This document shows positions 1 through 64,000 of a stretch of DNA of 64,000 nt, piece after piece (within the stretch, counting starts at the first letter, position 1; the number at the start of each line of letters is the position of its first letter). Source of the stretch: an uncultured Paracoccaceae bacterium (lineage in GTDB: Bacteria > Pseudomonadota > Alphaproteobacteria > Rhodobacterales > Rhodobacteraceae); the NCBI GenBank assembly GCA_947492585.1, contig CANLND010000003.1:124001-188000 (forward strand). Reading direction: 5' to 3'. Below the pieces are notes generated by a model. The model had not been told where the DNA came from. It did no database searches and saw only the letters and a list, made by a program, of their open reading frames with translations. The position numbers were made by a program, and so were the translations under genes.

Positions 1-348
1 TGGATCGCGGATCCACAGGTCGATGTGGTGATTTCAACCGGGGGCACCGGGTTGACGGGTCGTGATGTTACGGTTGAGGCGCATCGCGATGTTTATGAAA
101 AAGAAATCGACGCGTTTGGAACCGTTTTCACCATCATTTCCATGCAGAAAATAGGCACAAGCGCGGTGCAGTCCCGTGCCACAGGCGGAGTCGCGGGGGG
201 CACTTATCTGTTTGCTCTGCCGGGCAGCCCAGGGGCCTGCAAAGACGGGTGGGATGACATTTTGTCAAAACAGCTCGATTACCGGCATCGCCCCTGTAAT
301 TTTGTGGAAATCATGCCCAGATTGTCAGAACACCAGCGACGGAAATGA
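1..348 (+). CDS. moaB: Molybdenum cofactor biosynthesis protein B, 5' truncated by window edge
   Basis: Open frame from base 1: ..DVVISTGGTGLTGRDVTVEA..FTIISMQKIGTSAVQSRATGG..ALPGSPGACKDGW, MoaB/MogA family motifs. Confidence 0.9.
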   Translation, partial: WIADPQVDVVISTGGTGLTGRDVTVEAHRDVYEKEIDAFGTVFTIISMQKIGTSAVQSRATGGVAGGTYLFALPGSPGACKDGWDDILSKQLDYRHRPCNFVEIMPRLSEHQRRK

Positions 349-445
349 AACGGTTTGCCGTGTAACCTCGTATTCGCTGTACAGAAGATCTATTCTTGGT
401 ACGGGGCCACGCAATGCGCCAAAACGGGAGCTGAAGGGGCTGAAC

Positions 446-1903
446 ATGCGGTTTTTACGCCAAAGCGTGACGGGGCTGTTTTTCCTCGCGCTCACCTGCG
501 CCCTGCTGGCCTATGCTGGCCGTCTGGTTTTTGGGGCGATCGAGGCACGCTTTAACACCGAATACACCGCTCCGCCTGCGCGTGAACGGATCTTTGCGGT
601 GAATGTGCTGACCGCGGAATTGGCCACGGTTTCACCCGAATTGGTGGCCTTTGGCCGTATTGAAAGCCGACGACGGTTGGAGCTGCGGATGCCGGTGTCG
701 GGACGGGTGATTGAGCTGGCCGAGACATTTGAGGACGGCGGCAGTGTGCGCGCCGGTGACATTCTGGTGCGTCTGGATCCCGCCAACGCCCAAGCCGCGT
801 TGGCGCGGGTTGAGGCGGATCTGCAAGACGCCCGCGCGGAGGTGCGCGAAGCGGCGCGGGCGCGGATTTTGGCACAGGATGAATTGCAGGCCGCGCAGGA
901 TCAGGCGGATCTGCGCGCCCGTGCATTTGAACGTCAAACCAATCTCACAGAGCGCGGCGTTGGCACCGAGGCCAGCGTCGAAACGGCTGAACTGGCGGCG
1001 GCCCAGGCGCGTCAGGTGGTGATTTCACGTCGGCAAGCGCTGAGCCAGGCGGAGGCGCGGCAGGATCAGGCCGCCACGCAACAGGCGCGCCAGGAAATCG
1101 CGCTGGAAACCGCACGGCGGGATTTGGCGGATACCACTGTCACCGCTGGATTTTCCGGCACGTTACAACAGGTTCAGGTGGTCGAAGGTCGCCAGTTGTC
1201 CGCCAATGAAAAAATGGCGGATTTGATTGACCCCAACCGGCTTGAGGTCGCCTTTCGCATCTCAACCGCGCAGTATGCACGGCTGTTGGATGACAGCGGC
1301 ACCTTGCTCAGGCGTCCGGTCACCGTGCATCTGGATGCCAGCGGTGCGGATCTGACGGCGACTGGCCAGATTTCGCGCGACAGCGGTGCGGCCGGAGAGG
1401 GGCAATCCGGGCGTTTGGTTTTTGCCCAGCTGTCTGCCGCGCCGGGGTTCAAACCGGGGGATTTTGTCACCGTTGGCGTGAGCGAGCCCGCTGTAGCAGC
1501 CGTGGCGCGGGTGCCCGCGGCGGCGCTGGGGGTGGATGGGTCGGTTCTGGCGTTGGGGGCCGAGGATCGGCTGGAACGTCTGCCGGTTGAATTGGTGCGC
1601 CGACAGGGCGACGAAATATTGATCCGGGGCGTTGGCCTGTCGGGGCGCGAAATCGTCGCCGCGCGCACGCCTTTGCTGGGGGCAGGCATTCGCGTGCGCC
1701 CCTTGCGCCGCGAGGCCCCGCCCAAGGAGCCCCAGCCTGACCTGATCGAATTGACCGACGAACACCGCGCCCGCTTGGTGGCCTTTGTGGAAGGCAACAG
1801 CAGAATGAACGCCGCCGCCAAGGCGCGTATGTTGGGACAATTGGCGCAGGCCAAAGTTCCGTCCCGGCTGATCCGCCGCATCGAATCGCGGATGGGAGGG
1901 TAA
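446..1903 (+). CDS. HlyD-family RND efflux periplasmic adaptor subunit
   Basis: N-terminal TM, GRIESRRRLELRMPVSGRV lipoyl-like domain, coiled coil; immediately upstream of RND permease; start at MRFLRQ. Confidence 0.88.
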   Translation: MRFLRQSVTGLFFLALTCALLAYAGRLVFGAIEARFNTEYTAPPARERIFAVNVLTAELATVSPELVAFGRIESRRRLELRMPVSGRVIELAETFEDGGSVRAGDILVRLDPANAQAALARVEADLQDARAEVREAARARILAQDELQAAQDQADLRARAFERQTNLTERGVGTEASVETAELAAAQARQVVISRRQALSQAEARQDQAATQQARQEIALETARRDLADTTVTAGFSGTLQQVQVVEGRQLSANEKMADLIDPNRLEVAFRISTAQYARLLDDSGTLLRRPVTVHLDASGADLTATGQISRDSGAAGEGQSGRLVFAQLSAAPGFKPGDFVTVGVSEPAVAAVARVPAAALGVDGSVLALGAEDRLERLPVELVRRQGDEILIRGVGLSGREIVAARTPLLGAGIRVRPLRREAPPKEPQPDLIELTDEHRARLVAFVEGNSRMNAAAKARMLGQLAQAKVPSRLIRRIESRMGG

Positions 1904-1908
1904 ATGCC

Positions 1909-4900
1909 ATGACTCGGGCCTTGACCCATCGGGCCGGTGGTCTGCTGTCATATTTCACCCGCCACGGCACGGCGGCGAACCTGTTGCTGGTGCTGCTGCT
2001 GGGCCTTGGTCTGGCCGCGATGCCCAATATGCGGGCGCAATTTTTCCCGGACGTGATCGTTGAAAGCGTCAGCGTCAACGTCGTCTGGGACGGGGCCGGC
2101 CCCGAGGATGTCGACAATGCGATTGTGCAGCCTCTTGAACCGGCGTTGCTGGCAGTCGAAGGCGTCAGCGAAAGCCGGGCGACCTCCCGCGAGGGGCGCG
2201 CCACGCTTTGGTTGGAGTTTGAACCGGGCTGGGACATGGCGCAGGCGGCTGATGATGTGCAGACGGCGGTGGATGCCGTCACCTCATTGCCGGAAACTGC
2301 CGAAGACCCCACCGTGCGCCGCGCCATCTGGCGGGACCGCGTGACGGATGTTGTGTTGACGGGACCGGTTGCGCCGGAACAGCTGGGCCTGTTTGCGGAC
2401 GAACTGATTGCACGCCTGTTTCAGGCCGGCGTCACCCGTACCACCATTCGTGGCGTCGCCGCCCCGGAAACCATTGTCGAAGTTCCCTCGGCGCAGTTGA
2501 TCGCCAATGACATTTCCATGTCCGAGATTGCCGCTGCCATCTCGGCCGGCGTTGATGCTGATCCTGCCGGGGATGTTACTGGTGCCAATGCGCGCGTGCG
2601 CACCGGCCAAGAACGCCGCGCCCCGGATGAGATCGAAGCCATCGTGCTACGGGTCAATCCGGATGGATCGGCCTTGACCATTGGTGATGTTGCACTGATC
2701 CGCGTCGAAGGGGTGGCGCGGAACCGTTCGTATTTTGTGGGGCCAAACCCGGCCATGTCGATCCGGGTGGATCGCTCGAACCGGGGGGATGCCATTCGCA
2801 TTCAGGGGGTGGTTGAAGACACGGTCGAAACCTTCCAGGCCAGCTTACCCGAAGGCGTCACCGCCGGTCTGATCCGCACCCGCGCCGAAGCGATTTCAGG
2901 CCGATTGAATATCCTATTGGACAACGGTTTGATGGGGCTTGGGCTGGTTGTGTTGTTGCTGTTTCTGTTTCTGAATGCGCGGATTGCCTTTTGGGTTGCG
3001 GCGGGCATTCCGGCGGCGATGTTTGCGGCAATTGCACTCATGTATGCAGCGGGGCTGACCATCAATATGGTCAGTCTGTTTGGGCTGATTATCACACTGG
3101 GCATTGTGGTTGATGATGCGATCGTGGTGGGAGAGCATGCCGATTTCCGCGCGCGCCGTTTGGGCGAAAGCCCCAAGGTGGCGGCGGAAAATGCCGCGCG
3201 GCGGATGGCGATGCCGGTGCTGGCGGCGACGCTGACAACGATTATTGCGTTCTTTGGTCTGACTGCCATTGGTGGCCGTTTTGGTGATCTGATCCGCGAC
3301 ATTCCTCTCACGGTGATTGCCGTTCTGGCGGCCTCCCTTGTGGAATGTTTCCTGATCCTGCCCAACCATATGGCCCATGCTTTGGCCCATGCGCAGCAGG
3401 GCAATTGGTATGATCTGCCAAATCGTGTGGTGAACCGGGGCTTTTTGTGGATGCGCGAGACCTTGTTCCGCCCGCTGATGGCCGTGGTGATCCGCGGGCG
3501 CTATGCGGTGATTGCAGGTGCGGTAGTGCTGTTTGCTTCACAGGCGGTGCTGTTCATCAGTGGGGATGTGAAATGGCGGTTCTTCAATGCGCCAGAACGT
3601 GGGTCGGTCACCGGGAACTTTGCCATGGTGGACGGGGCCAGCCGGGCTGACACATTGGCGATGATGCGCGAGATGCAGCGCGCAACCGAGGCGTTGGCGG
3701 CGGAATACCAAGAGCGCTATGGCACCAATCCGGTGGATTTTGTAATCGCCGAGGTCGGCGGCAATGCCGGGCGGGGTCTGGCAGGGGTTGATACAAAAGA
3801 CGGTGATCTATTGGGGGGGATTTCGATTGAACTGATCGATGCGGATCTGCGGCCCTATTCCAGTTTTGCCTTTGTGGCCGACCTCCAAGACAGCGTGCAG
3901 CGGCATCCTTTGGCCGAGGTTGTGTCGTTTCGCGGCTGGCGCTCAGGTCCGGGCGGAGACGCGCTGGATGTGCAGTTTTTTGGTGCGAGCGTGCAGGATT
4001 TGAAGCGGGCGGCTGAGGATCTGAAAACGACGCTGGCCATCTTTCCCGAGGTTTCAGCCGTCGAAGACGATCTGGCCTATGACAAAGAAGAGCTGATCCT
4101 GGATCTGACGCCACAAGGTCAGGCGCTGAATTTCACCATTGATGCGCTGGGGCGTGCGCTGCGCAATCGTCTGGGCGGGATCGAAGCCGCGACTTATCCT
4201 GATGGCCCGCGCAGTGCCACGATCCGGGTGGAACTGTCACGTGGTGAGCTGAGCGCGGATTTCTTGGAACGCACCCTGATGCGCACGCCGGATGGGGTGT
4301 ATGTGCCGCTGGCGGATATCGTTTCGGTGACGCGGCGCAATGGGTTTTCCACCGTTCAGCGTGAAAATGGCATTCGTCTGATGTCGGTCACCGGGGACAT
4401 ATCCGAAGACGACCCGGCCCGTGCCGAAGAGATCATGCAGCGCCTGCAAACCGAGATCCTGCCAGAGATCGCCAGCAGACGACAGCTGGAGTGGCGCATG
4501 TCGGGCCTGAGCGAGCAAGAAGACACGTTTTTGACTGATGCGCGCAACGGGCTGATCCTGTGTTTGGCCGGGATCTATCTGGTTCTGGCGTGGATCTTTG
4601 CCAGCTGGACCCGGCCGATGGTGGTGATGGCGATCATTCCCTTTGGGTTGGTGGGCACGATTTGGGGCCATTACCTCTGGGAAGTGCCCTTGTCGATGTT
4701 CACCGTTGTGGGGCTATTGGGGATGACTGGCATTATCATCAACGATTCAATTGTTCTGGTGTCGACCATTGATGACTATGCGGAAACGCGCGGCGTGTGG
4801 CCGTCGATCATTGATGGTGCTGCGGATCGTTTGCGCCCGGTAATGCTGACGACGCTGACCACTGTTCTGGGCCTTGCGCCGCTGCTGTATGAGAGCTCGC

Positions 4901-5304
4901 AACAGGCGCAGTTCCTAAAACCCACAGTGATCACGCTGGTGTATGGTCTGGGCTTTGGCATGTTCTTGGTGCTGCTGGTGGTGCCCGCCTTGGTCGCCAT
5001 TCAGGAAGACGTGCGCCGCCCGATGATGGCGCTGCGCCGGTCGGTGCGTGCGGACGGATTGCAGCGTTTGATCTATGTGGCCGCTGCCGCGCAGTCCCTG
5101 TGGTTTGCCGCGACCATGGGCGCGGCAACTGTCACCGGTGCGATGGCACCGCAGATCCTCCAAGCGGTGCCCGCATTGGCGGATCTGCCCGCACTGCGGG
5201 CGGCGTTTATCTGCTTCTTGGGGGGGGCTGCGTTGATTTCGCTACTGGCCTACGGGATTGGCGCGTGGGTCTATTCGGCGCGGTTGCGCAAAAGCCGCGC
5301 CTGA
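1909..5304 (+). CDS. Efflux RND transporter permease subunit (AcrB/HAE1-like)
   Basis: 1131 aa, multiple TM segments, NMVSLFGLIITLGIVVDDAIVVGE motif. Confidence 0.93.
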   Translation: MTRALTHRAGGLLSYFTRHGTAANLLLVLLLGLGLAAMPNMRAQFFPDVIVESVSVNVVWDGAGPEDVDNAIVQPLEPALLAVEGVSESRATSREGRATLWLEFEPGWDMAQAADDVQTAVDAVTSLPETAEDPTVRRAIWRDRVTDVVLTGPVAPEQLGLFADELIARLFQAGVTRTTIRGVAAPETIVEVPSAQLIANDISMSEIAAAISAGVDADPAGDVTGANARVRTGQERRAPDEIEAIVLRVNPDGSALTIGDVALIRVEGVARNRSYFVGPNPAMSIRVDRSNRGDAIRIQGVVEDTVETFQASLPEGVTAGLIRTRAEAISGRLNILLDNGLMGLGLVVLLLFLFLNARIAFWVAAGIPAAMFAAIALMYAAGLTINMVSLFGLIITLGIVVDDAIVVGEHADFRARRLGESPKVAAENAARRMAMPVLAATLTTIIAFFGLTAIGGRFGDLIRDIPLTVIAVLAASLVECFLILPNHMAHALAHAQQGNWYDLPNRVVNRGFLWMRETLFRPLMAVVIRGRYAVIAGAVVLFASQAVLFISGDVKWRFFNAPERGSVTGNFAMVDGASRADTLAMMREMQRATEALAAEYQERYGTNPVDFVIAEVGGNAGRGLAGVDTKDGDLLGGISIELIDADLRPYSSFAFVADLQDSVQRHPLAEVVSFRGWRSGPGGDALDVQFFGASVQDLKRAAEDLKTTLAIFPEVSAVEDDLAYDKEELILDLTPQGQALNFTIDALGRALRNRLGGIEAATYPDGPRSATIRVELSRGELSADFLERTLMRTPDGVYVPLADIVSVTRRNGFSTVQRENGIRLMSVTGDISEDDPARAEEIMQRLQTEILPEIASRRQLEWRMSGLSEQEDTFLTDARNGLILCLAGIYLVLAWIFASWTRPMVVMAIIPFGLVGTIWGHYLWEVPLSMFTVVGLLGMTGIIINDSIVLVSTIDDYAETRGVWPSIIDGAADRLRPVMLTTLTTVLGLAPLLYESSQQAQFLKPTVITLVYGLGFGMFLVLLVVPALVAIQEDVRRPMMALRRSVRADGLQRLIYVAAAAQSLWFAATMGAATVTGAMAPQILQAVPALADLPALRAAFICFLGGAALISLLAYGIGAWVYSARLRKSRA

Positions 5305-5726
5305 GCCATCTGCGCCACTGCAATCACGTCGGGCAACAGATCCAATCCGCTGTCGGCCATGTCCTCTACCGCGATCCAGCGCGCGGCGTCGGCATCATCA
5401 TCGGGGGTTGGCGTGCCGTTGACATAGTCGCAGGCCACCGCCGTCAGCAGATAATGCGTAACAACCGCGCCACTGTCATCGCGGCGCAGGACGTTCAACG
5501 TTTTTATGATCTCGTTGGGCAGTGCGGTGACGCCGGTTTCTTCCAACAATTCGCGCGCAGCCCCGGCTTCGGCGGTTTCTCCCCATTCCACATGACCGCC
5601 GGGAAAACCCCAGGCGCCCCGGCTGGGGTCTTTGCCGCGTTGCACCAGAATTACATGGGCGCGACCGTCAATTTCATGACAGACCACGGCAATGGTGCCC
5701 AGAACTGGGCGTTTGAGAGGGGTCAT
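5271..5726 (-). CDS. NUDIX hydrolase
   Basis: Nudix box GGHVEWGETAEAGAARELLEETGV; ATGA overlap with the upstream gene supports the start at 5726. Confidence 0.92.
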   Translation of the reverse strand: MTPLKRPVLGTIAVVCHEIDGRAHVILVQRGKDPSRGAWGFPGGHVEWGETAEAGAARELLEETGVTALPNEIIKTLNVLRRDDSGAVVTHYLLTAVACDYVNGTPTPDDDADAARWIAVEDMADSGLDLLPDVIAVAQMAQARLLRNRAE

Positions 5727-6544
5727 CCGGCGCTGCACCCTTTGATATCAACGGCATGGGTTCGTCCGAGAACTGTAATGCGCACGGCCGAGCGGTCAAT
5801 CGCATAAGCTGTGCTTTCTGTCGGGTAAAATTCAGCCGAGGCCAGCAGATGGCCGCCCTGACGCTGCGTGCTTGTTTCACCGGCAACATACTGTGTCGTA
5901 CCCGGTTCAATAATCGCAACTTCGGTGCCTCCAGCCGATGGCATGGCGATGCGGGCGTTGATGGTCATACCGTATTGGGTGGGGGCCAGACGGCAGGTCA
6001 CGGTTGTCACGCCTGCTTCGCTGGCTGAATATGGTCGACTGGATACAGCCGCGACGATGGCGGGGTTGCGTGGGGCGTTTTTGTCAACGGAATGGGCAAA
6101 GGGCAGCTCGGCTGGCACGCAGACGTCCTTGCAAATCCCCAGTCCCAACCGGCCCTTCAGCTTGATTGGTTTTTGCGCGGACTGCGGTGTGATTTCAATC
6201 GGTAGGATCATCTGATCGTGATAGCCGATGGTTTGCAGGCCTGCGGTCTTGAACACTTGAGGCGCGGGCCAGGTGATGGCCACATTGCCCACATTGCGCG
6301 AACCCTTCCAGGAAAAGGTCGGCGGAATGCCTGCATCGCCGGGGCTGCGCCAGTAGGTTTTCCATCCCGGTGCAAGCGTCACCCGCAATGCTCCCATAAG
6401 GGTGCCGCGCTCTGTTTGGCCTCCATCCAGAATTTCAAGCTGCACCAGATCATCTGGAACAGTTTGGGCGTGGGAGGGGGCCGCAACGGCGAACAGAGCA
6501 CAGGCGACCATCAGGGCGCGCGAAGGGATAAAACGATATGTCAT
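5723..6544 (-). CDS. DsbD N-terminal-domain-like secreted protein (protein-disulfide reductase DsbD domain-containing)
   Basis: Signal peptide MTYRFIPSRALMVACALFAVAAPSHA; APGWKTYWRSPGDAGIPPTFSW and CKDVCVP motifs. Confidence 0.75.
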   Translation of the reverse strand: MTYRFIPSRALMVACALFAVAAPSHAQTVPDDLVQLEILDGGQTERGTLMGALRVTLAPGWKTYWRSPGDAGIPPTFSWKGSRNVGNVAITWPAPQVFKTAGLQTIGYHDQMILPIEITPQSAQKPIKLKGRLGLGICKDVCVPAELPFAHSVDKNAPRNPAIVAAVSSRPYSASEAGVTTVTCRLAPTQYGMTINARIAMPSAGGTEVAIIEPGTTQYVAGETSTQRQGGHLLASAEFYPTESTAYAIDRSAVRITVLGRTHAVDIKGCSAG

Positions 6545-6710
6545 AAATCCATTGATGCGAGGTTGGGGCGCAAAAGCCAAGAGACACGCGCATAAAGCCG
6601 GTGTGATGTCGCGCAAAGTTGATAAATCCAACAACTGCCTTGTCCCTCTTGCACGCGGGGCGTGCAATCGCCATTGTGGAGGCTAGAACCTAGAAATTTC
6701 AGCGAAAGCT

Positions 6711-7274
6711 TTGCCCATGGATCTGACCGGAAAACTCTTGATTGCAATGCCTGGCATTGGAGACCCCCGGTTTGAACATTCCTTGGTCTTTTTGTGCTCT
6801 CACACCGATGAGGGGGCAATGGGGTTGATATTGAACAAAACAGCGCCGGGCGTAAAGCTGGGCGATATTCTGGACCAGCTGGATATTGAAACCGACGAGG
6901 CGCCCCATGCGGCGCTGCCGGTTCGGTTTGGCGGTCCGGTGGAAACCCAACGCGGGTTTGTGCTGCATTCGGCGGATTATGAATCGCAGGTGAATTCTCT
7001 TGAGGTGAACGAGGCCTTTTCGATGACCGGCACTTTGGATGTGCTGGAAGATGTGGCCATGGGGCAGGGGCCAAGCCGGTTGTTGATCATGCTGGGCTAT
7101 GCCGGCTGGGGGCCGGGGCAGCTGGAAGAGGAAATTGTTGCCAATGGCTGGCTGACCACAGAGGCAGATCCCGAGCTGGTGTTTGGCGCCGATGATGATG
7201 AAAAGTGGAGCGCGGCGCTCAAAACTCTTGGAGTTGATCCCATTGTCCTGTCTGCCAATGCAGGCCACGCCTAA
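6711..7274 (+). CDS. YqgE/AlgH family protein (DUF179)
   Basis: LTGKLLIAMPGIGDPRFEHSLVFLCSHTDEGAMGLILNK. Confidence 0.93.
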   Translation: MPMDLTGKLLIAMPGIGDPRFEHSLVFLCSHTDEGAMGLILNKTAPGVKLGDILDQLDIETDEAPHAALPVRFGGPVETQRGFVLHSADYESQVNSLEVNEAFSMTGTLDVLEDVAMGQGPSRLLIMLGYAGWGPGQLEEEIVANGWLTTEADPELVFGADDDEKWSAALKTLGVDPIVLSANAGHA

Positions 7275-7289
7275 ACACAGGCTGCGCGC

Positions 7290-8240
7290 CTAGTCCCGCG
7301 GCGCGGCAGCGCGGCGTAAACGATCGTTGATGGCGCATCCCAGACCATGATCCGGGACCGGGGCGACCGCAATTGGCAGGGCCTGAGCGTCCAGCTGGTG
7401 TAGATATTCAAACAGATTGGCAGCGGCTTCGGCCAGATCGCCTTTTGGTGACAAATTTAGGTCACCGGCCAGGGGGCCAAACCCCAATAGCAGTTCACCC
7501 GCACCCCGACGGGTGGCGTTCAGGCGTACCGACGCATTGGGCGCGTAATGTGACAGCAGTTGGCCAGGGGCCGTCAGCGGATCTGCGGTGTCCCGATTGG
7601 CAAGCGGATGGCCCAGCACGGCTTCGATTTCTTCAACCGCCAAACCGCCGGGGCGCAGCAACACAGGGCGCTCTGCTGCAAGACCTACGATTGTGCTTTC
7701 TAGGCCGACGCCACAGGGTCCATCATCGACCACCGCGTCGATGCGCCCATCCAATCCGGCCATCACATGGGTGGCCAGCGTGGGGCTGATACGGCCCGAA
7801 GGGTTGGCCGAAGGGGCCGCAACCGGTCCCCCGACCATCGCCAGCAGACGCTGAGCGGTGGGATGGGCGGGGACGCGCACCGCCAAAGTGTCAAGTCCCG
7901 CCGTGACCAGACCTGAAACGCCGTGATCCGGTTTTAGGGGCAGCACCAACGTGAGCGGGCCGGGCCAAAAGGCCTGCGCCAGCTGTTCTGCCAGATCCGA
8001 CCAGACTACCAATTTTTGCGCACTGGCCACATCCGCAACATGGGCTATCAGTGGGTTAAAGCTCGGACGTCCTTTGGCGGCGTAAATCCCGGCAACCGCA
8101 GCGCCATTACAGGCGTGCCCGCCTAATCCATAAACCGTCTCGGTTGGGAAGGCGACAAGCCGCCCGGCGCGCAGCAAATCTGCGGCCTGCGCCAGGTCTG
8201 GTTCACTGGGCTGCAAAGTGACGGTACGTTCCAGGTTCAT
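7290..8240 (-). CDS. tsaC: L-threonylcarbamoyladenylate synthase (Sua5/YciO/YrdC family)
   Basis: GRLVAFPTETVYGLGGHA..AKGRPSFNPLIAHV plus C-terminal Sua5 domain (APGQLLSHYAPNA). Confidence 0.92.
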   Translation of the reverse strand: MNLERTVTLQPSEPDLAQAADLLRAGRLVAFPTETVYGLGGHACNGAAVAGIYAAKGRPSFNPLIAHVADVASAQKLVVWSDLAEQLAQAFWPGPLTLVLPLKPDHGVSGLVTAGLDTLAVRVPAHPTAQRLLAMVGGPVAAPSANPSGRISPTLATHVMAGLDGRIDAVVDDGPCGVGLESTIVGLAAERPVLLRPGGLAVEEIEAVLGHPLANRDTADPLTAPGQLLSHYAPNASVRLNATRRGAGELLLGFGPLAGDLNLSPKGDLAEAAANLFEYLHQLDAQALPIAVAPVPDHGLGCAINDRLRRAAAPRD

Positions 8241-8374
8241 ACTATGACGCCGCGTTTAGTTTGAATGAAAGACAGCGCAGGATAGCTAATCAGGCGCAGA
8301 GTGACGTTTATCGGCTTGCCCTGACAAAGCCAAGACTGCCACATTCGATATGTCCCGCCCAAAGGAAAGCTGCC

Positions 8375-10078
8375 ATGCCTTATCGCGCCCCCACATCTGA
8401 ATACGCCTTCCTGTTTGACGCTGTCATCGGGATTGAGACCCTCGCCGCAACCGACCGGTTTGCCGAGGCCACGCCGGATTTGGTCACGGCCATTCTGGGC
8501 GAAGCCGGGCGGCTGTGTGATGATGTCATGGCCCCGTTGCAGCGGCCCGGTGATCTGCACCCTTCGCGGCTTGAGAACGGCGTGGTGCGCACGCCCCCGG
8601 GGTACGTCGAGGGATGGAATGCTATCGCCGAAGGTGGCTGGATTGGGATGACAGCGGGCCGCTCTTTTGGGGGAATGGATCTGCCGTTGACGGTGGCAAC
8701 GGCGGTGAATGAAATGATGGCGGGGGCCTGTCTGTCACTGCAATTGGCCCCGTTGATGAGCCAGGGCCAGATCGAAGCGCTGGAGGTGCATGCGTCGGAC
8801 GCGATCAAGGACATTTACCTGCCAAAACTGATTTCGGGCGAATGGTCGGGTACTATGAATCTGACCGAACCACAGGCGGGATCTGATGTGGGCGCGCTGC
8901 GCTCAAGAGCGACAGACAACGGCGATGGCACCTATGCGATCACGGGGCAAAAGATTTTTATCTCTTGGGGGGACAATGATTTTGCCAAAAATATCGTGCA
9001 TTTGGTATTGGCCCGCCTGCCGGACGGCGCGCCGGGGAGCAAAGGGATTTCGCTGTTTGTGGTGCCCAAATATCTGCCAGATGCCGACGGAAATCCCGGA
9101 CGGGCGAACGACCTAAAGGTCGTGAGCCTTGAACATAAGATGGGCCTGCACGGATCTCCGACCTGCGTGATGCAATATGATGGTGCGACCGGTTGGCTGG
9201 TGGGGGCACCCCACGCGGGGTTGGCAGCCATGTTCACGATGATGAACAACGCCCGTCTGGGCGTCGGCGGGCAGGGCGTGGGCGTGGGCGAAGGCGCGTA
9301 TCAGCACGCTTTGACTTATGCGTTGGAGCGCAAGCAGGGGCGCAGCGCATCTGGTGCCATTGTGGACCATGCGGATGTGCGCCGGATGTTGATGGAAATG
9401 AAGGCTGATGTGTTTGCCGCGCGCGCCATTCTGTTGGCCTGCGCCCATGCGATTGACCTGCAAACCGCCACAGGGGCGGCGGATCAGGCCGCGCGGGCGG
9501 CGTTCTTGACCCCGATCGCCAAGGTGTTTGGCACCGAAACGGGCATAAAAGTGTCCGAACTGGGGGTGCAGGTTTATGGCGGCATGGGCTTTATCGAGGA
9601 AAGCGGCGCCGCACAGTTCTGCCGTGATGTTCGCGTCACCGCGATCTACGAAGGCACCAATGGCATTCAGGCGATGGATCTGGTGGGCCGCAAGATGATG
9701 GATCGCGGCGATATGGCCTATGCGCTGTTAGATGAAATCGCGGCATTGGCCGAAAGCGCCCGTAGCAGTTATCCAAAAATGACCGACAGCCTGTGGCAGG
9801 CGGGTGAAGCCCTGCGCGATGCGACCGATTGGCTGCTCACCCAAGAGGACATGCAGGAGCGTTTCTCCGGGGGGCTGCCCTATCTGCGCGCCTTTGCCCG
9901 TGTGTTGGGCGGGTATTACCACCTGCGTGCCGCCGTCGCAGATGCTGGGGGCCCTCGCGAAAAGCTGGCCCGATTCTATATGACCCGCATGTTGCCCGAA
10001 TATCAGGGCCATTTGGCCGCGGCGACAGCCGGGGCCGCGGGCACATTTGCGCTGACATTGGAGGAGTTGATCGGATGA
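8375..10078 (+). CDS. Acyl-CoA dehydrogenase (DmdC-like long form)
   Basis: MNLTEPQAGSDVGALRSRA, GGMGFIEESGAAQFCRDVRVTAIYEGTNGIQAMDLVGRK; about 567 aa. Confidence 0.88.
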   Translation: MPYRAPTSEYAFLFDAVIGIETLAATDRFAEATPDLVTAILGEAGRLCDDVMAPLQRPGDLHPSRLENGVVRTPPGYVEGWNAIAEGGWIGMTAGRSFGGMDLPLTVATAVNEMMAGACLSLQLAPLMSQGQIEALEVHASDAIKDIYLPKLISGEWSGTMNLTEPQAGSDVGALRSRATDNGDGTYAITGQKIFISWGDNDFAKNIVHLVLARLPDGAPGSKGISLFVVPKYLPDADGNPGRANDLKVVSLEHKMGLHGSPTCVMQYDGATGWLVGAPHAGLAAMFTMMNNARLGVGGQGVGVGEGAYQHALTYALERKQGRSASGAIVDHADVRRMLMEMKADVFAARAILLACAHAIDLQTATGAADQAARAAFLTPIAKVFGTETGIKVSELGVQVYGGMGFIEESGAAQFCRDVRVTAIYEGTNGIQAMDLVGRKMMDRGDMAYALLDEIAALAESARSSYPKMTDSLWQAGEALRDATDWLLTQEDMQERFSGGLPYLRAFARVLGGYYHLRAAVADAGGPREKLARFYMTRMLPEYQGHLAAATAGAAGTFALTLEELIG

Positions 10079-11121
10079 CCAGTGTTCCGGATGTATCGTT
10101 GAAGTTCCCGTTTGAAACGCCTCCTGCAGAAGGCGAGGCGATTGAAATCGCCGAGGGCGTGTTGTGGATGCGCCTGCCACTGCCGATGGCGCTGGACCAT
10201 GTGAATGTCTACGCTCTGGATGACGGTGACAGCTGGACCGTAATTGACACCGGTATGAGCTCCCGCCGCACCCGCGCCCTTTGGGAGACACTGATGGCGG
10301 GGCCGCTGGCGGGAAAACCTGTGGCGCGTGTGGTGGTGACACACCACCATCCCGATCACGTCGGGCTGGCGGGGTGGTTCCAATCCGAACACGGCGCAGA
10401 GCTGGTCACGACCCGCACCGCTTGGCTGTTCTCAAGAATGCTGACCCTTGATGAACAAGACGTCTGGCCGGAAGAGACGCTTGCCTATTACCGCAGCGCT
10501 GGCATGGACAAAGAGTTTTACGACAAACGCGCAGCGGATCGTCCATTTAACTTCGCCGATACGGTCTATCCGATGCCACTGGGCTTTACCCGGATCAAAC
10601 AGGGCGACGTATTCCATATGGGCGGGCGCGATTGGGATGTGCACATCGGAAATGGGCACGCGCCCGAACATGCTACGTTCTGGAGTCGAGACGACAATCT
10701 GGTGATTACTGGCGATCAGATCTTGTCGTCGATCAGCCCCAATATCGGGGTCTATGCCACCGAACCCATGGCGGATCCATTGGGCGATTGGCTGGAGGCC
10801 TGTGAACGTCTGTCGTCTCTGGCGCGGCCGGATCATCTGGCGCTGGGCGGGCACAAGTTGCCTTTTTCCCGCCTGCCGCTGCGGATGCGCCAGCTGATTG
10901 ACAACCACCACGGTGCGCTTGAACGCCTGATGGAGGCCTTGGAAACGCCGCACACTGCGGCTGATTGTTTTCCTTATCTGTTTAAGCGCAGCATTGGGCC
11001 GGGAGAATACGGGCTGGCATTGGTGGAATCTGTGGCGCATGTGAACCATCTCTATCATCTGGGACAGGTCGAACGTTGGGCGCGTGACGATGGGGCTTGG
11101 CTTTATCAGCGCAAAGCGTAA
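10075..11121 (+). CDS. MBL-fold metallo-hydrolase
   Basis: VVTHHHPDHVGLAGWF motif; ATGA overlap with the preceding CDS. Confidence 0.92.
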   Translation: MTSVPDVSLKFPFETPPAEGEAIEIAEGVLWMRLPLPMALDHVNVYALDDGDSWTVIDTGMSSRRTRALWETLMAGPLAGKPVARVVVTHHHPDHVGLAGWFQSEHGAELVTTRTAWLFSRMLTLDEQDVWPEETLAYYRSAGMDKEFYDKRAADRPFNFADTVYPMPLGFTRIKQGDVFHMGGRDWDVHIGNGHAPEHATFWSRDDNLVITGDQILSSISPNIGVYATEPMADPLGDWLEACERLSSLARPDHLALGGHKLPFSRLPLRMRQLIDNHHGALERLMEALETPHTAADCFPYLFKRSIGPGEYGLALVESVAHVNHLYHLGQVERWARDDGAWLYQRKA

Positions 11122-11153
11122 TTCTGAACGCTACTGACCAAAGGGAGCAGACC

Positions 11154-11606
11154 ATGGACGACAAGATTGCAACCAGTGCCGAGGCCGCAGAGGCCGCTGT
11201 GCTGCCATGTGTGCACGAAGTGCATACTGACCCCGAGGCGTGCGTAGGGCTGACCAAAGTGCCCGCGAAACTACAGCAGCAGGATGAGACCAAAAGCGCG
11301 GCGCGCTGGGCCTATGAACGGCTGATCGTGTATATCCGCAACTTCGAAGAGCAGCTCGACGGCGAACATGAAGTGGCGATGGGGTTTGTCGGCGGTGACG
11401 CAGGTGTGCTGCGTATCGAAGGCATGGGCTATTATGATCCCGACCTACTCACCTTTTATGGCACAGATGGCAGCGGCGCGCGCACCCAGTTGATTGAACA
11501 TGTCTCACAATTGAGCGTGATGCTGCGGGCGGTGCCCAAGGCGGTGAAGGAAAAACCCGCCAATCGCATCGGGTTCCGTTTGGCGGCGGATCTTGACGAA
11601 GCCTAG
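11154..11606 (+). CDS. Conserved protein, probably DUF6173 family
   Basis: Intact 150-aa ORF AARWAYERLIVYIRNFEEQLDGEHEVAMGF; downstream of MBL gene. Confidence 0.7.
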   Translation: MDDKIATSAEAAEAAVLPCVHEVHTDPEACVGLTKVPAKLQQQDETKSAARWAYERLIVYIRNFEEQLDGEHEVAMGFVGGDAGVLRIEGMGYYDPDLLTFYGTDGSGARTQLIEHVSQLSVMLRAVPKAVKEKPANRIGFRLAADLDEA

Positions 11607-11766
11607 AGACTGATTCGGGTAAAATAAATGGGGATTGGGCGGTGCCCGACCCCCAAACACCGTAGGATTGGCGAATTTTTACCACCGCTGCGCCACATTG
11701 ACGTGGTGACACTGAATGGCAAATCCAGTATCCAGCGACAAAGATATGTGACGAGGATTAAAACGC

Positions 11767-11901
11767 ATGGCTGAACATAAACACGGCACCATGGACATCA
11801 CCGTTCAACGGCAGGCCTATGATGGATTCATCACTGCAATTGTACGCTGTAGTATTGCTGCTTTGGCGACATTGGTGTTCCTGGCGGTTTTCGCCATCTA
11901 A
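11767..11901 (+). CDS. aa3-type cytochrome c oxidase subunit IV (44 aa)
   Basis: Translation MAEHKHGTMDITVQRQAYDGFITAIVRCSIAALATLVFLAVFAI*; one C-terminal TM; MDI..Q..Y.GF motif typical of bacterial aa3 subunit IV; too short for the ORF track. Confidence 0.85.
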   Translation: MAEHKHGTMDITVQRQAYDGFITAIVRCSIAALATLVFLAVFAI

Positions 11902-11917
11902 TACCGGAGACACTCCG

Positions 11918-12529
11918 ATGAGAAAATTGCTGTGTTGTGCCTTGATGCTGGCCACGCTTGGGGCTTGTGCGGCACCACAGCAGCCAAATGCTGATCAGGC
12001 AACCTTAGATCAGGTTGCCTATAAAGATCCGAGCGGCCCGGCGCTGACATTGGTCACGGTGGTGAACAACCGCACCGGAAAAGGTGGCCATTCCGGACTG
12101 ATGGTCAGTGGCTCTGAGCGGGTGATCTTTGATCCGGCAGGGTCGTTCCATGCGGATGTCGTGCCAGAAAATAACGATGTGCTATATGGCATCTCTCCGG
12201 CGGTCTTTCAGGCCTACCGCAGCGCCCATGCGCGTACGACCTTTCATGTTGTCACGCAGCGTGTTCCGGTGACAGCCCAACAGGCTGAAATTGCGCTGCA
12301 ACTGGTCAAAGGCAACGGGCGCGTTCCCGGCGCGTTTTGTGCCAATGCGACATCTGGAATTTTGAAACAGGTGCCCGGTTTTGAACAGATCGAAACCACG
12401 TTCTATCCGGTTAAATTGTCCGAGCAGCTGGCCAGTTTCCCCGGTGTTGCGACGGAAAAATACTACGAAGGTGACGACGAAGACCTGAAACGTGGTATCG
12501 CGGCAAGCAATGCAGCGCTGAACAATTAA
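11918..12529 (+). CDS. Hypothetical lipoprotein
   Basis: Lipobox LATLGACAAP; intact ORF 16 nt after subunit IV. Confidence 0.75.
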   Translation: MRKLLCCALMLATLGACAAPQQPNADQATLDQVAYKDPSGPALTLVTVVNNRTGKGGHSGLMVSGSERVIFDPAGSFHADVVPENNDVLYGISPAVFQAYRSAHARTTFHVVTQRVPVTAQQAEIALQLVKGNGRVPGAFCANATSGILKQVPGFEQIETTFYPVKLSEQLASFPGVATEKYYEGDDEDLKRGIAASNAALNN

Positions 12530-12554
12530 TCACTGGGGCGCTACAGGCTACCGG

Positions 12555-12887
12555 TCACATCAGCGTCATCTGCACGACAATAAGTAATCCAGCCCCAACC
12601 GCCCCGGCCATCAGCACGTTTTTCGTCCAATAACCGATCGCAAAGGTCACGCAGGCCACGGCCAGATGCGGAGTGCTGAACTGACCGTTGGTGGGAGTCG
12701 GCCAGATAACCAATGGTGCCACAAGGGCCGGGATGACCGCCACAGCCGTGTAGCGCAGGTGACGCATCAGCCAAGCGGGCATGGCCCGACTGCCGACCAA
12801 TCCAATAAACAAAAAACGCAGTGCAAAACTGCCGATGGCCAGCCCAATGATCACGGTCCACAGGGTTAAGGGATCCAGGTGGGTCAT
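12555..12887 (-). CDS. azlD: AzlD domain-containing protein
   Basis: Small 4-TM protein RALPAWLMRHLRYTAVAVIPALVAPLV-type; start overlaps azlC stop. Confidence 0.88.
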   Translation of the reverse strand: MTHLDPLTLWTVIIGLAIGSFALRFLFIGLVGSRAMPAWLMRHLRYTAVAVIPALVAPLVIWPTPTNGQFSTPHLAVACVTFAIGYWTKNVLMAGAVGAGLLIVVQMTLM

Positions 12888-13618
12888 CAGGTCATCTCGT
12901 GTGGTTTTGGAGGGAGGCGGCGTTCCAGCCACAGCTCGGTTTGGGCGCCCGCCATCATTCCGACGGTTCCGGCGACGATCAGACCCAGATTAAAGGGCAG
13001 GGCGGTGGCGGGAAGGGCGCACAAAATTGCGGTGAAACAGGCCACCATATGGGCCGGGGTACGCAGCATGGGTCCAATCATTGCCAAAAAGGTCAGGGGC
13101 AGAACAAAATCCAACCCCCAGCTGTTTGGAACCTGCGCGCCAACATGCGCACCAATAACCGTTGCCAACATCCATCCCGGTGCAATCAGTGCACAGGTTC
13201 CAAAGAAATAGGCGAGCCGCTGCGGGACGGTCATGTCGGGGGTGTCTTCGAATTTCACGATCGACAGTGCATATGATTGATCGATTGTGAAATAGGCGGC
13301 GCAGGCCCGTTGCCACAGGGGTGCGGCACCCAAATATGGGGTCAGCGAGGCGGAATACATGGCGATCCGCAGATTGACCGCGAGCGCTGAGATTAACACG
13401 ATCACGGTTGGTGCTTGTTCTTGCAGCAACTGCAATGCGGTGAATTGGGCCGTTCCGGCAAACACCGCCAGTGAAAAGGCCAAGGCGGTCAGCACATCCA
13501 GCCCGGCCTCGGCCGCCAGTACGCCAAACAGCATGCCAAAGGGCATCGCAACCAAAAGAAAGGGGGTTCCATCGCGAAAACCGTTCCAGAATGCCGCTTT
13601 GGAGGTGGAGAATGCCAT
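12887..13618 (-). CDS. azlC: AzlC family branched-chain amino acid exporter subunit
   Basis: AFWNGFRDGTPFLLVAMPFGMLFGVLAAEAGL; ALAVNLRIAMYSASLTPYLG. Confidence 0.9.
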   Translation of the reverse strand: MAFSTSKAAFWNGFRDGTPFLLVAMPFGMLFGVLAAEAGLDVLTALAFSLAVFAGTAQFTALQLLQEQAPTVIVLISALAVNLRIAMYSASLTPYLGAAPLWQRACAAYFTIDQSYALSIVKFEDTPDMTVPQRLAYFFGTCALIAPGWMLATVIGAHVGAQVPNSWGLDFVLPLTFLAMIGPMLRTPAHMVACFTAILCALPATALPFNLGLIVAGTVGMMAGAQTELWLERRLPPKPHEMT

Positions 13619-13671
13619 CAGCTGTCCTTAGATTACAGACTATCGATAGGCGGGATCCGGGAGCAGTTCAA

Positions 13672-14556
13672 TTGGCAAAAACAGACGACGCTGCGTGTTA
13701 CGTGATTGCACCAGATCCCGGTAACGCCCGTTTGACACGCGCGGTGCAGGGCGTCGATCAGACCGGCGCGGTGCAGGATATTTCAGTGGTCGAAGAGCGG
13801 CCGTTGACGATTTTCCTGAACCGTCAGGAAATTGTGACGGCAATGACCATCGGCGATTATCCTGAATATCTGGCGTTGGGGTTCCTGCGCAATCAGGGGA
13901 TGCTGCGTCCTGACGATGACGTGACAGGCGTCGATTTCGACGAAGAGCTTGAAACCGTTGTGGTGCGCACCGCAGTTGAGACTTCACATGAAGACAAGCT
14001 GAAGAAAAAGACCCGCACGTCCGGTTGCGCCGTTGGCACGGTGTTTGGCGATATGATGGAAGGCCTCGAAGGCGTGCGTTTGCCGGAAACGCAGGTGCGC
14101 ACGTCCTGGCTTTATGGGTTGTCGCATCAGATCAATCGCACGCCCTCGCTGTATTTGGAGGCTGGCGCGATCCACGGTACGGTTCTGTGCACGCAGGATC
14201 AGCCCCTCGTCTATATGGAGGACGTCGGACGGCACAACGCGGTGGACAAAATTGCAGGCTGGATGATGTCCGAGAAGGTCCCCGCGGCGGACAAAATACT
14301 TTATACGACCGGCCGCTTGACATCGGAAATGGTGATCAAAACAGCGATGATGGGTATCCCCGTGCTGGTGTCGCGCTCTGGCTTCACGGCATGGGGGGTT
14401 GAAATCGCGCGCGATATTGGCCTGACCTTGATTGGACGGATGCGGGGGCAACGGTTTGTCTGCCTGGCGGGCGATGAACGCCTGATCCGTGATCAAGACC
14501 CCAAAGACGCTCCGGATGAGCCCCAGAAACACCGCCGCAAAGGCGCGGGCGGGTGA
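13672..14556 (+). CDS. fdhD: Formate dehydrogenase accessory sulfurtransferase FdhD (TTG start inferred)
   Basis: RTSGCAVGTVFGDMMEG, VYMEDVGRHNAVDKIAGW, TTGRLTSEMVIKTAMMGIPVLVSRSGFTAWGVEIA. Confidence 0.88.
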   Translation: MAKTDDAACYVIAPDPGNARLTRAVQGVDQTGAVQDISVVEERPLTIFLNRQEIVTAMTIGDYPEYLALGFLRNQGMLRPDDDVTGVDFDEELETVVVRTAVETSHEDKLKKKTRTSGCAVGTVFGDMMEGLEGVRLPETQVRTSWLYGLSHQINRTPSLYLEAGAIHGTVLCTQDQPLVYMEDVGRHNAVDKIAGWMMSEKVPAADKILYTTGRLTSEMVIKTAMMGIPVLVSRSGFTAWGVEIARDIGLTLIGRMRGQRFVCLAGDERLIRDQDPKDAPDEPQKHRRKGAGG

Positions 14557-14575
14557 CAGGTTGAAAGGTCACGAT

Positions 14576-15214
14576 ATGAACAAGCCACTGGGAGTCATCC
14601 TTGCAGGAGGGCTGGCCACCCGTATGGGCGGCGGCGACAAGGGGTTATTGCCACTTGGGGATCGCACGGTGTTGCAGCATGTGGTGGATCGGTTCGCGCC
14701 GCAGGTGGCGGGGTTTGCGATCAACGCCAATGGCGACCCCGAACGGTTCTCAGAATTTCAGGTGCCGGTTGTGGCGGACAGTATCGCAGGCTTTGCCGGG
14801 CCCTTGGCGGGGGTTTTGGCCGGGTTGGACTGGGCCGCGTCTGAGGGCGCGGACACCATTGTAACCGCTGCGGCAGATACGCCGTTTTACCCCACGGATC
14901 TGGTGGCGCGTTTGATGGAGGCGGCACAGGGGCAGACCCATCCGCTGGTGTTGGCCGCCACCCCGCGCACTGCTGACGAGGCTCTGAAATCAGGGGGCGG
15001 GCGCCGGGTGAACCGGCATCCAACCTTTGGGTTGTGGCCCGTTGCCCTGCGTGACGACCTGCGTGCGGCCCTTCAGGATGGTCTGCGCAAGGTGGTGATG
15101 TGGACGGATCAACATGCAGGGCGCGAATGCCTGTTTGAGGACACGCCGTTTGATCCGTTTTTTAACGTCAATACCCCCGAAGATTTGCAGCGTGCCCAAG
15201 GATTACTGCCATGA
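14576..15214 (+). CDS. mobA: Molybdenum cofactor guanylyltransferase
   Basis: PLGVILAGGLATRMGGGDKGLLPLGDRTVLQHV. Confidence 0.95.
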   Translation: MNKPLGVILAGGLATRMGGGDKGLLPLGDRTVLQHVVDRFAPQVAGFAINANGDPERFSEFQVPVVADSIAGFAGPLAGVLAGLDWAASEGADTIVTAAADTPFYPTDLVARLMEAAQGQTHPLVLAATPRTADEALKSGGGRRVNRHPTFGLWPVALRDDLRAALQDGLRKVVMWTDQHAGRECLFEDTPFDPFFNVNTPEDLQRAQGLLP

Positions 15215-15702
15215 AGGTTTATGGGGTCACGGGCTGGAAGAATAACGGAAAAACCGGTTTGATGGAGCGGCTGGTGGCGGAATTCACCGGGCAAGGTCTG
15301 CGCGTGTCCACACTGAAACACGCCCATCACGCAACGGATGTGGATCACGAAGGCACAGACAGCTATCGTCATCGCACGGCTGGAGCGCAAGAGGTGGTGC
15401 TGGCCTCTGCGCATCGGGTTGCCGTGATGCAGGAGCTGCGGGGGGCACTGGAACCCAGTCTGATTGAGCTGCTGGCGCGGATGACCCCGGTTGATCTGAT
15501 CTTGGTCGAAGGTTACAAAAACGCGCCCCACCCCAAGATCGAAGCCCACCGCGTGGTCGCGGGTCAGCCCTTGATCGCACCGAATGATCCCACCATTCGG
15601 GCGGTGGCCAGTGACACGCCGATGGACCTGGACCGCCCCGTGTTTGATCTGAACGACACGTTGGCAATTGCCACGTTTATTGCGAATGATCTTGGCCTGT
15701 AA
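15211..15702 (+). CDS. mobB: Molybdopterin-guanine dinucleotide biosynthesis protein B
   Basis: KVYGVTGWKNNGKTGLMERLVAE P-loop; ATGA overlap with mobA. Confidence 0.93.
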   Translation: MKVYGVTGWKNNGKTGLMERLVAEFTGQGLRVSTLKHAHHATDVDHEGTDSYRHRTAGAQEVVLASAHRVAVMQELRGALEPSLIELLARMTPVDLILVEGYKNAPHPKIEAHRVVAGQPLIAPNDPTIRAVASDTPMDLDRPVFDLNDTLAIATFIANDLGL

Positions 15703-15773
15703 GGCAGCTCTGAAGCGCTACGGACCATCAAAATTGGACCTAAGTCCCATACCAGTCCCCACAAGAGGCCCTG

Positions 15774-17030
15774 ATGACCCTGACCCCACCGCCCCTACGC
15801 AATGATTGTTTTGCCCTGCCTACGGGTGTTGATTGGACGCCGGTAGATGAGGCCTTGGCCTTGTTGAAGACGCGTATGCACCCGGTGACGGGAGAAGAGA
15901 CCGTGCCACTGGATCAGGCCTTGGGCCGGGTGTTGAGCCGGGACGTCCTTGCGCTGCGCTCCAATCCACCTTTGCCAAATACGGCGGTGGATGGCTATGG
16001 TTTTGCCGGGGCAGTGGTAGAGGGGAGCCATGTCCTACCCTTGATCACAGGGCGCGCGGCGGCGGGGCTTGCCTTTGAGGGGGTGGTGCCCAGAGGTCAT
16101 GCCATTCGTATTTTGACCGGCGCAAGCCTGCCCAAGGGGGTAGATACGGTCATCTTGCAAGAGGATGTCACTGTGGATGAAACACATGTGGCGTTTCGCG
16201 GGCCGCTGAAACAGGGGGCCAACACACGCAAGGCGGGTGAGGATGTACAGGAGGGGGGCTGTATTCTGCCTGAGGGGCGGCGGGTGACGCCCGCGGATCT
16301 TGCACTGGCGTCTGCGACGGGGCACGCGCATCTGTGGGTACGACGCAAGTTGCGGGTTGGGGTTTTGTCGACTGGGGATGAACTGGTGGAACCGGGGCAG
16401 GCGGCACGACCGGGGCAGATTTACGATGCCAATCGACCGATGCTCTTGGCGCTGTTGCAGCACATGGGGTTTGAGAGCCGCGATCTGGGAGCCGTTGCCG
16501 ATGACCGAGAGATGCTGCGCGCGCGGTTGACAGAGGGGGCGGCACATACGGATGTGATCCTGACCAGTGGCGGCGCATCTGCGGGGGACGAGGATCATGT
16601 CTCGGCGCTGTTGCGCGACACCGGTGCCTTGCAGGAATGGCGGATCGCGCTGAAGCCAGGACGCCCGCTGGCGCTGGCGATGTGGGAGGGCACCCCGGTG
16701 TTTGGGTTGCCGGGCAATCCGGTTGCTGCCTTGGTCTGTACGCTGATTTTTGCCCGTCCGGCGATGGCGGTGTTGTCTGGGGCCGCGTGGCAGGTGCCCC
16801 AGGGGATGGATTTGCCCGCAGCATTTTCTAAGAGCAAAAAGCCTGGGCGGCGCGAATACTTGCGTGCGCGGGTACGCGACGGTCAGGTTGAGGTGTTCCG
16901 CTCTGAAGGGTCTGGCCGAATCAGTGGGTTGAGCTGGGCAGAGGGACTGGTGGAGTTGCCGGATGGTGCCGTGCAGATCTCCCCCGGAGATCTGGTGCGC
17001 TACATCCCATATGATAGCTTTTATTCCTAA
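15774..17030 (+). CDS. moeA: Molybdopterin molybdotransferase
   Basis: NTAVDGYGFAG, STGDELVEPGQ, TSGGASAGDEDHV, GLPGNPVAALV. Confidence 0.95.
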   Translation: MTLTPPPLRNDCFALPTGVDWTPVDEALALLKTRMHPVTGEETVPLDQALGRVLSRDVLALRSNPPLPNTAVDGYGFAGAVVEGSHVLPLITGRAAAGLAFEGVVPRGHAIRILTGASLPKGVDTVILQEDVTVDETHVAFRGPLKQGANTRKAGEDVQEGGCILPEGRRVTPADLALASATGHAHLWVRRKLRVGVLSTGDELVEPGQAARPGQIYDANRPMLLALLQHMGFESRDLGAVADDREMLRARLTEGAAHTDVILTSGGASAGDEDHVSALLRDTGALQEWRIALKPGRPLALAMWEGTPVFGLPGNPVAALVCTLIFARPAMAVLSGAAWQVPQGMDLPAAFSKSKKPGRREYLRARVRDGQVEVFRSEGSGRISGLSWAEGLVELPDGAVQISPGDLVRYIPYDSFYS

Positions 17031-17041
17031 CCGCGCAGCAG

Positions 17042-17118
17042 TGCCTCCCGCCTGTCGACGATGCCCCTAAGGGACACCGGTGCCAGTTGGGCCGGGCGCC
17101 GTGCCAAAGGCACGGCGC
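17042..17118. repeat. Degenerate member of the intergenic palindromic element, copy C
   Basis: cctcccgcctgtcg..tgcccctaagggaca..gttgggc-cgg-[gcgccgtgcc aaa ggcacggcgc]; terminal palindrome shares gcgccgtgc/gcacggcgc with copy A. Confidence 0.55.
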
Positions 17119-17283
17119 TGCACCGCGCCTCACGTCGGGGGGGCGACAGTGAGCGCGGGTACAAGAGATTAATCACACGGTTAATTAGAGTGAGACTGGC
17201 GCGGTGCTGCGCCCTACGGGCGTGCGGCATGTTTTTATGCCGAAAAACGCCGGGCGGGTGCGCTTTGGCGGATAGGCGTTGTG

Positions 17284-18300
17284 TCAGTCAAAAGTGCCGG
17301 CAACACGCCCCAGCAGCATAAAGGCGCGGGCGGTGCGGGTTTCGCTGATGGCGGCGACCTCAGAATCCGTCGCGCTGCCCTCAAAATCCACAAACATCTG
17401 ATCAAAGCGCCGCAGGAAGTGATGCGCCGCATCGCGAAAAATCGGATCCTGTTTCATCCGCGCGGCCGAAAGTGCCAGAGAGGTGCGATCCCGCACGCCA
17501 CCCAGGGCCGCCACTTCACGTCCGCGCGCGCCCTTGGCAAACTGGCGCCACACTTCGGGACGGGCCATATCGGGATGCAGATCGTCCATGTAAATGCCGT
17601 CCTGACTGAGCAATGTCAGCACGTCCTGCGCGGCCTGAATGACCTGGCTGGCGCGACGGTCTTGTAGTGCAAGGCGCAGGGCCGTGAACCCGGCCTCATC
17701 TTCGGCCGTTTCTGGGAAGTTCAAGGCCCGGATGAATTGGTCCACCGGAAGCGGCGGGTGCATGTCTTCGGCTGAGGTGCCAAGCGCCAGTGCCCCTTGA
17801 TCTTCTACGGGAAGCTCGGGGTTTCGCGTGGGGATCGCCACACGGCTGGGATCTGTGCGACTGCTTTGAAATGTCGCCAGCGCGGTTTCGGTCTTGCGCG
17901 CGGTTTCGGCGATCTCTTCCAGTTTTTGGGCCACCGAGGGTTCAGTCACCGTCACCGCATGTTGCGTCTGGTTCAAAACGCTGGCCTGCAGGGCTTCGAC
18001 TATCTCGGAGATGCGCGCCGTTTCCTGCGCCGAAATGCGGGCCGTGCGCAGGCTTAGCGCGCAGCCCCAAACCAGCAGCACCGGCACAATCAACACCAAG
18101 AGCGATAGAATCGGATCGGACCACAGCGCGGCGTCGGAGGCGCCAAACAGCAGATCCCCCAGCATAAACACCACAACCCACAACAGGCTGAGCCCCAGCG
18201 CCACGACCTCCGCGAGACCCAATGAGAGGCTCTCACCCCGATCAAGCGGTGGCAATGGCGGGATTGGCAGTCGCTTTTGATTGATGGGGGAGCCTGTCAT
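17284..18300 (-). CDS. Conserved hypothetical membrane protein
   Basis: Intact 338-aa ORF with two N-terminal TM segments; next to greA. Confidence 0.8.
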   Translation of the reverse strand: MTGSPINQKRLPIPPLPPLDRGESLSLGLAEVVALGLSLLWVVVFMLGDLLFGASDAALWSDPILSLLVLIVPVLLVWGCALSLRTARISAQETARISEIVEALQASVLNQTQHAVTVTEPSVAQKLEEIAETARKTETALATFQSSRTDPSRVAIPTRNPELPVEDQGALALGTSAEDMHPPLPVDQFIRALNFPETAEDEAGFTALRLALQDRRASQVIQAAQDVLTLLSQDGIYMDDLHPDMARPEVWRQFAKGARGREVAALGGVRDRTSLALSAARMKQDPIFRDAAHHFLRRFDQMFVDFEGSATDSEVAAISETRTARAFMLLGRVAGTFD

Positions 18301-18319
18301 GGCGGCGCTCAGCTTTGGG

Positions 18320-18790
18320 TCAGGAAAAGTTAATGGTCAAAATCTCATAAGAGCGCACACCACCGGGGGTGCGCACGTCAACGCTGTCACCTTCTTCCTT
18401 GCCAATCAAGGCACGTGCGATGGGAGATTTGATATTTAGCAACCCGGCTTCGATGTTGGCTTCATATTCGCCAACGATCTGCCAGGATTTCTCTTCGTCG
18501 GTGTCTTCATCCACCACGGTGACCTTGGCACCAAATTTAATTGCGCCGGACAATTTGGAGGGATTAATCACATCGGCCAAAGACAGGATGCCTTCCAGCT
18601 CTTTGACGCGACCTTCGATAAAGGACTGCTTTTCGCGCGCCGAGTGGTATTCGGCGTTCTCCGACAGGTCGCCCAGCTCGCGCGCTTCGGCGATGGCCCG
18701 GATGATTGCGGGGCGCTCCACCGATTTTAGGTTTTTCAGCTCTGCTTCAAGTGCGGCAAAGCCATTCGGCGTCATCGGGATCTTTTCCAT
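18320..18790 (-). CDS. greA: Transcription elongation factor GreA
   Basis: [61 protein letters not shown]. Confidence 0.97.
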
Positions 18791-19007
18791 GCGAATGTCC
18801 AGGTCTTTATGTCTGTGCTGGCAATAGCGGTTAAGGTTCTGTTCGAACAGTGTCGCCCCGCGACAAGACTGCAGCGGGGCGGGTGAACACGTTGGCAGAT
18901 ACCTGACCCAATCCCGGCCAAAATTGCAAGAGGGGGGCGGGGTCTCTCCACAGAGATTTGCTTAATTTACCTGACGCAGCAGCGACATATGGCCGATTTT
19001 GACGCTT

Positions 19008-19409
19008 TTATGCTGGGTTTGCGTCCTCGGTGTCGTAACAGACCACTTCAAATTCGACACCGTTGTCATCGTTGAAATAGAACCGGCGCCCCGGTTCGTA
19101 GTCGGCGTGATTGATCGGTTTGAAGCCCTGCTCGCGCACCAATTTTTCTGTTGCGGCGTCGTCCTCGACCACCACCGCCAAGTGATTCAATGCCCCGCGT
19201 GTGGTGTAGCTGTAGGGCGGATCTGAGACCTCAGACGGGGGCGAGTAGAGCGCGATATAGCTGGTGTCGCTGCCAATATGGATGGTGTGTCCGTTGTCTT
19301 TTGCATCTCCTTGCCAACGGATGTGCCAGCCAAAGACCTGCGTCATCCACGCGGCTGTTTCGGCCGGGTTGGCAACGGTGATGTTGGCATGTTCAAGGGT
19401 TGCAGTCAT
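19008..19409 (-). CDS. VOC family (glyoxalase-like) protein
   Basis: MTATLEHANITVANPAETAAWM..NHLAVVVEDDAA..GRRFYFNDDNGVEFEVVCY. Confidence 0.9.
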   Translation of the reverse strand: MTATLEHANITVANPAETAAWMTQVFGWHIRWQGDAKDNGHTIHIGSDTSYIALYSPPSEVSDPPYSYTTRGALNHLAVVVEDDAATEKLVREQGFKPINHADYEPGRRFYFNDDNGVEFEVVCYDTEDANPA

Positions 19410-19470
19410 GAAAGTCTCTCCTGAGTATCGGGATGATTGTATTGACGTGCTTTGAACGCTAATTTCTAAA

Positions 19471-19488
19471 CCTAACTTTAAGTCAAGG
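19471..19488. promoter_or_regulatory. Candidate SoxR operator between divergent VOC gene and soxR
   Basis: cctaactttaagtcaagg: CCT..AGG ends and central ACTT-T-AAGT dyad, partly matching CCTCAAGTTAACTTGAGG. Confidence 0.4.
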
Positions 19489-19508
19489 AAAAAATGCAGG
19501 AGGGACTC

Positions 19509-19976
19509 ATGGGGCAGGCCGCAGGGATTTCGATTGGCTATATGGCAGAGCGTACTGGATTGGCGGTGTCTGCGATCCGGTACTACGAAGAGCAGGGGTT
19601 GGTCGCGCCGTGGCGCAACGCGGGCGGGCAGCGGCGGTTTCTGCGGGCCGACATTCGGCGGCTCAGCTTTGTGATGATCGCCCAGCAGTTTGGGTTCTCT
19701 CTCCCGGAGATCCGCGATCTTTTGTCGCAACTGCCTGGTGGGCGGACGCCCACACCGGAAGACTGGGCGGCGCTTTCGGCGACATTTCGCAGCCATTTGG
19801 ATCAGCGAATCGAAACTCTGGAGCGTCTTCGGGACAATTTGGACGGATGTATTGGCTGCGGCTGTCTTTCACTGCCAAAATGTGCGCTTTACAACCCAAA
19901 GGACAGCGCACAAACGCGCGGTTCCGGCCCGCGTTATCTGATGGGAGACCGGCCCGCGACGCAAAGCGGGTCATGA
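19509..19976 (+). CDS. soxR: Redox-sensitive transcriptional activator SoxR (MerR family)
   Basis: MerR HTH and [2Fe-2S] cysteine motif CIGCGCLSLPKC; aggaggg SD before the ATG at 19509. Confidence 0.92.
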   Translation: MGQAAGISIGYMAERTGLAVSAIRYYEEQGLVAPWRNAGGQRRFLRADIRRLSFVMIAQQFGFSLPEIRDLLSQLPGGRTPTPEDWAALSATFRSHLDQRIETLERLRDNLDGCIGCGCLSLPKCALYNPKDSAQTRGSGPRYLMGDRPATQSGS

Positions 19977-20134
19977 ATGGCGAAAATTACCCCAAGGTCT
20001 TATCAATTCCCTGAGAATAAAGGCGATGATGCGGAGTTTGGATTGACCTCTGTGCCTTGCAAACGCTAAGCAACCGCGAAACAAAATTACGCCCAATGGG
20101 GCCGGTAGCGAAATTTAGCCAGGGAGCGTCCGAG

Positions 20135-21781
20135 ATGGCCGAGATTGAACGCGAAGCGATGGAATATGATGTTGTGATCGTCGGGGCAGGCCCCGCGGGT
20201 CTGTCAGCAGCGATCCGTCTGAAGCAATTGGACGAAGACCTGCAGGTCGTCGTTCTGGAAAAAGGCTCGGAAGTGGGTGCCCACATCCTGTCCGGTGCGG
20301 TTCTGGACCCCTGCGGCCTGAACGCGCTGATCCCCGACTGGAAAGAAAAGGGCGCGCCGTTGAACGTGCCGGTCGAGGAAGACAATTTCTACATGCTGGG
20401 CGAAGCGGGCAAAATCCGCATTCCCAACTTCCCTATGCCGCCGTTGATGAACAACCATGGCAACTACATCGTGTCGATGGGCAACGTATGCCGTTGGATG
20501 GCCGAACAAGCCGAAGAAATGGGCGTGGAAATTTTCCCCGGCATGGCGTGTTCCGAGCTGGTTTACGGCGACAACGGCGAAGTCAAAGGCGTGGTTGCTG
20601 GTGAATTTGGCAAAAACGCCGACGGCACAGCTGGCCCGTCTTATGAACCCGGCATGGAACTGCACGGCAAATACGTGTTCCTGTCCGAAGGTGTACGTGG
20701 GTCGCTGTCCAAAGAAGTGATCAACAAATACGACCTCGCTGCGGGCAAAGAGCCGCAGAAATACGGCGTTGGCATGAAAGAGATCTGGGAGATCGATCCG
20801 GCCAAACACAAAGAAGGCACAGTGACCCACACCATGGGCTGGCCTTTGGGCTCCAACGCGGGCGGCGGTTCGTTCATCTATCACCTGGACAACAATCAGG
20901 TTTACGTCGGCTTTGTGGTTCACCTGAACTACAAAAACCCCCACCTGTTCCCCTACATGGAATTCCAGCGTTTCAAGCATCACCCCATCGTTGCGAACCT
21001 GCTCGAAGGCGGCAAACGCGTGGCGTACGGTGCACGTGCGATCACCGAAGGTGGCTGGCAGTCGATGCCCAAATTGGTTGCACCCGGTGTGGCGCTGCTG
21101 GGCTGTTCTGCGGGCATGGTCAACGTGCCGCGCATCAAGGGCAACCACAACGCGATGCTGTCCGGTAAGGCCGCTGCTGAGGCCGCGTTTGACGCGATCA
21201 AAGCAGAGCGTTCCGGGGACGAGCTGTCCGCATACGAAGTTGATGTGCGTGAAGGCGCCATCGGGGACGATCTGAAAAAGGTCCGCAACGTTAAGCCGAT
21301 CTGGTCCAAGTGGGGCCTGACAGCCTCGCTGATGCTGGGTGGTCTGGACATGTGGACCAACACTCTTGGCTTCTCGCTGATTGGCACCGTGGGTCACGGT
21401 AAAAACGACGCGGACTCGACTGAGAGTGCCGCCAAGCACAAGCCGATCGATTATCCAAAGCCCGATGGCGTGTTGTCTTTTGATCGTCTGACCAACGTGG
21501 CGTTCTCGTTCACCAACCACGAAGAAAGCCAGCCCGCGCACTTGCAACTGGCGGATCCTCTGGTTCCGATTTCGCAGAACTTGCCCGACTACGCCGAACC
21601 TGCGCAGCGCTATTGCCCTGCTGGCGTATATGAAGTCGTAGAAAACGATGGCGTGAAAGATTTTGTTGTGAACTTCCAGAACTGCGTTCACTGCAAAACC
21701 TGCGACATCAAAGATCCGGCACAAAACATCACCTGGACCACCCCCCAGGGCGGCGACGGCCCGAACTATCCCAACATGTAA
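20135..21781 (+). CDS. Electron transfer flavoprotein-ubiquinone oxidoreductase
   Basis: DVVIVGAGPAGLSAAIRLKQ; C-terminal FQNCVHCKTCDIKDPAQNITWTTPQGGDGPNYPNM. Confidence 0.96.
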   Translation: MAEIEREAMEYDVVIVGAGPAGLSAAIRLKQLDEDLQVVVLEKGSEVGAHILSGAVLDPCGLNALIPDWKEKGAPLNVPVEEDNFYMLGEAGKIRIPNFPMPPLMNNHGNYIVSMGNVCRWMAEQAEEMGVEIFPGMACSELVYGDNGEVKGVVAGEFGKNADGTAGPSYEPGMELHGKYVFLSEGVRGSLSKEVINKYDLAAGKEPQKYGVGMKEIWEIDPAKHKEGTVTHTMGWPLGSNAGGGSFIYHLDNNQVYVGFVVHLNYKNPHLFPYMEFQRFKHHPIVANLLEGGKRVAYGARAITEGGWQSMPKLVAPGVALLGCSAGMVNVPRIKGNHNAMLSGKAAAEAAFDAIKAERSGDELSAYEVDVREGAIGDDLKKVRNVKPIWSKWGLTASLMLGGLDMWTNTLGFSLIGTVGHGKNDADSTESAAKHKPIDYPKPDGVLSFDRLTNVAFSFTNHEESQPAHLQLADPLVPISQNLPDYAEPAQRYCPAGVYEVVENDGVKDFVVNFQNCVHCKTCDIKDPAQNITWTTPQGGDGPNYPNM

Positions 21782-21802
21782 TTGCGTCATATGCGCAGTT
21801 TG

Positions 21803-21838
21803 AAAGGCCGGGCAGTGCATTCTGCCCGGCCTTTTTTG
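21803..21838 (+). terminator. Rho-independent terminator after ETF-QO
   Basis: aaaggccgggcag-tgcatt-ctgcccggcctttttt. Confidence 0.92.
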
Positions 21839-21984
21839 TTTATTTTATAAATTTCACACAGAGTTGCGCATAGTCTTGCTGGTATTGTTGTGGATGGCGC
21901 GGAGTTGATCAGGGTGCCATTGCCTCTTGTTAAACAAGCGCCTAGCTTGAGAAAAAGATATGATAAAACCCTTGGGAGACCTGC

Positions 21985-23709
21985 GTGGCCTATAAATTCC
22001 TCCGTTCCATGACACGAGTTACAGCTGTGGCGGCCCTGATGGCGACCGCCGCGCCACCTGTATTGGCACAGGGGCTGGCAGGCTCGTATCTGGCGGGGCG
22101 GGCGGCCACCTATGATGGAGATTTTTCGGCCATCGCACGCTATTACACTCAGGCGTTGGCCCGAGATCCCGGCAATATGGTGTTGAAGGAAAATGTGGTC
22201 TTTGCGCAGCTTGTTCTGGGGGAGCTGGACCGTGCAAAGCCCCTTGCGCGCCAGATTTGGGAACAGGGTGCCATCAGCCAGATCGCCAATATTGCGATGG
22301 TCGGCGCACTGACCAAGGCGGGTGATTTTCAGTCTATTCTAGACCGCGACCCCGAAACGCAGATGATCGCCGACCTGACGGATGGCTTGATCACAGGCTG
22401 GGCGCATTTGGCGACGGGAGATGTGCGGCAGGCGATTGCAGTGTTTACTGAAATGGCCAAGGAAGACCGGCTTGCCTATTTTGCCAACTTCCACCACGCT
22501 CTCGCGCTGGCCTCTGTTGGGGATCATTCGGGAGCCGAGGCGCTGTTTGCCAAGGATAACAGGCGTTTGGCGCGGTCGTCGCGCCGTGCGGCTTTGGCGT
22601 ATGTGCAGGTGTTGTCGCAGCTTGGCAAAAGTGAGGCCGCTCTGGCCTTTATGACCGAAGGGTTCGGGAACCGCTTTGATCCGGGCCTGACGCATATTGC
22701 AGATCAGTTGAATGCGGGCGAAACATTGCGGTTTGACATTGCCGTCACCCCCACCGACGGCATGGCCGAGGTGTTCTTTTCCATTGGGATGGGGCTGAGC
22801 CGGGATGCAAATCCAGATTACGCCTTGATGTATACGCGTCTTGCGACCTCTTTGCGCCCGTCGCATGTGGATGCAACGCTGCTGAGCGCAGAGCTGCTGG
22901 ATGAACTCGGGCGCTTTGATCTGGCGGTGGCCGCCTATCGCGCGGTGCCAAAGGACCACCCAGAATTTCACGCCGCTGAACTGGGGCGGGCGGAGGCCAT
23001 GCGCCGTGCGGACATGCCCGAAGCCGCGGTTGAGGTGTTGCGCAATCTGGCCAAATCTTATCCGCAGGATCCGGCGGTTTTTGCCGAGCTGGGTGATTTG
23101 TTGCACCAACGCGAAGACTATAAAGCCGCCGTTGAGGCCTATGATGCGGCGCTAGAATTTACCCCAGCCCAAGCGCGCGGGCGCTGGCGGTTGCTCTATG
23201 TGCGCGGCATTGGCCATGAGCGCCTGAAACAATGGGACAATGCTGAAGCCGACTTTCGGGCCGCGCTTGCGCTGAACCCAAATCAACCACAGGTTTTGAA
23301 CTATCTTGGCTATTCCTTGGTTGAAAAACAGATCAAGCTGGACGAAGCGCTGTCTTTGATTGAGCGGGCTGTCGCGGCCGAGCCGGATTCTGGCTACATT
23401 GTCGATTCTCTGGGGTGGGTGCTCTATCGTCTGGGGCGCTACGCAGAGGCGGTTGAACATCTTGAGGTTGCGGCGCGGCTGATGCCTGTTGACCCTGTGG
23501 TGAATGATCACCTGGGGGATGTCTACTGGGCGGTGGGCCGTCTGCGCGAGGCTGAGTTCCAATGGCGCCGGGCCCTGTCGTTTGTGGATCCGGGTGACAC
23601 CGAGGCCGAGGCGGACCCCGAGCGAATCCGTCGTAAGCTTGAGATTGGTCTGGATCTGGTTCTGGAACAAGAAGGCGCCGAGCCCCTGCAGGTCGCCCAT
23701 GACGGTTGA
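21985..23709 (+). CDS. Tetratricopeptide repeat protein
   Basis: Multiple TPR units (GDLLHQREDYKAAVEAYDAALEFTP; LGWVLYRLGRYAEAVEHLEVAARLMP). Confidence 0.9.
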   Translation: MAYKFLRSMTRVTAVAALMATAAPPVLAQGLAGSYLAGRAATYDGDFSAIARYYTQALARDPGNMVLKENVVFAQLVLGELDRAKPLARQIWEQGAISQIANIAMVGALTKAGDFQSILDRDPETQMIADLTDGLITGWAHLATGDVRQAIAVFTEMAKEDRLAYFANFHHALALASVGDHSGAEALFAKDNRRLARSSRRAALAYVQVLSQLGKSEAALAFMTEGFGNRFDPGLTHIADQLNAGETLRFDIAVTPTDGMAEVFFSIGMGLSRDANPDYALMYTRLATSLRPSHVDATLLSAELLDELGRFDLAVAAYRAVPKDHPEFHAAELGRAEAMRRADMPEAAVEVLRNLAKSYPQDPAVFAELGDLLHQREDYKAAVEAYDAALEFTPAQARGRWRLLYVRGIGHERLKQWDNAEADFRAALALNPNQPQVLNYLGYSLVEKQIKLDEALSLIERAVAAEPDSGYIVDSLGWVLYRLGRYAEAVEHLEVAARLMPVDPVVNDHLGDVYWAVGRLREAEFQWRRALSFVDPGDTEAEADPERIRRKLEIGLDLVLEQEGAEPLQVAHDG

Positions 23710-24526
23710 AGGGTTTGCGCCCGCCAAGGTCAACCTGACACTACATGTCACCGGTCAACGAGATGATGGCTACCATGTGTTGGATTCGCTGGTGGTGTTT
23801 GCAGATGTGGGGGATCGGCTTTGGGTGTCGCCCGATGACGGGCTGTCACTGACGGTCACCGGGCCGATGGCGGCGGGCGTGCCAACGGATGGGCGCAATC
23901 TGGTGCTGCAGGCGGCGGAACTGGCGGGCATTCGCGATGTGGCGATCCGGTTGGAAAAACACCTGCCAGCTGAGGCGGGGATTGGCGGTGGCTCGTCTGA
24001 TGCGGCGGCGACCTTGCGGGGGCTGTCGGCGTTGTTTGACATTCCACTACTTGCCCAAAGCGAACGGCTGGGGGCGGATGTACCGGTCTGTCTGGAGGCC
24101 ACAGCGGCGCGGATGACGGGAACCGGTGAACAGGTTACATCAGTGTCTAATCTGCCGGACCTGCCCGCAGTCCTGATCAATCCCGGTGTTCCAGTGGCGA
24201 CACCGCCAGTGTTCAAGGCATTGACCCGGAAGGTAAATTCCCCGATGCCCAAGGCGCTTCCACGATTTCAGGCGGTCAAGGATGTGTTGGCGTGGCTGGC
24301 GACCCAACGCAATGATCTGCAGGCGCCTGCCATCGCGCTACATCCTGAGATCGGGCAGGCGTTGCAGCATTTACGACAGCTGCCCGAGGTGGGTTTGGCA
24401 CGGATGTCGGGATCTGGTGCCAGCTGTTTTGCTTTGTTTGAACACCGCGATCAGGCGGATCAGGCGGCGGCGCAGTTGCGGCAAGAGCGACCTGAATGGT
24501 GGGTCCAAAGCTGCACCTTACGATAA
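23699..24526 (+). CDS. ispE: 4-(cytidine 5'-diphospho)-2-C-methyl-D-erythritol kinase
   Basis: FAPAKVNLTLHVTGQRDDGYHVLDSLVVFAD; LPAEAGIGGGSSDAAATL. Confidence 0.95.
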   Translation: MTVEGFAPAKVNLTLHVTGQRDDGYHVLDSLVVFADVGDRLWVSPDDGLSLTVTGPMAAGVPTDGRNLVLQAAELAGIRDVAIRLEKHLPAEAGIGGGSSDAAATLRGLSALFDIPLLAQSERLGADVPVCLEATAARMTGTGEQVTSVSNLPDLPAVLINPGVPVATPPVFKALTRKVNSPMPKALPRFQAVKDVLAWLATQRNDLQAPAIALHPEIGQALQHLRQLPEVGLARMSGSGASCFALFEHRDQADQAAAQLRQERPEWWVQSCTLR

Positions 24527-24549
24527 AATCCGGCAGGGTCTGGCAGGGC

Positions 24550-24626
24550 GATCTCCCGCCCGTCGGAGGGGCTCTGAGGCAGAGCCCACCTCCCGTTGGG
24601 CCACGCGCCGTGCAGGGCACGGCGCG
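24550..24626. repeat. Intergenic palindromic element, copy A
   Basis: gatctcccgcccgtcgg-[gggctctg agg cagagccc]-cctcccgttgggc-[cgcgccgtgc agg gcacggcgcg]; two perfect hairpins between conserved boxes. Confidence 0.7.
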
Positions 24627-24634
24627 GTTGCGTA

Positions 24635-25633
24635 TTATGCCAAGCGCGACACCACGTAATCTGTAAGATCGTTTAACATGGTGCGAATAGGCGCATCCGG
24701 CAGCGCGTCCAGCGCGGCTTTGGCTTTGGCGGCCCAGGCCATGGCATCAGCGCGGGTGGCTTCCAGCGTCTGGTATTTCGCCATCAGGGCCATCGCGTGC
24801 TCCAGGTCGCCGTCTTCTTGGCGACCTTTTTCGATGGTACGGGTCCAAAAGGCGCGCTCGTCGTCGCTGGCCTGCGCCACGGCTTTGATCACGGGCAGGG
24901 TCAGTTTGCGTTCCCGGAAATCATCCCCGACGTTTTTGCCGGTGGTTTTGGCATCGCCTTGATAATCCAGCAGATCATCGGCAATCTGGAAGGCAATGCC
25001 CAAGGCGTCGCCATAATCCCACAGGGCCTGAACCTGCGCTTCGTCGGCATTGGCAATCACGCCGCCCACTTGGGTTGCGGCGGAGAACAGCGCCGCCGTT
25101 TTGCCGCGCACAACCTGCAGATAGATCGATTCGTCGGTGTTCAGATCGCTGGCCGCCGTCATCTGCAATACTTCGCCTTCGGCAATCGTGGCAGAGGCAT
25201 TGGCCAGAATGTCCAGCACCCGCAAAGAACCCGTTTCAACCATCAGCTGGAAGCTGCGGGAAAACAGGTAATCGCCGACCAGAACCGAGCTTTTGTTGTC
25301 CCACAGCAGATTGGCGGTGGGGCGGCCACGGCGCTGGCCGCTTTCGTCGACCACATCATCGTGCAGCAGCGTGGCGGTGTGAATGAATTCGACCGTTGCG
25401 GCCAGTTTGACGTCGTCCTCGCCCTGATAGCCACAGAGTTTGGCTGCTGCGAGCGTCAGCATTGGCCGCAGACGCTTGCCGCCGGCGTTGACCAGATGCG
25501 CTGTCACTTCGGGGATGCGGGGTGCGTGTTTGGAGGCCATCCGGGTCTGAATCAGCGTGTTGACCGCCGCCATTTCTGCGCTGAGGGTCTCGGCCAGCAT
25601 TTCATGTGGTTTTTGCATCACGACTTGATCCAT
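24635..25633 (-). CDS. Polyprenyl synthetase (octaprenyl/decaprenyl-diphosphate synthase-like)
   Basis: GGKRLRPMLTLAAAKL; TATLLHDDVVDESGQRRGRPTANLLW; AFQIADDLLDYQGD. Confidence 0.95.
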   Translation of the reverse strand: MDQVVMQKPHEMLAETLSAEMAAVNTLIQTRMASKHAPRIPEVTAHLVNAGGKRLRPMLTLAAAKLCGYQGEDDVKLAATVEFIHTATLLHDDVVDESGQRRGRPTANLLWDNKSSVLVGDYLFSRSFQLMVETGSLRVLDILANASATIAEGEVLQMTAASDLNTDESIYLQVVRGKTAALFSAATQVGGVIANADEAQVQALWDYGDALGIAFQIADDLLDYQGDAKTTGKNVGDDFRERKLTLPVIKAVAQASDDERAFWTRTIEKGRQEDGDLEHAMALMAKYQTLEATRADAMAWAAKAKAALDALPDAPIRTMLNDLTDYVVSRLA

Positions 25634-25690
25634 TATTTTCCTGCCTGCAAGGCTCGACATTCTACCAAGCTTGCCCTTAGATCCATCCCT

Positions 25691-25906
25691 ATGAAGGAAC
25701 TTTTGCGCAGCACAGACCCAACGATATTAGCCTATGCCTCTGCACTCCTTGAGGGAGAGGATATAGACTGCTTTGTGATGGACGTAAATATGAGCGTACT
25801 GGAAGGAGGCATCGGAATTTTCCCACGCCGACTGATGGTGCGTGTCGACGATTATGACGCGGCCGCGCGCGCCATGCGCGACAATGAAATTCCGTTGGGG
25901 CAGTAG
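25691..25906 (+). CDS. DUF2007 domain-containing protein
   Basis: MKELLRSTDPTILAYASALLEGEDIDCFVMDVNMSVLEGGIGIFPRRLMV. Confidence 0.85.
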   Translation: MKELLRSTDPTILAYASALLEGEDIDCFVMDVNMSVLEGGIGIFPRRLMVRVDDYDAAARAMRDNEIPLGQ

Positions 25907-25908
25907 TT

Positions 25909-26685
25909 TTGTTTGCCGATCCTGACCTAAGCCAAAACGCCTTTTTGGGCGGTAAGGTAACTATTTTACAGCCAAAATCTGGATATCGGGCCGGTGTTGA
26001 TCCGGTCCTGTTGGCTGCCAGTGTGCCTGCGATGGCGGGGCAGCGGGTTTTGGAACTGGGCTGTGGCGCAGGGCAAGCGTTGATCTGTCTGGGCCAGCGC
26101 GTGGGGGGGCTGAGGCTTGACGGGGTTGAGCTGCAACCAAACTATGCGGATCTGGCCCGGCGTAACGGTGATTTGAACGGGCTTGAGCTGCAGATTTCCA
26201 CCGCGGATCTATCGGCGCTGCCCGAGAGCGTGAAGCAGGGCCAGTATGACCATGTCATCGCCAACCCACCCTATTATTGCAAAGGGGCACACAGTCCGGC
26301 GCAGGACGATGGCCGCCGGGTTGCACTGGGTGAGGATACGCCGCTTGAACTTTGGTTGGATGCGGCGGCCCGTCGATTGGCGCCAAAAGGCTATCTGCAT
26401 TTGATCCAGCGGGCCGATCGATTGCCGGATGTACTGGCGGCCTGTGCGGGGCGGCTGGGCAGTCTTGAAGTGCTGCCGCTGGTTCCACGGGCGGGGCGTC
26501 GGGCGGAATTGATCATCTTGCGGGCGCGCAAAGGGGGGCGGGCGGCGTTTCAGCTGCACGCGCCTTTGGTTTTGCATTCGGGTGCGCGTCATGAAACCGA
26601 CGGAAAGGACTACACGCCAGTGGTCGAAGGCATCCTGCGCCAAGGCGCGGCATTGCCGTGGCCGACGCCACCAAAAGCACGATAA
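25909..26685 (+). CDS. tRNA1(Val) N6-adenine methyltransferase-like protein (TTG start)
   Basis: VLELGCGAGQALICLGQRV; DHVIANPPYYCKG N6-MTase motif. Confidence 0.9.
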   Translation: MFADPDLSQNAFLGGKVTILQPKSGYRAGVDPVLLAASVPAMAGQRVLELGCGAGQALICLGQRVGGLRLDGVELQPNYADLARRNGDLNGLELQISTADLSALPESVKQGQYDHVIANPPYYCKGAHSPAQDDGRRVALGEDTPLELWLDAAARRLAPKGYLHLIQRADRLPDVLAACAGRLGSLEVLPLVPRAGRRAELIILRARKGGRAAFQLHAPLVLHSGARHETDGKDYTPVVEGILRQGAALPWPTPPKAR

Positions 26686-26868
26686 GTCGCGTTTGAGATG
26701 CACCCTCTGGATGCAATGTTCGATAGATTGAGCAGCAAACAGCCGATAATTCACATTCAAAACAGTTTTTTCGCAGGTGCAGCGTGACACAGGTGGCCTC
26801 GGTGTGATCCACTCTTGGCATCCCAACTGACCTTGGGGCACCTGACACTGCTCAATAGGAGGATACAC

Positions 26869-27036
26869 ATGAGCCTCAGCTCGCATCTGACCGAACTGAA
26901 AAAGAAGCACGAGCATCTGAGCACGGAAGTGGAAACGGCGCAGCGCTCCCCGGCAACGGACGGGTTGCAAATCGCGGCGCTGAAAAAACAAAAGTTGAAA
27001 CTGAAAGAAGAGATTGCGCGCCTGTCTGACAGTTGA
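26869..27036 (+). CDS. DUF465 (YdcH-like) small protein
   Basis: MSLSSHLTELKKKHEHLSTEVETAQRSPATDGLQIAALKKQKLKLKEEIARL. Confidence 0.9.
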   Translation: MSLSSHLTELKKKHEHLSTEVETAQRSPATDGLQIAALKKQKLKLKEEIARLSDS

Positions 27037-27074
27037 TCAACGACGCAATCGATGCGGTGTAAACATCGCATGAG

Positions 27075-27104
27075 CAAGGGTCATCACCGGGTGACCCTTT
27101 TCTT
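27075..27104 (+). terminator. Terminator after DUF465 gene
   Basis: aagggtca-tcaccggg-tgacccttttcttt. Confidence 0.75.
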
Positions 27105-27111
27105 TGAGGGT

Positions 27112-27972
27112 TTAATGCCGTCCGGCCCGCGCGGCGCAAATCGCAGCCAAGGTAATCAGCATGGCCGCCAGCGCCAGATTAAGGCTGAAAGGCGCGATTC
27201 CGACTGCCACCAGTACACAGGTCGACAACAGCGGGGTTGCATAAGACAGCGTGCCCAGCAGTTGGATATTGCCGCGTTTGACGCCAATGTCCCATACAAA
27301 GAATGCAATCCCAACGGGCCCCAGGCCAAGGCCCAGAACCGCGGCCCAGCCGATTGGACGGGTGGGCAACAACGTCTCTTCGACGGTGAAATGTAGCCCC
27401 CAGGACGCAACCGCGCTGATCAGGCAAAAGACGGCGACCGAACTGGTGGGAACCGCGCTGAACCGGCGCGACACCACAGAATAACCAGACCAGGTCAACG
27501 CGCACAGCAGCGCCAGCCCATACCCCGGCAGATACTGCACCTGAAACCCCTCTCCGCCGCCACTGACAATGAGCGCGGCGCCAATAAATCCCAGAACAGC
27601 CCCCAAATAATGCCCGGCGCGCAGGGTTTCGCCGGGCAACAAACCCGAGAACAGCACGATCAGCAGCGGCCATAGATAGGCGATCAGCCCCGCCTCGGCA
27701 GCGGGGGCCAATCGGAGGGCGGAAAAGTACAAAATGTGATAGCCAAATAGTGCAAGGCCGCCAAAGGCATAAACCCCAAGTGGCACAGTGCGCAGTTCTC
27801 GCAGACGGCCGGTGGCCGCAGCCCACAGCACTCCCAAAGTGCCGCCAATGCTAAAACACAGGGCGTTCAACAACAGCGGTGGCGTCGGAGTTGAGCCAAC
27901 CGTGAACAGGGCCAAGAGCGCCCACAGCAGAATCGCCACACCACCAATTGCAGTGGCTTTAGGTTGTGTCAC
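27112..27972 (-). CDS. DMT family (EamA) transporter; GTG start inferred
   Basis: About 10 hydrophobic segments, EamA repeats; VTQPKATAIGGVAILLWALLALF start overlaps the lysR-type stop. Confidence 0.85.
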   Translation of the reverse strand: MTQPKATAIGGVAILLWALLALFTVGSTPTPPLLLNALCFSIGGTLGVLWAAATGRLRELRTVPLGVYAFGGLALFGYHILYFSALRLAPAAEAGLIAYLWPLLIVLFSGLLPGETLRAGHYLGAVLGFIGAALIVSGGGEGFQVQYLPGYGLALLCALTWSGYSVVSRRFSAVPTSSVAVFCLISAVASWGLHFTVEETLLPTRPIGWAAVLGLGLGPVGIAFFVWDIGVKRGNIQLLGTLSYATPLLSTCVLVAVGIAPFSLNLALAAMLITLAAICAARAGRH

Positions 27973-28915
27973 GCGAACGATCCTTTGGGTTGGGAACCAC
28001 ATCAAAGTGGTCCGAAAAATGTTTGGTGCGATCAATTTCCGCAAAAAACCAATCATGAAAGGCCGAGACCTGTGGTCGTTCGATCGCATTGGGCAGGCAC
28101 ACAAAGCGGAACTGAGCGTCAGATTCGATGGCCGTGCGAAACGGTGCCACCAGCCGCCCTTCATCGAGATCCTTGATGATCATTGACCGTCGTCCCAACG
28201 CGACGCCCACCCCAGCCAATGCCGCATCTACAGTATGGTCCGCTTGTGAGAACCGGGTGCCGTGGTCCGGCGCGAAATCAATGCCGACCGCTTTGAACCA
28301 CTGGCGCCAGTCAGGAGGTGTCTCCAAAAACGAGAGCGAATCACAAAAAATCAACGGCGCTTTGGTCAGGCTTTCGGGGGTGGTGTAGCGTTTCGCCAGT
28401 TCGGGAGACATCACAGGCGTCGACCATTCCTTGCGCACAGAACGAGAATACAGCCCTTTGTCAGACTGCGTACCAAACCGTAACGCCACATCTACGTCAT
28501 CGCGATGCAGGTCTAGCAGGCGTAGCGTGGCGGAAAAGCGTAAATCGATCTCGGGGTGACTGCGCGCAAAGTCATATAATCGAGGTGCCAGCCATTTGGC
28601 GGTTAGGGCCGGGCCAGCCGTGACCGTGAGGGTAGAGTTGTTGTGCAGCCGCCGTGTGGCTCGCCAACCCTCAAGCAGCGTTTGAAACCCTTCGGCAGCA
28701 CGCGGGGCCAGCGTTTTACCGGCCTCCGTCAGGGCAACCGCCCGATTCAGGCGGTGAAACAGCGGTTGTCCTAAATGCTCTTCGAGGGATTTTATTTGAA
28801 ACGACAGCGCCGCCGGCGTGACGCTTAATTCAGCCGCCGCCTTGGCAAAGGACATATGCCGTGCCGCCGCATCAAAGGCCCGCAGGGCGGTCAAAGGTGG
28901 GAGAGTATCGCTCAT
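27959..28915 (-). CDS. LysR family transcriptional regulator (GcvA-like)
   Basis: LPPLTALRAFDAAARHMSFAKAAAELSVTPAALSFQIKSLEEHLGQPLF HTH. Confidence 0.94.
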   Translation of the reverse strand: MSDTLPPLTALRAFDAAARHMSFAKAAAELSVTPAALSFQIKSLEEHLGQPLFHRLNRAVALTEAGKTLAPRAAEGFQTLLEGWRATRRLHNNSTLTVTAGPALTAKWLAPRLYDFARSHPEIDLRFSATLRLLDLHRDDVDVALRFGTQSDKGLYSRSVRKEWSTPVMSPELAKRYTTPESLTKAPLIFCDSLSFLETPPDWRQWFKAVGIDFAPDHGTRFSQADHTVDAALAGVGVALGRRSMIIKDLDEGRLVAPFRTAIESDAQFRFVCLPNAIERPQVSAFHDWFFAEIDRTKHFSDHFDVVPNPKDRSRDTT

Positions 28916-29028
28916 AATTCAGATAAGTATTACTTAACTGAAACGTTGAAAAGTCTCGTTTGTCAGTTTTGTTTCAGACTGACATGTTGGTGTCAGGTTA
29001 ATTCAGTTGATTTGAAAGTGGGTCGAAT

Positions 29029-29181
29029 ATGTTGGAAATGACGACACAGGAGCCCGTTATACGGGCCTTTAGGTCAGCTCACATAGCCCGCAGCGCGGTG
29101 TTCTTTGATCTGTGCTCTGCCCTGTTTGGGGGGCTGCTGTCGCGACGGTCACATACATCCAAGGTTTCCCGCTGGGCCTAA
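29029..29181 (+). CDS. Possible 50-aa small protein divergent from LysR gene
   Basis: Own translation MLEMTTQEPVIRAFRSAHIARSAVFFDLCSALFGGLLSRRSHTSKVSRWA*; not in ORF track; no family assignment. Confidence 0.4.
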   Translation: MLEMTTQEPVIRAFRSAHIARSAVFFDLCSALFGGLLSRRSHTSKVSRWA

Positions 29182-29204
29182 GCGCGCAAGGCACTTACGG
29201 GATT

Positions 29205-29237
29205 GAAAAAGGGCCGCCCATTTGGGGCGGCCCTTGT
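29205..29237 (-). terminator. Terminator of phaB
   Basis: aaaaagggccgccc-attt-ggggcggccctt; T-run on minus strand. Confidence 0.85.
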
Positions 29238-29257
29238 CTATTGGTCTGTGGTCTAAT

Positions 29258-29980
29258 TTAGACGAAGAACTGCGCGCCGTTGGCTGAGATGGTCGAACCG
29301 TTGATAAAGGACGCATCGTCGGACGCCAGGAAGGCGACACAGCGTGCGATCTCTTCGGGTTCACCCAAGCGACCCGCTGGGATTTGACCGATGATTTTTT
29401 CGCGCACTTTTTCAGGCACAGCCATAACCATTTCGGTTGCGATGTAGCCGGGGCAGATCGCGTTTGCAGTGATGCCTTTGGCCGCGCCTTCTTGGGCGAG
29501 GGACTTCACGATGCCCAGATCGCCTGCTTTGGTTGCGGCATAGTTCACCTGTGCAAACTGGCCTTTTTGACCGTTGATCGACGAGATCACGATGATGCGG
29601 CCAAAGCCACGCTCGCGCATGCCGGGCCAGATCGGGTGAACTGTGTTGAACACGCCGGTCAGGTTGGTGTCGATGACCTGCTGCCACTGATCAGGTGTCA
29701 TTTTGTGGAAGGGTGCGTCGCGGGTGATGCCTGCGTTGGCAACGACCACGTCGATGGGACCCAGATCTGATTCGACCTGTTCGATGCCGGCTTTGGAGCT
29801 GTCGTAATCGGCAACGTTCCATTTGTAGGTCTTAATGCCGGTCTCTTCGGTGAACTTGGCGGCGGCTTCGTCATTGCCCGCATAGGTTGCGGCAACGGTG
29901 TAACCCTGGGCTTGCAGCGTTTTCGAAATTGATGCGCCGATGCCGCGGGATCCGCCGGTGACGAGTGCAGTACGTGCCAT
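29258..29980 (-). CDS. phaB: Acetoacetyl-CoA reductase
   Basis: ALVTGGSRGIGASISKTLQAQGY; VINTNLTGVFN-like SDR motifs; INGSTISANGAQFFV end. Confidence 0.94.
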   Translation of the reverse strand: MARTALVTGGSRGIGASISKTLQAQGYTVAATYAGNDEAAAKFTEETGIKTYKWNVADYDSSKAGIEQVESDLGPIDVVVANAGITRDAPFHKMTPDQWQQVIDTNLTGVFNTVHPIWPGMRERGFGRIIVISSINGQKGQFAQVNYAATKAGDLGIVKSLAQEGAAKGITANAICPGYIATEMVMAVPEKVREKIIGQIPAGRLGEPEEIARCVAFLASDDASFINGSTISANGAQFFV

Positions 29981-30117
29981 TTTAGTCTTCCTTCAATAGG
30001 GTGTTCGCTCGGTAATATAATTGCAATTTATCGAAGGCGTGCGCAAGCAAATTACGCCCTCAATATAGGTCCAGTTCTGATCTATTTTCACTAACGATGG
30101 TAACGGATTGGCGACAA

Positions 30118-30143
30118 AACAAAAGGGCGCCCAGATGGACGCC
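30118..30143 (-). terminator. Terminator-like hairpin after phaA
   Basis: Minus strand AGGGCG-tccatctg(g)-CGCCCTTTTG. Confidence 0.7.
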
Positions 30144-30169
30144 CTGATGAATGATGGTTTTTTAACCGT

Positions 30170-31348
30170 TTAGGGGCGTTCGACGCACAGCGCGACACCC
30201 ATGCCGCCACCGATGCACAAGGTCGCCAGACCTTTTTTGGCGTCCCGGCGCTTCATTTCAAACAGCAGCGTGTTCAGAACGCGGCAGCCCGAGGCACCGA
30301 TGGGGTGACCGATGGCGATGGCGCCACCGTTTACGTTCACAATCTCAGGATTCCAGCCCATTTCTTTGTTCACGGCGCAGGCCTGTGCGGCAAAGGCTTC
30401 GTTGGCTTCTACCAGATCCAGATCGTCAACGCTCCAGCCCGCTTTGTCCAAGGCTTTGCGCGACGCATAGATCGGACCCACGCCCATGACCGACGGGTCC
30501 AAACCTGCGGTGGCGTAAGAAGCGATTCGTGCCAATGGTTCAATGCCGCGCTTTTCCGCGTCATCTGCGCTCATCAACAAGGTGGCCGCGGCGCCATCGT
30601 TCAGGCCCGAAGCGTTGGCCGCCGTGACGGTGCCGCCGTCGCGTACAAAGGCCGGGCGAAGTTTTTGCATGGCTTCCATGGTGGCGCCGTGGCGGATGTA
30701 TTCGTCTTGGTCGACGATGATATCACCTTTGCGGTGCTTGACGGTGAAGGCGGCAATCTCATCCGCAAACTTGCCAGCTTTTTGTGCGGCTTCTGCTTTG
30801 TTTTGCGAAGCGACGGCAAACGCATCCTGCATCTCGCGGCTGATCTGCCAGCGTTCGGCAACGTTTTCAGCCGTTTGGCCCATGTGGTAGTTGTTGAACG
30901 CATCCCACAGACCGTCACGGATCATGGTGTCGATGTGCTTCATGTCACCCATTTTGGTGCCCGCACGCAGATGGGCCGCATGGGGGGAGAGTGTCATGTT
31001 TTCTTGGCCACCGGCACACACAATAGAGGCGTCGCCCAGCTGAATGTGCTGTGCTGCCAGTGCAACGGCGCGCAGACCCGAGCCACAGACCTGGTTGATG
31101 CCCCAGGCGGCGCTTTCTTGGGGCAGACCGGCGTTGATATGCGCCTGACGAGCTGGGTTTTGGCCCTGACCTGCGGTCAGAACTTGGCCCATGATGGTTT
31201 CCGATACTTCGGATTTGTCGACGCCTGCGCGCTCTACCACCGCTTCCAGGACCGAGGCCCCCAAGGCGTGGGCAGAGGTGTTGGCGAAAGCTCCGCCAAA
31301 GCTGCCGACGGCGGTGCGTGCGGCAGATGCGATTACAACGTTGGTCAT
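30170..31348 (-). CDS. phaA: Acetyl-CoA C-acetyltransferase
   Basis: [72 protein letters not shown]. Confidence 0.96.
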
Positions 31349-31457
31349 GACATACAGTCCTTTGTCATCCAGTATTTCCTGGAGCGCGTCTGCAGACTGA
31401 ACGATGGTGTGTGCAGCTGCAGCGACCGCGATCCTCCTCCCCTACAAGGGACACAGT

Positions 31458-31495
31458 AAGCGAATGCTGCAGGTGCAGCGCGTGCAGCCTCGCTT
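31458..31495. promoter_or_regulatory. Candidate PhaR-type operator upstream of phaA
   Basis: aagcga-atgCTGCaggtGCAGcgcgtgcagcc-tcgctt: CTGC-N4-GCAG at 31467-31478 inside a larger dyad. Confidence 0.5.
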
Positions 31496-31608
31496 AGCCA
31501 TGGCGGATGTGTCAACCAATACTAGACAAGTTTAGATAAGGCCAGTTGCACTTTATGCGTGTATGTTGCGCAATTCAGCAGGGCGCTGGCGGAATTGGAT
31601 CTTGCTGG

Positions 31609-32478
31609 TCAGGCGCGGTGCCGTTGTTTCAGGTCCTCGACCCACGGGGCGCGAACTGTGGGGGCCCCATACAGATACCCCTGCAGACAATCGACGCCAA
31701 TATCGACCAGGAACTGCGCTTCGGCCTCAGTTTCGACTGATTCGGCGACCGTCAGCATATCAAACTGCTTGGCCACCCCCACAAGGGCACGAACCACCGC
31801 CTGATTGTCATGGGTTTCAATGATGTTGCGCACGAATTTCCCGTCGATTTTCACGGCGTCAAAAAAGAACTGCCGGAAATGTGCGATGGCCATGCTGCCG
31901 GAGCCAAAATTATCCATTGCAAAGGCAATGCCGTGGTCCTGCATACGGGTCATGAAATCCAACACCAATTCAGGCGCGCCCTGGGTGGAGGCTTCGGAAA
32001 TTTCCAGAAGCAGCCGTTCGCCGATGGTGGGATCTTTGCTGAGAAACCGTTTGAGCACCTTGCCCCAGCGATCATAACCAATTGACCGTGCGGACATATT
32101 GATCGACAGGCGGATGTTTGGGTGTTTGGAGAGATCCCGCAAGCCGTGCTGCAAGGCCAAACAGTCCAGTTCACGGCCCAGTTCTGTGTCTTCGACAACA
32201 TCCATGAAGTCACGGGCGGGAATCACCCGGCCAGTGGCGTCAAGAACCCGAATGTAGCCTTCGTAGAACGCAACATTATGGGGCGGCAGGGCCTGCATGA
32301 TGGGCTGATACGCCAGCATGGTCTGATCAAATTTGATCGCGTCGGCCACCATATCCAACACCGAGCGGTCCCGATCCGTGACCGCGGCGGTCAGGGGGTT
32401 TTCACTGCCTGCTGGCAGGTCTGCAGTTTTCCAGCGTTTTTTGTTTTTCACGGGCCTTCCCCACGGGATCATTTGCAT
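31609..32478 (-). CDS. EAL domain-containing protein, likely catalytically degenerate
   Basis: LSINMSARSI, FAMDNFGSGS, VKIDGKFV, TVAESVETEAEAQFL..QGYLYGAP; EGY where EAL is expected. Confidence 0.9.
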   Translation of the reverse strand: MQMIPWGRPVKNKKRWKTADLPAGSENPLTAAVTDRDRSVLDMVADAIKFDQTMLAYQPIMQALPPHNVAFYEGYIRVLDATGRVIPARDFMDVVEDTELGRELDCLALQHGLRDLSKHPNIRLSINMSARSIGYDRWGKVLKRFLSKDPTIGERLLLEISEASTQGAPELVLDFMTRMQDHGIAFAMDNFGSGSMAIAHFRQFFFDAVKIDGKFVRNIIETHDNQAVVRALVGVAKQFDMLTVAESVETEAEAQFLVDIGVDCLQGYLYGAPTVRAPWVEDLKQRHRA

Positions 32479-32577
32479 TGACTATGCAACAGTTGGAAGC
32501 ATCGCGCAAAAGCATGAAGCAGCCATTAAAATTCATATTTTAACAACTAGCTTTGCTTCGATCCTAGGATACCAAGA

Positions 32578-32608
32578 AAAAAGGCGGTTCAAATTTGAGC
32601 CGCCTTTT
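32578..32608 (-). terminator. Terminator of tlpA-like gene
   Basis: aaaaggcggttcaaatttgagccgcctttt. Confidence 0.85.
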
Positions 32609-32632
32609 AAGTTTTGAGAAATGAGGGAGCGA

Positions 32633-33196
32633 TCAGCCGTCTGCCAACAGCGCCTGCACAATAGCCTTAGCGCTGCTTGAATTCCATTCGGCATCCCCCA
32701 GAAGGCGGGCGATTTCCTTACCGTCCCGGTCCAAAAGCACGGTGATCGGCAGGCCGATCACGGCCATTTCACGGGCGAGTTTTTGCTTTGGATCCTGATG
32801 TCGGGGCAGGTTCGAAATGTTGTTCTCATCAAAGAATTTTTTGATGCCTGCCGGAGAGTTACGACCGGTCGCGATGGTCAAGACCTGAAAGTCATCTCCG
32901 CCAAATTCAGCCTGCAATTCAGAAATTTGCGGCATCTCTTTGCGACAGGGGGCGCACCATGTGGCCCAGAAATTCAACAGAACAATTTTGCCTTTGTAAT
33001 CAGCCAAGGTCGCAGTGCCAGCGCCATCTGCCAGCTCAAACGGCGCATTTGATACGTCCTTTGGGGCAGAGTGGATCACCAGACGGCGCAGACTGTCCTC
33101 GCGCAGGGCTTCTAAACTGGCAGGGTCAGCCGCCTGGGCGGCATTTGCACCAAGCGCAAGAGCCATATAAAGGGTTAGGGTACGAAACAGACGCAT
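32633..33196 (-). CDS. TlpA family thiol-disulfide reductase
   Basis: Signal peptide; [30 protein letters not shown]. Confidence 0.95.
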
Positions 33197-33216
33197 ATTA
33201 TCTCCAGGGTTCCACC

Positions 33217-34611
33217 ATGACAGACCAGACCTCGAACCAGATGTGGGGCGGCCGCTTTGCCGCTGGGCCAGACGCGATCATGGAGGCGATCAATGCCTCG
33301 ATCGGGTTTGACAAGCGTATGGCCGCGCAAGACATCCGAGGTTCCAGAGCCCATGCCGCGATGTTGGCAGCCACAGGCGTTATTACTGATAGTGACGCCG
33401 AAGCCATTCGGGAAGGTCTGCTCACCGTATTGTCAGAGATCGAGGGCGGAAAATTTCAATTTTCCACGGCGCTGGAAGATATTCACATGAATGTCGAAGC
33501 CCGGCTGAAGGATCTGATTGGTGAACCAGCGGGCCGTTTGCACACCGGCCGGTCGCGCAACGACCAGGTGGCGACCGATTTTAAATTGTGGGTGCGCGAT
33601 CAGTTTGATGCCGCAGAATCCGGTCTGTTGGCCCTGATCGCGGCCTTGTTGCAGCAGGCGGAGCAGGGGGCGGACTGGGTGATGCCTGGCTTTACCCACC
33701 TACAAACAGCGCAGCCTGTGACCTGGGGTCATCATATGATGGCTTATGTAGAAATGTTTGGTCGCGATCTCAGCCGCGTGCGTGATGCGCGCACGCGGAT
33801 GAACGAATCGCCTTTGGGCGCGGCTGCGCTGGCAGGCACGTCTTTTCCGATTGACCGCGAGATGACCGCTGAGGCGCTGGGATTTGATCGCCCGTCGGCG
33901 AATTCCCTCGATGCGGTATCTGATCGTGATTTTGCGTTGGAATTCCTGTCGACCGCGTCGATTTGTGCTGTGCACCTTAGCCGTTTTGCCGAAGAGCTGG
34001 TGATCTGGTCCTCGGCGCAGTTCCGTTTTGTGACCCTGTCTGATCGTTTTTCGACAGGCTCGTCGATTATGCCCCAAAAGAAAAATCCGGACGCGGCGGA
34101 ACTGATCCGCGCCAAAGTGGGCCGGATCTATGGCGCCAACACTGCGCTGATGATGGTGATGAAAGGCCTGCCATTGGCCTATTCCAAAGACATGCAGGAA
34201 GACAAAGAACAGGTCTTTGATGCCGCTGATAACTGGATGCTGGCGCTGGCTGCGATGGAAGGCATGGTCAAGGACATGTCGGCCAATGTGGACAGCCTTG
34301 CAGCCGCGGCGGGCAGCGGGTTTTCGACCGCGACAGATCTGGCCGATTGGCTGGTGCGGGTGCTGAAGGTGCCGTTTCGCGATGCGCACCATGTCACCGG
34401 TACGCTGGTGGCGATGGCCGAAGCACGGGGCTGTGATCTGCCGGATCTGACCCTTGCGGATATGCAGGGGGTACATGCTGGGATCACCGAGGGTATCTTT
34501 ACGGTGCTTGGCGTTGAAAATTCAGTGAACTCGCGGATGAGCTACGGCGGCACCGCGCCTGCACAGGTGCGTGCGCAGGTGGCGCGCTGGACATCTGTGT
34601 TGGCCGGATAA
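33217..34611 (+). CDS. argH: Argininosuccinate lyase
   Basis: [41 protein letters not shown] signature. Confidence 0.97.
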
Positions 34612-34640
34612 CGGTCTGCCTTAGGACGGGAGAGTTTGGA

Positions 34641-34823
34641 ATGATCACGACCTCGAAAATGGCGCTGGCGACGCTGGCTTTGCTTCTTGTGGGCTGTGGT
34701 GTGGATGGAGCCCCCATCCGCCCCAGTTTGGCGACCGGAGTGAATATCTCTTCAAATGGGGTTCATGTGGGCGGACGCGTGGGCGCCCACAAGGGACCCG
34801 TGTCGATCTCTGTGGGCTTTTAA
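34641..34823 (+). CDS. Small lipoprotein between argH and lysA
   Basis: MITTSKMALATLALLLVGCGVDGAP lipobox; 60 aa. Confidence 0.75.
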   Translation: MITTSKMALATLALLLVGCGVDGAPIRPSLATGVNISSNGVHVGGRVGAHKGPVSISVGF

Positions 34824-34839
34824 CAGCTACCGTTCGTGC

Positions 34840-34915
34840 GCTCCCGCCCGTCGGGAGATGTCCTGTTGGACCTCCCCTCCCGTTGGGCGTGGCACTGCGC
34901 GTTACCGCGCAGTGC
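34840..34915. repeat. Intergenic palindromic element, copy B1
   Basis: gctcccgcccgtcgg..gtcctgttggac..cctcccgttgggc-gtg-[gcactgcgcg ttac cgcgcagtgc]. Confidence 0.7.
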
Positions 34916-34972
34916 GGTCTCACCAGATTGCGTCCTGTTCGATTGCCGCAACAGTTGCTGCAGAACGTGGGC

Positions 34973-35044
34973 CGCCGCGCGTTAGCGCGGCGCTGGGCCC
35001 AACGGGGCAAGACATTCTGCGAATGTCAGTGCCCGGGCGGGAGC
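34973..35044. repeat. Intergenic palindromic element, copy B2, inverted relative to B1
   Basis: [cgccgcgc gtta gcgcggcg]..gcccaacgggg..[gacattc tgc gaatgtc]..gcccgggcgggagc. Confidence 0.65.
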
Positions 35045-35111
35045 GATACGATCGCGTGAGGCGTGCAGAATCAATTGATCCCAGCCCCGCTTTTGGTCTA
35101 CTCGCACCATC

Positions 35112-36377
35112 ATGGATCATTTTCTCTACCGCGACGGCGCGCTGTACGCCGAAGACGTGCCGGTAGCCGAGATTGCGGCTGCTGTGGGTACTCCGTTCTA
35201 CGTTTATTCCACTGCAACGTTACAGCGCCATTTCCGCCTGTTCGACGAGGCGCTGGATGGCATGGATCACCTGGTCTGTTATGCAATGAAGGCGGCCTCA
35301 AATCAGGCCATCCTCAAAACATTGGCCCAGATGGGCGCGGGCATGGATGTGGTTAGTCAGGGCGAATATCTGCGCGCCAAAGCCGCGGGCGTGCCAGGCG
35401 ACAAGATTGTGTTTTCTGGGGTTGGCAAAACTTCGGACGAAATCCGCTGCGCGCTGAGCGGCGGCATCCGTCAGTTCAACGTCGAATCTGAACCCGAAAT
35501 GATTGTCATCGATCGGGTTGCCCAAGAGCTGGGCCTTATCGCGCCGATCACCATCCGCGTGAACCCCGATGTTGACGCCAAGACCCATGCAAAGATTGCC
35601 ACTGGAAAATCTGAAAACAAATTTGGCATCCCCATTTCGCGTGCCAAAGAGGTCTATGCCTTGGCCGCCAGCCTGCCGGGGCTTGATGTGATCGGCATCG
35701 ACTGCCACATCGGCTCGCAGCTGACCGATCTTGAACCTTTCCGTTTGGCTTATGAAAAGATATCGGAGCTCACCGAAACTCTGCGCGCCGAAGGTCACAA
35801 CATCCGTCGTCTTGATCTTGGCGGTGGCTTGGGCATTCCCTACACCCGCTCCAACGAAGCGCCTCCACTGCCGGTGGAATATGGTCAGTTGATCAAGGAC
35901 ACGCTGGGTCATCTGGGGTGCGAAATCGAAATCGAACCCGGCCGTCTGATTGCAGGCAATGCCGGTCTGATGGTGTCCGAAGTGATCTATGTGAAGTCGG
36001 GCGAAGGTCGTGATTTCCTGATCATTGATGGGGCGATGAATGATTTGATCCGCCCGGCGATGTATGAAGCCCATCATGACATCATTCCCGTCATCGAGGC
36101 TGCTCCGGGGGTTGAACAACAGCCCTATGATATCGTTGGGCCGGTTTGCGAATCCGGCGACACCTTTGCCAAACAGCGCAACCTGACGCCGATGCAGCCG
36201 GGGGATCTTGTGGCCTTCCGCAGCGCTGGTGCCTATGGCGCGGTGATGGCCAGCGAGTACAACAGCCGTCCACTGATCCCCGAAGTTCTGGTGACCGGTG
36301 ATCAATTTGCGGTCATTCGTGAACGTCCGTCCTTTGACGAAATGATAAATCGCGATACCATCCCTGCGTGGCTCTGA
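35112..36377 (+). CDS. lysA: Diaminopimelate decarboxylase
   Basis: VGTPFYVYSTATLQRHF, CYAMKAASNQAIL, GIDCHIGSQLTDL, CESGDTFAKQR. Confidence 0.96.
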   Translation: MDHFLYRDGALYAEDVPVAEIAAAVGTPFYVYSTATLQRHFRLFDEALDGMDHLVCYAMKAASNQAILKTLAQMGAGMDVVSQGEYLRAKAAGVPGDKIVFSGVGKTSDEIRCALSGGIRQFNVESEPEMIVIDRVAQELGLIAPITIRVNPDVDAKTHAKIATGKSENKFGIPISRAKEVYALAASLPGLDVIGIDCHIGSQLTDLEPFRLAYEKISELTETLRAEGHNIRRLDLGGGLGIPYTRSNEAPPLPVEYGQLIKDTLGHLGCEIEIEPGRLIAGNAGLMVSEVIYVKSGEGRDFLIIDGAMNDLIRPAMYEAHHDIIPVIEAAPGVEQQPYDIVGPVCESGDTFAKQRNLTPMQPGDLVAFRSAGAYGAVMASEYNSRPLIPEVLVTGDQFAVIRERPSFDEMINRDTIPAWL

Positions 36378-36413
36378 GGCGTTCTGCCTCTGGTCAAACG
36401 GAGGCAGCACCAT

Positions 36414-39020
36414 ATGGCGATCCCAAATGCACGTGGTCGGAGCAAACAGCGACAAGTGGGACAGGCGACAGATGATCCACGCCTGACCCCGTTGCGCTGG
36501 CAGCTGCGGCTGACGCGGATCGGATTGCTCTGCGAAATTGGGATCCGGGCGTTTTGGCCCGTGGTCTCATTGCTGATGTTGATCCTTGGTCTGATCCTGC
36601 TGGGAGTGCCGGATCTTATGCCCCTAGAAGCGCTCTGGGCGCTGGCGGTGGTTTTTGCCGTCGGGTTGGGGAGTGCGCTGATCTGGGGCGCGCGGCGGAT
36701 GCGATGGGTGACACGGGCGCAGGCGTTGCATCACCTTGATCAAACCCTGCCTGACCGGCCAATTTCAGCCCTGTTGGATGCGCCGGCGATGGGCGGGAAC
36801 GATCCTGCAACCTTGCAGATTTGGCAGGCGCATCAGGCGCGTATGCAGGCGCAGGCGGCACAGGCCGTGGCACCAAAACCGGACTTTAAACTTGCCAGCG
36901 CCGACCCGTTTGCGCTGCGCTACGTCACGCTTGTGGTGGCGATCATTGCAGCAGTGTTTGGCTCTGTCTGGCAGTTTGAAACGTTGGCGCGGGTGGTGCC
37001 GGGGCACGTACAGCCTCTTGCGGCGGGGCCCAGCTGGGAAGGCTGGATTGAGCCGCCGCGCTATACCGGGTTGCCGGTTCTGTATCTGAATGATCTGTCG
37101 GCGCCGGATCTGACCATCCCCGAAGGCAGCCGGATAACTCTGCGATTTTACGGCACGGTTGGGGCACTGACGCTGGCTGAAACGGTGTCGGGGCGCACCC
37201 AAGATGTGCCCTCGGCGGCGGACCCAGAACAGGCGTTTGTTGTCGCGCAGTCCGGCCAAATCGAAATTTTGGGCGCAGGTGGTCAGACGTGGCACGTGGC
37301 ACTTGCCGCCGACCGCCCACCCCAAATTGCCATTGTGGGCGCGCCTGATCTGTCGGGCGACGGGCAGCTGACCATGCCCTATAGCGCCTCTGATGATTAT
37401 GGCATTCAACAGGGCTCCGTGCGAATTGAACTTGATCTCCTCGCGCTGGAGCGCCGACATGGGTTGCGGGTTGACCCGGATGATCTGACCCCAATTGAGC
37501 TGGACTTGCCACTTCCCGTCACGGGCAGCCGATCGGCGTTTACGGAAACCTTCATTGAGGATTTTTCAACCCATCCCTGGGCGAATTTGCCGGTGGTGTT
37601 TGTTTTGGCCGCGCAGGATGCGGCAGGGCAGGTCGACCGCACGGCAGGTTTTGGCACCACGCTTTTGGCGCGGCGTTTCTTTGATCCGCTGGCGGCAGCT
37701 TTGATAGAGCAACGGCGTGATCTGTTGTGGAGTCGCAGCAATGGCGCGCGGGTGGTGCAGATCCTGCAATCCCTGTCGCACCGCCCAGACGATGTGTTTC
37801 GTGACAGCGGCGATTATTTGCGGATGCGCGGCATTTTGCGCCGCCTTGAGACCTATGTGCAGTCCGGTCTGACCGCGCCGCATCAACACGAGATCTCCGA
37901 TGCGCTATGGGCGCTGGCGCTGGAACTGGAACACGGTGATCTCAGCGATGCGCTGGAGCGGTTGCGCCGGGCCAAGGATCGGCTCAGCCAAGCCATTCGC
38001 GACGGCGCCAGCCAAAGCGAAATTGCCGAATTGATGCGAGAATTGAGCGAGGCCACACAGGATTACATGCAACGCTTGCAGCGGCAGGCGCAAAATGGCG
38101 ATCCGCAGCAGGGCGAGGGCGCACGCTCTGAAAACAGTATCGAGCTGTCTCAGAGTGATCTGCAAGCGATGATGGATCGCATCCAGGAATTGATGGAGCA
38201 AGGCCGCATGGCGGAGGCCGAACAGGCACTGCAGGAGTTCCAGCAAATGATGGAAAACATGCAGGTGACCCAAGGCCAGCAGGGGCGGGGCAATTCGCCT
38301 GGCGAAACCGCGATGCAGGGGCTGGCCGAGACTTTGCGCGAACAACAGGGCCTGTCGGATCAGGCGTTTCGGGATTTGCAGGAACAATTTAATCCCAATG
38401 CCCGCGCCGGTGAAAGCAACGGCAACGAAGGCCGCAATGGCGGCGCGGGGCGTGGACAAAACCACGAAGGTGGCCGCGCTGGTGAAGGGCGGCAGGGGGA
38501 TGGCGCAGAAGATGGCGCCCCGTCTGGGGACGAGGCAAACAGCGGATCACTGGCCGATCGTCAGCGGGCCTTGCGCGATAATCTGTCCCAGCAACAAGGC
38601 ACGATGCCATTTGGATCTGACGCCGACGGGCAGGCGGCCCAAGACGCGCTGAATCGCGCGCGCCGTGCCATGGAGGGCGCTGAACAGGCCTTACGCCAAG
38701 GTGACATGGCCGAAGCCATCGATCGTCAGTCCGATGCTATGGAAGCCATGCGCGAAGGAATGCGATCTTTGGGAGAGGCAATGGCCCAGCAACAAGGGGA
38801 GCAAGACGGACAGGGGGAGGCGGGTCAATCCAGTCGCCGTAACACCGCCGATCCGTTGGGGCGGTCTGGTCCGGGGATCAGTGAGGGCGACCAGATTGGC
38901 GAAGGTCAGGCCTATCGTCGTGCCTGGGATCTGCTCGAAGAAATCAGACGTCGTTCAGATGAAACGGATCGCAGCGATCAGGAACGCAACTATTTGCAGC
39001 GTCTGCTGGATCGCTTCTAA
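36414..39020 (+). CDS. DUF4175 / TIGR02302 family membrane protein with Q/G-rich C-terminus
   Basis: 868 aa; N-terminal TMs; long Q/E/G/R-rich C-terminus ending DRSDQERNYLQRLLDRF. Confidence 0.88.
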   Translation: MAIPNARGRSKQRQVGQATDDPRLTPLRWQLRLTRIGLLCEIGIRAFWPVVSLLMLILGLILLGVPDLMPLEALWALAVVFAVGLGSALIWGARRMRWVTRAQALHHLDQTLPDRPISALLDAPAMGGNDPATLQIWQAHQARMQAQAAQAVAPKPDFKLASADPFALRYVTLVVAIIAAVFGSVWQFETLARVVPGHVQPLAAGPSWEGWIEPPRYTGLPVLYLNDLSAPDLTIPEGSRITLRFYGTVGALTLAETVSGRTQDVPSAADPEQAFVVAQSGQIEILGAGGQTWHVALAADRPPQIAIVGAPDLSGDGQLTMPYSASDDYGIQQGSVRIELDLLALERRHGLRVDPDDLTPIELDLPLPVTGSRSAFTETFIEDFSTHPWANLPVVFVLAAQDAAGQVDRTAGFGTTLLARRFFDPLAAALIEQRRDLLWSRSNGARVVQILQSLSHRPDDVFRDSGDYLRMRGILRRLETYVQSGLTAPHQHEISDALWALALELEHGDLSDALERLRRAKDRLSQAIRDGASQSEIAELMRELSEATQDYMQRLQRQAQNGDPQQGEGARSENSIELSQSDLQAMMDRIQELMEQGRMAEAEQALQEFQQMMENMQVTQGQQGRGNSPGETAMQGLAETLREQQGLSDQAFRDLQEQFNPNARAGESNGNEGRNGGAGRGQNHEGGRAGEGRQGDGAEDGAPSGDEANSGSLADRQRALRDNLSQQQGTMPFGSDADGQAAQDALNRARRAMEGAEQALRQGDMAEAIDRQSDAMEAMREGMRSLGEAMAQQQGEQDGQGEAGQSSRRNTADPLGRSGPGISEGDQIGEGQAYRRAWDLLEEIRRRSDETDRSDQERNYLQRLLDRF

Positions 39021-39047
39021 AGGTTCAGATGTCGGGGATTTGCCGCG

Positions 39048-39818
39048 TTACTCGTCAATGTCCGGCGTGGGCACATAAGTTGCGACTTTTGAATCCAGCC
39101 ACAGCCGTGCACCATCGACAGAGGCGACGTATTTGCTCATCCATGGGTCTGTCTGCGGTAGCTTTGCGGCGATCTGCGGCGCGTTGCTATAGATCAGCAC
39201 CAAGGCTATGGCCGCCAGCACCGCCAAAAAGAATCCTCGCTGAAATCCGGCAGATCCGTTGGACCGGGGGGTAAGTGCGGCAGCGGCCACCTGTGCTGCA
39301 TCATTGTGGTCAGCGGCACGCAACGTTGAGTTGATCTCTTCGATGTCGGGCAGCAGCCCCCGTCGCGATTCCTGTTCCATGGCAGCAGAGACCTGCGTGG
39401 CATCCACGCGGGACGGTTCTGTTGGTGCGCTAAGGCTGCTGTCTGTCTGCGGCTCGGGACGGGGTGCACTTTCTAAGCCTAGATCAGGCTGAGTTTCCAA
39501 ATTGGCCCGTGCTTGGGCACGCAGGCTGGCTTCACGTTCCGCTTCAGCCCGCAAGATCTCGGCCAGTTCAGGATCCAATCCGCGCTGTCCGCGCGGTTCA
39601 GGGGTGTCCGCGTCGTCATTGGAACCGGCGTCTGCGGCAGGTTCTTGGGTCGCTACCGAGAAATCTTCTTCGGGCGGTGTTGCCGTCTCTTCGGGGAGGT
39701 CGCGCGCCTGAAACCAGGTGTCACCACAGTTGGAACACTGAACATCGCGCCCGTCCTGCGGGATCACGCTCTCGGGGACTTCGTACTGGGCCCTGCAATT
39801 GGGGCATGTCAAACGCAT
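39048..39818 (-). CDS. Zinc-ribbon (MJ0042-type) domain protein with TM
   Basis: MRLTCPNCRAQYEVPESVIPQDGRDVQCSNCGDTWFQ. Confidence 0.93.
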   Translation of the reverse strand: MRLTCPNCRAQYEVPESVIPQDGRDVQCSNCGDTWFQARDLPEETATPPEEDFSVATQEPAADAGSNDDADTPEPRGQRGLDPELAEILRAEAEREASLRAQARANLETQPDLGLESAPRPEPQTDSSLSAPTEPSRVDATQVSAAMEQESRRGLLPDIEEINSTLRAADHNDAAQVAAAALTPRSNGSAGFQRGFFLAVLAAIALVLIYSNAPQIAAKLPQTDPWMSKYVASVDGARLWLDSKVATYVPTPDIDE

Positions 39819-40020
39819 TCCGCTCTCCTCGACCGTAACCTGGCAAGAGATCGGCCAGCTTATGATTATTCTGAAATCATAAGCCGTTCATCTGCGTCAA
39901 GAAAGAGACAATTAAGGATTTTGATGTCCCTGCGGCGGGGCGGGACACCTGCGCAACAGCTGACCATTGAAACTGTCGAGGGTCTGGGGCAAAACTGCCG
40001 GACAAGGACAGGGGGCATCT

Positions 40021-40698
40021 GTGATCGAGCTGGACAATATAGCCTATAATTACGGCGGTGGAGAGCTGCTGAGCAATGTGTCTGTTCAGCTGGCTCCGGG
40101 GGCGTTTTATTTTCTGACAGGCCCATCGGGCGCTGGCAAAACAACGCTGTTGAAAATGTGTTATGGGGCGTTGGCTCCAACGGCGGGACAGGTGCGCGCC
40201 TTTAACATGGATGTGGCGGGGCTGGATCGCGATCAGATGGCCATGCTGCGCCGCCGTGTTGGGGTGGTGCATCAGGACTGCCGTTTTCTGGATCATCTGT
40301 CGCTGATTGAAAATATCGCCCTGCCTCTCACCGTCTCGGGCCGTGATCTGGCTGACGAAGAGGACAATTTGCGTGAATTGCTCAATTGGGTTGGGCTGTC
40401 TGAGCGTGCGGATGCGCTGCCCCCGGAACTGTCGGGCGGTGAACGCCAACGGGCTGCGCTGGCGCGGGCGGTGATTCTGTCGCCCGACGTCATCATCGCG
40501 GATGAACCGACCGGCAATGTGGATTGGGAAATGTCCCAGCGCCTGCTGCGCCTGTTGGTCGAGCTGAACAATATGGGCAAAACCATCATGGTGGCCACCC
40601 ATGACCTGCCGTTGATCCGAGCGGCTAAAAATCAAGTACAGGCGCGGGTGTTGCGGATTTCGAACCGCCAATTGCAACTGGCCGGAGTAGATCTATGA
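40021..40698 (+). CDS. ftsE: Cell division ATP-binding protein FtsE (GTG start)
   Basis: FLTGPSGAGKTTLLKM, LSGGERQRAALARAV, IIADEPTGNVD. Confidence 0.92.
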   Translation: MIELDNIAYNYGGGELLSNVSVQLAPGAFYFLTGPSGAGKTTLLKMCYGALAPTAGQVRAFNMDVAGLDRDQMAMLRRRVGVVHQDCRFLDHLSLIENIALPLTVSGRDLADEEDNLRELLNWVGLSERADALPPELSGGERQRAALARAVILSPDVIIADEPTGNVDWEMSQRLLRLLVELNNMGKTIMVATHDLPLIRAAKNQVQARVLRISNRQLQLAGVDL

Positions 40699-41594
40699 TC
40701 ATCTCCGCGGTGCGCAATCTTATTCTTGGCGACGCACAAGCCGACCGGGTGGTGCCGCCCAGCGGTTTTACTGCGCATCTCACGCTGTTTGTGTCGGGCG
40801 CCATGGCGTTTCTGACAGTGTTTGCCCTTGCCCTGTCCCTGGCGTCAGGGCGTCTGGCGGATCGTTGGGCAGATGAATTGGCGGGGGCGGCAACCTTGCG
40901 GATCAATGCGCCAGCCGCACAAAAGGCTGCCCAGACCGAAGTCGCGCTGAAGATTTTGCAGCAAACGCCCGGCGTGGCGCGGGCGCGGTCAATCACCAGC
41001 GATGAACAAGTAGCATTGCTGTCGCCGTGGTTTGGTGCAGATCTGCCCATCGACAGCCTGCCGGTGCCGCAGCTGATCGAAATTTTCGCCGATGATCCCC
41101 CCTATGATGCCACGGGCCTGCGTCTGCGCTTGCAAGCCGAAGTGCCCGGAGCGGTGCTTGATGACCACACCCGCTGGCGCGAACCCTTGGTTGATGCGGC
41201 GCGGGCCCTGCGGCGTTTGGCGGTGGTGTCCATTTTGCTGTTGGGCGGCGCGATGGCGGCAATGATCACGCTGGCGGCCAATGCAGCCCTTGCGGCAAAC
41301 GCTCAGGTGATCGAAGTGCTGCGCCTTGTTGGGGCGCAAGACAGTTACATTGCCAATGCGTTCATTCGCCGCTTTACGCTGCGCGCGTTGTCTGGCGCGG
41401 CCGTGGGCGTGACGCTTGGTATGATTGGTGTCTTTCTGTTGCCCGAAGCCTCGGACGAGGGGGGCTTTTTGACCGGCCTTGGCCTGACCGGCTGGCGCTG
41501 GCTGTTGCCGCTGTGGATTCCGCTGTTGGGTGCTGCGGTGGCCTTTACTGCCACCACGCGGGCCGCAAACAAACGACTTGGAGGTCTGGCATGA
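40695..41594 (+). CDS. ftsX: Cell division protein FtsX
   Basis: Four TM segments; ATGA overlap with ftsE; LRLVGAQDSYIANAFIRRFTLRAL. Confidence 0.9.
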   Translation: MIISAVRNLILGDAQADRVVPPSGFTAHLTLFVSGAMAFLTVFALALSLASGRLADRWADELAGAATLRINAPAAQKAAQTEVALKILQQTPGVARARSITSDEQVALLSPWFGADLPIDSLPVPQLIEIFADDPPYDATGLRLRLQAEVPGAVLDDHTRWREPLVDAARALRRLAVVSILLLGGAMAAMITLAANAALAANAQVIEVLRLVGAQDSYIANAFIRRFTLRALSGAAVGVTLGMIGVFLLPEASDEGGFLTGLGLTGWRWLLPLWIPLLGAAVAFTATTRAANKRLGGLA

Positions 41595-42319
41595 CACAGG
41601 CATGGCGCTGGCTGCGGTCGGTTTTCTTTATTTTGCAGATGTATCTGGCAATGCTGGTTTTGGGTGTTCTCTTTGCACCATGGGCGATTGTGTCGAAACG
41701 TGGCGCGCGGCTGGCCTGCAAATCCTTTTGCGGCTGGGTCTTGTGGACAGCGCACTGGATGGTTGGCATTCGCAGCGAGTGGCGGGGAGAGATCCCGACC
41801 GGTGAAGTGGTGGTCGCAGCCAAGCACCAAAGCTTTCTTGATATCATCATGATTTTCTACAAGGTCCCACAGGCCAAATTCATCATGAAGCGTGAATTGA
41901 TGTGGGCGCCAATTTTGGGGGTCTATGCCAAACGTTTGGGGTGTGTTCCGGTTAATCGTGGCAAGCGCGGCGCGGCGGTTGCCAAATTGGTAAAAGACGT
42001 GGCGCGTGAATTCGCGGAACCCGGCCAGCTGGTGATTTACCCCCAAGGCACCCGGGTCACCCCCGGCGTGTCCAAACCCTACAAGGTTGGTACGGCCGTG
42101 CTGTTCGAAGCGCTTCAGCAACCTTTGGTGCCCGTGGCCACCAACGTGGGCCTGTTCTGGCCCCGCAAAGGCATCCTGCGTACGCCCGGCACTGCCGTGG
42201 TCGAGTTTCTGTCCCCAATCCCTGCGGGCACCGCACGATCTGACATGATGCAGGATCTAGAAACGCGCGTCGAACAACGATCTGATGCGCTGATGGCGGA
42301 TGCTGGCTTTACTGGCTAG
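41591..42319 (+). CDS. 1-acyl-sn-glycerol-3-phosphate acyltransferase (PlsC family)
   Basis: VVAAKHQSFLDIIMIF (HX4D-like) and VIYPQGTRVTPG. Confidence 0.93.
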   Translation: MTQAWRWLRSVFFILQMYLAMLVLGVLFAPWAIVSKRGARLACKSFCGWVLWTAHWMVGIRSEWRGEIPTGEVVVAAKHQSFLDIIMIFYKVPQAKFIMKRELMWAPILGVYAKRLGCVPVNRGKRGAAVAKLVKDVAREFAEPGQLVIYPQGTRVTPGVSKPYKVGTAVLFEALQQPLVPVATNVGLFWPRKGILRTPGTAVVEFLSPIPAGTARSDMMQDLETRVEQRSDALMADAGFTG

Positions 42320-42379
42320 ACCATGTGCACCGAGTTTCCCGGGGTGGTTTTCCACCCGTTTTTACCATGAGGTTAAATC

Positions 42380-43366
42380 ATGCAGGAATTCTTTTCGAAC
42401 TATATCAGCTACGTGCAAAAATTTGCTGGTGCGATTTTCGACCCCGAACAACGGGTGTATCTCCTGTACATTGGAACCTCGTTGTTTGCGGCATTGGTCG
42501 TGTTCCGCGTAGGGCTGAAGCAAAAAGACCAAGGGCTGCGGGGGTTTATATCCTTTGTCTTTCCTCGGTCGGTCTGGTCGCATTCCTCCGCATGGCTGGA
42601 TGTGCGGTATTTTTTCTTTCACAAACTGATCGGTCATTTCCTTTTGTTTGGGCTGGCGGCTGCGGCGGCCACGTTTACCTTTGAAGGGGTGGCGGGCACA
42701 TCAATTGGCAGCGTGCCCGCCACCGCGCAGGGTGGCCTGAGTTGGGGCATTGTGTTGGGGTATATGGTCGTGACGGCGCTGGTGGCTGATTTTATTGGCT
42801 ATTTCGTGCACTACTTGCAGCACAAACTCCCGATCCTTTGGGAGTTTCACAAAGTGCACCACAGCGCCGAAGTGATGCATCCGTTGTCGAATTACCGTGA
42901 GCATCCGGTGGACAATCTGTTTTATCTGTTGTGCATCGGGGCGGGCTTTGGGGCTACAGCGGGGGCGGCATATCGGCTTCTGGGCGTGGTGCCAGATGTG
43001 CCCAGTATTCTTGGCATTCCGGTTCTGATGTTCCTATTCAACATCGCCGCCTACAACCTGCGCCATTCGCACATCTGGCTGCGTTGGCCTGGCGTTTGGT
43101 CCAAGGTGTTCCCATCTCCAGCCCATCACCATGTACACCACAGCTGCCACCCGGATCATTTCGACAAAAACTTTGCCTTTATGTTTCCGTTCTGGGACGT
43201 GATTTTTGGCACATACACCATGCCCGCAGACAACAGAGATGTGAAATTTGGTGTTGCGGGTATGAAGTCGATGGAGATGGACAGCTGTTGGAAACTGTAT
43301 GCAATGCCTTTTGTCAAAGTGGGGCGCAGAGTCAAACGGAGATGGCGCAAACGGCATTCCTCTTGA
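42380..43366 (+). CDS. Sterol desaturase / fatty acid hydroxylase family protein
   Basis: HYLQHKLPILWEFHKVHHSAE and HHHVHHSCHPDHFDKNF histidine clusters. Confidence 0.94.
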   Translation: MQEFFSNYISYVQKFAGAIFDPEQRVYLLYIGTSLFAALVVFRVGLKQKDQGLRGFISFVFPRSVWSHSSAWLDVRYFFFHKLIGHFLLFGLAAAAATFTFEGVAGTSIGSVPATAQGGLSWGIVLGYMVVTALVADFIGYFVHYLQHKLPILWEFHKVHHSAEVMHPLSNYREHPVDNLFYLLCIGAGFGATAGAAYRLLGVVPDVPSILGIPVLMFLFNIAAYNLRHSHIWLRWPGVWSKVFPSPAHHHVHHSCHPDHFDKNFAFMFPFWDVIFGTYTMPADNRDVKFGVAGMKSMEMDSCWKLYAMPFVKVGRRVKRRWRKRHSS

Positions 43367-43401
43367 TCAGCGGGTGAACAGACACGTGGTTGGTATACAA
43401 C

Positions 43402-43432
43402 ACAAAAGGCGGCCCAATGAGCCGCCTTTTGT
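43402..43432. terminator. Bidirectional terminator between convergent desaturase and lpdA
   Basis: acaaaaggcggc-ccaatga-gccgccttttgt. Confidence 0.85.
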
Positions 43433-43450
43433 TCGTTTTCTTGGTCTAAA

Positions 43451-44842
43451 TTACGCGTGGATTGCGCCGTCGCCGCAGGCCAGAGCGGCTTCGCGGACCG
43501 CTTCCGAATAGGTTGGATGTGCGTGGCAGGTCAGGGCGATGTCTTCGGCAGAGGCCCCAAATTCCATCGCGACACAAATCTCGTGGATCATGTCACCGGC
43601 CGCGGGGCCAATGATGGCAGCGCCCAAAACGCGGTCTGTTTCTTTGTCTGCGATCAGTTTTACAAAGCCGTCGGCCTGACCAACTGCCTTGGCGCGGCCG
43701 TTGCCCATGAAGGAAAACTTGCCAACTTTGATGTTCCGACCTTCGGCCTTTAGCGCGTCTTCGGTGGCGCCGACGGTGGCAACTTCTGGGGTGGTGTAAA
43801 CCACGCCGGGGATCACTCCATAGTTCACGTGGCCATGTTTGCCCGCGATCACGTCGGCCACGGCCATGCCTTCGTCTTCGGCCTTGTGGGCCAGCATCGG
43901 GCCTTCGATCACGTCGCCAATCGCATAAACGCCGGGCACGTTGGTGGCCCATTTGGCGTCGGTGGCGATCTGGCCGCGCTCGGTCAATTTAATGCCAAGC
44001 GTGTCCAGACCCAGACCTTCGGCGTAAGGTTTGCGGCCCGTCGCCACCAGTACCACATCCGCATCGATTACTTCGGCGTCGCCGCCCTTTTTCGGCTGAT
44101 ACGAGACCTTGGCTTTGCCGCCTTTGGTTTCAACACCCTGAACAGCCGCACCCATCACAAAGGAAAGCCCCTGTTTTTCCAAGATCTTTTTGAACGCGCG
44201 TTGCACGTCCTTGTCCATGCCAGGGCAGACGGCATCCATGTATTCAACCACGGTGACCTCAGCCCCCAGACGCGCATAAACCGAGCCCAGCTCCAACCCG
44301 ATGACGCCCGCACCAATCACCACCATCTTCTTGGGGATCTTGGGCAGTTCCAACGCGCCGGTGCTGTCGACCACGATGCCTTTGTCGTTGTCCACGGCCA
44401 CGCCGGGCAGCGACGAGGGCACCGAGCCGGAGGCGATCACGATGTTTTTGGTCGCGTAGGTGTCATCGCCAACCTTGACCTGACCTGCGGCGGGGATCGA
44501 GGCCCAGCCTTTCAGCCAGTCGATCTTGTTCTTCTTCATGAGGAACTCAATACCGCCGGTGTTTTGACCGATGACCTCATCCTTGTAGGATTTCATCTGG
44601 TTCCAGTCGACCGATGGCGATTTGCCCTTGAGCCCCATTTTGGCAAAGTTGTGCTCTGCCTCGTGCAGCTGGTGCGTGGCGTGCAGCAGTGCCTTTGACG
44701 GAATGCAGCCCACGTTCAGACAGGTGCCACCAAGGGTGTCGCGGCCTTCCACGATGGCCGTTTTCAGACCCAGCTGGGCGCAGCGCACGGCGGAAACATA
44801 ACCGCCGGGACCGGCGCCGATGATGATGACGTCATATGACAT
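43451..44842 (-). CDS. lpdA: Dihydrolipoyl dehydrogenase
   Basis: [53 protein letters not shown]. Confidence 0.97.
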
Positions 44843-45044
44843 GGGGTGATCCTTTCGTCAGGAAATGAAGGGGCCAGAAGAGGGGTGACATCTGTGCACC
44901 CCCTGTACGCCGCCTGTGCAGCGGGCTGGCGGATTTGGGTGTGTAGCGGGTCGAAGGAGAAACCGAGAGCGATCTCATAGGCCTCCCCCGGAGTATTTTT
45001 GACAAGATGAAGGAGTGCTTGGACTCTATTCACGCTGCTTCCCG

Positions 45045-45530
45045 TCAAATTTGCGCCCGAAATTGATTGTTCTTTTCTGCACCCATGAATGAAGCGCACA
45101 GGTAGCAAGTTCCGTATGCTGCAGCAAATGGTGGTAGGAAGAATGAAACCGCGAATGCAAATGTTACAAAAAGCCATGGCCGTTCGCAAAACGCTTTCAG
45201 CAATCCCAAGTGACGTAGCAGGTCGATGTGGAAATTCCAAATCGACGCGAGTAATTCGCACGTGCCTCTTAGAACTGCAGTTACGTTGTCGCTATTCTCC
45301 GTACCATTGACCGTGTCAATAGGCCTGCCGGAGGCAGCACTATTGCAGCTCGTTTCAATGGATGAAGTTGTGTTTTGGTTATTGCCGATCAGCCATCCTA
45401 TAAAGGCCAATATAGCTGAGAGAACCCACGCGCCGTTTACAGCTGTTCCTCCTGCAGCGATGCCGATAGAGGAACCCAGAAAGAAGCCAATGAAGCCACC
45501 GGCAATGGCGAAAGCATTGCGTCTTTTCAT
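45045..45530 (-). CDS. Hypothetical membrane protein between odhB and lpdA
   Basis: 161-aa ORF with hydrophobic N- and C-terminal segments; no family recognised. Confidence 0.6.
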   Translation of the reverse strand: MKRRNAFAIAGGFIGFFLGSSIGIAAGGTAVNGAWVLSAILAFIGWLIGNNQNTTSSIETSCNSAASGRPIDTVNGTENSDNVTAVLRGTCELLASIWNFHIDLLRHLGLLKAFCERPWLFVTFAFAVSFFLPPFAAAYGTCYLCASFMGAEKNNQFRAQI

Positions 45531-45595
45531 GTTCTGTCCTTCTTTACTCGGAGACAGAGGGGACGAGTGTCCCCTCTATTTGGATTCGACGGTAG

Positions 45596-47089
45596 CTACA
45601 GATCCATCAACAGGCGGCGGGGATCTTCCAGCGCTTCTTTGACGCGGACGAGGAAAGTCACAGCACCTTTGCCATCCACGATCCGGTGGTCATACGACAG
45701 GGCCAGATACATCATTGGACGGATCACAACCTGACCGTTGATCGCCATGGGGCGGTCCTGGATCTTGTGCATGCCCAGAATGCCCGACTGTGGCGGATTC
45801 AGGATGGGCGAGGACATCAGCGAGCCATAGACACCACCGTTGGAGATGGTGAAGGTGCCACCCTGCATTTCTGCCATCGACAGTTTGCCGTCACGGGCGC
45901 GTTTGCCCTTCTCGGCAATCGCCTGTTCTATCCCGGCAAAGGACATGGCGTCGGCGTCACGGATCACCGGAACAACCAGACCGGTGGGGGTGCCTGCCGC
46001 GATGCCCATGTGCACAAAGTTTTTGTACACGATGTCGGTGTCGTCAATCTCGGCGTTGACCTCGGGCACTTCTTTCAGCGCGTGGATACAGGCCTTGGTG
46101 AAGAAGGACATAAAGCCCAGTTTCACGCCGTGTTTCTTCAGGAACAGGTCTTTGTATTCGTTGCGCAGGGCCATCACCTCGGTCATGTCGACCTCGTTAT
46201 AGGTGGTCAGCATGGCAGCGGTGTTCTGGCTGTCCTTCAGGCGCTTGGCGATGGTCTGACGCAGGCGCGTCATTTTCACGCGCTCTTCGCGGGCGGCGTC
46301 ATCTGCAGGCACAGGTGCGCGCACGGCGGCGGGCGCTGGGGCTGCTGCAGGAGCGGTGGCTGCGGCGGCAACCGCACGGGCCACGTCATCCTTCATGATG
46401 CGACCGTCGCGGCCAGTGCCTGCGACCTGGGTCGCGTTCAGACCGGCTTCGGCCATCGCTTTTTCCGCGGCTGGCGCATTGGCGATGTCTTTTGCGGCGG
46501 CGGCAGGAGCCGCAGCTGAGCTGGGCGCAGCAGCCGGGGCCGCCGCTACCGCAGCGCCTGCACCTGCCAGAACGCCGAGTTTTGCGGTGGCATCCACGGT
46601 GGTGCCTTCGGGTGCCGTGATTTCGGCCAGAACGCCTGCGGCGGGGGCGGGCACTTCAACGGACACCTTGTCTGTTTCCAGTTCACACAGCATTTCGTCT
46701 TGGGCTACGGTGTCGCCGACCTTTTTGAACCACGTCGAAACGGTGGCTTCGGAGACAGATTCGCCAAGTGTTGGCACCATCACATCTGTGGTGGCGGCCG
46801 TGGCTGGCGCGGCGGTGGGGGCGGGGGCCGCAGCAGGCGCGGCAGCTGCACCGCCTGCGGAGATCATCGCCAATAGGGCATCCACACCCACGGTGGAGCC
46901 TTCGGCCGCGACAATTTCGCCCAGAGTGCCAGCCGCGGGGGCAGGCACTTCTACGGTGACCTTGTCTGTTTCCAATTCACACAGCATTTCATCAGCCATG
47001 ATCGCGTCACCCGGTTTTTTGAACCAGGTTGCCACGGTAGCCTCTGTCACGGATTCGCCCAGCGTGGGCACGCGCACTTCGGTGGTCAT
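45596..47089 (-). CDS. odhB: Dihydrolipoamide succinyltransferase (2-oxoglutarate dehydrogenase E2), two lipoyl domains
   Basis: Two PTLGESV.EATV.TWFKK...LCELETDKV domains; [26 protein letters not shown]. Confidence 0.97.
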
Positions 47090-47101
47090 ATCTGTTGTTC
47101 C

Positions 47102-50053
47102 TCAGATGCTCAGCGCTTCGTTCACGAGCGCAGCTTGTTGGGATTTGTGTTGGCTCGCCAGACCGGTGGCTGGCGATGCAGAGGTGGCACGGCCGATATA
47201 GGTCGGACGGGTGTGTTTGGCGCCGATCCGGGTCAGCACCCATTCGATGTTGGGCTCAATAAAGGTCCAAGCGCCTTGGTTTTTGGGCTCTTCCTGACAC
47301 CAGACAACTTCGGCGCCTTTAAAGCGTTCCATTTCCTTGACCAAAGAGATGGCCGGGAAGGGGTAATACTGTTCGACCCGCATCAGGTAGATGTCGTCGA
47401 TGCCCCGCGCGTCGCGCTCTTCCAAGAGGTCGTAATAGACCTTGCCCGAGCAGAGCACCACGCGCTTGATCTTGTTGTCGGGGACCAGTTGGGTGTCGGA
47501 ATTGCCGTGCTGGGCATCATCCCACAACACCCGGTGAAAGCTGGAGCCTGTGGTGAACTCTTCGGCCTTGGACACCGCCAGTTTGTGGCGCAGCAATGAT
47601 TTTGGTGTCACCATGATCAGTGGCTTACGGAAGGTGCGGTGGATCTGTCGGCGCAGGATGTGGAAGTAGTTCGCAGGCGTTGTACAATTCGCCACGATCC
47701 AGTTGTCCTGGCCACACATTTGCAAGAACCGCTCCAGACGCGCTGAGGAGTGCTCAGGGCCCTGACCTTCGAAACCATGCGGCAGCAGCGTCACCAGACC
47801 GGACATCCGCAGCCATTTGCTCTCGCCAGAGGAAATGAACTGGTCAAACATGATCTGCGCGCCATTGGCAAAGTCGCCAAACTGGGCTTCCCACAGGGTC
47901 AGCGCATTTGGTTCGGCCAGCGAATAGCCGTATTCAAAGCCCAGAACCGCATATTCCGACAGGGCGGAATCGATCACTTCGTATTGTTCCTGACCTGACC
48001 GGATGTTGTTCAGCGGGTAATAGCGCTCTTCGGTGTCCTGATTCACAATGCCGGAATGGCGCTGTGAGAAGGTGCCGCGTGTCGCGTCCTGACCGGACAG
48101 GCGCACCGGGTAGCCTTCGGTCAGAAGGGAGCCAAAGGCCATGGCTTCGCCGGTTGCCCAGTCAAAGTTTTCGCCTGTTTCAAACATCTTGCCGCGGGCT
48201 TGCAGGACGCGATTCACGGTTTTGTGGATCGGATATCCTTCGGGCACGGACGACAGAGAAGCACCAATTTCGGCCAGCGTTTCTGGCGCGATGGCGGTTT
48301 GGCCGCGTTGGTATTCTTCGCCGCGTTTGTCCAGATGTGACCAGCGCCCGTCCAGCCAATCGGCCTTGTTGGGTTTGTAGTCCTTGCCGATCTCGAACTC
48401 TTCGTTCAGGTGCGCCTGAAAGGCGGCCTTCATGTCTTCGATTTCGCCTTCGGGGATCAGCCCATCCTTGACCAGACGTTCGGTGTACAAAGACAGGGTG
48501 GTTTTGTGACCCTTGATCTTTTTGTACATCACCGGGTTGGTGAACATCGGCTCGTCGCCTTCGTTGTGACCAAATCGGCGGTAGCAGAAGATGTCCAGAA
48601 CCACGTCTTTTTGGAACTTTTGACGGAATTCGGTCGCGACCTTTGCGGCGTGTACCACCGCTTCGGGATCGTCACCGTTGACGTGGAAAATTGGCGCTTC
48701 AACCACCAGTGCGTTGTCGGTGGGGTAGGGCGAGGAGCGCGAGAAATGCGGCGCGGTGGTGAAACCGATCTGATTGTTCACCACGATGTGCATGGTGCCG
48801 CCGGTCTTGTGACCACGCAGACCCGACAGGGCAAAACACTCCGCCACAACACCCTGACCGGCAAAAGCGGCGTCGCCGTGCAGCAGGATGGGCAGCACTT
48901 TGGTGCGGCGATCGTCGTTCTTTTGGTCCTGCTTGGCGCGGACTTTGCCCAGTACAACTGGGTTCACCGCCTCCAGGTGGGAGGGGTTGGCCGTCAGTGA
49001 CAGGTGGACGGTGTTGCCGTCAAATTCCCGGTCCGAGGACGCCCCAAGGTGATATTTCACATCGCCAGAACCATCCACGTCTTCGGGTTTGAACGAGCCG
49101 CCCTGGAATTCGTTGAAGATCGCGCGATAGGGTTTGCGCATCACGTTGGCCAGAACTGACAAACGGCCCCGGTGGGGCATGCCGATCACGATGTCTTCGA
49201 CACCCAGATTGCCACCACGTTTGATGATCTGCTCCATCGCAGGGATCAGGCTTTCGCCGCCGTCCAGACCAAAACGTTTGGTGCCCATGTATTTGACATG
49301 CAGGAATTTTTCAAAACCCTCGGCCTCAACCATTTTGTTGAGGATCGCCTTGCGGCCTTCACGGGTGAATTGGATTTCCTTGCCAAACCCTTCGATGCGT
49401 TCTTTTAGCCAGGCCGATTGCTCGGGATCGGAGATGTGCATGTATTGCAAGGCAAAGGTGCCACAATAGGTGCGTTTCACGATCTCAACGATCTGGCGCA
49501 TCGAGGCAACCTGAAGGCCCAGCACATTGTCGATAAAGATCGGACGATCCATATCCGCATCGGTGAAACCATAAGATTTTGGATCCAGCTCAGGGTGCGG
49601 CGTGGCAGCGCGCATGCCCAGCGGGTCCAGTTCGGCGGCCAAGTGGCCCCGGAACCGATACGCCCGGATCAGCATCAGGGCGCGGATCGAATCCAGTACG
49701 GCGCGTTGGATCTGTTCGTCCGACACCGATGCGCCCGTTTTGACGGCCTGCTCCTTGATCTTTTTGCCCGCAGCTTTGGTTTCGACAGGAGCGGGCCATT
49801 CACCGGTCAATGCCGCGGTCAGGTCGTCCTCGGGGGCAGGGGGCCAGTCGGGGCGCGCCCACGAGGGGCCAGCGGCCTCGGCCCTTACGTCGCCTTCCGC
49901 ATCGCCCATCTGGCGAAAAAACTCGGCCCAGGCGGCATCAACCGCATTGGGGTCGCGAGCGTATTGGGCATAAAGCTGTTCAAGATACTCGGCGTTGTGC
50001 CCCTGCATAAAGGAGGAGGCATGGAAGAGATCGTTGGGGCTTTGCTCGGTCAT
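47102..50053 (-). CDS. sucA: 2-oxoglutarate dehydrogenase E1 component
   Basis: 983 aa; GMPHRGRLSVLANVMRKPYRAIFNEFQG; YRRFGHNEGDEPMFTNP. Confidence 0.97.
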   Translation of the reverse strand: MTEQSPNDLFHASSFMQGHNAEYLEQLYAQYARDPNAVDAAWAEFFRQMGDAEGDVRAEAAGPSWARPDWPPAPEDDLTAALTGEWPAPVETKAAGKKIKEQAVKTGASVSDEQIQRAVLDSIRALMLIRAYRFRGHLAAELDPLGMRAATPHPELDPKSYGFTDADMDRPIFIDNVLGLQVASMRQIVEIVKRTYCGTFALQYMHISDPEQSAWLKERIEGFGKEIQFTREGRKAILNKMVEAEGFEKFLHVKYMGTKRFGLDGGESLIPAMEQIIKRGGNLGVEDIVIGMPHRGRLSVLANVMRKPYRAIFNEFQGGSFKPEDVDGSGDVKYHLGASSDREFDGNTVHLSLTANPSHLEAVNPVVLGKVRAKQDQKNDDRRTKVLPILLHGDAAFAGQGVVAECFALSGLRGHKTGGTMHIVVNNQIGFTTAPHFSRSSPYPTDNALVVEAPIFHVNGDDPEAVVHAAKVATEFRQKFQKDVVLDIFCYRRFGHNEGDEPMFTNPVMYKKIKGHKTTLSLYTERLVKDGLIPEGEIEDMKAAFQAHLNEEFEIGKDYKPNKADWLDGRWSHLDKRGEEYQRGQTAIAPETLAEIGASLSSVPEGYPIHKTVNRVLQARGKMFETGENFDWATGEAMAFGSLLTEGYPVRLSGQDATRGTFSQRHSGIVNQDTEERYYPLNNIRSGQEQYEVIDSALSEYAVLGFEYGYSLAEPNALTLWEAQFGDFANGAQIMFDQFISSGESKWLRMSGLVTLLPHGFEGQGPEHSSARLERFLQMCGQDNWIVANCTTPANYFHILRRQIHRTFRKPLIMVTPKSLLRHKLAVSKAEEFTTGSSFHRVLWDDAQHGNSDTQLVPDNKIKRVVLCSGKVYYDLLEERDARGIDDIYLMRVEQYYPFPAISLVKEMERFKGAEVVWCQEEPKNQGAWTFIEPNIEWVLTRIGAKHTRPTYIGRATSASPATGLASQHKSQQAALVNEALSI

Positions 50054-50287
50054 TTTAGTACCTCTTGTGGGTTTGGACCGTCATTATTGAGTAGAGCAGG
50101 AAGTGGCCGCAGCCAGACTGACCTATGGAGCGTTTCGGAAAGGTGAAGGCCACACCGGATAGCGCGGTAAATAGGGCACCCGTGCCCCATTGGCAGCGCT
50201 ATCATGCGGAATAAATGGGACAGGCGTAAAACGCCTATCCCAGTCTTGCAGGCAGAGCCTGTCATTATGACAGCACCCTTGTGCCAT

Positions 50288-51172
50288 TTACTTGTCGATC
50301 GCTTTCAGCACGGCTTCGCCGAGACCAGCAGGGCTGTCGGCGACAACGATACCAGCGGATTTCATCGCTTCGATCTTGTCTTCTGCGCCACCTTTGCCAC
50401 CGGCAACAATCGCACCGGCGTGGCCCATGCGGCGGCCGGGAGGGGCTGTGCGGCCCGCGATGAAACCAGCGGTGGGCTTCCAGCGGCCTTTTTTCTTTTG
50501 CTCGGCCAGGAATTCAGCGGCTTCTTCTTCCGCCGAACCACCGATTTCACCGATCATGATGATCGATTGCGTTTCATCATCGTCCAGAAACATGTCCAAC
50601 ACGTCTATGTGCTCGGTGCCCTTGATCGGATCACCACCGATGCCCACAGCAGTGGACTGGCCCAGACCGATGTCAGAGGTCTGTTTGACCGCTTCATAGG
50701 TCAGGGTGCCGGAGCGCGACACAACACCAACCGAACCACGTTTGTGGATGTGGCCGGGCATGATGCCGATTTTGCACGCATCGGGCGTGATAACGCCGGG
50801 GCAGTTGGGGCCGATCAGGCGCGATTTGCTGTCGATCAGCGCACGCTGAACGCGCATCATGTCCAGCACCGGGATGCCTTCGGTGATGCAGATGATCAGT
50901 TCCATTTCCGCATCAATCGCTTCCAGGATAGAGTCGGCCGCAAAAGGGGGCGGGACATAGATCACGGATGCGTTGGCTTCGGTCACGTGCTTGGCTTCGT
51001 GGACCGAGTTAAAGACCGGCAGGTTCAGGTGGGATTGCCCACCTTTGCCGGGGGTCACGCCGCCGACCATCTTGGTGCCATAGGCGATGGCCTGTTCGGA
51101 GTGGAACGTGCCCTGCGAGCCGGTGAGGCCCTGACAGATCACTTTGGTGTTTTCGTCGATGAGGACTGCCAT
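50288..51172 (-). CDS. sucD: Succinate-CoA ligase alpha subunit
   Basis: [62 protein letters not shown]. Confidence 0.97.
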
Positions 51173-51201
51173 GTGGGAGTCTCCTATGTTGTGGTCTCGA
51201 C

Positions 51202-51741
51202 TTAACGAGAAATCTTATGCTCAAGAGTCAAATGAAGCGCGCCGGCGGGTCCTTGTTCGGCCATGAAGTGAAAGAGCTCGAGCTGCAATTTGCGGCCTTC
51301 GCTTTCAAATTCAGCCCGCTTTCCTTCGATGTAACGCTCAGGTGCGTCATCAAATTTAGCGGGACCGATAAAGGTCGGCTTCTGGGCTCCACCTGCGATT
51401 TTTCTTAGGCGATTGAACTTTTTGGTCACGTCGCGCGCATCTAGGTCTTTGGAAACCACGTAGCAGGTGAATTTGCCTTGGTCGCCGGTGCCCCCTGTTT
51501 CGTAAGAAGGGGTACCCCGCAAACCTATGGCCATATCCTTAGCATCGTAGTGAGCGAAGATATTTCCCGCGTGGTATGCGGCTACCGCCCCATCTTCGAC
51601 GCGAGAACCATTGCCAAGCGCGAGAACCGGATCTGACAAGCAAGCTCGTTCAAAGATCTCGGCAGCACGATTTGCCAATGATTGAGCGCCTACTGGCGTT
51701 GCAGCAGCAAAAACAAAGAAAAGTGCGACGGCAGCGCGCAT
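51202..51741 (-). CDS. Hypothetical secreted protein between sucC and sucD
   Basis: Signal peptide [23 protein letters not shown] overlaps sucC stop (TAATG). Confidence 0.75.
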
Positions 51742-52934
51742 TAGCCCTTAACCGCTTTCACGATCTTTTCAGCGCCATCCGACAGGTTGTCGGCTGCGAT
51801 CACGTCAAGACCTGAGGTGTTGATGATCTCTTTGCCAGCTTCCACATTGGTGCCTTCGAGACGGACAACCAGCGGAACCTGCAGGCCCACTTCTTTGACC
51901 GCGGCGACAACGCCTTCGGCGATCACATCACAGCGCATGATGCCACCAAAGATGTTGACCAGAATGCCTTTGACCTGTGGATCAGAGGTGATGATCTTGA
52001 ACGCTTCGGTGACTTTCTCTTTGGTGGCGCCGCCGCCAACATCCAAAAAGTTTGCAGGCTCAGCACCGTAGAGTTTGATGATGTCCATAGTGGCCATCGC
52101 CAGACCCGCACCGTTCACCATGCAGCCGATTTCACCGTCAAGCGCGATGTAATTCAGGTCGTATTTCGAGGCTTCCAGCTCTTTGCTGTCTTCTTCGGTC
52201 ACGTCGCGCAGCTCAGCCACATCAGCGTGGCGGTACATGGCGTTGCCGTCAAAGCTGACTTTGGCGTCCAGAACCTTCAGATCACCGGAGTCGGACACGA
52301 TCAGCGGGTTGATTTCCAGCATCTCCATGTCTTTGTCGTTGAACGCCTTGTACAGCTGGCCCATCAGTTTAACGCACTGTTTGACCTGCGCGCCTTCCAG
52401 ACCCAGCGAGAACGCAATACGGCGGCCGTGGTAGGGCTGGTAGCCTGTCGCGGGATCAACCGAGAAGGACAGGATTTTTTCAGGAGTTGCCTCTGCAACC
52501 TCTTCAATGTCCATGCCACCTTCGGTGGAGCAGACAAACGAGATGCGCGAGGTCTGGCGATCAACCAGCAACGCAAGATACAGTTCGGTTTCGATGCCGG
52601 AACCGGCTTCGATGTAGATGCGGTTGACCTGTTTGCCCACCGGGCCGGTCTGGTGGGTGACAAGCGTGCGACCCAGCATTTTTTTGGCTTCTTCTGCGGC
52701 TTCTTCAACCGATTTGGTCAGGCGCACACCGCCTTTTTCACCGGCGTCGGCCTCTTTGAAGGTGCCCTTGCCGCGACCGCCTGCGTGGATCTGAGCTTTG
52801 ACAACCCAAAGGGGTCCGTCCAGCTCACCTGCGGCGGTTTTGGCATCTTCGGCCTTCAGCACCACACGGCCGTCGGAAACCGGCGCGCCGTAGCTGCGAA
52901 GAAGGGCCTTGGCCTGATATTCGTGGATGTTCAT
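51741..52934 (-). CDS. sucC: Succinate-CoA ligase beta subunit (ADP-forming)
   Basis: [42 protein letters not shown]-type motif ([16 protein letters not shown]). Confidence 0.97.
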
Positions 52935-53046
52935 TTGAAACTGTCCCGTCTGGCTGCAATTGTTCTTTGGTATTACCACTGCATACAGCCAAGGTTTAAA
53001 GGGTTTTTTGACGACCAATGCTTAAATGATGAAAGTTTTTCGGGTT

Positions 53047-53077
53047 TGTGATCACACTTCTGACGCGTGTGATCACA
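53047..53077. promoter_or_regulatory. Tandem TGTGATCACA palindromes upstream of sucC
   Basis: Exact TGTGATCACA at 53047-53056 and 53068-53077, 21-bp periodicity. Confidence 0.7.
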
Positions 53078-53215
53078 TTTTTCAAATTTCTGTAGAAATG
53101 ATTCGTTTTGGCTGAGTAAGTACAAATTAGCAGTGTCGCGGAATGCGCGGTGGACCTGAAAATGATGGCGCTATCATTTTGGTGCGTGCTGTCACATTCA
53201 GGACGCGGTCCAAGC

Positions 53216-53248
53216 GTAAAAAAGGCGCCCTATTGGGGCGCCTTTCAA
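53216..53248 (-). terminator. Terminator of mdh
   Basis: aaaaaaggcgccc-tattg-gggcgcctttc. Confidence 0.85.
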
Positions 53249-53273
53249 AATTTCACTGGTTCTTGGTGAGGCT

Positions 53274-54257
<984 letters not shown>

Positions 54258-54598
54258 TTAAATTCTTAGAGGTGCCTACGGCCTTCTGAGCAGGCACGCA
54301 AGTGCTCTGCGCCGCGGCCTCGGCGCAAGCGTGGTGCTTTGGTCATAGGTGTTGGCGCTAAATAAACTGCAAATAAAGTGGTTGATTGGCGTGTTTGAGG
54401 GGTCGGTCACAATTCGTTTTTTTCGGTTTTACGTTTCCAAGTGTCGTTTTTGCGGCTGTTTCGCGGGGCGTTTTCCCACCTTAAGGGCGCAGGAGGTGGG
54501 CGATTCGCTGCCTGGACGTCGGGCGCGCCGGTCGCAAACCGATCGCACCGGTTTCGCATTCGCTGCGGATCCGAGTTCCCTTTGGGGGGGGGGGCGGG

Positions 54599-54919
54599 CT
54601 ACGCGTCCGTTTCCAGTTTGGGCGCAGCTTCCGCCAGCTCTTCGTAAGATTGGCCCGATGCCACAAGGCAGGTCATGCCCGTTGGTGTGGTGACGGTGAT
54701 GGTCCAGGTGCCGGTGTCTGCGGACGCAAATGTCTCCATTACGACCCCCTGTTGACCGATGCCAATGCTTTGACGGCTTTCGCCATATTTCTCTGACAAC
54801 CGTTGTACCACGACGTCCCGCGGGGCGCAGTTGCGTCCACTGGCCTGCGCCGCAATGGGTTGGCTGATCGCCAGCAGCAGCGCCGCGCCTGACATCAACT
54901 GAGTGGTCGTTTTGAACAT
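54599..54919 (-). CDS. Conserved periplasmic hypothetical protein
   Basis: Signal peptide then CAPRDVVVQRLSEKYGESRQSIGIGQQGVVMETFASADTGTWTITVTTPTGMTCLVASG. Confidence 0.8.
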   Translation of the reverse strand: MFKTTTQLMSGAALLLAISQPIAAQASGRNCAPRDVVVQRLSEKYGESRQSIGIGQQGVVMETFASADTGTWTITVTTPTGMTCLVASGQSYEELAEAAPKLETDA

Positions 54920-55256
54920 TTTAGTACCCTTTCAACGAAGGGCCTGCCGACAGGGAGGCATGTGCCTCCCAACGCCCCGCAGCGAGCCGGTGACTGATGT
55001 TATGACGAGCCGTGCCCGTCGACGTGCGTGATGCCTGACAAGCAGGCAAAAACTAGGGGCCATGTGAATAATCGTGGCACGAACGTCCTGAAAACCGGTT
55101 AATGGAGCGGTTTTTCCTGTCGCAACGGCTCATAAATTTTTGACGGTTATACTGGGGTTTGCTTGAAATTTCTGCGCTGCGGCGAAAATCGCGTTGAAAT
55201 GTTCTGATAGAAGATATAGTAAATGCGCAAGATTATAACCCAGTGGGGGAATAAGA

Positions 55257-56111
55257 ATGGCTCCTCGGACACGTCCTTACCGTTCGGTCTTATATATTCC
55301 GGGCTCCAAGCCCCGGGCGTTGGATAAGGCGCGCAGCCTCGCAATCGACGCGATCATTTTTGATCTGGAAGATGCGGTGTCTTACGATGAAAAAGACGCT
55401 GCGCGGGCAACCCTGGCCAGTGCATTGGCTGCCGGGGGCTATGGTGAGCGGCTCAAGATTGTGCGCATCAATGGGCTGGACACAAAATGGGGCCGCGCAG
55501 ACGCTGAGGCTGCGGCCCAGATGGAGTGCGATGCTGTGCTGCTGCCCAAAGTGTCATCTGCGGCTGACATAGATGAACTGTCTGAAATCACCGGGGATTT
55601 GCCGATCTGGGCAATGATGGAAACCCCCTTGGGCATGTTGAATGCCGTGGAAATCAGCGGGCACCCTCGGTTGGAGGGTTTGGTTATGGGGACCAATGAT
55701 CTCGCCAAGGAACTTCACGTACGATTTCGGCCGGATCGTTTGCCTTTGATGTCGGGTTTGGGGCTGTGTCTTCTGGCCGCCAAAGCGCATGGGAAGGTCA
55801 TTGTGGATGGGGTCTACAACGCCTTTAAAGATCAAGACGGTCTGAAGGAGGAATGTGAGCAAGGCCGCGATATGGGCTTTGATGGCAAGACGTTGATTCA
55901 CCCCTCGCAGGTCGAGATCGCCAATGAGACTTTTGCTCCGTCACAGGATGAGCAGGATCTGGCGCGTCGACAGATCGATGCCTTTGAGGCCGCCAAAGCC
56001 GAGGGGCAGGGGGTTGCGGTTGTGGATGGCAAGATCGTTGAAAACCTGCATGTGGAAACGGCGCGTGAAATCTTGGCGAAAGCGGATGCAATCGCCGCGC
56101 TCGCGGGATAG
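55257..56111 (+). CDS. mcl1: CoA ester lyase, L-malyl-CoA/beta-methylmalyl-CoA lyase-like
   Basis: PYRSVLYIPGSKPRALDKARSLAIDAIIFDLEDAVSYDEKDAAR; HpcH/HpaI-CitE fold signature. Confidence 0.85.
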   Translation: MAPRTRPYRSVLYIPGSKPRALDKARSLAIDAIIFDLEDAVSYDEKDAARATLASALAAGGYGERLKIVRINGLDTKWGRADAEAAAQMECDAVLLPKVSSAADIDELSEITGDLPIWAMMETPLGMLNAVEISGHPRLEGLVMGTNDLAKELHVRFRPDRLPLMSGLGLCLLAAKAHGKVIVDGVYNAFKDQDGLKEECEQGRDMGFDGKTLIHPSQVEIANETFAPSQDEQDLARRQIDAFEAAKAEGQGVAVVDGKIVENLHVETAREILAKADAIAALAG

Positions 56112-56146
56112 CTGTTCGTCAGTTTAACATTCCTGCGGAGACTGAC

Positions 56147-56695
56147 ATGACAATTCTCATCCTAGGCATCCTGTTGTGGTGGGGCGCGCATCTGCTCAAG
56201 CGCCTGGCCCCCGACTTGCGCGCGCGCCTTGGCGACAAGGGCAAAGGCGCAATTGCGTTGATCCTGTTTGCCAGCATCGTTTTGATGGTGATCGGCTATC
56301 GGATGGTGGACGCCTATGACATTTCAGTACCGCCCAGCCCCCTGCGCCATCTCAATAACCTATTGATGCTGATCGCGATTTTCATGATGAGTCCCGCTCC
56401 AAAACGGGGCGCGCTGCTGCATGGAATGCGCCATCCGATGTTGATGGGCGTTGGCCTGTGGGCGCTGGCACACCTCATGGTGAATTGGGATGCGGCTTCT
56501 TTTGTACTGTTTGGGTCAATGCTGGTCTGGGCCGTGGTGGAGATAAAAGTAATCAACCGCGCGGTCCCCAACTGGACGCCGGGTCCCAAAGGAACACTGA
56601 GCAAAGACGCTATGTTTGCTGTCGGATCCGTTGTTTTGCTGGCGGTCGTTGGCATGGTTCACAGTTTTGTTGGCCCGATGCCGTTTGGCGGCTAG
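56147..56695 (+). CDS. NnrU family protein
   Basis: MTILILGILLWWGAHLLKRLAPDLRARLG..GMRHPMLMGVGLWALAHLMVNWD. Confidence 0.9.
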   Translation: MTILILGILLWWGAHLLKRLAPDLRARLGDKGKGAIALILFASIVLMVIGYRMVDAYDISVPPSPLRHLNNLLMLIAIFMMSPAPKRGALLHGMRHPMLMGVGLWALAHLMVNWDAASFVLFGSMLVWAVVEIKVINRAVPNWTPGPKGTLSKDAMFAVGSVVLLAVVGMVHSFVGPMPFGG

Positions 56696-56722
56696 GCGCT
56701 GCAAATCAAAGAGGATGATCAC

Positions 56723-56926
56723 ATGAAACTTTATCGTTTCCTGAGCGAAGACGACACATCTGCCTTTTGTCACAAAGTGACCGATGCCCTGAACAAGGGC
56801 TGGGAGCTGCACGGCAGCCCGACGCAGACCTTTGACCCGGTCAAAGGGATTATGCGGTGCGGGCAGTCGGTGGTGAAGGAGGTAGACGGTACCTACACAC
56901 CAGAGACAAAATTGGGAGCACACTAA
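56723..56926 (+). CDS. DUF1737 domain-containing protein
   Basis: KLYRFLSEDDTSAFCHKVTDALNKGWELHGSPTQTFD. Confidence 0.88.
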   Translation: MKLYRFLSEDDTSAFCHKVTDALNKGWELHGSPTQTFDPVKGIMRCGQSVVKEVDGTYTPETKLGAH

Positions 56927-56928
56927 CG

Positions 56929-57975
56929 ATGGGCAAGACCAGTCCGGCCAAAACGAATCCAGGCAGATTTTTTGAAGATTATGCTGTTGGCGATGTGATC
57001 GCCCATGCGGTGCCCCGCACCGTTTCGGGGGGGGAACGCGCGATGTATCATGCGCTGTATCCAGCGCGCCATGCGCTGTATTCGTCGGACGAGTTTGCCC
57101 GCCGGTCTGGTTTGCCCAAAGCGCCGCTGGATGATCTGGTGGCCTTTCACGTGGTGTTTGGCAAAACCGTTCCTGACGTTTCACTGAATGCGATTGCCAA
57201 TCTGGGTTATGCCGAAGGGCGCTGGCTGTTGCCTGTCTATGAGGGCGACACGCTGCGCTCTGAATCCGAGGTGATCGGGGTCAAGCAGAACTCAAACGGC
57301 AAATCCGGTGTTGTTTATGTGCGCACGCGCGGTCTGAACCAGCGCGATGAATGCGTGATGGAATATGTGCGTTGGGTCATGGTGCGCAAACGGGACGTTG
57401 ATGCCCCCGCGCCGGACACTGTGATCCCGGATCTGCACAAGGTGATCCCTGCAGACCAGCTGGTGATCCCGGAGGGGCTGGATTTCACCGATTATGATTT
57501 CACGCTGGCCGGTGAACCACATCGCTGGGGGGATTATGAGATCGGCGAAACCATCGATCACGTTGACGGCGTGACGGTGGAAGAGGCTGAACACATGATT
57601 GCCACGCGGCTGTGGCAGAACACCGCCAAGGTGCATTTTGACAATACTGCCCGCCCAGATGGGTCGCGCCTGATCTATGGGGGGCACGTGATATCAATGG
57701 CGCGGACGCTGTCCTTTAATGGTTTGGCCAATGCGCAGATGATTGTGGGTTTGAATGGCGGGGCGCATGCAAACCCCTGTCTGTCTGGCACCACTATCCG
57801 CGCGTGGACCGAAGTGTTGGACAAGGCTGAAACCGCAGCGCCTGGAGTGGGCGCCATTCGTCTGCGTCTGGTCGCAACCTCGGGCGGGACGCCATTTGAA
57901 CTGAAGGGTGAGGACGGCAAATACAAGCCTGAGGTCCTGCTGGATCTGGATTACTGGGCGCTGATGCCCCTGTAA
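56929..57975 (+). CDS. MaoC-like mesaconyl-CoA hydratase (beta-methylmalyl-CoA dehydratase)
   Basis: GRFFEDYAVGDVIAHAVPRTVSGGERAMYHALYPARHALYSSDEFA; tandem hot-dog domains; adjacent to mcl1. Confidence 0.85.
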   Translation: MGKTSPAKTNPGRFFEDYAVGDVIAHAVPRTVSGGERAMYHALYPARHALYSSDEFARRSGLPKAPLDDLVAFHVVFGKTVPDVSLNAIANLGYAEGRWLLPVYEGDTLRSESEVIGVKQNSNGKSGVVYVRTRGLNQRDECVMEYVRWVMVRKRDVDAPAPDTVIPDLHKVIPADQLVIPEGLDFTDYDFTLAGEPHRWGDYEIGETIDHVDGVTVEEAEHMIATRLWQNTAKVHFDNTARPDGSRLIYGGHVISMARTLSFNGLANAQMIVGLNGGAHANPCLSGTTIRAWTEVLDKAETAAPGVGAIRLRLVATSGGTPFELKGEDGKYKPEVLLDLDYWALMPL

Positions 57976-57984
57976 TATGTATCT

Positions 57985-58016
57985 GCGGGGGCCGGGAGTC
58001 TGGCCCCCGTTTCTGT
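57985..58016 (+). terminator. Terminator after mesaconyl-CoA hydratase
   Basis: cgggggcc-gggagtct-ggcccccgtttctgttt. Confidence 0.8.
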
Positions 58017-58051
58017 TTGATTGGATCCGCCGGTCCCGATAGGCTGATCTT

Positions 58052-58774
58052 ATGTTGCTCAAACACGCTGTTGCGGTCTGTCTGTGCGGTCTTGTTTCCT
58101 GCCTGCCGGCGCCAAAGGCGCGGGCCTGCGATCTTGCTCTTGTGCTGGCGGTTGATATCTCGGGATCCGTTGATCATTCAGAATATCGTCTTCAGATGGA
58201 CGGTTTGGCGGGGGCGTTGCGCGACGGGATCGTCAGCGAAGCATTGGTGCGTGCGCGGGCGCAGGTGCTTTTGACATTGTGGTCGGGCACCTCGCGGCAG
58301 AGTGTCAGCATTCCATGGACCGAAATCTCCAGTTTTGAAGACATCGAAGGGCTGGCTCGGCAGATTGAAACTGCACCGCGCCCCTGGCGCAATTATGCGA
58401 CCGCTATTGGCGAGGCACTGTTGCTGAGCGTGGCGCAGTTTAGCGACGTGCCGCAATGCCGTCGCCGGGTGATTGATGTGTCCGGGGATGGGGTGTCAAA
58501 CGAGGGGACTGATCCGCGCGACCTGCGTGCGGCGTTGTCGGCGGCCAAGGTGACTGTGAATGCTATCGCGATAGAACAAAGCGAAGCGGAGCTGACCGCC
58601 TATTTTTACGAGCATGTGATCTGGGGCGAAGGCGCGTTTGTGGTGACCGCTCTGCAGTTCGAAGACTACCCCGCCCGCATTCGTCGCAAGCTGATCCGGG
58701 AGGTGGCGCAGAAAAACGCCATTTTGCCCAGAGAGGTGTCCGACATTTGGCACATATCACACCAGCGACGCTGA
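58052..58774 (+). CDS. DUF1194 (VWA-like) secreted protein
   Basis: Signal peptide; LALVLAVDISGSVDHSEYRLQMDGLA; VIDVSGDGVSNEG. Confidence 0.9.
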   Translation: MLLKHAVAVCLCGLVSCLPAPKARACDLALVLAVDISGSVDHSEYRLQMDGLAGALRDGIVSEALVRARAQVLLTLWSGTSRQSVSIPWTEISSFEDIEGLARQIETAPRPWRNYATAIGEALLLSVAQFSDVPQCRRRVIDVSGDGVSNEGTDPRDLRAALSAAKVTVNAIAIEQSEAELTAYFYEHVIWGEGAFVVTALQFEDYPARIRRKLIREVAQKNAILPREVSDIWHISHQRR

Positions 58775-58822
58775 GTAGTTGTTTTCCGACAGATTCCGTC
58801 AAGATCGCAGTATTGCGAATTT

Positions 58823-58863
58823 TGTGATCACTAAATTATTGCTGTGATCACGATGTGATAATT
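58823..58863. promoter_or_regulatory. Tandem TGTGATCAC-type palindromes upstream of sdhC
   Basis: TGTGATCACT 58823-58832, TGTGATCACG 58843-58852, half-site TGTGATAATT 58854-58863. Confidence 0.65.
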
Positions 58864-58887
58864 TTAGCGCGAACAATGGCAATACAG

Positions 58888-58933
58888 AGCGATTTTTACC
58901 CGGCGTTAGCGTGACAGCGGGTAAAAATTCGCT
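58888..58933. promoter_or_regulatory. Strong inverted repeat in sdhC leader/promoter
   Basis: agcga-tttttacccg-gcgttagcgtgacag-cgggtaaaaa-ttcgct; 10-bp perfect arms plus flanks. Confidence 0.65.
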
Positions 58934-58967
58934 AAAACGACGATAGCTAATTGGAAAAGGAGCCAAC

Positions 58968-59351
58968 ATGGCCGATGTAAATCGGGGCAATCGCCCACTT
59001 TCGCCACATTTAACCATCTATCGCCCGCAGCTTACCTCGATGTCTTCGATCCTGGTACGGATCACAGGCATTGCGGCCTTTGCGATGGCGTTTTTGGTTG
59101 CTTGGTGGCTTCTTGCCGCTGCGACATCCCCTTCGGCCTTTGGGTTCATCGATGGCCTGCTGCGCAGCTGGTTTGGTGATCTGGTGCTGCTTGGGGCGAC
59201 CTGGGCGATCTACTACCACATGCTGGGGCGCCTGCGTCACGTCATCTGGGATTTTGGCTACTGCCTGGACGTGAAAACGTCTGAGAACATGGCTGTGGGC
59301 ATGTTGATTGCTGCGAGCGGTCTGACAATTGTCACCGCTGTGGCCGTGTAA
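58968..59351 (+). CDS. sdhC: Succinate dehydrogenase cytochrome b556 subunit
   Basis: NRGNRPLSPHLTIYRPQLTSMSSILVRITGIA. Confidence 0.96.
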   Translation: MADVNRGNRPLSPHLTIYRPQLTSMSSILVRITGIAAFAMAFLVAWWLLAAATSPSAFGFIDGLLRSWFGDLVLLGATWAIYYHMLGRLRHVIWDFGYCLDVKTSENMAVGMLIAASGLTIVTAVAV

Positions 59352-59359
59352 GGAGCTGG

Positions 59360-59734
59360 ATGATGCGATATCTTACTGATCGAAAGCGCGCACAGGGTCT
59401 GGGCGCGGCCGGACACGGCACTCACCACCACTGGCAGATGATGGGCAGTTCGGTTGCGCTGGTTGTGCTGGTGCCTCTGTTTGTTCTGACCTTTGGCATC
59501 GGCCTTGGTGGCACACAGGAAGAAGTATTAGCCTATTTCAGCCGTCCGTTCCCTGCGATTGTGACCGGCCTGTCTTTGGTTGTTGGCATTATTCACCTGA
59601 TGCGTGAGCTGCAGGTGGCCATCGAAGACTATGTGCACGGCGTGGCCGAAAAGCTGGCGCTGCTGGCAACCTCGGCTTTTGCCTACACGATGATTGCAAT
59701 GGTTCTTTTTGCCCTTGTCAAAATCGCTCTTTGA
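59360..59734 (+). CDS. sdhD: Succinate dehydrogenase hydrophobic membrane anchor
   Basis: Three TMs; HLMRELQVAIEDYVHG; position between sdhC and sdhA. Confidence 0.94.
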   Translation: MMRYLTDRKRAQGLGAAGHGTHHHWQMMGSSVALVVLVPLFVLTFGIGLGGTQEEVLAYFSRPFPAIVTGLSLVVGIIHLMRELQVAIEDYVHGVAEKLALLATSAFAYTMIAMVLFALVKIAL

Positions 59735-59759
59735 ATATGCGCGTTAAGGAACAAAAACG

Positions 59760-61571
59760 ATGACAACAGCAGCATATGAATATGAAACCCACGACTATGA
59801 TGTCGTGGTGGTGGGCGCTGGCGGCGCGGGTTTGCGCGCCACGCTGGGCATGGCCGAGCAGGGCCTGCGCACCGCCTGTATCTCCAAAGTCTTCCCAACC
59901 CGCTCGCACACGGTTGCAGCGCAGGGTGGCATCGCCGCGTCGCTGGGCAACATGGGCCCCGACAGCTGGAAATGGCACATGTATGACACCGTAAAGGGGT
60001 CAGACTGGTTGGGCGATACCGACGCAATGGAATATCTTGCCCGTGAAGCGCCCAAGGCGGTCTATGAGCTGGAGCACTACGGCGTGCCGTTTTCGCGCAC
60101 CGAAGAAGGCAAGATCTACCAGCGTCCTTTTGGGGGTCACACCACCGAGTTTGGCGAAGGTCCCCCGGTACAGCGGACCTGTGCCGCAGCGGACCGGACG
60201 GGCCACGCGATTCTGCACACGCTGTATGGTCAGTCGCTAAAGAACAACGCGGAATTCTACATTGAATACTTCGCGATTGATCTGATCATGTCTGATGACG
60301 GTCAATGTCAGGGTGTTGTCTGCTGGAAGCTGGACGACGGCACCATGCATGTCTTTAACGCCAAGATGGTGGTTCTGGCCACTGGCGGCTATGGCCGTGC
60401 CTATTTCTCGGCGACCTCGGCCCACACCTGCACTGGCGACGGTGGCGGTATGGTGGCGCGCGCGGGTTTGGCGCTGCAGGATATGGAATTTGTTCAATTC
60501 CACCCCACCGGCATCTACGGGTCGGGCTGCCTGATCACCGAAGGCGCACGCGGCGAAGGCGGCTATCTGACCAACTCCGAAGGCGAACGGTTCATGGAGC
60601 GCTATGCGCCCAACTACAAAGACCTGGCGCCCCGCGATTATGTGTCGCGCTCCATGACTATGGAGATCCGCGAAGGCCGCGGCGTGGGCGAACACGGCGA
60701 TCACATTCACCTGAACCTCAGCCACCTGCCTGCGGATGCGCTGGCGGAACGTCTGCCGGGCATTTCCGAAAGCGCCAAGATTTTTGCCGGTGTTGATGTG
60801 ACCAAAGAGCCGATCCCGGTTCTGCCAACGGTGCACTACAACATGGGGGGTATCCCGACCAACTATTGGGGTGAGGTTCTGAACCCAACTGCGGACAATC
60901 CAACCGGCATCGTGCCCGGTTTGATGGCCGCTGGCGAAGCAGGCTGTGCTTCGGTGCACGGTGCCAACCGTTTGGGTTCGAACTCGTTGATTGACCTTGT
61001 GGTCTTTGGCCGTGCTGCGTCTATCCGCGCAGGGCAAGTGATCGACAAGGAGGCACCAAACCCAACGTTGAACCAGGCGTCGGTCGACAAAGCGTTTGAG
61101 CGTTTTGATACGTTGCGCAACGCCAAAGGTGGCATCCCAACCGCTGATCTGCGTCTGGAAATGCAGCGTACCATGCAGGCGGATGCGGCTGTGTTCCGCA
61201 CGGACAAAACCCTGAAAGAAGGGGTTGATAAGATGACCGCAATCGCGGGCAAGATGGGCGACCTGAAGGTCACCGATCGCTCGTTGGTGTGGAACTCGGA
61301 TCTGATGGAAACGCTGGAGCTGGACAATTTGATGCCCAACGCTCTGGCCACCATCGTGGGTGCCGAAGCGCGCAAAGAATCCCGTGGCGCCCACGCGCAC
61401 GAGGATTACAGCACGCGGGACGACGAAAACTGGCGTGTGCACACAGTGTCGCGGGTTGAGGGCAGTCAGGTTGATCTGTCATTCCGTCCGGTGATCACCG
61501 ATCCGCTGACCACCGAAGGTGAAGGCGGTATCAGCCTTGAGAAAATCGCGCCCAAAGCGAGGACGTTCTGA
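59760..61571 (+). CDS. sdhA: Succinate dehydrogenase flavoprotein subunit
   Basis: [22 protein letters not shown] (FAD-His motif), C-terminal [13 protein letters not shown]. Confidence 0.98.
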
Positions 61572-61849
61572 TGAAAACTACGGTTCAATTTTCCAAAGCG
61601 AAACGCTTGGGTTGTGGCGTAGCCTTGCTTGTCGCAACCGGTCTTTCAGCCTGTGTGACACCCGCGGACAGCGAAGCCCGCGCGGCTGAGTTCCGGGCCT
61701 GTTTGGATCAGGCGCGCATCACCGGCTCTTATTCGACGCAATATGTGTACACCTCCGGTGGGCAGTCAAAGACGGTTATCGCCTCAGAAACTGTAACTCA
61801 GGCCCAGGCGGATTCTGCCAATGCCTGCCTGCTTGAGAAAGGTTACTAA
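61571..61849 (+). CDS. Small lipoprotein encoded between sdhA and sdhB
   Basis: Lipobox LVATGLSACVTP; ATG overlaps sdhA TGA (TGATG). Confidence 0.8.
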   Translation: MKTTVQFSKAKRLGCGVALLVATGLSACVTPADSEARAAEFRACLDQARITGSYSTQYVYTSGGQSKTVIASETVTQAQADSANACLLEKGY

Positions 61850-61852
61850 GTC

Positions 61853-62632
61853 ATGGTTCAACTCACCCTGCCCAAGAATTCCCGGATCACAACCGGGAAA
61901 ACCTGGCCCAAGCCGGACGGCGCAACCAATGTCCGTAAATTCCAGATTTATCGCTGGAACCCGGATGATGGCAAAAATCCTCAGGTCGACACCTATTTTG
62001 TCGACATGGACAAATGCGGTCCGATGATTCTGGATGCGTTGATCAAGATCAAAAATGAGATTGACCCAACGCTGACGTTCCGCCGTTCGTGCCGCGAAGG
62101 CATCTGTGGTTCATGTGCAATGAACGTCGATGGCATCAATACTTTGGCCTGTATTTATGGCCTGGATGAAGTCGACGGCGACGTAAAGATCTACCCGCTG
62201 CCGCACATGCCGGTGGTCAAGGATCTGATCCCGGATCTGACGCATTTCTACGCGCAGCACGCGTCGATCATGCCGTGGCTGGAAACCAAGACCAACCGCC
62301 CCGCCAAAGAGTGGAAGCAGTCCATTGAGGACCGCAAGAAACTGGATGGTCTGTATGAATGTGTGATGTGCGCCAGCTGCTCGACTTCGTGTCCGAGCTA
62401 TTGGTGGAACAGCGATCGCTATCTTGGGCCAGCGGCGTTGCTGCATGCCTATCGCTGGATCATCGACAGCCGTGACGAAGCGACGGGGGAGCGTCTGGAT
62501 GATCTGGAAGATCCGTTCAAACTGTACCGCTGCCACACCATTATGAACTGTGCAAAAACCTGCCCCAAGGGTCTGAACCCAGCCAAGGCGATTGCCAATA
62601 TCAAACAAATGATGGTTGAGCGTCAGCTCTGA
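61853..62632 (+). CDS. sdhB: Succinate dehydrogenase iron-sulfur subunit
   Basis: [52 protein letters not shown]. Confidence 0.98.
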
Positions 62633-62650
62633 TCACCACTACGAAAACAA

Positions 62651-62685
62651 AAAGGACCTCGCCATTTGGCGGGGTCTTTTTTTGT
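62651..62685 (+). terminator. Terminator after sdhB
   Basis: aaggacctcgcc-attt-ggcggggtctttttttg. Confidence 0.9.
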
Positions 62686-62709
62686 TCTATGCGGGGAGGG
62701 CCGCGTTGA

Positions 62710-63043
62710 TTAGGGCGCCATAAACCGTTGGCGGGCTTCCACCGCGATGTTGTAGCGTTGTTGAAGGTCCGCAATCAGCGCCATGGCGACGCGCTTTTCG
62801 CTGTCGTTTTGCGAGTCGCGATAGGTCTGCTTTGCGGCCTCCAGCAATTTCTTGATTTTGAACTCTTCGGGCAGGGCACCCGCCTGGGCCATGATTCGTA
62901 TGGCAACGGCCTGCACCATATCGCCCAAGGCGTCCCCTGTTCGATCGGGCAGGGGCTGGCCTTCCCCGTCAAGCGATTAATTTGCCCGCGGCGAGGGCTT
63001 TTTGGATTTGCTGTTCGACGAGACGATCAAGTGAGTGGGACAT
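62710..63043 (-). pseudogene. DUF1992-like gene split by a reading-frame break
   Basis: Frame 1: MSHSLDRLVEQQIQKALAAGKLIA*; frame 2 continues DGEGQPLPDRTGDALGDMVQAVAIRIMAQAGALPEEFKIKKLLEAAKQTYRDSQNDSEKRVAMALIADLQQRYNIAVEARQRFMAP. Confidence 0.7.
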
Positions 63044-63186
63044 ACCAACAGCCTATCGATGCGACATCAATTGTGACAGATGAAACAACCCCGCGTGGGA
63101 TGTGTTTTTGCGGGCCTTTTGGGGACCCCTGATTATGTGTAGTGAATGAGATTGCTCGACCGGGTTGGGAGACGTAAAAGGTTCAT

Positions 63187-63384
63187 ATGCCTATTTTATT
63201 ATTGTTCCTTCTGGCAGGTGTGCTGGCCTATTTGTGGTGGAAGCGCACAAGCACGACCCTGACGCGCAATTGCCGATGGCGGCAGGATCGAACACAGGGG
63301 CAGTGGGCCTGTCGGTATTGCGGTGCAGTACAGGCCGGTGACCGTCAGCCGACCGACTGTTTGCAGGGACATACGGGGCGATAA
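63187..63384 (+). CDS. Small hypothetical membrane-anchored protein
   Basis: MPILLLFLLAGVLAYLWWKR N-terminal TM; single CXXC (CRYC) plus later Cys. Confidence 0.6.
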   Translation: MPILLLFLLAGVLAYLWWKRTSTTLTRNCRWRQDRTQGQWACRYCGAVQAGDRQPTDCLQGHTGR

Positions 63385-63499
63385 ATGCAAGGCGGGCGTG
63401 TTACGGCTACAGATCACCCTGTGAAAAATTGCAAAAGCTTAAAAAAAGTCTTGATCTGAAAAGGTGATTGCCTGATACCCGCGACCCAAGACGCCAACG

Positions 63500-63600
63500 C
63501 ACGCGCCTCTGTCGAAAGGGCTAACTCCCCTAAGGTTACGTAGCGACGGTAACGTCTCTGATGGAACTGAGCGGTCATATATGGCCGGGTCTTTTGGAGA
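63500..63600 (+). ncRNA. Candidate speF-type leader RNA upstream of ornithine decarboxylase gene
   Basis: Hairpins gttac-gtagcgacg-gtaac and ggtca-tata-tggcc in the 5' UTR; gene context matches the alphaproteobacterial speF motif. Confidence 0.5.
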
Positions 63601-63605
63601 TGACC

Positions 63606-64000
63606 ATGAACGCAGATGCTGCTGGGCATGCGCCCTATTCTGACACACCTATCCCGCGTCACCTTGATTATATCGCGCGCAATACCTTTGATCAGCCGAC
63701 TCTGGTTGTAGATCGTAGTGCAATTGTGGAGCGCTACCATGCACTGGCCCGTGGCCTGTCGGGGGCGCGTATTCATTATGCGGTCAAGGCAAACCCCGCG
63801 CCCGAAGTATTGCAGGCGTTGGTACAGGCGGGGGCTGGGTTTGATGCGGCAAGCCGCACCGAGATCGAAGCCTGTCTGGCCGCAGGGGCAACACCTGCAC
63901 AGATTTCCTTTGGCAACACCATCAAGCGGCCGGCGGATATTGCCTATGCGCATGGGTTGGGCATTACCCATTTTGCCGCGGATGCGGTGGAAGAGTTGGA
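63606..64000 (+). CDS. Type III PLP-dependent (ornithine/lysine) decarboxylase, 3' truncated by window edge
   Basis: PTLVVDRSAIVERYHALARGLSGARIHYAVKANPAPEVLQALVQAGAGFDAASRTEIEACL. Confidence 0.92.
   Translation, partial: MNADAAGHAPYSDTPIPRHLDYIARNTFDQPTLVVDRSAIVERYHALARGLSGARIHYAVKANPAPEVLQALVQAGAGFDAASRTEIEACLAAGATPAQISFGNTIKRPADIAYAHGLGITHFAADAVEEL

Follow-up and report, generated by a model that had tools for sequence, protein, structure and literature searches.

Does the short palindromic motif that recurs in pairs upstream of two TCA operons, those of sdhC and sucC, mark the binding of a single shared regulator and, if so, of which one? The sequence-only reading of this locus in the window (the whole 64-kb stretch of DNA that was analysed) had proposed that the two operons answer to one dedicated TCA regulator; comparison across genomes supports such a regulator as a prediction, and the regulator itself turns out to have been published already. 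The paired TGTGATCAC sites are, as predicted from their sequence, almost certainly landing sites for AkgR, which we take to be RSP_0981 of Rhodobacter sphaeroides. The reading as a whole, in which the sdhC pair is an activator-binding region for AkgR that is shared with sucC, is one that we hold with high confidence.

Paired palindromes upstream of sdhC and sucC

The features concerned, in window coordinates, are these:

47102-50053, minus strand: sucA, after sucD; part of the sucC/sucD/sucA match set
50288-51172, minus strand: sucD, after sucC; part of the same match set
51741-52934, minus strand: sucC (NCBIfam-type matches NF001913, PRK05678 and PRK09404, given jointly for sucC, sucD and sucA)
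53047-53056, no strand: predicted AkgR-type operator of sucC, proximal, TGTGATCACA; exact palindrome, assessed by shuffle test
53068-53077, no strand: predicted AkgR-type operator of sucC, distal, TGTGATCACA; 21-bp spacing to the proximal palindrome, likewise exact and assessed by shuffle test
58823-58832, no strand: predicted AkgR-type operator 1 of sdhC, distal, TGTGATCACT; exact palindrome with an aligned copy in relatives
58843-58852, no strand: predicted AkgR-type operator 2 of sdhC, proximal, TGTGATCACG; 20 bp from operator 1, with an aligned copy in relatives
58854-58863, plus strand: TGTGATAATT "half-site," unconserved and probably no part of the element
58968-59351, plus strand: sdhC, first gene of sdhCDAB (58968-62632); TIGR02970, 110 bits

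By NCBIfam identification, sdhC, sdhA and sdhB lie on the plus strand and mdh, like sucC, sucD and sucA, on the minus strand; no GTGATCAC was found upstream of mdh. The two palindromes 20 bp apart and the adjoining half-site that had been described at sdhC are all present where they were placed. The cluster had been put 105-145 bp upstream of sdhC, which is right if the half-site is counted; the palindromes alone lie 116-145 bp upstream of the start at 58968. The half-site itself did not survive: none of 33 further promoters has TGTGAT/ATCACA at this position, and because it is unconserved there we rejected it as part of the element. Upstream of the sucC ATG (at 52934) the palindromes lie at 113-143 bp, so that the near-equal distance at the two operons stands, as do the shared operator type and position; the claim of equal spacing does not, the two palindromes being 20 bp apart at sdhC and 21 bp apart at sucC.

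Exact TGTGATCAC occurs at four places only in the 64-kb window, all of them in the sdhC and sucC pairs, in agreement with the initial impression that the palindrome was confined to these two promoters. Counted strand by strand, there are 6 TGTGATCAC matches in the window versus 0.55 expected (none of 100 dinucleotide shuffles reaches 6), and the tandem pattern appears twice versus 0.00 expected, the shuffles never yielding the tandem form. The 8-bp core GTGATCAC has two extra copies in the window: one at 61491, within sdhA, and one at 4927, called coding from context only. A comparison with Rfam gave no RNA element, its one match being at chance level (E 0.087).

Genome-wide sites and a candidate regulator

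A genome-wide motif scan, which had been suggested as a check, found the tandem form at sucC and sdhC alone. Exact TGTGATCACA occurs at 8 sites genome-wide (one count per palindrome): two form the sucC pair, three are apparently coding by their place in a reading frame (contigs C8, C22 and C25), those on C10 and C37 are apparently intergenic, and one more lies on C1. The C10 site, a lone exact TGTGATCACA (L005:1501-1510; G000:C10:113300), is followed 22 bp downstream by an ORF of 111 aa that seems to encode a signal peptide and may be another target of this genome.

A gene on contig C22 (G000:C22:2451-3101) encodes a protein of 217 aa with GntR and FCD domains, and TGTGATCACT, a TGTGATCAC match, precedes the ATG of this gene by 17 bp. 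The pairing of a GntR regulator with its motif is commonly signalled by an operator of this kind at the gene for the regulator itself. The regulator gene and sdh/suc are on different contigs of this genome, which counts against the AkgR reading; in many genera, a distance of 5-23 kb separates the regulator gene from the pair, in agreement with the RSP_0962-0981 numbering in R. sphaeroides.

Conservation across the Rhodobacteraceae

In a family sample of 101 genomes (one per genus), the tandem pair is present in 90 of 101 genera versus none for a reversed control pattern, and 89 of the 101 genomes encode a close orthologue (E below 1e-50) of the C22 protein. The exact pair occurs in 88 of the 89 genomes with the orthologue and in 2 of the 12 without it. 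Both pair and regulator are absent from ten genomes (G004, G008, G014, G017, G021, G029, G048, G054, G059 and G084); G040 carries the orthologue and has pairs with one mismatch only, none of them exact, while G019 and G097, where the pair is present and no orthologue was found, are incomplete (91% and 77%, respectively). The co-occurrence has a Fisher P of 4e-11, a value that is too small and overstates the strength of the association because the compared genomes are related. The better argument is the joint absence over several branches of the SucC tree: at least four, in a tree in which few inner branches are strongly supported. Absence of the motif from the sdhC promoters of close relatives had been named as the outcome that would speak against a shared operator; we found instead that nearly every relative with the regulator has the pair at sdhC and sucC, and that most of those without the regulator lack it. 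Among the genomes without the regulator, the sdhC promoters L181-L185, L191, L193, L196 and L197 contain no GTGATCAC.

Outside the family, the tandem pattern occurs in 5 of 284 other alphaproteobacterial genomes, among which no close orthologue of the C22 regulator was seen. G227, from another alphaproteobacterial family, has a GTGATCAC pair (L261, C189:992-1020) and, about 170 bp downstream of it, a different GntR gene (C189:1190-1669). The motif seems common to a wider group of GntR-FCD regulators.

Promoter architecture

In the relatives, the distance from pair to start codon at sdhC and sucC is mostly 104-207 bp, and the spacing within the pair is 21 bp in nearly all; the 20 bp of the window's sdhC is shared by a few. 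Two putative promoter elements lie between the pair and sdhC:

58911-58916, plus strand: inferred -35 of sdhC, GTGACA; GTGAC[A/T] in relatives
58933-58938, plus strand: inferred -10 of sdhC, TAAAAC; 16-bp spacer, same place in several relatives

GTGAC[A/T] is found 65-68 bp downstream of the start of the proximal GTGATCAC in 10 of 15 sdhC promoters compared, and transcription of sdhC is predicted to start near 58945; a scan with the sigma-70 consensus did not report this GTGACA-16-TAAAAC promoter. An inverted repeat, ATTTTTACCCG...CGGGTAAAAAT, surrounds the inferred -35 at 58892-58928. At the equivalent of this stretch two relatives have other self-complementary arms (L174, CGCTTTTT; L177, TGGTTTTTGC) and others have none; the repeat may be due to chance, given its T-/A-rich flanks, or be a second regulatory element.

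The regulator gene has a different arrangement: a single GTGATCAC, very near the start codon. It stands just upstream of the gene in each of the 80 named relatives (all from the Roseobacter clade, R. sphaeroides RSP_0981 being outside this set), and in 59 of them TTGAC precedes it by exactly 18 bp. In the wider family sample, the operator is present at the regulator gene in 39 of 49 close orthologues and missing or not found in 10; these 49 leave out a fiftieth row, the ~38-39% relative in G054.

Alternative readings

The sites might be read by a protein other than the AkgR orthologue. The motif recurs with GntR relatives in other organisms (PS417_07240 is 32% identical to AkgR) and the pair in G227 stands just before a different GntR gene, both of which would suit binding here by another GntR-FCD paralogue, such as the 38% identical protein at G000:C6:148137-148739; but the pair tracks the close orthologue over 101 genomes, and G054, with its ~38-39% relative and no close orthologue, has neither the pair nor a GTGATCAC before the relative's gene, so we regard a paralogue as very unlikely. 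That the pair tracks the GntR gene also speaks against a CRP/FNR-type regulator, which the resemblance of the TGTGA/TCACA half-sites to those of CRP might suggest and to which we assign a next to negligible probability. A CRP site requires TGTGA-N6-TCACA, and the FNR spacing is TTGAT-N4-ATCAA; in the present palindromes, TGTGATCACA, one half follows directly on the other, with zero spacer. It is hardly conceivable, too, that the LacI-family protein CceR is the shared TCA regulator here: it also controls sdh in R. sphaeroides, but GTGATCAC differs from the motif predicted for RSP_1663. The predicted RSP_1663 pattern, [AGT]GTT-N6-8-AAC[ACT], has no match in 58775-58968 or 52935-53273.

A further alternative concerns not the protein but the sign of its action. 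Repressors are common among GntR proteins, and the operator at the promoter of the regulator gene is in a repressor position, so the pairs could be loop or roadblock operators that repress sdhC and sucC; we think this very improbable, as both pairs are located ahead of the putative -35, the usual place for an activator, and AkgR is said to act as an activator in R. sphaeroides.

A predicted AkgR circuit

What was observed directly comprises the sites and how far they are conserved, the regulator's co-occurrence with them and the further site at its gene. The identity of the motif and the role of activator are carried over by analogy from the R. sphaeroides literature, and the AkgR reading built upon them would work as follows. 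Two AkgR (GntR-FCD) dimers would sit side by side on the two GTGATCAC palindromes, about two helical turns apart (an inferred geometry), some 98 and 118 bp upstream of the predicted sdhC transcription start, and from there would stimulate the GTGACA-16-TAAAAC promoter of sdhCDAB at its putative position. The matching pair upstream of sucC would drive sucCD-sucA, so that succinate dehydrogenase, succinyl-CoA synthetase and 2-oxoglutarate dehydrogenase would rise together. With a single operator on the akgR core promoter, AkgR probably limits its own synthesis by a presumed autorepression.

It is tempting to generalize further, to one small regulator that runs a fixed circuit of three promoters throughout the Rhodobacteraceae, with two phased, far-upstream dimers activating sdh and suc, one operator at the regulator's own promoter for negative feedback, and regulator and sites lost together several times. 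We offer this only tentatively, thinking it somewhat more apt to fail than to hold; if true, the repeated co-loss would permit asking how the TCA cycle is controlled without the circuit.

The sdhC/sucC operator pair is thus a real and widely conserved regulatory element that is already known in kind, and its novelty is low. Four details were derived here: how widely the pair is conserved, its loss together with the regulator, the fixed distance between its palindromes and the site at the regulator's promoter. Some of them may already be contained in the AkgR paper. The most likely reader of the sites is settled, and sequence comparison extends the predicted AkgR circuit to about 90 genera. In their family, a marine one of ecological importance, the joint losses provide natural comparisons for how the oxidation of succinate and 2-oxoglutarate is set.

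Comparison with known systems

AkgR reportedly activates TCA genes directly in R. sphaeroides, as Imam et al. are said to have described in 2015. A literature search with TGTGATCAC returned only primer-like matches in unrelated papers; GTGATCAC, on the other hand, is the reported binding-site motif of AkgR (PMC6365646). RSP_0981, a GntR regulator, is predicted to control sucCD (RSP_0967-6), sdh (RSP_0974-6) and the 2-oxoglutarate dehydrogenase genes RSP_0965-62 (PMC4344238), and the AkgR paper (Imam et al. 2015, mBio 6:e02461-14) is cited by PMC11323563. The present locus has the GTGATCAC palindrome in both target promoters, sdhC and sucC; its genes correspond to the sdh, sucCD and 2-oxoglutarate dehydrogenase targets (PMC4344238); and a GntR regulator is encoded that co-occurs with the sites (88/89 versus 2/12 genomes). 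We consider the C22 regulator a probable orthologue of RSP_0981 on the indirect grounds of motif, targets and gene neighbourhood.

Two other systems resemble this one in part. PS417_07240, a GntR regulator of Pseudomonas simiae that is 32% identical to AkgR, has the same GTGATCAC palindrome before its own gene but controls deoxyribonate catabolism (the deoxyribonate cluster) and not the TCA cycle (PMC6365646). In R. sphaeroides, CceR (RSP_1663) acts on sdh and on genes of central carbon metabolism, but it belongs to the LacI family and has another motif, which is not found at the sdhC and sucC promoters. The closest match is the AkgR (RSP_0981) regulon of R. sphaeroides: although the regulator gene is on a separate contig from sdh and suc in this genome, the two share the GTGATCAC motif, a GntR regulator, the sdh and suc/2-oxoglutarate dehydrogenase targets and, in many genera, a regulator gene that lies near sdh and suc.
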